Notes under the pieces: generated by a model | Seen by the model: only the letters and a program-made list of their open reading frames with translations | Database searches by the model: none | What the model was told of the DNA's origin: nothing | Made by a program: the position numbers and the translations under genes | Source of the DNA: Candidatus Poseidoniaceae archaeon | GTDB lineage: Archaea > Thermoplasmatota > Poseidoniia > Poseidoniales > Poseidoniaceae | DNA: 11,492 bases | NCBI GenBank assembly: GCA_022425185.1 | Contig: JAKMFY010000165.1 | Span: 1 to 11,492, forward strand | Direction of reading: 5' to 3' | Part shown: piece after piece, positions 1 to 11,492 of the stretch | Layout: each line of letters begins with the position of its first letter | Position numbering within the stretch: the stretch's first letter is position 1

Positions 1-754
1 GGGCTTCTGTAATCAAAAAGGGTCGTTCACCCTCCACCATTAATGCGGTTGGATGGAATTGAACATATGCCAGATCTTTGATGCAAGCACCTGTTCTATA
101 GGCCATAGCAACACCATCTCCAGTTGCAACTGATGGATTAGTAGTCCTGTCCCAAAGTTGTCCTGCACCTCCTGTTGCAAGTAACACTGCGTCACCTGCA
201 ATCGTCTCAACCGTTCCTGAATCTTGATCTAATGCCCATACTCCACAAATTCCTCTCTCAGGGAATTTATGCTCTTTCTGGATAAGATCGATAGCCAATG
301 TATTCGGTTTCATGAAAATATTCGGGTGGCGCTGTGCTGCATCGTTCAAGGCGCGTTCTATTTCTCTTCCAGTAGCATCTTTGGCGTGCAGAATTCGACG
401 AGATGAATGTCCTCCTTCTTGGGCTAATTGAAATTCTCCCTTCGTGGTTTTCTCAAACTGTACACCGATTTCAAGTAAATCTTGAATGCGCCCACCAGCC
501 TCTTCTACGACCATTTGAACAACAGATTTGTTGCACATTCCATCTCCTGCACGGAGGGTATCTTTGACATGGCCATCGATTTCAGTGACATTTGTTTTGT
601 CGAGAATAGCCGCAATACCTCCTTGCGCCCAGTTCGTTGAAGAATCCTTGGGACGTTGTTTTGTGAGGACTGTAACCATCTGCCCTGCATTTGCCAGGCG
701 GAGGGCGGCAAATAGACCGGCGATTCCAGTACCGATGATGAGCACTCTTGGCAT
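1..754 (-). CDS. nadB: L-aspartate oxidase, N-terminal 251 residues (cut by window edge)
   Basis: This enzyme oxidises L-aspartate to iminoaspartate with FAD, the first step of de novo NAD synthesis, before quinolinate synthase NadA. The translation from ATG at 754 opens with a dinucleotide-binding beta-alpha-beta unit (GTGIAG at residues 8-13). It continues with NWAQGGIA (41-48), the family signature EGGHSSRRILHAKDATGRE (113-131), ATGGAGQLW (193-201) and FHPTAL (233-238). E113 and H234 match catalytic-site residues known from E. coli NadB. The EGGHS motif and the HAxDATG run favour NadB over the related succinate dehydrogenase and fumarate reductase flavoproteins. About half of a usual 500-550 residue protein is present; the C-terminus lies before position 1. 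The start fits because the FAD motif sits at the usual distance from the N-terminus. It is divergent from the membrane protein gene at 840. Confidence 0.93.
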   Translation of the reverse strand, partial: MPRVLIIGTGIAGLFAALRLANAGQMVTVLTKQRPKDSSTNWAQGGIAAILDKTNVTEIDGHVKDTLRAGDGMCNKSVVQMVVEEAGGRIQDLLEIGVQFEKTTKGEFQLAQEGGHSSRRILHAKDATGREIERALNDAAQRHPNIFMKPNTLAIDLIQKEHKFPERGICGVWALDQDSGTVETIAGDAVLLATGGAGQLWDRTTNPSVATGDGVAMAYRTGACIKDLAYVQFHPTALMVEGERPFLITEA

Positions 755-839
755 CGTTTGTTCCTAGTAGTCGTGGTTTTTGACAACATCGGTTTGTTCC
801 TACGATACTGCTATTTGTTCCCGTCTCTAGGCTCGGACT
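755..839. promoter_or_regulatory. Divergent promoter region of nadB and the membrane protein gene, with octamer repeats
   Basis: This 85-base gap separates two divergent starts, so it must carry or overlap both promoters. It contains three direct copies of TTTGTTCC at 757-764, 793-800 and 814-821. The first two lie in a longer shared context, CATCG(G)TTTGTTCCTA. A CTATTTG stretch at 811-817 lies about 26 bases before the ATG at 840 and could be a weak TATA element for a leaderless transcript. No Shine-Dalgarno sequence precedes either start. Use of the repeats as an operator or initiator is inference. Confidence 0.5.
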
Positions 840-1598
840 ATGTTGCGTAAGTTGATTGGCCTAATCGGCTTGTTAACTCTCGTTTTTGTGGTTGCCAATG
901 TACACTTCGGTGCTGTAGCGCCATATTTGGTTGAGGGTGCACCGAATTCAAGGCTTGATGTACTTCGATTAGCCGATCCTGGATGTACAATTCCAGAAAT
1001 GGAAAAGGAAATTTCAGAGACCGGAAATGCCTTTTGTCTTTCTGAATCAGGTACTTGGGGTACAGCTGATATCATTCTCCTCTGTTGGGGTTTGTTGATT
1101 GTAACAGCAGGTCGTTTCCGAATGCCTGCTAACCCTAAACTTGCCCGTAGAATACGTCGAATGATGATGATTTCAGGGTCGATGCTCTTTGGTTTGGCAA
1201 TTCTGGATCGATTTGAATTGTTGCCTACAGGAGCGAATTCTGAATCTCTCTCAGATTTGATTCCTTTCCCTCTTCCACCATGGTTTGTCCAAATTATCAT
1301 GGCTGTTGTTGGTGCATTGCTCCTAAGAGGTCCGAAATACCATGTTTCCGAGTTTGAAGAAAACTATCGTTCACTCGAGTCCGAACGTGAAAAAGAATTG
1401 AGAATGCAAAAGGTGTTTAATGAAAAAGCACGCTCGATGGCCGCTTCAAAGGAAGGCATTGCAAAGAGAAGTCGATTGCTCGATAGAGATGCCAGCCTTG
1501 TTCCATTTAGGACTCGGACTTCTCCAAGAGTACGTGCAACTTGCCCATATTGCAAAGGTGGCGGTTGTAAAGAGTGCAGAATGGCTGGTGTTGTCTGA
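840..1598 (+). CDS. Unrecognised four-helix membrane protein with C-terminal zinc knuckle
   Basis: I do not recognise this 252-residue protein. Four hydrophobic segments are visible at about residues 5-26, 74-91, 107-125 and 145-163. Between the first two is a roughly 45-residue loop with cysteines C49 and C66, which would lie outside the membrane and could form a disulfide. After the fourth helix comes a charged, probably helical cytosolic segment (170-215). The last 20 residues hold CPYCKGGGCKEC (235-246), a compact CxxC-x4-CxxC zinc site resembling half of a DnaJ-type zinc finger. Arg/Lys-rich stretches beside the second and third helices suit an inside location for that loop and for the C-terminus. 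The ATG start is leaderless or nearly so; no Shine-Dalgarno is seen. It stands alone between divergent nadB and the smc operon. A role in membrane protein quality control or redox sensing is conceivable but unsupported. Confidence 0.72.
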   Translation: MLRKLIGLIGLLTLVFVVANVHFGAVAPYLVEGAPNSRLDVLRLADPGCTIPEMEKEISETGNAFCLSESGTWGTADIILLCWGLLIVTAGRFRMPANPKLARRIRRMMMISGSMLFGLAILDRFELLPTGANSESLSDLIPFPLPPWFVQIIMAVVGALLLRGPKYHVSEFEENYRSLESEREKELRMQKVFNEKARSMAASKEGIAKRSRLLDRDASLVPFRTRTSPRVRATCPYCKGGGCKECRMAGVV

Positions 1599-1610
1599 GA
1601 TACGGCACCA

Positions 1611-1615
1611 TTTTT
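1611..1615 (+). terminator. Possible oligo-T terminator after the membrane protein gene
   Basis: A run of five T lies 13 bases after the stop codon at 1596-1598 and before the putative smc promoter. Archaeal RNA polymerase commonly terminates at short T runs without a hairpin. A single T5 is weak evidence. Confidence 0.3.
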
Positions 1616-1658
1616 AGAGCAATCAAACGTGTGCCTCGGACGTATAATCAACCTATTG

Positions 1659-1665
1659 TTTAAAT
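1659..1665 (+). promoter_or_regulatory. Candidate TATA box of the smc-scpA-scpB operon
   Basis: TTTAAAT at 1659-1665 is the most TATA-like string before smc. A start of transcription about 26 bases downstream (near 1688) would leave a leader of about 35 bases containing the purine-rich GAGGGAT at 1713-1719, a reasonable Shine-Dalgarno before ATG 1724. A second A/T string, AAATATC at 1701-1707, is too close to the ATG for a leaderless start. Both are pattern-based guesses. Confidence 0.33.
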
Positions 1666-1723
1666 CCCCTCGACGTACGGTGTTCGCGTTAAGGTCAGTG
1701 AAATATCTGGCAGAGGGATTGGG

Positions 1724-4700
1724 ATGTTTCTAAAAGCACTTGAAATGGAGAACTTCAAATCGTTTCGTGGAGAGGTAATAATCCCTCTCGATCGTGGCTT
1801 TTCAGCCATCACTGGTCCCAATGGATCAGGGAAGTCCAACTGTGGAGATGGCATCCAATTTGTACTCGGTCCTAAATCAACTCGTACCATTCGTGCTCAA
1901 AATACGAAACAATTGATGTTTAATGGTGCTGAAGGATACAAACCAGCTCGTAACTGCACAGTCACCTTGGTTTTTGGAAATCCTGTACTTTCAAATGGAA
2001 GGCGACGCCTCCCAATTGAAAATGATGAAGTGCGTATGACCCGTTCAATACGATTGACCGCCTCAGATAACGTGGTTTCATCATACTTACTTGACGGAGA
2101 GGAAAGTTCACAGAAATCCTTCCATCGGTTACTCAACGCAGCAAATGCACGTCCTGATGGTTACAACATTGTTCTTCAAGGCGACGTAACGGGCTTGGCT
2201 CGAATGACTCCAATTGAACGTCGTAAGGTTCTCGATGGAGTTGCAGGCGTAACATCCTATGACGATGAAATTCGTAAAGCGAAGAAGCAACAAGACAACG
2301 TTGATTCCTATCTTGAGCGAATTGGTATGCTTCAAGAAGAGCAGCAGGTTCGTCTGAAAGAACTTTCAGAAGAGCGGAAGATTGCGGTTAAGGCTCAGTC
2401 CATTACAGATGAACTTACTCTTTCTCGCTCTCAACGATATCAAGCGATGTATGCGAGTCTACAATTTGAACTCCAACACCAGATTCAAGAGCAACTAAGG
2501 TACGTAGAAGAAGCCTCAATATTGGAAGAAGAAGTCAAAGATGGAAGTAAAATACTGGTCAGATTGGATGACAGAGTTGGTGAAATCCAAAAACAGATCG
2601 ACGATTTACTCGGTGGAGATGGAAATGCCCTCTCACAAGCCATTCACAGTTTGCGTGTTCAGGTTGACAGAGATAAAGATCGTATCGAAGATGCCAAACA
2701 AGCGGACATTGACGATAATGAAGAACTTGAAAACTCACTCGAAAGATACAATGAGGCCGCAAAAGCCCTCGAATCATTACTTACAGAGGTCAAAACCAGT
2801 ACCGACCAACTTGAAGAATGTGAGCGAATGTTGGTTGAAGCACAATCTGAAGAAGATGAAGTACGTTCACTACTCGAAGGCTCTGGTAAAACCAATGCCG
2901 AATTAAACAGGGCACTAGGCGATGCGATTGAAGCTCTCGAAGAAGCAAAAAAAGCAGTCGCTGCAGCACAATCAGAAGTAGATAGAACCGCTGCTCAAGT
3001 TGAACTCATCGCCTCTACACTTGGAAAAGCCGAAGAAAAATTCGAAGAATCCCGCCTTGAACTCGAAGAAAAAGAAGCAGAATTCAGAGCCATTAGCGGG
3101 TCGGGTAAGAAGGTTGACCGTTCTTCTTTGACACAAGGTATCATCGACTCAGAGAATGCAGAATCAAGACTACTTCAAGAAAACGCAGCAATTGAGCGGA
3201 GAATGACAGAAACAGAACGCCAACTTCGCTCAGCAAGAGCCGAACTCGAATCTAAATCTAATTCGAAGGGAATGGCTGGTGGTGCAGCAGCAGTTCTAGG
3301 AGCACGAGATCGTGGAGAATTGAGAGGTGTTATTGGTACCATTGCAGAATTGTGTGGCCCAATTAATGCTGAACATGAAACCGCTCTCGCGACTGCATTT
3401 GGTGGGGCTATGACCTCCGTTGTGGTTGATTCGGACCAGGTTGCAGCAGAAGCCATTCGCTGGCTTGCTCAGCGAAAAGCAGGAAGGGCAACCTTCCTTC
3501 CACTCAATAAATTAACAGCAAATCGAGCCGGTGGGAAAGCAATGATGGTTGCCCGTAAGCCAGGGGTAATTGGATTTGCATACGAACTTCTCGAATATGA
3601 TCCAAGAATTGACGCTGCAATCAAATTTGCTCTTCGAAATACACTCATTGTTGACAGTATGGAAATCGCTAGGCAGAACATGGGCGGAGTTCGACTTGTT
3701 ACAATGAGGGGGGACATAACCGAAGCAGGCGGTGCAATGGTTGGAGGTTCACGTGCACGTATGTCCGTTGGATTTGGCGGAGGAATCGCAGGTGCGAAAG
3801 AAGTTGAACGTCTTTCTACAGAAATCGAACGTCTACGTCTCATGTCAGATACTGTATCTGCTGCATTAATCGATGTTCGGTCTGAACAGAAATCATTGCG
3901 AAACCAAATCAATGAACTTGCAAATGAAGAAGGGACTCTCAAGCGAGAAACACTTCGAGCAGAGCTTTCATCATTCAAGAAAACCCATGCGACTTTGGTT
4001 GGTGAGGTACGGCAATTGAAAGAACAGCTGCAAGAACTTGAAACGCTAGGAGGCGTTCAACTCGAAGCTTTAGATACTGCTGAATGCAATGTGGCTGATG
4101 CTGACATTGTTCGAAAGAATGCTCACAGTGCGCTAGAAGATGCAAGTCCTCAACATTTGAAAGATCGACTGCATGAATCCACCATTAAGCGTACTAAGGC
4201 TGAAGGAATTCGCTCAAATGCGGAAGTTACTTTAAGAGGTGCATCTGAACGTAAAGAACTACTTACAAACAGTGCTAATGGTGAGGAAGAACGAATTTCA
4301 CAACTTAAATCAGGCCTTTCAGCCAGAGCGGAATCAGTTGTGCGATTGAAAGAATCAATTCGGACCAACGGAGAAGCCCTCGCTGAAAAGGAAGCAGAAC
4401 GTGCTCAATATCTTGAGGAGAATAAAGGGCTTGAAGATGAGCGATTAGAATTAGTAGAAGAGCGTGCTGGATTAAATTCCTCTCTGACTCAAAAAGCCAA
4501 CCAAGCACGAAGTCATCGAAATCTTTCATCAGAATTCGAGCGCACAATTCAACAAAAGCGACAGGAGCTCCATGGCGTAGAAATGGATATGGGGGCAACT
4601 GGAATTGAACCTGCAGAGGAAGGGGCAGTGCTTGACAGTGTTGCAGATATTGATCGCAGAATTCGTCGCCTTGAACGACGTTTGGAAGAATTCGGCATGG

Positions 4701-5593
4701 TCAACATGCGTGCTATTGAGCAATATGATGCAGTTGAAGAGCGGTTGAATGCTATGGAAGGAGACTTCAAGAAACTTAGAGATCGAAAGAAACAGCTGAT
4801 CGAGGTTGCAGAACGTTTGGAAGAACAACGCAAGATACGCTTGATTGCAGTACTTGAAAAGGTCAATGAGAACTTCAAAAAGGTGTATGAAGCTGTCAGC
4901 AATGGTGGTCGTGGAGAATTATATCTTGAGAATAAGGATGAGCCGTTTAAGGGTGGCCTAGAACTATGGGCTCAACCTAAAGGAAAGTCATCAAATGTTA
5001 CTCGACACCAATTATCTGGTGGCGAACAATCTGTTGCTGCGTTAGCTCTTATCTTCGCGATTCAAGACTATGATCCAAGTCCGTTCTACTACTTTGATGA
5101 AGTTGACCAGAATCTTGACAGTGTCAATGCTGAATGTATTGCTAAGATGTGCCGTGAACGCAGTAAGCGTGCACAATTCATTATGGTTACACTCAGAAAG
5201 GTTTCACTACAACTCGCAGATCATCACATCGGAATTACTCACGGTGGAGATGGATGCAGTCGTAGAATCGTGGATTTCGACCAGGAACAAGCAATTGCTC
5301 TTGGAGAACAAGCACTCAAGGAAGCAGAAACTGCAGCAGCAACCAATCAAAAGAGAGTGGAAGAAGAGCAAAAAGGACTTGCAGAAATGCCAACTGTTCC
5401 AGAACCTCTTCCGGCTCCACAAAGCCTTGGTGGCTTGTTGAAGCACATGGTCGAAGATGAGAGCATTGCTTCCTTGACAGAACGTACAATTGAAACGAAT
5501 GAGGATATTGAACAACGAGCAAAACTCGTTGAATCAATTGCCGAAATGGATGAAGAAGAAATAACTGAATCCTCTATAGAAAAGATAGAATGA
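1724..5593 (+). CDS. smc: SMC chromosome condensation ATPase with extended acidic C-terminus
   Basis: This is the core ATPase of the SMC-ScpAB condensin, which dimerises, binds DNA and organises and segregates the chromosome by ATP-driven loop formation. The 1289-residue protein has the complete SMC layout. An N-terminal half-ATPase carries Walker A GPNGSGKS (31-38) and a Q-loop region (about 151-175, LQGDVTGLARM). A first long coiled coil covers about 175-520, and the hinge lies at about 530-680 (GVIGTIAELCGPINAEH, later GGAMVGGSRA). A returning coiled coil spans about 685-1060. The C-terminal half-ATPase has signature LSGGEQ (1097-1102) and Walker B FYYFDE with D1125 and E1126, followed by the D-loop. 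The conserved fold ends near residue 1186. About 103 further acidic residues follow, including a proline-rich stretch PEPLPAP, and are not part of a standard SMC. The Walker A neighbourhood reads NCGDGIQFVLG, where many archaeal SMCs have an isoleucine and an alanine. It is first gene of the operon, 10 bases before scpA. Confidence 0.97.
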   Translation: MFLKALEMENFKSFRGEVIIPLDRGFSAITGPNGSGKSNCGDGIQFVLGPKSTRTIRAQNTKQLMFNGAEGYKPARNCTVTLVFGNPVLSNGRRRLPIENDEVRMTRSIRLTASDNVVSSYLLDGEESSQKSFHRLLNAANARPDGYNIVLQGDVTGLARMTPIERRKVLDGVAGVTSYDDEIRKAKKQQDNVDSYLERIGMLQEEQQVRLKELSEERKIAVKAQSITDELTLSRSQRYQAMYASLQFELQHQIQEQLRYVEEASILEEEVKDGSKILVRLDDRVGEIQKQIDDLLGGDGNALSQAIHSLRVQVDRDKDRIEDAKQADIDDNEELENSLERYNEAAKALESLLTEVKTSTDQLEECERMLVEAQSEEDEVRSLLEGSGKTNAELNRALGDAIEALEEAKKAVAAAQSEVDRTAAQVELIASTLGKAEEKFEESRLELEEKEAEFRAISGSGKKVDRSSLTQGIIDSENAESRLLQENAAIERRMTETERQLRSARAELESKSNSKGMAGGAAAVLGARDRGELRGVIGTIAELCGPINAEHETALATAFGGAMTSVVVDSDQVAAEAIRWLAQRKAGRATFLPLNKLTANRAGGKAMMVARKPGVIGFAYELLEYDPRIDAAIKFALRNTLIVDSMEIARQNMGGVRLVTMRGDITEAGGAMVGGSRARMSVGFGGGIAGAKEVERLSTEIERLRLMSDTVSAALIDVRSEQKSLRNQINELANEEGTLKRETLRAELSSFKKTHATLVGEVRQLKEQLQELETLGGVQLEALDTAECNVADADIVRKNAHSALEDASPQHLKDRLHESTIKRTKAEGIRSNAEVTLRGASERKELLTNSANGEEERISQLKSGLSARAESVVRLKESIRTNGEALAEKEAERAQYLEENKGLEDERLELVEERAGLNSSLTQKANQARSHRNLSSEFERTIQQKRQELHGVEMDMGATGIEPAEEGAVLDSVADIDRRIRRLERRLEEFGMVNMRAIEQYDAVEERLNAMEGDFKKLRDRKKQLIEVAERLEEQRKIRLIAVLEKVNENFKKVYEAVSNGGRGELYLENKDEPFKGGLELWAQPKGKSSNVTRHQLSGGEQSVAALALIFAIQDYDPSPFYYFDEVDQNLDSVNAECIAKMCRERSKRAQFIMVTLRKVSLQLADHHIGITHGGDGCSRRIVDFDQEQAIALGEQALKEAETAAATNQKRVEEEQKGLAEMPTVPEPLPAPQSLGGLLKHMVEDESIASLTERTIETNEDIEQRAKLVESIAEMDEEEITESSIEKIE

Positions 5594-5599
5594 GGCGAT
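5592..5599 (+). promoter_or_regulatory. Shine-Dalgarno of scpA overlapping the smc stop codon
   Basis: GAGGCGAT begins inside the smc TGA (5591-5593) and ends four bases before the GTG at 5604. It differs by one base from GAGGTGAT, the complement of the archaeal 16S rRNA tail. It supports the GTG start, for which no in-frame ATG alternative lies nearby, and suggests translational coupling. Confidence 0.7.
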
Positions 5600-5603
5600 A
5601 TTC

Positions 5604-6779
5604 GTGGGTCAAAAGGGTTTAGATCAATGGTTCCTTCGTCAGGATGTCATCGATCAATTGCTCCAAAGTGGAGATGATGACCTTGAAGGAATCAATGCCT
5701 ATGCCGACAGAATCATGATGATCGCTCAAACCGAAGAGGCTGAGCATCAAACACTTGATGACCCATTTGACAGAAGCGTAGCTCTCGTCATGTCCTTAGT
5801 TGGTAGCGAAGGATTGGATGCTTGGAACATTGATTTGACCAGTTTTCTCAAACAATTTACAAAACGAGTGAAATCTCAAGCCAGTGATTTGGATTTACCT
5901 GCTTGTGGCCGCCTTATTCGTATGGCTTGGGAAGTACTTCATCATCAAGCAGCCCTACTCTTTGACCGTGTGCAGTATCAAGATCAAGGGGATGAATGGG
6001 ATACAGGCTTTGATTTCGGTTGGGAAGCAGAGTATGATGACCATGAATTTCACTTTACCAATACGGTTCTCCAAGGTGATGCTGATGATGTTCTTGTTGG
6101 CCTTTTCGATGAGCGAGTTCGACGTGATGAAGGTCGTCCAGTTACCTTAGGTGAACTTCTTTCAGCACTAAAGGATGCAGCAGAAGATGCAGATGCCATT
6201 AAGCAGCGAGAAGAGAATAGAGCTGCCCATGCAGTCGAATTAGAAGATATGCTTTCGAATGTTGGGGGGCGTATGCACAATGAAGATTTAGATGGAGATA
6301 TCGAACGATGTTGGACAGCACTTCGTCAAACAACTCAATCTATGAAATCGAATAATGTCCCGCTTAAAGAAGTGATGAACGCCCTAAGACCAATTTTGGA
6401 AATGACATTTGGAGTTCTTCCCGAAGGCTATGAAAAGGATGCAAAGGTGAGTTCCTTCATTGCCGGATTGTTCCTAACACACAAGGGAATTGCATCGATT
6501 ACGCAAGGAAATGAGATTACTGACATCATCATGATTGAAGATCTCTGGCCAAAATTAGATACATTTGTTGAAGTCATTGAAGCGAGCCAAAAAGAGGATG
6601 AAGTATCAATAACAAATCGTGCAGATGCCAAAACGGGGTCAATGCTCCATGCTGAGAGATTACAATTGCGCGCAGAGAAGGCTCGTGAGGCAGAAGAAAA
6701 ACTGCGTTTGAAGAAGGAGAAGGAACTTCTTCATGAAGAAAATAAGATTAACGAAAGTCTTGATTGGCTTGTTGAATGA
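5604..6779 (+). CDS. scpA: ScpA, kleisin subunit of SMC-ScpAB condensin, with N- and C-terminal extensions
   Basis: ScpA is the kleisin that bridges the two SMC heads and recruits ScpB. The kleisin N-terminal domain is recognisable from about residue 53 (DPFDRSVALVMSLV, then LDAWNIDLTSFLKQF at 71-85). It continues with the archaeal-type helix ending in DLDLPACGRLIRMAWEVL (95-112), which contacts the SMC neck. A second conserved element, RPVTLGELLSALKDA, lies at 178-192. The C-terminal winged helix that docks on the other SMC head is at about 279-313 (SSFIAGLFLTHKG...ITDIIMIEDL). At 391 residues it is far longer than the usual 220-280. An extra N-terminal segment of about 50 residues, an acidic aromatic-rich insert (125-160) and a charged coiled-coil-like tail (about 340-391) account for the difference. 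The start is GTG with a good Shine-Dalgarno. The gene is 10 bases after smc and 9 before scpB. Assignment rests on motif resemblance plus position between smc and scpB. Confidence 0.88.
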   Translation: MGQKGLDQWFLRQDVIDQLLQSGDDDLEGINAYADRIMMIAQTEEAEHQTLDDPFDRSVALVMSLVGSEGLDAWNIDLTSFLKQFTKRVKSQASDLDLPACGRLIRMAWEVLHHQAALLFDRVQYQDQGDEWDTGFDFGWEAEYDDHEFHFTNTVLQGDADDVLVGLFDERVRRDEGRPVTLGELLSALKDAAEDADAIKQREENRAAHAVELEDMLSNVGGRMHNEDLDGDIERCWTALRQTTQSMKSNNVPLKEVMNALRPILEMTFGVLPEGYEKDAKVSSFIAGLFLTHKGIASITQGNEITDIIMIEDLWPKLDTFVEVIEASQKEDEVSITNRADAKTGSMLHAERLQLRAEKAREAEEKLRLKKEKELLHEENKINESLDWLVE

Positions 6780-6785
6780 GGTGAT
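6778..6785 (+). promoter_or_regulatory. Shine-Dalgarno of scpB overlapping the scpA stop codon
   Basis: GAGGTGAT starts within the scpA TGA (6777-6779) and lies three bases before ATG 6789. It is a full 8-base match to the expected anti-Shine-Dalgarno complement, fixes the scpB start and implies reinitiation by ribosomes finishing scpA. Confidence 0.75.
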
Positions 6786-6788
6786 GAA

Positions 6789-7391
6789 ATGACTGAATTA
6801 GCATTAGAAACTCTTCTCGAAGCAACTTTATTCGGTTCTGGTAAATCGATGTCAATAACTGAACTTTCAGAATCTCTTGGATATGAGGAAGAGGAAATCA
6901 CAGAATCGTTGAATACTCTTCAGGGAACTATGAAGCGGAGACGGGGCGGCGCATTGCGGCTCGTGGAAATCGGTGGTAAATGGGCAATGGAAGTTCGGAA
7001 TGAAGTTACAGATCATCTTCCTGCAAGTACCAAGACAGACATGCCGAAGAAATTACTCAAGGCTGCTGCACTGATTGCTTACCATCAACCAATGCACCAA
7101 TCAAGGCTTGTTGAATTACTTGGCCAAAAAGCGTATGATTACGTACGAGAACTTGCTCAATATGGGATGATTCAAAGAAGAAAGGAAGGCAACACTCGTC
7201 GGTTAACGACGACACGTCGTTTTTCTGAAGCCTTTGGCTGCCCTCATACAGATCTGCGGAAAGTACGGAAGTGGTTCAGGGAACAAGTTACTGATGCAGG
7301 TCTATTTGATGGGATGGAAGAAGTTGATGCATTGCAAGAAATTGGTGAAGATGGCCTTATCCAAGCCACCTTGCCACTGGAAGAAGAGTGA
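6789..7391 (+). CDS. scpB: ScpB, winged-helix partner of ScpA in the SMC condensin
   Basis: ScpB dimers bind the central part of ScpA and regulate the SMC ATPase. The 200-residue protein has the two tandem winged helices of the family. The first covers about residues 3-80 (LETLLEATLFGSGKSMSITEL). The second covers about 85-150 and contains LLKAAALIAYHQPMHQSRL, the counterpart of the classical ALETLAIIAYxQPxTRxEI motif, followed by a G-N-T-R-R-L wing and FSEAFGC. Length matches typical ScpB (170-220 residues). The ending, LPLEEE, is short and acidic. It is the last gene of the smc operon: the next gene is convergent and its stop codon directly abuts this one. The ATG start has an ideal Shine-Dalgarno. 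Confidence 0.93.
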   Translation: MTELALETLLEATLFGSGKSMSITELSESLGYEEEEITESLNTLQGTMKRRRGGALRLVEIGGKWAMEVRNEVTDHLPASTKTDMPKKLLKAAALIAYHQPMHQSRLVELLGQKAYDYVRELAQYGMIQRRKEGNTRRLTTTRRFSEAFGCPHTDLRKVRKWFREQVTDAGLFDGMEEVDALQEIGEDGLIQATLPLEEE

Positions 7392-7394
7392 TCA
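7389..7394. other. Abutting convergent stop codons forming the palindrome TGATCA
   Basis: The scpB stop (TGA, 7389-7391) and the HMG-CoA reductase stop (TGA on the minus strand, 7392-7394) touch without a spacer, giving the 6-base palindrome TGATCA. Transcripts of both genes must therefore end inside the opposing coding sequence. Confidence 0.9.
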
Positions 7395-8729
7395 AGAGCG
7401 ATATGTTTCAAGTATCTCCGAAACCTTTGTTTGAGTAATTGGCCCATCATGTTCAATCAAGAGTTTAGCAACATCATCTATTTCATTGCCTTCTGCGCCA
7501 GCACTGACAGCCATATTTCTAGCGTGGAGCCTCATATGCCCTTTTTGTATTCCACTTGTAGCGAGGGCTCTTAGCGCCCCTAAATTCTGAGCAAGTCCTG
7601 CTGCAGCCATGACAGAAGCAAGTTCTTGTGCAGATTCAACACCAAGAATCTCTAGGTTTGTCCGAGCAACAGGATGCACTTTGGAGGCACCTCCCACAAT
7701 TCCAACCGCCATAGGTGTCTCAATAGAGCCAACTAAATTACCTTCCGAATCAAGTTCCCAGTGAGTCATAGATCCGTATCTTCCTTGAGAATAGGCGACA
7801 TATGCGTGACAACCTGCTTCGATGGCTCTCCAATCCTGGCCACATGCTACAGCAACTGCGGATATGCCGTTCATGACGCCTTTGTTGTGTGTTGCAGCTC
7901 TGTATGGGTCTGAGACTGCAAAATGATATGCTTCAAGTATGCCTTCAATGATCTTCAGACCATCCCTTCGTTCACCATTGTTGCTCATTTCTTCAGGGGT
8001 AAACGTGGCTTTGACCCTCGCAAGCCTTTCTGTTGCTAAATTAGATAAAATACGTAACAATGCCCTTCCCTTTGTCATTCTTTCAAGTTCGGGGGCCAGA
8101 AGTTCTGCCATTGTATTAACAGCGTTTGCACCCATTGCATCCCTGCAGTCTACGTGGATGTGGACAATAAACATCTGACCAGAGAGGCTTTCTATGCTTC
8201 GAGTTGTGATTTCTTTACATCCTCCCCCAAGACGTATCATCGTGGAAGGTAAACTGTTTGCTAATTCTATTAAGGCCTCCTTGTTCTCAAGAACTGCCTT
8301 TTCGGCCTCATCATGATTCTGAATATCAAGGATTTGGATTTGAGCAATCATCATCGGTCCGTCATTAGTTGATGTGAAGCCTCCATGGGTATGGCAACGC
8401 TTGGCCATGTTCGAAGCAGCAGCTACAACGCTTGATTCTTCAAGGCAAAAGGGGATAACGTACTGCTTTTCATCTATAATGAAGTTCGTGGCAACGCCCA
8501 CTGGAAGTGACATCGTGCCGATGACATTCTCAATCATCCGATCTGCTGCGCTGTCGTCCAGTTCTCCATTTTTTGCTAACGCAGCAACCTGTTCGGGGGC
8601 CAGATTAGAGAGTTCTGCAATAAGTTGACGTCGTTCATCGACAGACAGTTTGTAGAATCCTTTCAAGCGGCTGTTATCGACAGGCATGGTCTCTCTCCCC
8701 ATGCGAGCCAGATGTTCTTGAAACATCAA
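7392..8729 (-). CDS. hmgA: Hydroxymethylglutaryl-CoA reductase, class II
   Basis: The enzyme reduces HMG-CoA to mevalonate, the committed step toward archaeal isoprenoid lipids. It belongs to class II, like the Pseudomonas mevalonii and Archaeoglobus enzymes. Visible motifs are ENVIGTMSLPVGVATNF (67-83), EESSVVAAASNMAK (97-110) with catalytic E98, and DCRDAMGANAVNTMAE (194-209). Catalytic K283 lies in HNKGVMNG (282-288), D299 in GQDWRAIEAGCHAY, and the C-terminal histidine motif GHMRLHARNMA at 397-407 includes H402. The substrate and cofactor elements are intact. Length, 445 residues, is normal or slightly long. The family usually begins near MPVDNSRLKGF, residue 15 here, so translation may start at 8687, which follows a purine-rich GGGGAG. 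The outer ATG at 8729 would suit a leaderless start. Class II enzymes may use NADH or NADPH; the sequence does not settle which. The gene is convergent with scpB and divergent from the ATPase gene, behind a palindrome-rich control region. Confidence 0.95.
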   Translation of the reverse strand: MMFQEHLARMGRETMPVDNSRLKGFYKLSVDERRQLIAELSNLAPEQVAALAKNGELDDSAADRMIENVIGTMSLPVGVATNFIIDEKQYVIPFCLEESSVVAAASNMAKRCHTHGGFTSTNDGPMMIAQIQILDIQNHDEAEKAVLENKEALIELANSLPSTMIRLGGGCKEITTRSIESLSGQMFIVHIHVDCRDAMGANAVNTMAELLAPELERMTKGRALLRILSNLATERLARVKATFTPEEMSNNGERRDGLKIIEGILEAYHFAVSDPYRAATHNKGVMNGISAVAVACGQDWRAIEAGCHAYVAYSQGRYGSMTHWELDSEGNLVGSIETPMAVGIVGGASKVHPVARTNLEILGVESAQELASVMAAAGLAQNLGALRALATSGIQKGHMRLHARNMAVSAGAEGNEIDDVAKLLIEHDGPITQTKVSEILETYRS

Positions 8730-8743
8730 CCAATCGGAACAAA

Positions 8744-8798
8744 TTAACGCGTTTAACGCTTTAATTAACGCGTTAAAAAGGCGTTAATGATACGTTAA
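8744..8798. repeat. Cluster of TTAACGCGTTAA-type palindromes and half-sites (putative operator)
   Basis: Within 55 bases lie the near-palindrome TTAACGCGTTTAA (8744-8756), TTTAACGC (8752-8759), TTAATTAA (8761-8768), the perfect 12-base palindrome TTAACGCGTTAA (8765-8776), GCGTTAA (8781-8787) and ACGTTAA (8792-8798). An outlying CGTTTAACG sits at 8827-8835. The arrangement resembles a multi-site operator for a dimeric helix-turn-helix regulator over the HMG-CoA reductase core promoter. An origin-type binding cluster is an alternative. Confidence 0.6.
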
Positions 8799-8870
8799 TC
8801 GAAAGAATATCTGTCCTCTCGTTATTCGTTTAACGTGTCCTAACAGGTCGCTCATAGCCCCAAATTCCGT

Positions 8871-8884
8871 GAAAGGTCATATAC
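8871..8884 (+). promoter_or_regulatory. BRE/TATA-like promoter of the ATPase gene
   Basis: Purine-rich GAAAGG (8871-8876) is followed by CATATAC (8878-8884), centred about 24 bases before ATG 8905. That is the spacing expected when an archaeal transcript begins at or next to its start codon. There is no Shine-Dalgarno before the ATG, which agrees with leaderless initiation. Confidence 0.5.
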
Positions 8885-8904
8885 TTGTTCGGAGTTGCTA
8901 GCAC

Positions 8905-10611
8905 ATGCATACTGGGACAGTGGATTTGCGCCTACCAAGTCTTCGAGAAGATCCATTTTCCCAAGGGCCACTCTCGGCAAAAGATTCCAACCTTCTTGTA
9001 GGAAGGCATTCATATTTCGAAGAAATGGAGAAAAACATCCAATTCAAATCCTCTCGCAGGATTTTACTTGTTGGAGAATATGGTTCCGGTAAAACATCAT
9101 TTGTCAATTGTCTTGGTGGAAAAACCAACTTGCACATTCATGTTGACCGAATTGACACAGTTAATCCTGGTCTTGAACTACTGCGAGATATTTATTCACA
9201 AGTTGTTAATGTGACTGCTCCGAGTGATCACAAAAAGCTTGAGCGAGAACTTGCAGCATCCCTTCATAGCAAGAGAAATTACTTACCTCTGATTTCTGTT
9301 GATGCTGATATGGCTGATATTGCCTCTCTAGAAGCGTGCTTACTCGCCTCAGTGCCATTTTTCGAACGTTTAGCAGCGTTGATCATTGTGGCCGTTAATC
9401 CAAATCAAAAGTCACTTCTTTCCGAACAAATCAGAGAACGCTTCGAAGTTCGACCAATGGAAGAATTAGATGCGGACAGTGTAAAAGCCCTCGTTGAACG
9501 TCGAATTGGAACTTGTTCAAACGAACCCTATCAGATGACGACTGAAGAGGCTGGAAAGGTATTGGGTGCGAGCAGAAACGGGCATCCTGGTTCAATCATC
9601 AAAGTTCTACGCTCAGTAATCGACGGGCAGATGTTGCCTGAGTTACCTCAGAGTCCGGTTTCAGAAAATATGGTTATTGAGGACATCCCTTCACCAGTAC
9701 CTCAAGAAATTGATACAGGTATTTCCAATCAGGAACATGAATTGCTTGATGGATTGGAATCAAAGGAAGCCTCAGAACAAAAAGAAGAAGAAGTCGCCCA
9801 AGATATTGATGAGTGGAAAGATGGACCTGGTATGTCGGGAACAATGGGCTTCGATCTTAATCTTGAAGAACTTGAAGAGCCAACTGTTGAGGAAATGAAA
9901 GAAAAACCCATTGAGGATACCTACGTAACTGAAGACGATTTCAAGCCAGTGGGTATCTTCGGTGGACTTAGAGGTCGTTGGAAACAGACAAGCCAATCGA
10001 TAGATGAAATACAAGAACCAGAAGGCGAGTATCAACAACTCGATGGTGCGAATTCCTTATGGGTAAGCAAAAACTCACTTCCGATACAGGATGAGGAGGT
10101 GGAGGATATCCCTCCTGCTGAAAACGCCCTAGAACCTGAATCTCTCATAGTCGAGACATTCGAGGCAGATTACCAAGAGATGATTCAAGAGAACACTCAT
10201 CAGCCAAACGATTTGATCTTGAAAACCCTTACTGATTTGCTTTCAAAACTTCTTACTCCTTCTGGAGATACTATGGTTTCCAACAAACTTGCTGAAAGCT
10301 TACAAACGCTTTCCCGACCTAAAATAGGGGGCAAAGAGGAACACCCCCTCAATGTCCAAGTTTTGACATCACTCACAAAAGCTGAAACCATTGTGGTTTC
10401 AATTGCTCAACAACGAAGTGTCTCTCCCTCAGACAAACAATTATTGGAGAAATTGAACATAAAAAGAGCAAGACTTTCTCAGATTTGTAACCGATTACAT
10501 AAGGCAGGTATTCTCGATGTGAGGATGGTGGGGCGATCTCGAATGTTTGGTCTGACAAGAACAGCACTTGCTCAGATGATGGCATGGGGTCTCGTAGGAG
10601 GTGATGTGTGA
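8905..10611 (+). CDS. AAA-type P-loop ATPase with acidic linker and C-terminal winged helix
   Basis: This 568-residue protein has three parts. Residues about 28-240 form an AAA/ORC-like ATPase. It has an N-terminal VGR element (32-34), Walker A GEYGSGKTS (57-65), a weak Walker B LISVDAD (129-135), a sensor-1-like strand LIIVAVNPN (159-167) and a sensor-2-like RNGHPGSIIKVL (224-235). Residues about 245-430 are a long, very acidic, low-complexity linker rich in Glu, Asp and Pro. Residues about 484-557 look like a MarR-type winged helix (LTSLTKAETIVVSIAQQ, then LSQICNRLHKAGILDVR and a basic wing with GRSRMFGL). The architecture recalls Orc1/Cdc6 or other archaeal AAA-plus-winged-helix proteins. 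However, the Walker B lacks the usual D-E pair and the acidic spacer is not typical of Orc1, so I leave it unnamed. No membrane segment is seen. The stop overlaps the start of the beta-propeller gene, so the two are probably one unit. Confidence 0.82.
   Translation: MHTGTVDLRLPSLREDPFSQGPLSAKDSNLLVGRHSYFEEMEKNIQFKSSRRILLVGEYGSGKTSFVNCLGGKTNLHIHVDRIDTVNPGLELLRDIYSQVVNVTAPSDHKKLERELAASLHSKRNYLPLISVDADMADIASLEACLLASVPFFERLAALIIVAVNPNQKSLLSEQIRERFEVRPMEELDADSVKALVERRIGTCSNEPYQMTTEEAGKVLGASRNGHPGSIIKVLRSVIDGQMLPELPQSPVSENMVIEDIPSPVPQEIDTGISNQEHELLDGLESKEASEQKEEEVAQDIDEWKDGPGMSGTMGFDLNLEELEEPTVEEMKEKPIEDTYVTEDDFKPVGIFGGLRGRWKQTSQSIDEIQEPEGEYQQLDGANSLWVSKNSLPIQDEEVEDIPPAENALEPESLIVETFEADYQEMIQENTHQPNDLILKTLTDLLSKLLTPSGDTMVSNKLAESLQTLSRPKIGGKEEHPLNVQVLTSLTKAETIVVSIAQQRSVSPSDKQLLEKLNIKRARLSQICNRLHKAGILDVRMVGRSRMFGLTRTALAQMMAWGLVGGDV
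10597..10605 (+). promoter_or_regulatory. Perfect Shine-Dalgarno of the beta-propeller gene inside the ATPase gene
   Basis: GGAGGTGAT is a nine-base match to the expected complement of the archaeal 16S rRNA tail. It lies five bases before ATG 10611, which shares its A with the ATPase stop TGA (10609-10611). It decides the start of the downstream gene and indicates translational coupling. Confidence 0.8.
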
Positions 10612-11492
10612 TGTCTTGGACAGTTTCATGGTCTTGGCAAGCCCCATCTCGAATTAGTGCAATCGCCGCAATAGATGGTCATCTTGCAGTAGCCTATGGT
10701 CTCGATTTGGTTCTCTTCAATGAATCAAATGAGATTCAGTGGAAGCAAACAATGCCTTTCAAAGTACACGCAATTTGTAACGGTGAAGGGACAATCGGTA
10801 TTTTGGCAGCACATGGTTTCTTTGTCGTCAAAACTGTTGATGGGACTATGCTACATGAGGGCAGGAGCAGCCCTGGTGGGTTCTTGCACCTTTTACATCG
10901 ACCTGGTGGGGGTTGGATTCTTTCTGGAAGAGATGGAAATCTCCACCTTTTCGATTCGAATGGAAAAGGGATACGCAGAATCTCTTCGGGAATTGTTCGA
11001 AGACTTGTTGGATGGCTCGATCGGGAGCATTTGCTATGGCAATCTTCTGAAGGAGTTATTTTGTGTGGACAAATAGCGAATCAAGATAAACGCAGAGTTA
11101 TTGATACAACGGTTTGGAGTTGGTGCTCCTTGCTTATGGATGGTCGATTACTCATGTTATCTTCTGATGGTCAATTATGGGAAGGAACCCCACATCCATT
11201 CGGATGGGATTCTATGGATCGAGTTGAAACAGATTCACTAGAACCTCTTATGGCAACTCGTGCAGGAGATGGCTGGTGGGTACTCGGAATTGAAGGGCAT
11301 CTCGACCATTTAGCCTCTGAAAACGAATTGTCGCGAATAGGAGATGGTATGCAACTTGGAGATTTACTTCTACGGTTGGGCCGTAATTCTATGATCACTG
11401 CTCGCAGAGACGGATTGACAAGGCGTTGGGTCGATCCTGCACTTGCAGAAGAAGAAAAGCGGCACAGGCACCAAGAAGCAGCAGATGCAAAA
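10611..11492 (+). CDS. Beta-propeller-like protein (cut by window end)
   Basis: The frame from ATG 10611 stays open for 294 codons to the window end; the C-terminus is missing. The protein is Trp- and Gly-rich and built of short hydrophobic strands separated by turns. Recurring units resemble beta-propeller blades: IDGHLAVAYGLDLVLFN (21-37), TIGILAAHGFFVVKTVDG (61-78), GWILSGRDGNLHLFDSNG (101-118), HLLWQSSEGVILCG (140-153), GRLLMLSSDGQLWEG (178-192), GWWVLGIEGHLDHL (221-234) and SMITARRDGLTRRWVD (260-275). That makes about six or seven blades, WD40- or PQQ-like, but without strict GH/WD dipeptides. From residue 278 the sequence becomes charged and helical (EEEKRHRHQEAA), suggesting a coiled coil or linker beyond the window. 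No signal peptide is present, so it is probably cytosolic. One-base overlap with the ATPase gene suggests the two proteins act together, perhaps with the propeller as a binding platform. Confidence 0.75.
   Translation, partial: MSWTVSWSWQAPSRISAIAAIDGHLAVAYGLDLVLFNESNEIQWKQTMPFKVHAICNGEGTIGILAAHGFFVVKTVDGTMLHEGRSSPGGFLHLLHRPGGGWILSGRDGNLHLFDSNGKGIRRISSGIVRRLVGWLDREHLLWQSSEGVILCGQIANQDKRRVIDTTVWSWCSLLMDGRLLMLSSDGQLWEGTPHPFGWDSMDRVETDSLEPLMATRAGDGWWVLGIEGHLDHLASENELSRIGDGMQLGDLLLRLGRNSMITARRDGLTRRWVDPALAEEEKRHRHQEAADAK

What the first reader, a model, noticed from the sequence alone, without database searches (positions are those of the whole stretch)
8905..11492. Coupled AAA ATPase (winged helix) and beta-propeller gene pair of unknown function
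The two genes share one base (stop and start overlap), and the second has a perfect nine-base Shine-Dalgarno, so they are translated together. The first combines an ORC/AAA-like P-loop domain, a roughly 190-residue acidic linker and a C-terminal winged helix. The second is propeller-like with a charged tail. This ATPase plus DNA-binding domain plus interaction platform arrangement does not match a named system I know. The acidic linker could mimic DNA or recruit partners. This is the best candidate for an undescribed system in the window.
Basis: partly seen in the sequence, partly recalled or inferred. Interest (0 to 1): 0.72.

Follow-up and report, generated by a model that had tools for sequence, protein, structure and literature searches.

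The report
Self-marked DNA-binding switch of marine archaea
Nearly all sampled genomes of one order of marine archaea carry an unusual DNA-binding protein with a nucleotide-binding-type domain, and its gene sits behind an array of short repeated DNA sites that was found almost only there, which points to a self-controlled switch of still unknown purpose.

Summary
The gene pair is real, and part of a three-gene unit: P-loop/winged-helix gene, propeller gene, DUF357. The window is a whole contig of a Poseidoniales (Marine Group II) genome and cuts the propeller gene short. The first gene was found in 185 of 193 genomes of the order; 7 of the other 8 also lack its neighbour HMG-CoA reductase, and in the eighth the contig ends between the two. 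No clear relative was seen outside the order. The propeller gene lies directly behind it in 80 of 81 genomes, but only 10 of 55 genomes of one family have it: an accessory. The 'ATPase' is degenerate: Walker-A Lys is Arg in 39 of 55 members; none has Glu after the Walker-B Asp.

The main new finding lies upstream: TTAACG half-sites in an 11-bp-phased, partly inverted array, locked in position to this gene's promoter. A paired-site pattern matched 54 times in 29 of 39 Poseidoniales genomes; 52 matches lie 54-212 bp upstream of this gene.

Best reading: an ORC/STAND-like DNA-binding switch that controls its own operon (works like MalT; not shown to be a STAND). Bolder, not excluded: a centromere-like or SMC-loading site. 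Sampled strand asymmetry argues against an origin. No binding was measured.

The parts
8744..8798 (.). Main repeat array: TTAACG half-sites F8744, F8753, F8765 / R8771 (palindrome TTAACGCGTTAA), R8782, R8793; the last three 11 bp apart
   Evidence: 6 matches to TTAACGNNTTAA with <=1 mismatch (3 places, both strands) against 0.47 expected, 0 of 200 shuffles reach 6; at least one exact hexamer in 65 of 65 distinct upstream regions placed by the script, median 5; paired pattern almost only at this place
8830..8846 (+). Promoter-proximal half-site TTAACG (8830) and degenerate CTAACA (8840)
   Evidence: Seen in the consensus of 47 f1 sequences at about -75/-64 from the start codon; exact TTAACG in 17 of 40 aligned f1 rows
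8878..8883 (+). TATA-like box CATATA, 27 nt before the ATG (leaderless-type archaeal promoter, inferred)
   Evidence: TATA-like hexamer at -27 to -29 in 36 of 47 f1 sequences; no such fixed position in the 18 f2 sequences
8905..10611 (+). P-loop (AAA_16/ORC/STAND-like) domain - acidic linker - C-terminal winged-helix protein, 568 aa
   Evidence: 185 of 193 genomes of the order
9073..9099 (+). Walker A, GEYGSGKTS (residues 57-65); Lys here, Arg in 39 of 55 members
9652..10344 (+). Acidic linker with conserved short motifs around F316-D-L-x-L, G350-x-F-G-G-L-x-x-R358, L385-W386
   Evidence: R358 100%, W386 98% of 55 rows; net charge -40
10348..10608 (+). C-terminal winged-helix-like DNA-binding domain (SPSD...IKRARLSQICNRL...GRSRMF)
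   Evidence: most conserved stretch of the protein; MarR_2 E=0.003 in the window, 7 of 12 members at E<=0.1, below cut-off
10598..10606 (+). Shine-Dalgarno GGAGGTGAT of the propeller gene
10611..11492 (+). Beta-propeller-like protein with helical C-terminus, cut by the contig end (294 of about 345 aa)
7392..8729 (-). Divergent HMG-CoA reductase, context only
   Evidence: PF00368 1.2e-110; adjacent in 26 of 26 loci
1724..7391 (+). SMC, ScpA-position and ScpB genes upstream, context
   Evidence: SMC TIGR02169 6.8e-224, ScpB PF04079 6.4e-26; SMC in 24 of 26 loci

Best explanation
The gene encodes a Poseidoniales-specific DNA-binding switch protein: an N-terminal ORC/STAND-like nucleotide-binding module (degenerate, so binding rather than turnover), a flexible acidic linker with partner-docking motifs, and a C-terminal winged helix. 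The protein binds cooperatively to the array of TTAACG half-sites, largely on one face of the DNA because many sites are about 11 bp apart, just upstream of its own BRE/TATA box, and so sets expression of the operon P-loop gene - (propeller) - DUF357. The propeller, translated from the coupled second gene, is an accessory sensor or docking subunit. Shown: gene structure, conservation, operon order, the near-uniqueness and position lock of the array, residue degeneracy. Inferred: that this protein binds the array, the autoregulation and its sign, oligomerisation, the role of the propeller, and the downstream task (probably chromosome maintenance, from the SMC/DUF357 context).
For: Paired-site pattern TTAACGN5TTAACG: 54 matches in 29 of 39 Poseidoniales genomes, none in 8 other genomes; 52 of 54 lie 54-212 bp upstream of this gene, in 27 genomes, where about 0.9 would be expected over all 39 genomes from the hexamer density; one more is upstream of HMGR at a contig end, one in an unrelated gene. 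No 120-bp stretch of 800 kb sampled from G002 has more than 2 hexamers, the array has 4 there and 7 in the window. In 62 regions the first core site keeps its distance to this gene (median 207, sd 19, IQR 206-236.5) better than to HMGR (median 235, sd 32, IQR 213-266); some shifts are about one helical turn. HMGR genes of two sister-class genomes, a class in which the protein was not found, have no array upstream. The array is present in the five loci without the propeller and in loci without the MarR gene F14. TATA-like box between array and start codon in f1. GxP motif (G226 53/55, P228 50/55), called a conserved STAND motif in PMC6468293 (passages).
Against: No binding, expression or structure data. 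The AlphaFold model of this protein failed (mean pLDDT 35), so the fold of both domains rests on weak sequence matches. Four to eight half-sites are more than a simple autoregulator needs. Another protein encoded nearby, such as the divergent Orc1/Cdc6 (24 of 26 loci), could be the binder. In 10 of 39 genomes the strict paired pattern is absent, though looser arrays are seen in several of them. Two motif positions are exact in under half of the 40 aligned f1 rows. In f2 no fixed TATA position was found.
Confidence: 0.5

Rival explanations
1. Centromere-like or SMC-loading module: the winged-helix protein nucleates on the single array and recruits SMC-ScpA, as ParB on parS does in bacteria; the linker motifs dock SMC or kleisin.
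For: One array per genome in the searches made; smc-scpA-scpB lies about 1.5-7 kb upstream in the window and SMC is in 24 of 26 loci; helically phased repeats; conserved linker motifs; gene and DUF357 conserved across the order.
Against: In L056 the SMC genes are not upstream while gene, array and HMGR stay together. The array is locked to the promoter side, which a centromere does not need. It is not at a strand-asymmetry switch in G002; bacterial parS sites are most often near the origin (abstract start of PMC7333895).
Confidence: 0.12
2. Replication origin: the array is an iteron-type origin recognised by this ORC-like protein or by the divergent Orc1/Cdc6 encoded a few kb away.
For: Domain order P-loop then winged helix as in Orc1/Cdc6; iteron-like array; divergent Orc1/Cdc6 about 3.5-7 kb from the array in loci read, in 24 of 26 loci; two Orc1/Cdc6 hits in 10 of 11 genomes.
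Against: Third-position AT asymmetry of G002 changes sign near 1.2 Mb and somewhere in a mixed zone of about 0.13-0.57 Mb; the stretches around 0.695 Mb are uniformly negative. In G127 the GC asymmetry changes sign between 108 and 155 kb, the array is at 208.5 kb; the G180 contig shows no clear switch. Sampled, not complete, sequence, and noisy.
Confidence: 0.08
3. The array is the operator of another regulator, and the P-loop protein works elsewhere, for example as a stand-in for the HerA-type DNA translocase that accompanies DUF357 in other Thermoplasmatota.
For: HerA-like genes (PF01935 1.3e-38 in L126) adjoin DUF357 in 8 of 20 loci of other genomes of the phylum, once with SMC-ScpA (L126); of 22 Poseidoniales genomes searched with that HerA none gave a full-length match, 10 gave short pieces at 25-33% identity.
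Against: Three sister-class (f3) loci have no such HerA beside DUF357 either, and that class gave no P-loop protein match, so a direct swap is not shown; a degenerate P-loop is unlikely to pump DNA; the array goes with this gene and not with HMGR or F14.
Confidence: 0.2
4. Ordinary single-target transcription repressor with a decayed, functionless P-loop; the propeller and DUF357 are unrelated passengers.
For: Walker-A Lys to Arg 39 of 55, variable sensor-1 and Arg-finger positions; propeller missing from 45 of 55 f2 genomes.
Against: The P-loop glycines, S65 and D133 are invariant and R200, R236 and the GxP motif nearly so, which is selection, not decay; DUF357 follows in 25 of 25 informative loci.
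Confidence: 0.1

Closest known systems
MalT and other STAND ATPases
   Same: AAA+-derived NBD-HD with GxP motif; separate DNA-binding end; cooperative binding to several promoter sites (four in malPp800, PMC10427625, passages); a repeat-type sensor partner (here a propeller in its own gene)
   Different: No winged helix directly behind the helical domain; about 230 low-conservation residues in between; Walker-A Lys mostly Arg; winged-helix rather than LuxR-type DNA-binding domain (LuxR type recalled); propeller in a separate, dispensable gene
Orc1/Cdc6 (archaeal initiators)
   Same: AAA_16-type P-loop domain followed by a C-terminal winged helix; repeats next to the gene
   Different: No Cdc6_lid and no significant Cdc6_C match; no Walker-B Glu; profile alignment limited to the P-loop region; separate Orc1/Cdc6 genes also present; not at a strand-asymmetry switch
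ParB-parS (SMC loading) and iteron centromeres
   Same: One array per genome in the searches made, DNA-binding protein encoded beside it, SMC genes near
   Different: No ParB match in the family scans; array locked to a promoter; not at the asymmetry switches of G002
HerA-DUF357 neighbourhoods of other Thermoplasmatota
   Same: P-loop protein encoded just before DUF357, once beside SMC-ScpA
   Different: Different P-loop family; no cluster of more than two hexamers in those loci

Membership tests
STAND ATPases | NBD-HD module with P-loop and GxP motif | tested here: met
   P-loop Gly invariant; GxP G226 53/55, P228 50/55; nSTAND1 model hit in 9 of 12 members at E<=0.1, window protein E=0.02, below cut-off. 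Motif named in PMC6468293 passages; sequence level only
STAND ATPases | Walker-A Lys for nucleotide phosphate binding | tested here: not met
   Arg in 39 of 55, Lys in 16 of 55 including the window
STAND ATPases | STAND-specific winged helix directly after the helical domain | tested here: not met
   Acidic linker of 182-333 residues in the 15 rows printed; no structure
STAND ATPases | Repeat-type sensor domain in the same chain | tested here: not met
   Propeller in a separate gene, absent from 45 of 55 f2 genomes
Orc1/Cdc6 | Match to Cdc6_lid/Cdc6_C and AAA core over the whole domain | tested here: not met
   Cdc6_C E=0.093, no Cdc6_lid; hhalign over 48-82 columns only
Orc1/Cdc6 | Walker-B Asp-Glu | tested here: not met
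   Asp 55/55; next residue Glu in 0 of 55
MarR/winged-helix DNA-binding proteins | Match above curated cut-off | tested here: not met
   MarR_2 18.0 bits against cut-off 27; structure prediction failed
ParB-parS | Protein binds the site and loads SMC | not testable with these tools
   needs ChIP or Hi-C
Beta-propeller proteins | Propeller fold | tested here: inconclusive
   Foldseek: top matches mostly propellers, 694 hits at E<=0.001, but model pLDDT 49 and TM about 0.3
DUF357 (third gene) | PF04010 above cut-off | tested here: met
   75.7 bits against 29.4 in L032

The most novel reading that the evidence does not exclude
An archaeal counterpart of ParB-parS: a single chromosomal centromere-like array of TTAACG iterons bound by an ORC/STAND-like winged-helix protein that recruits the neighbouring SMC-ScpA machine through its linker motifs, with its own promoter as the loading site.
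Probability: 0.12. Interest if true: 0.88.

Novelty: new variant of a known kind. Interest (0 to 1): 0.58.

Why it matters
Poseidoniales are among the most abundant archaea of surface seas (recalled), and this protein, array and DUF357 unit was found almost throughout the order, yet the protein has no match above cut-off in Pfam or NCBIfam. If the array is the only target, it is a self-contained one-site switch built from a degenerate ORC/STAND module. If the array also loads SMC, it would make directly testable how euryarchaeal SMC complexes find their chromosomes; none of the abstract starts listed names an archaeal loader. Either way the candidate binding site is now defined to the base and can be tested in vitro.

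Tried and rejected
Orc1/Cdc6 orthology: rejected. Origin at the array: disfavoured by strand asymmetry in G002, G127 and G180, sampled only. HMGR operator: disfavoured, because the array keeps its distance to the P-loop gene better and is missing at two sister-class HMGR genes. MarR-type F14 as the necessary binder: rejected, 14 of 26 loci lack it (among them the window, whose contig ends before its place) while each has at least one exact hexamer upstream of the P-loop gene. Loss of the gene in 8 genomes: 7 of the 8 lack HMGR too, and in G119 the contig begins just upstream of HMGR, so I read these as missing sequence. Viral relatives: none in two viral-contig scans. Fold search for the P-loop protein: not run, the model was too poor. 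Relatives outside the order: 35 genomes of the phylum matched weakly; in the 12 of them that I searched again only pieces of the P-loop domain (up to about 135 residues) or, once, of the winged helix matched; beyond the phylum only one close-relative scan of genome contigs was made, which returned six loci titled as Poseidoniales or euryarchaeal MAGs. Literature: DUF357; Poseidoniales with ScpA/SMC; Marine Group II with origin and Cdc6; Poseidoniales with winged helix; AAA_16 with propeller: no paper on this protein or array in the listings, some of which were capped.
Full report
WHAT WAS CHECKED. The window is a complete contig of a genome of the order Poseidoniales (named relatives; the family names Poseidoniaceae for f1, Thalassarchaeaceae for f2 and Marine Group III for f3 are recalled, the tool gives codes only). 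The two genes are as described: ORF 8905-10611, one-base overlap TGATG at 10609-10613, Shine-Dalgarno GGAGGTGAT at 10598-10606. The second ORF runs off the contig; full-length relatives have about 345 aa and end in helices.

CONTEXT. In 26 loci drawn from both families of the order, including the window and one genome twice (L035, L037), the usual order is smc - scpA - scpB - HMGR (opposite strand) - P-loop gene - propeller - DUF357, followed at most loci by genes on the other strand up to a divergent orc1/cdc6. Counts: SMC 24 of 26, HMGR 26, P-loop gene 26, propeller 21, Orc1/Cdc6 24. DUF357 was clustered in 21 loci and found by tblastn in the other four that extend far enough, so 25 of 25. 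In L056 the SMC genes are not upstream; L045 is cut by its contig end.

DISTRIBUTION. The P-loop protein matched in 185 of 193 genomes of the order. Of the 8 without it, 7 also lack the neighbouring HMGR; G119 has HMGR at a contig end, so I read these as incomplete sequence. None of the 7 sister-class (f3) genomes matched; 35 other genomes of the phylum gave weak matches, and the 12 of them that I searched again show only pieces. The propeller is in 71 of 72 f1 genomes and 10 of 55 f2 genomes (my count from the listings; the denominators are genomes with a P-loop-profile match, one of which, G030, is weak; propeller hits of about 60 residues, G028 among them, are not counted). It sits downstream of the P-loop gene on the same contig and strand in 80 of 81 cases, within 70 nt in 79; in G073 the listing showed 1,043 nt because only part of the P-loop gene was listed, and reading the stretch shows the two genes directly adjoining, with DUF357 next. 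In five propeller-less loci (L051-L053, L055, L056) the P-loop gene is followed directly by DUF357.

THE P-LOOP PROTEIN. 55 distinct members were aligned (59 distinct by their last 300 aa; four rows from L004, L036 and L051, incomplete, were dropped). The three P-loop glycines, S65 and Walker-B D133 are invariant; R200 is 54/55 and R236 52/55. K63 is Arg in 39 and Lys in 16. The residue after D133 is never Glu (0 of 55; one position further D in 11 and E in 1); the sensor-1 position is E/T/N/D/S and the putative Arg finger is Arg in 20 of 55. This argues for nucleotide binding or a structural role, not turnover; that step is inference. A GxP motif is present (53/55, 50/55), a conserved STAND motif according to PMC6468293 (passages read). 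The linker has conserved spots in a poorly conserved acidic background: F316, L318, L323; G350, F352, L355, R358 (100%); W386 (98%). The C-terminal block around 504-566 is the most conserved stretch. The structure prediction failed with five close sequences (pLDDT 35).

THE ARRAY. The HMGR/P-loop intergenic region holds TTAACG and its complement in a fixed pattern. In the window: forward sites at 8744, 8753, 8765, reverse at 8771 (making TTAACGCGTTAA), 8782, 8793, and a forward site at 8830. Six loose matches (three places, both strands) against 0.47 expected; none of 200 shuffles reached six. The 65 distinct upstream regions that my script could anchor (from 102 loci, many duplicates) each have at least one exact hexamer: median 5, range 1-9; L049, which the script missed, has six; high-GC members keep a TAACG core (L044, L045). 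In f1 the sites mostly fall at the same distances from the conserved Asn/Asp-Pro-Phe codons (206, 197, 185, 179, 168, 157, 120), with shifts of about 10-12 bp in some and about -8 in a few; f2 has its own pattern. The distance to the P-loop gene is steadier than that to HMGR (62 regions with both anchors). A TATA-like box lies at -27 to -29 in 36 of 47 f1 sequences, downstream of the sites; f2 shows no fixed position. Sites upstream of the TATA box are activator-type geometry (inference).

UNIQUENESS. TTAACGN5TTAACG was searched in 47 whole genomes: 29 of 39 Poseidoniales match, 0 of 8 others. Of 54 matches 52 lie 54-212 bp upstream of the P-loop gene of that genome (27 genomes); one (G062) lies upstream of HMGR at a contig end, and one (G073) in an unrelated membrane-protein gene. 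From the hexamer density in G002 about 0.9 pairs would be expected over 39 genomes. In 800 kb of G002, 387 kb of G180 and 397 kb of G127 outside the locus, no 120-bp stretch holds more than two hexamers. The tool's own control (pattern read backwards) gave 17 matches in the 47 genomes by my addition of its columns; its base order differs, so I rely on the density estimate. Ten Poseidoniales genomes have no strict pair, several of them with visibly looser arrays. Arrays with other spacings elsewhere were looked for only in the sampled stretches. The array was missing at the HMGR genes of two sister-class genomes.

MECHANISM. The simplest account is that the winged helix of the protein binds the array cooperatively, the P-loop module mediating assembly, and thereby controls its operon. 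MalT is the closest working analogue: a STAND protein that assembles and binds several promoter sites cooperatively (PMC10427625, passages). The family fails three STAND features (see membership test), so it is 'works like', not 'is a'. The propeller would be a sensor or docking subunit added in trans and missing from many f2 genomes. The wider task is probably chromosome maintenance: SMC neighbourhood; DUF357 stands beside a HerA-like translocase gene in 8 of 20 loci of other genomes of the phylum, once also beside SMC-ScpA (L126); but L056 shows that the unit can stand apart from the SMC genes.

TESTS AGAINST BOLDER READINGS. Strand asymmetry at third codon positions in 41 stretches of the closed genome G002: AT asymmetry is negative in every stretch from 0.57 to 1.2 Mb, positive in every stretch from 1.24 Mb past the end to about 0.12 Mb, and mixed between (one stretch there could not be scored); the array at 0.695 Mb is inside the negative half. 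In G127 the GC asymmetry is negative in the five stretches to 128 kb and mostly positive from 135 kb; the array is at 208.5 kb (one stretch next to it is slightly negative). In G180 no clear switch is seen on the contig. This argues against an origin and weakens, without excluding, a parS-like role.

LITERATURE. Seen as search listings and abstract starts only. Passages read: PMC10427625, PMC7055376, PMC6468293. No listing showed this protein or array.

Noticed in passing
L126:3857-7109 (G249), L124, L125, L127-L129, L133, L139: DUF357 in other genomes of the phylum follows a HerA-like (DUF87) ATPase gene in 8 of 20 fetched loci; in L126 the order is SMC - ScpA-like - proteasome-type AAA - HerA - DUF357.
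   Followed up: partly
L032:13820-15037 and relatives: A divergent second Orc1/Cdc6 is encoded a few kb from the array in 24 of 26 loci; a more canonical Orc1/Cdc6 is elsewhere in 10 of 11 genomes searched.
   Followed up: partly
window 5604-6779: The gene in the scpA position has no Pfam ScpA match (only DUF2383, E=0.004), while ScpB next to it matches clearly; PMC7055376 (passages) reports that the archaeal ScpA proteins tested did not bind ScpB, so this juxtaposed pair is worth a test.
   Followed up: no
window 840-1598: Membrane-protein-like gene ending in a Cys-rich zinc-ribbon-like motif just upstream of SMC, no Pfam match; family F13 in 13 of 26 loci.
   Followed up: no
G002 whole contig: Third-position AT asymmetry divides the closed genome into two halves with a switch near 1.2 Mb and another in a mixed zone of about 0.13-0.57 Mb; neither Orc1/Cdc6 gene (0.70 and 1.83 Mb) is at a switch.
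   Followed up: partly
L218 and L219, bases 73-131: Contigs of two different genomes (G062, G119) both begin 72 bases before the first array site, with identical site spacing, as if assemblies break or are cut at the same point beside the array.
   Followed up: no
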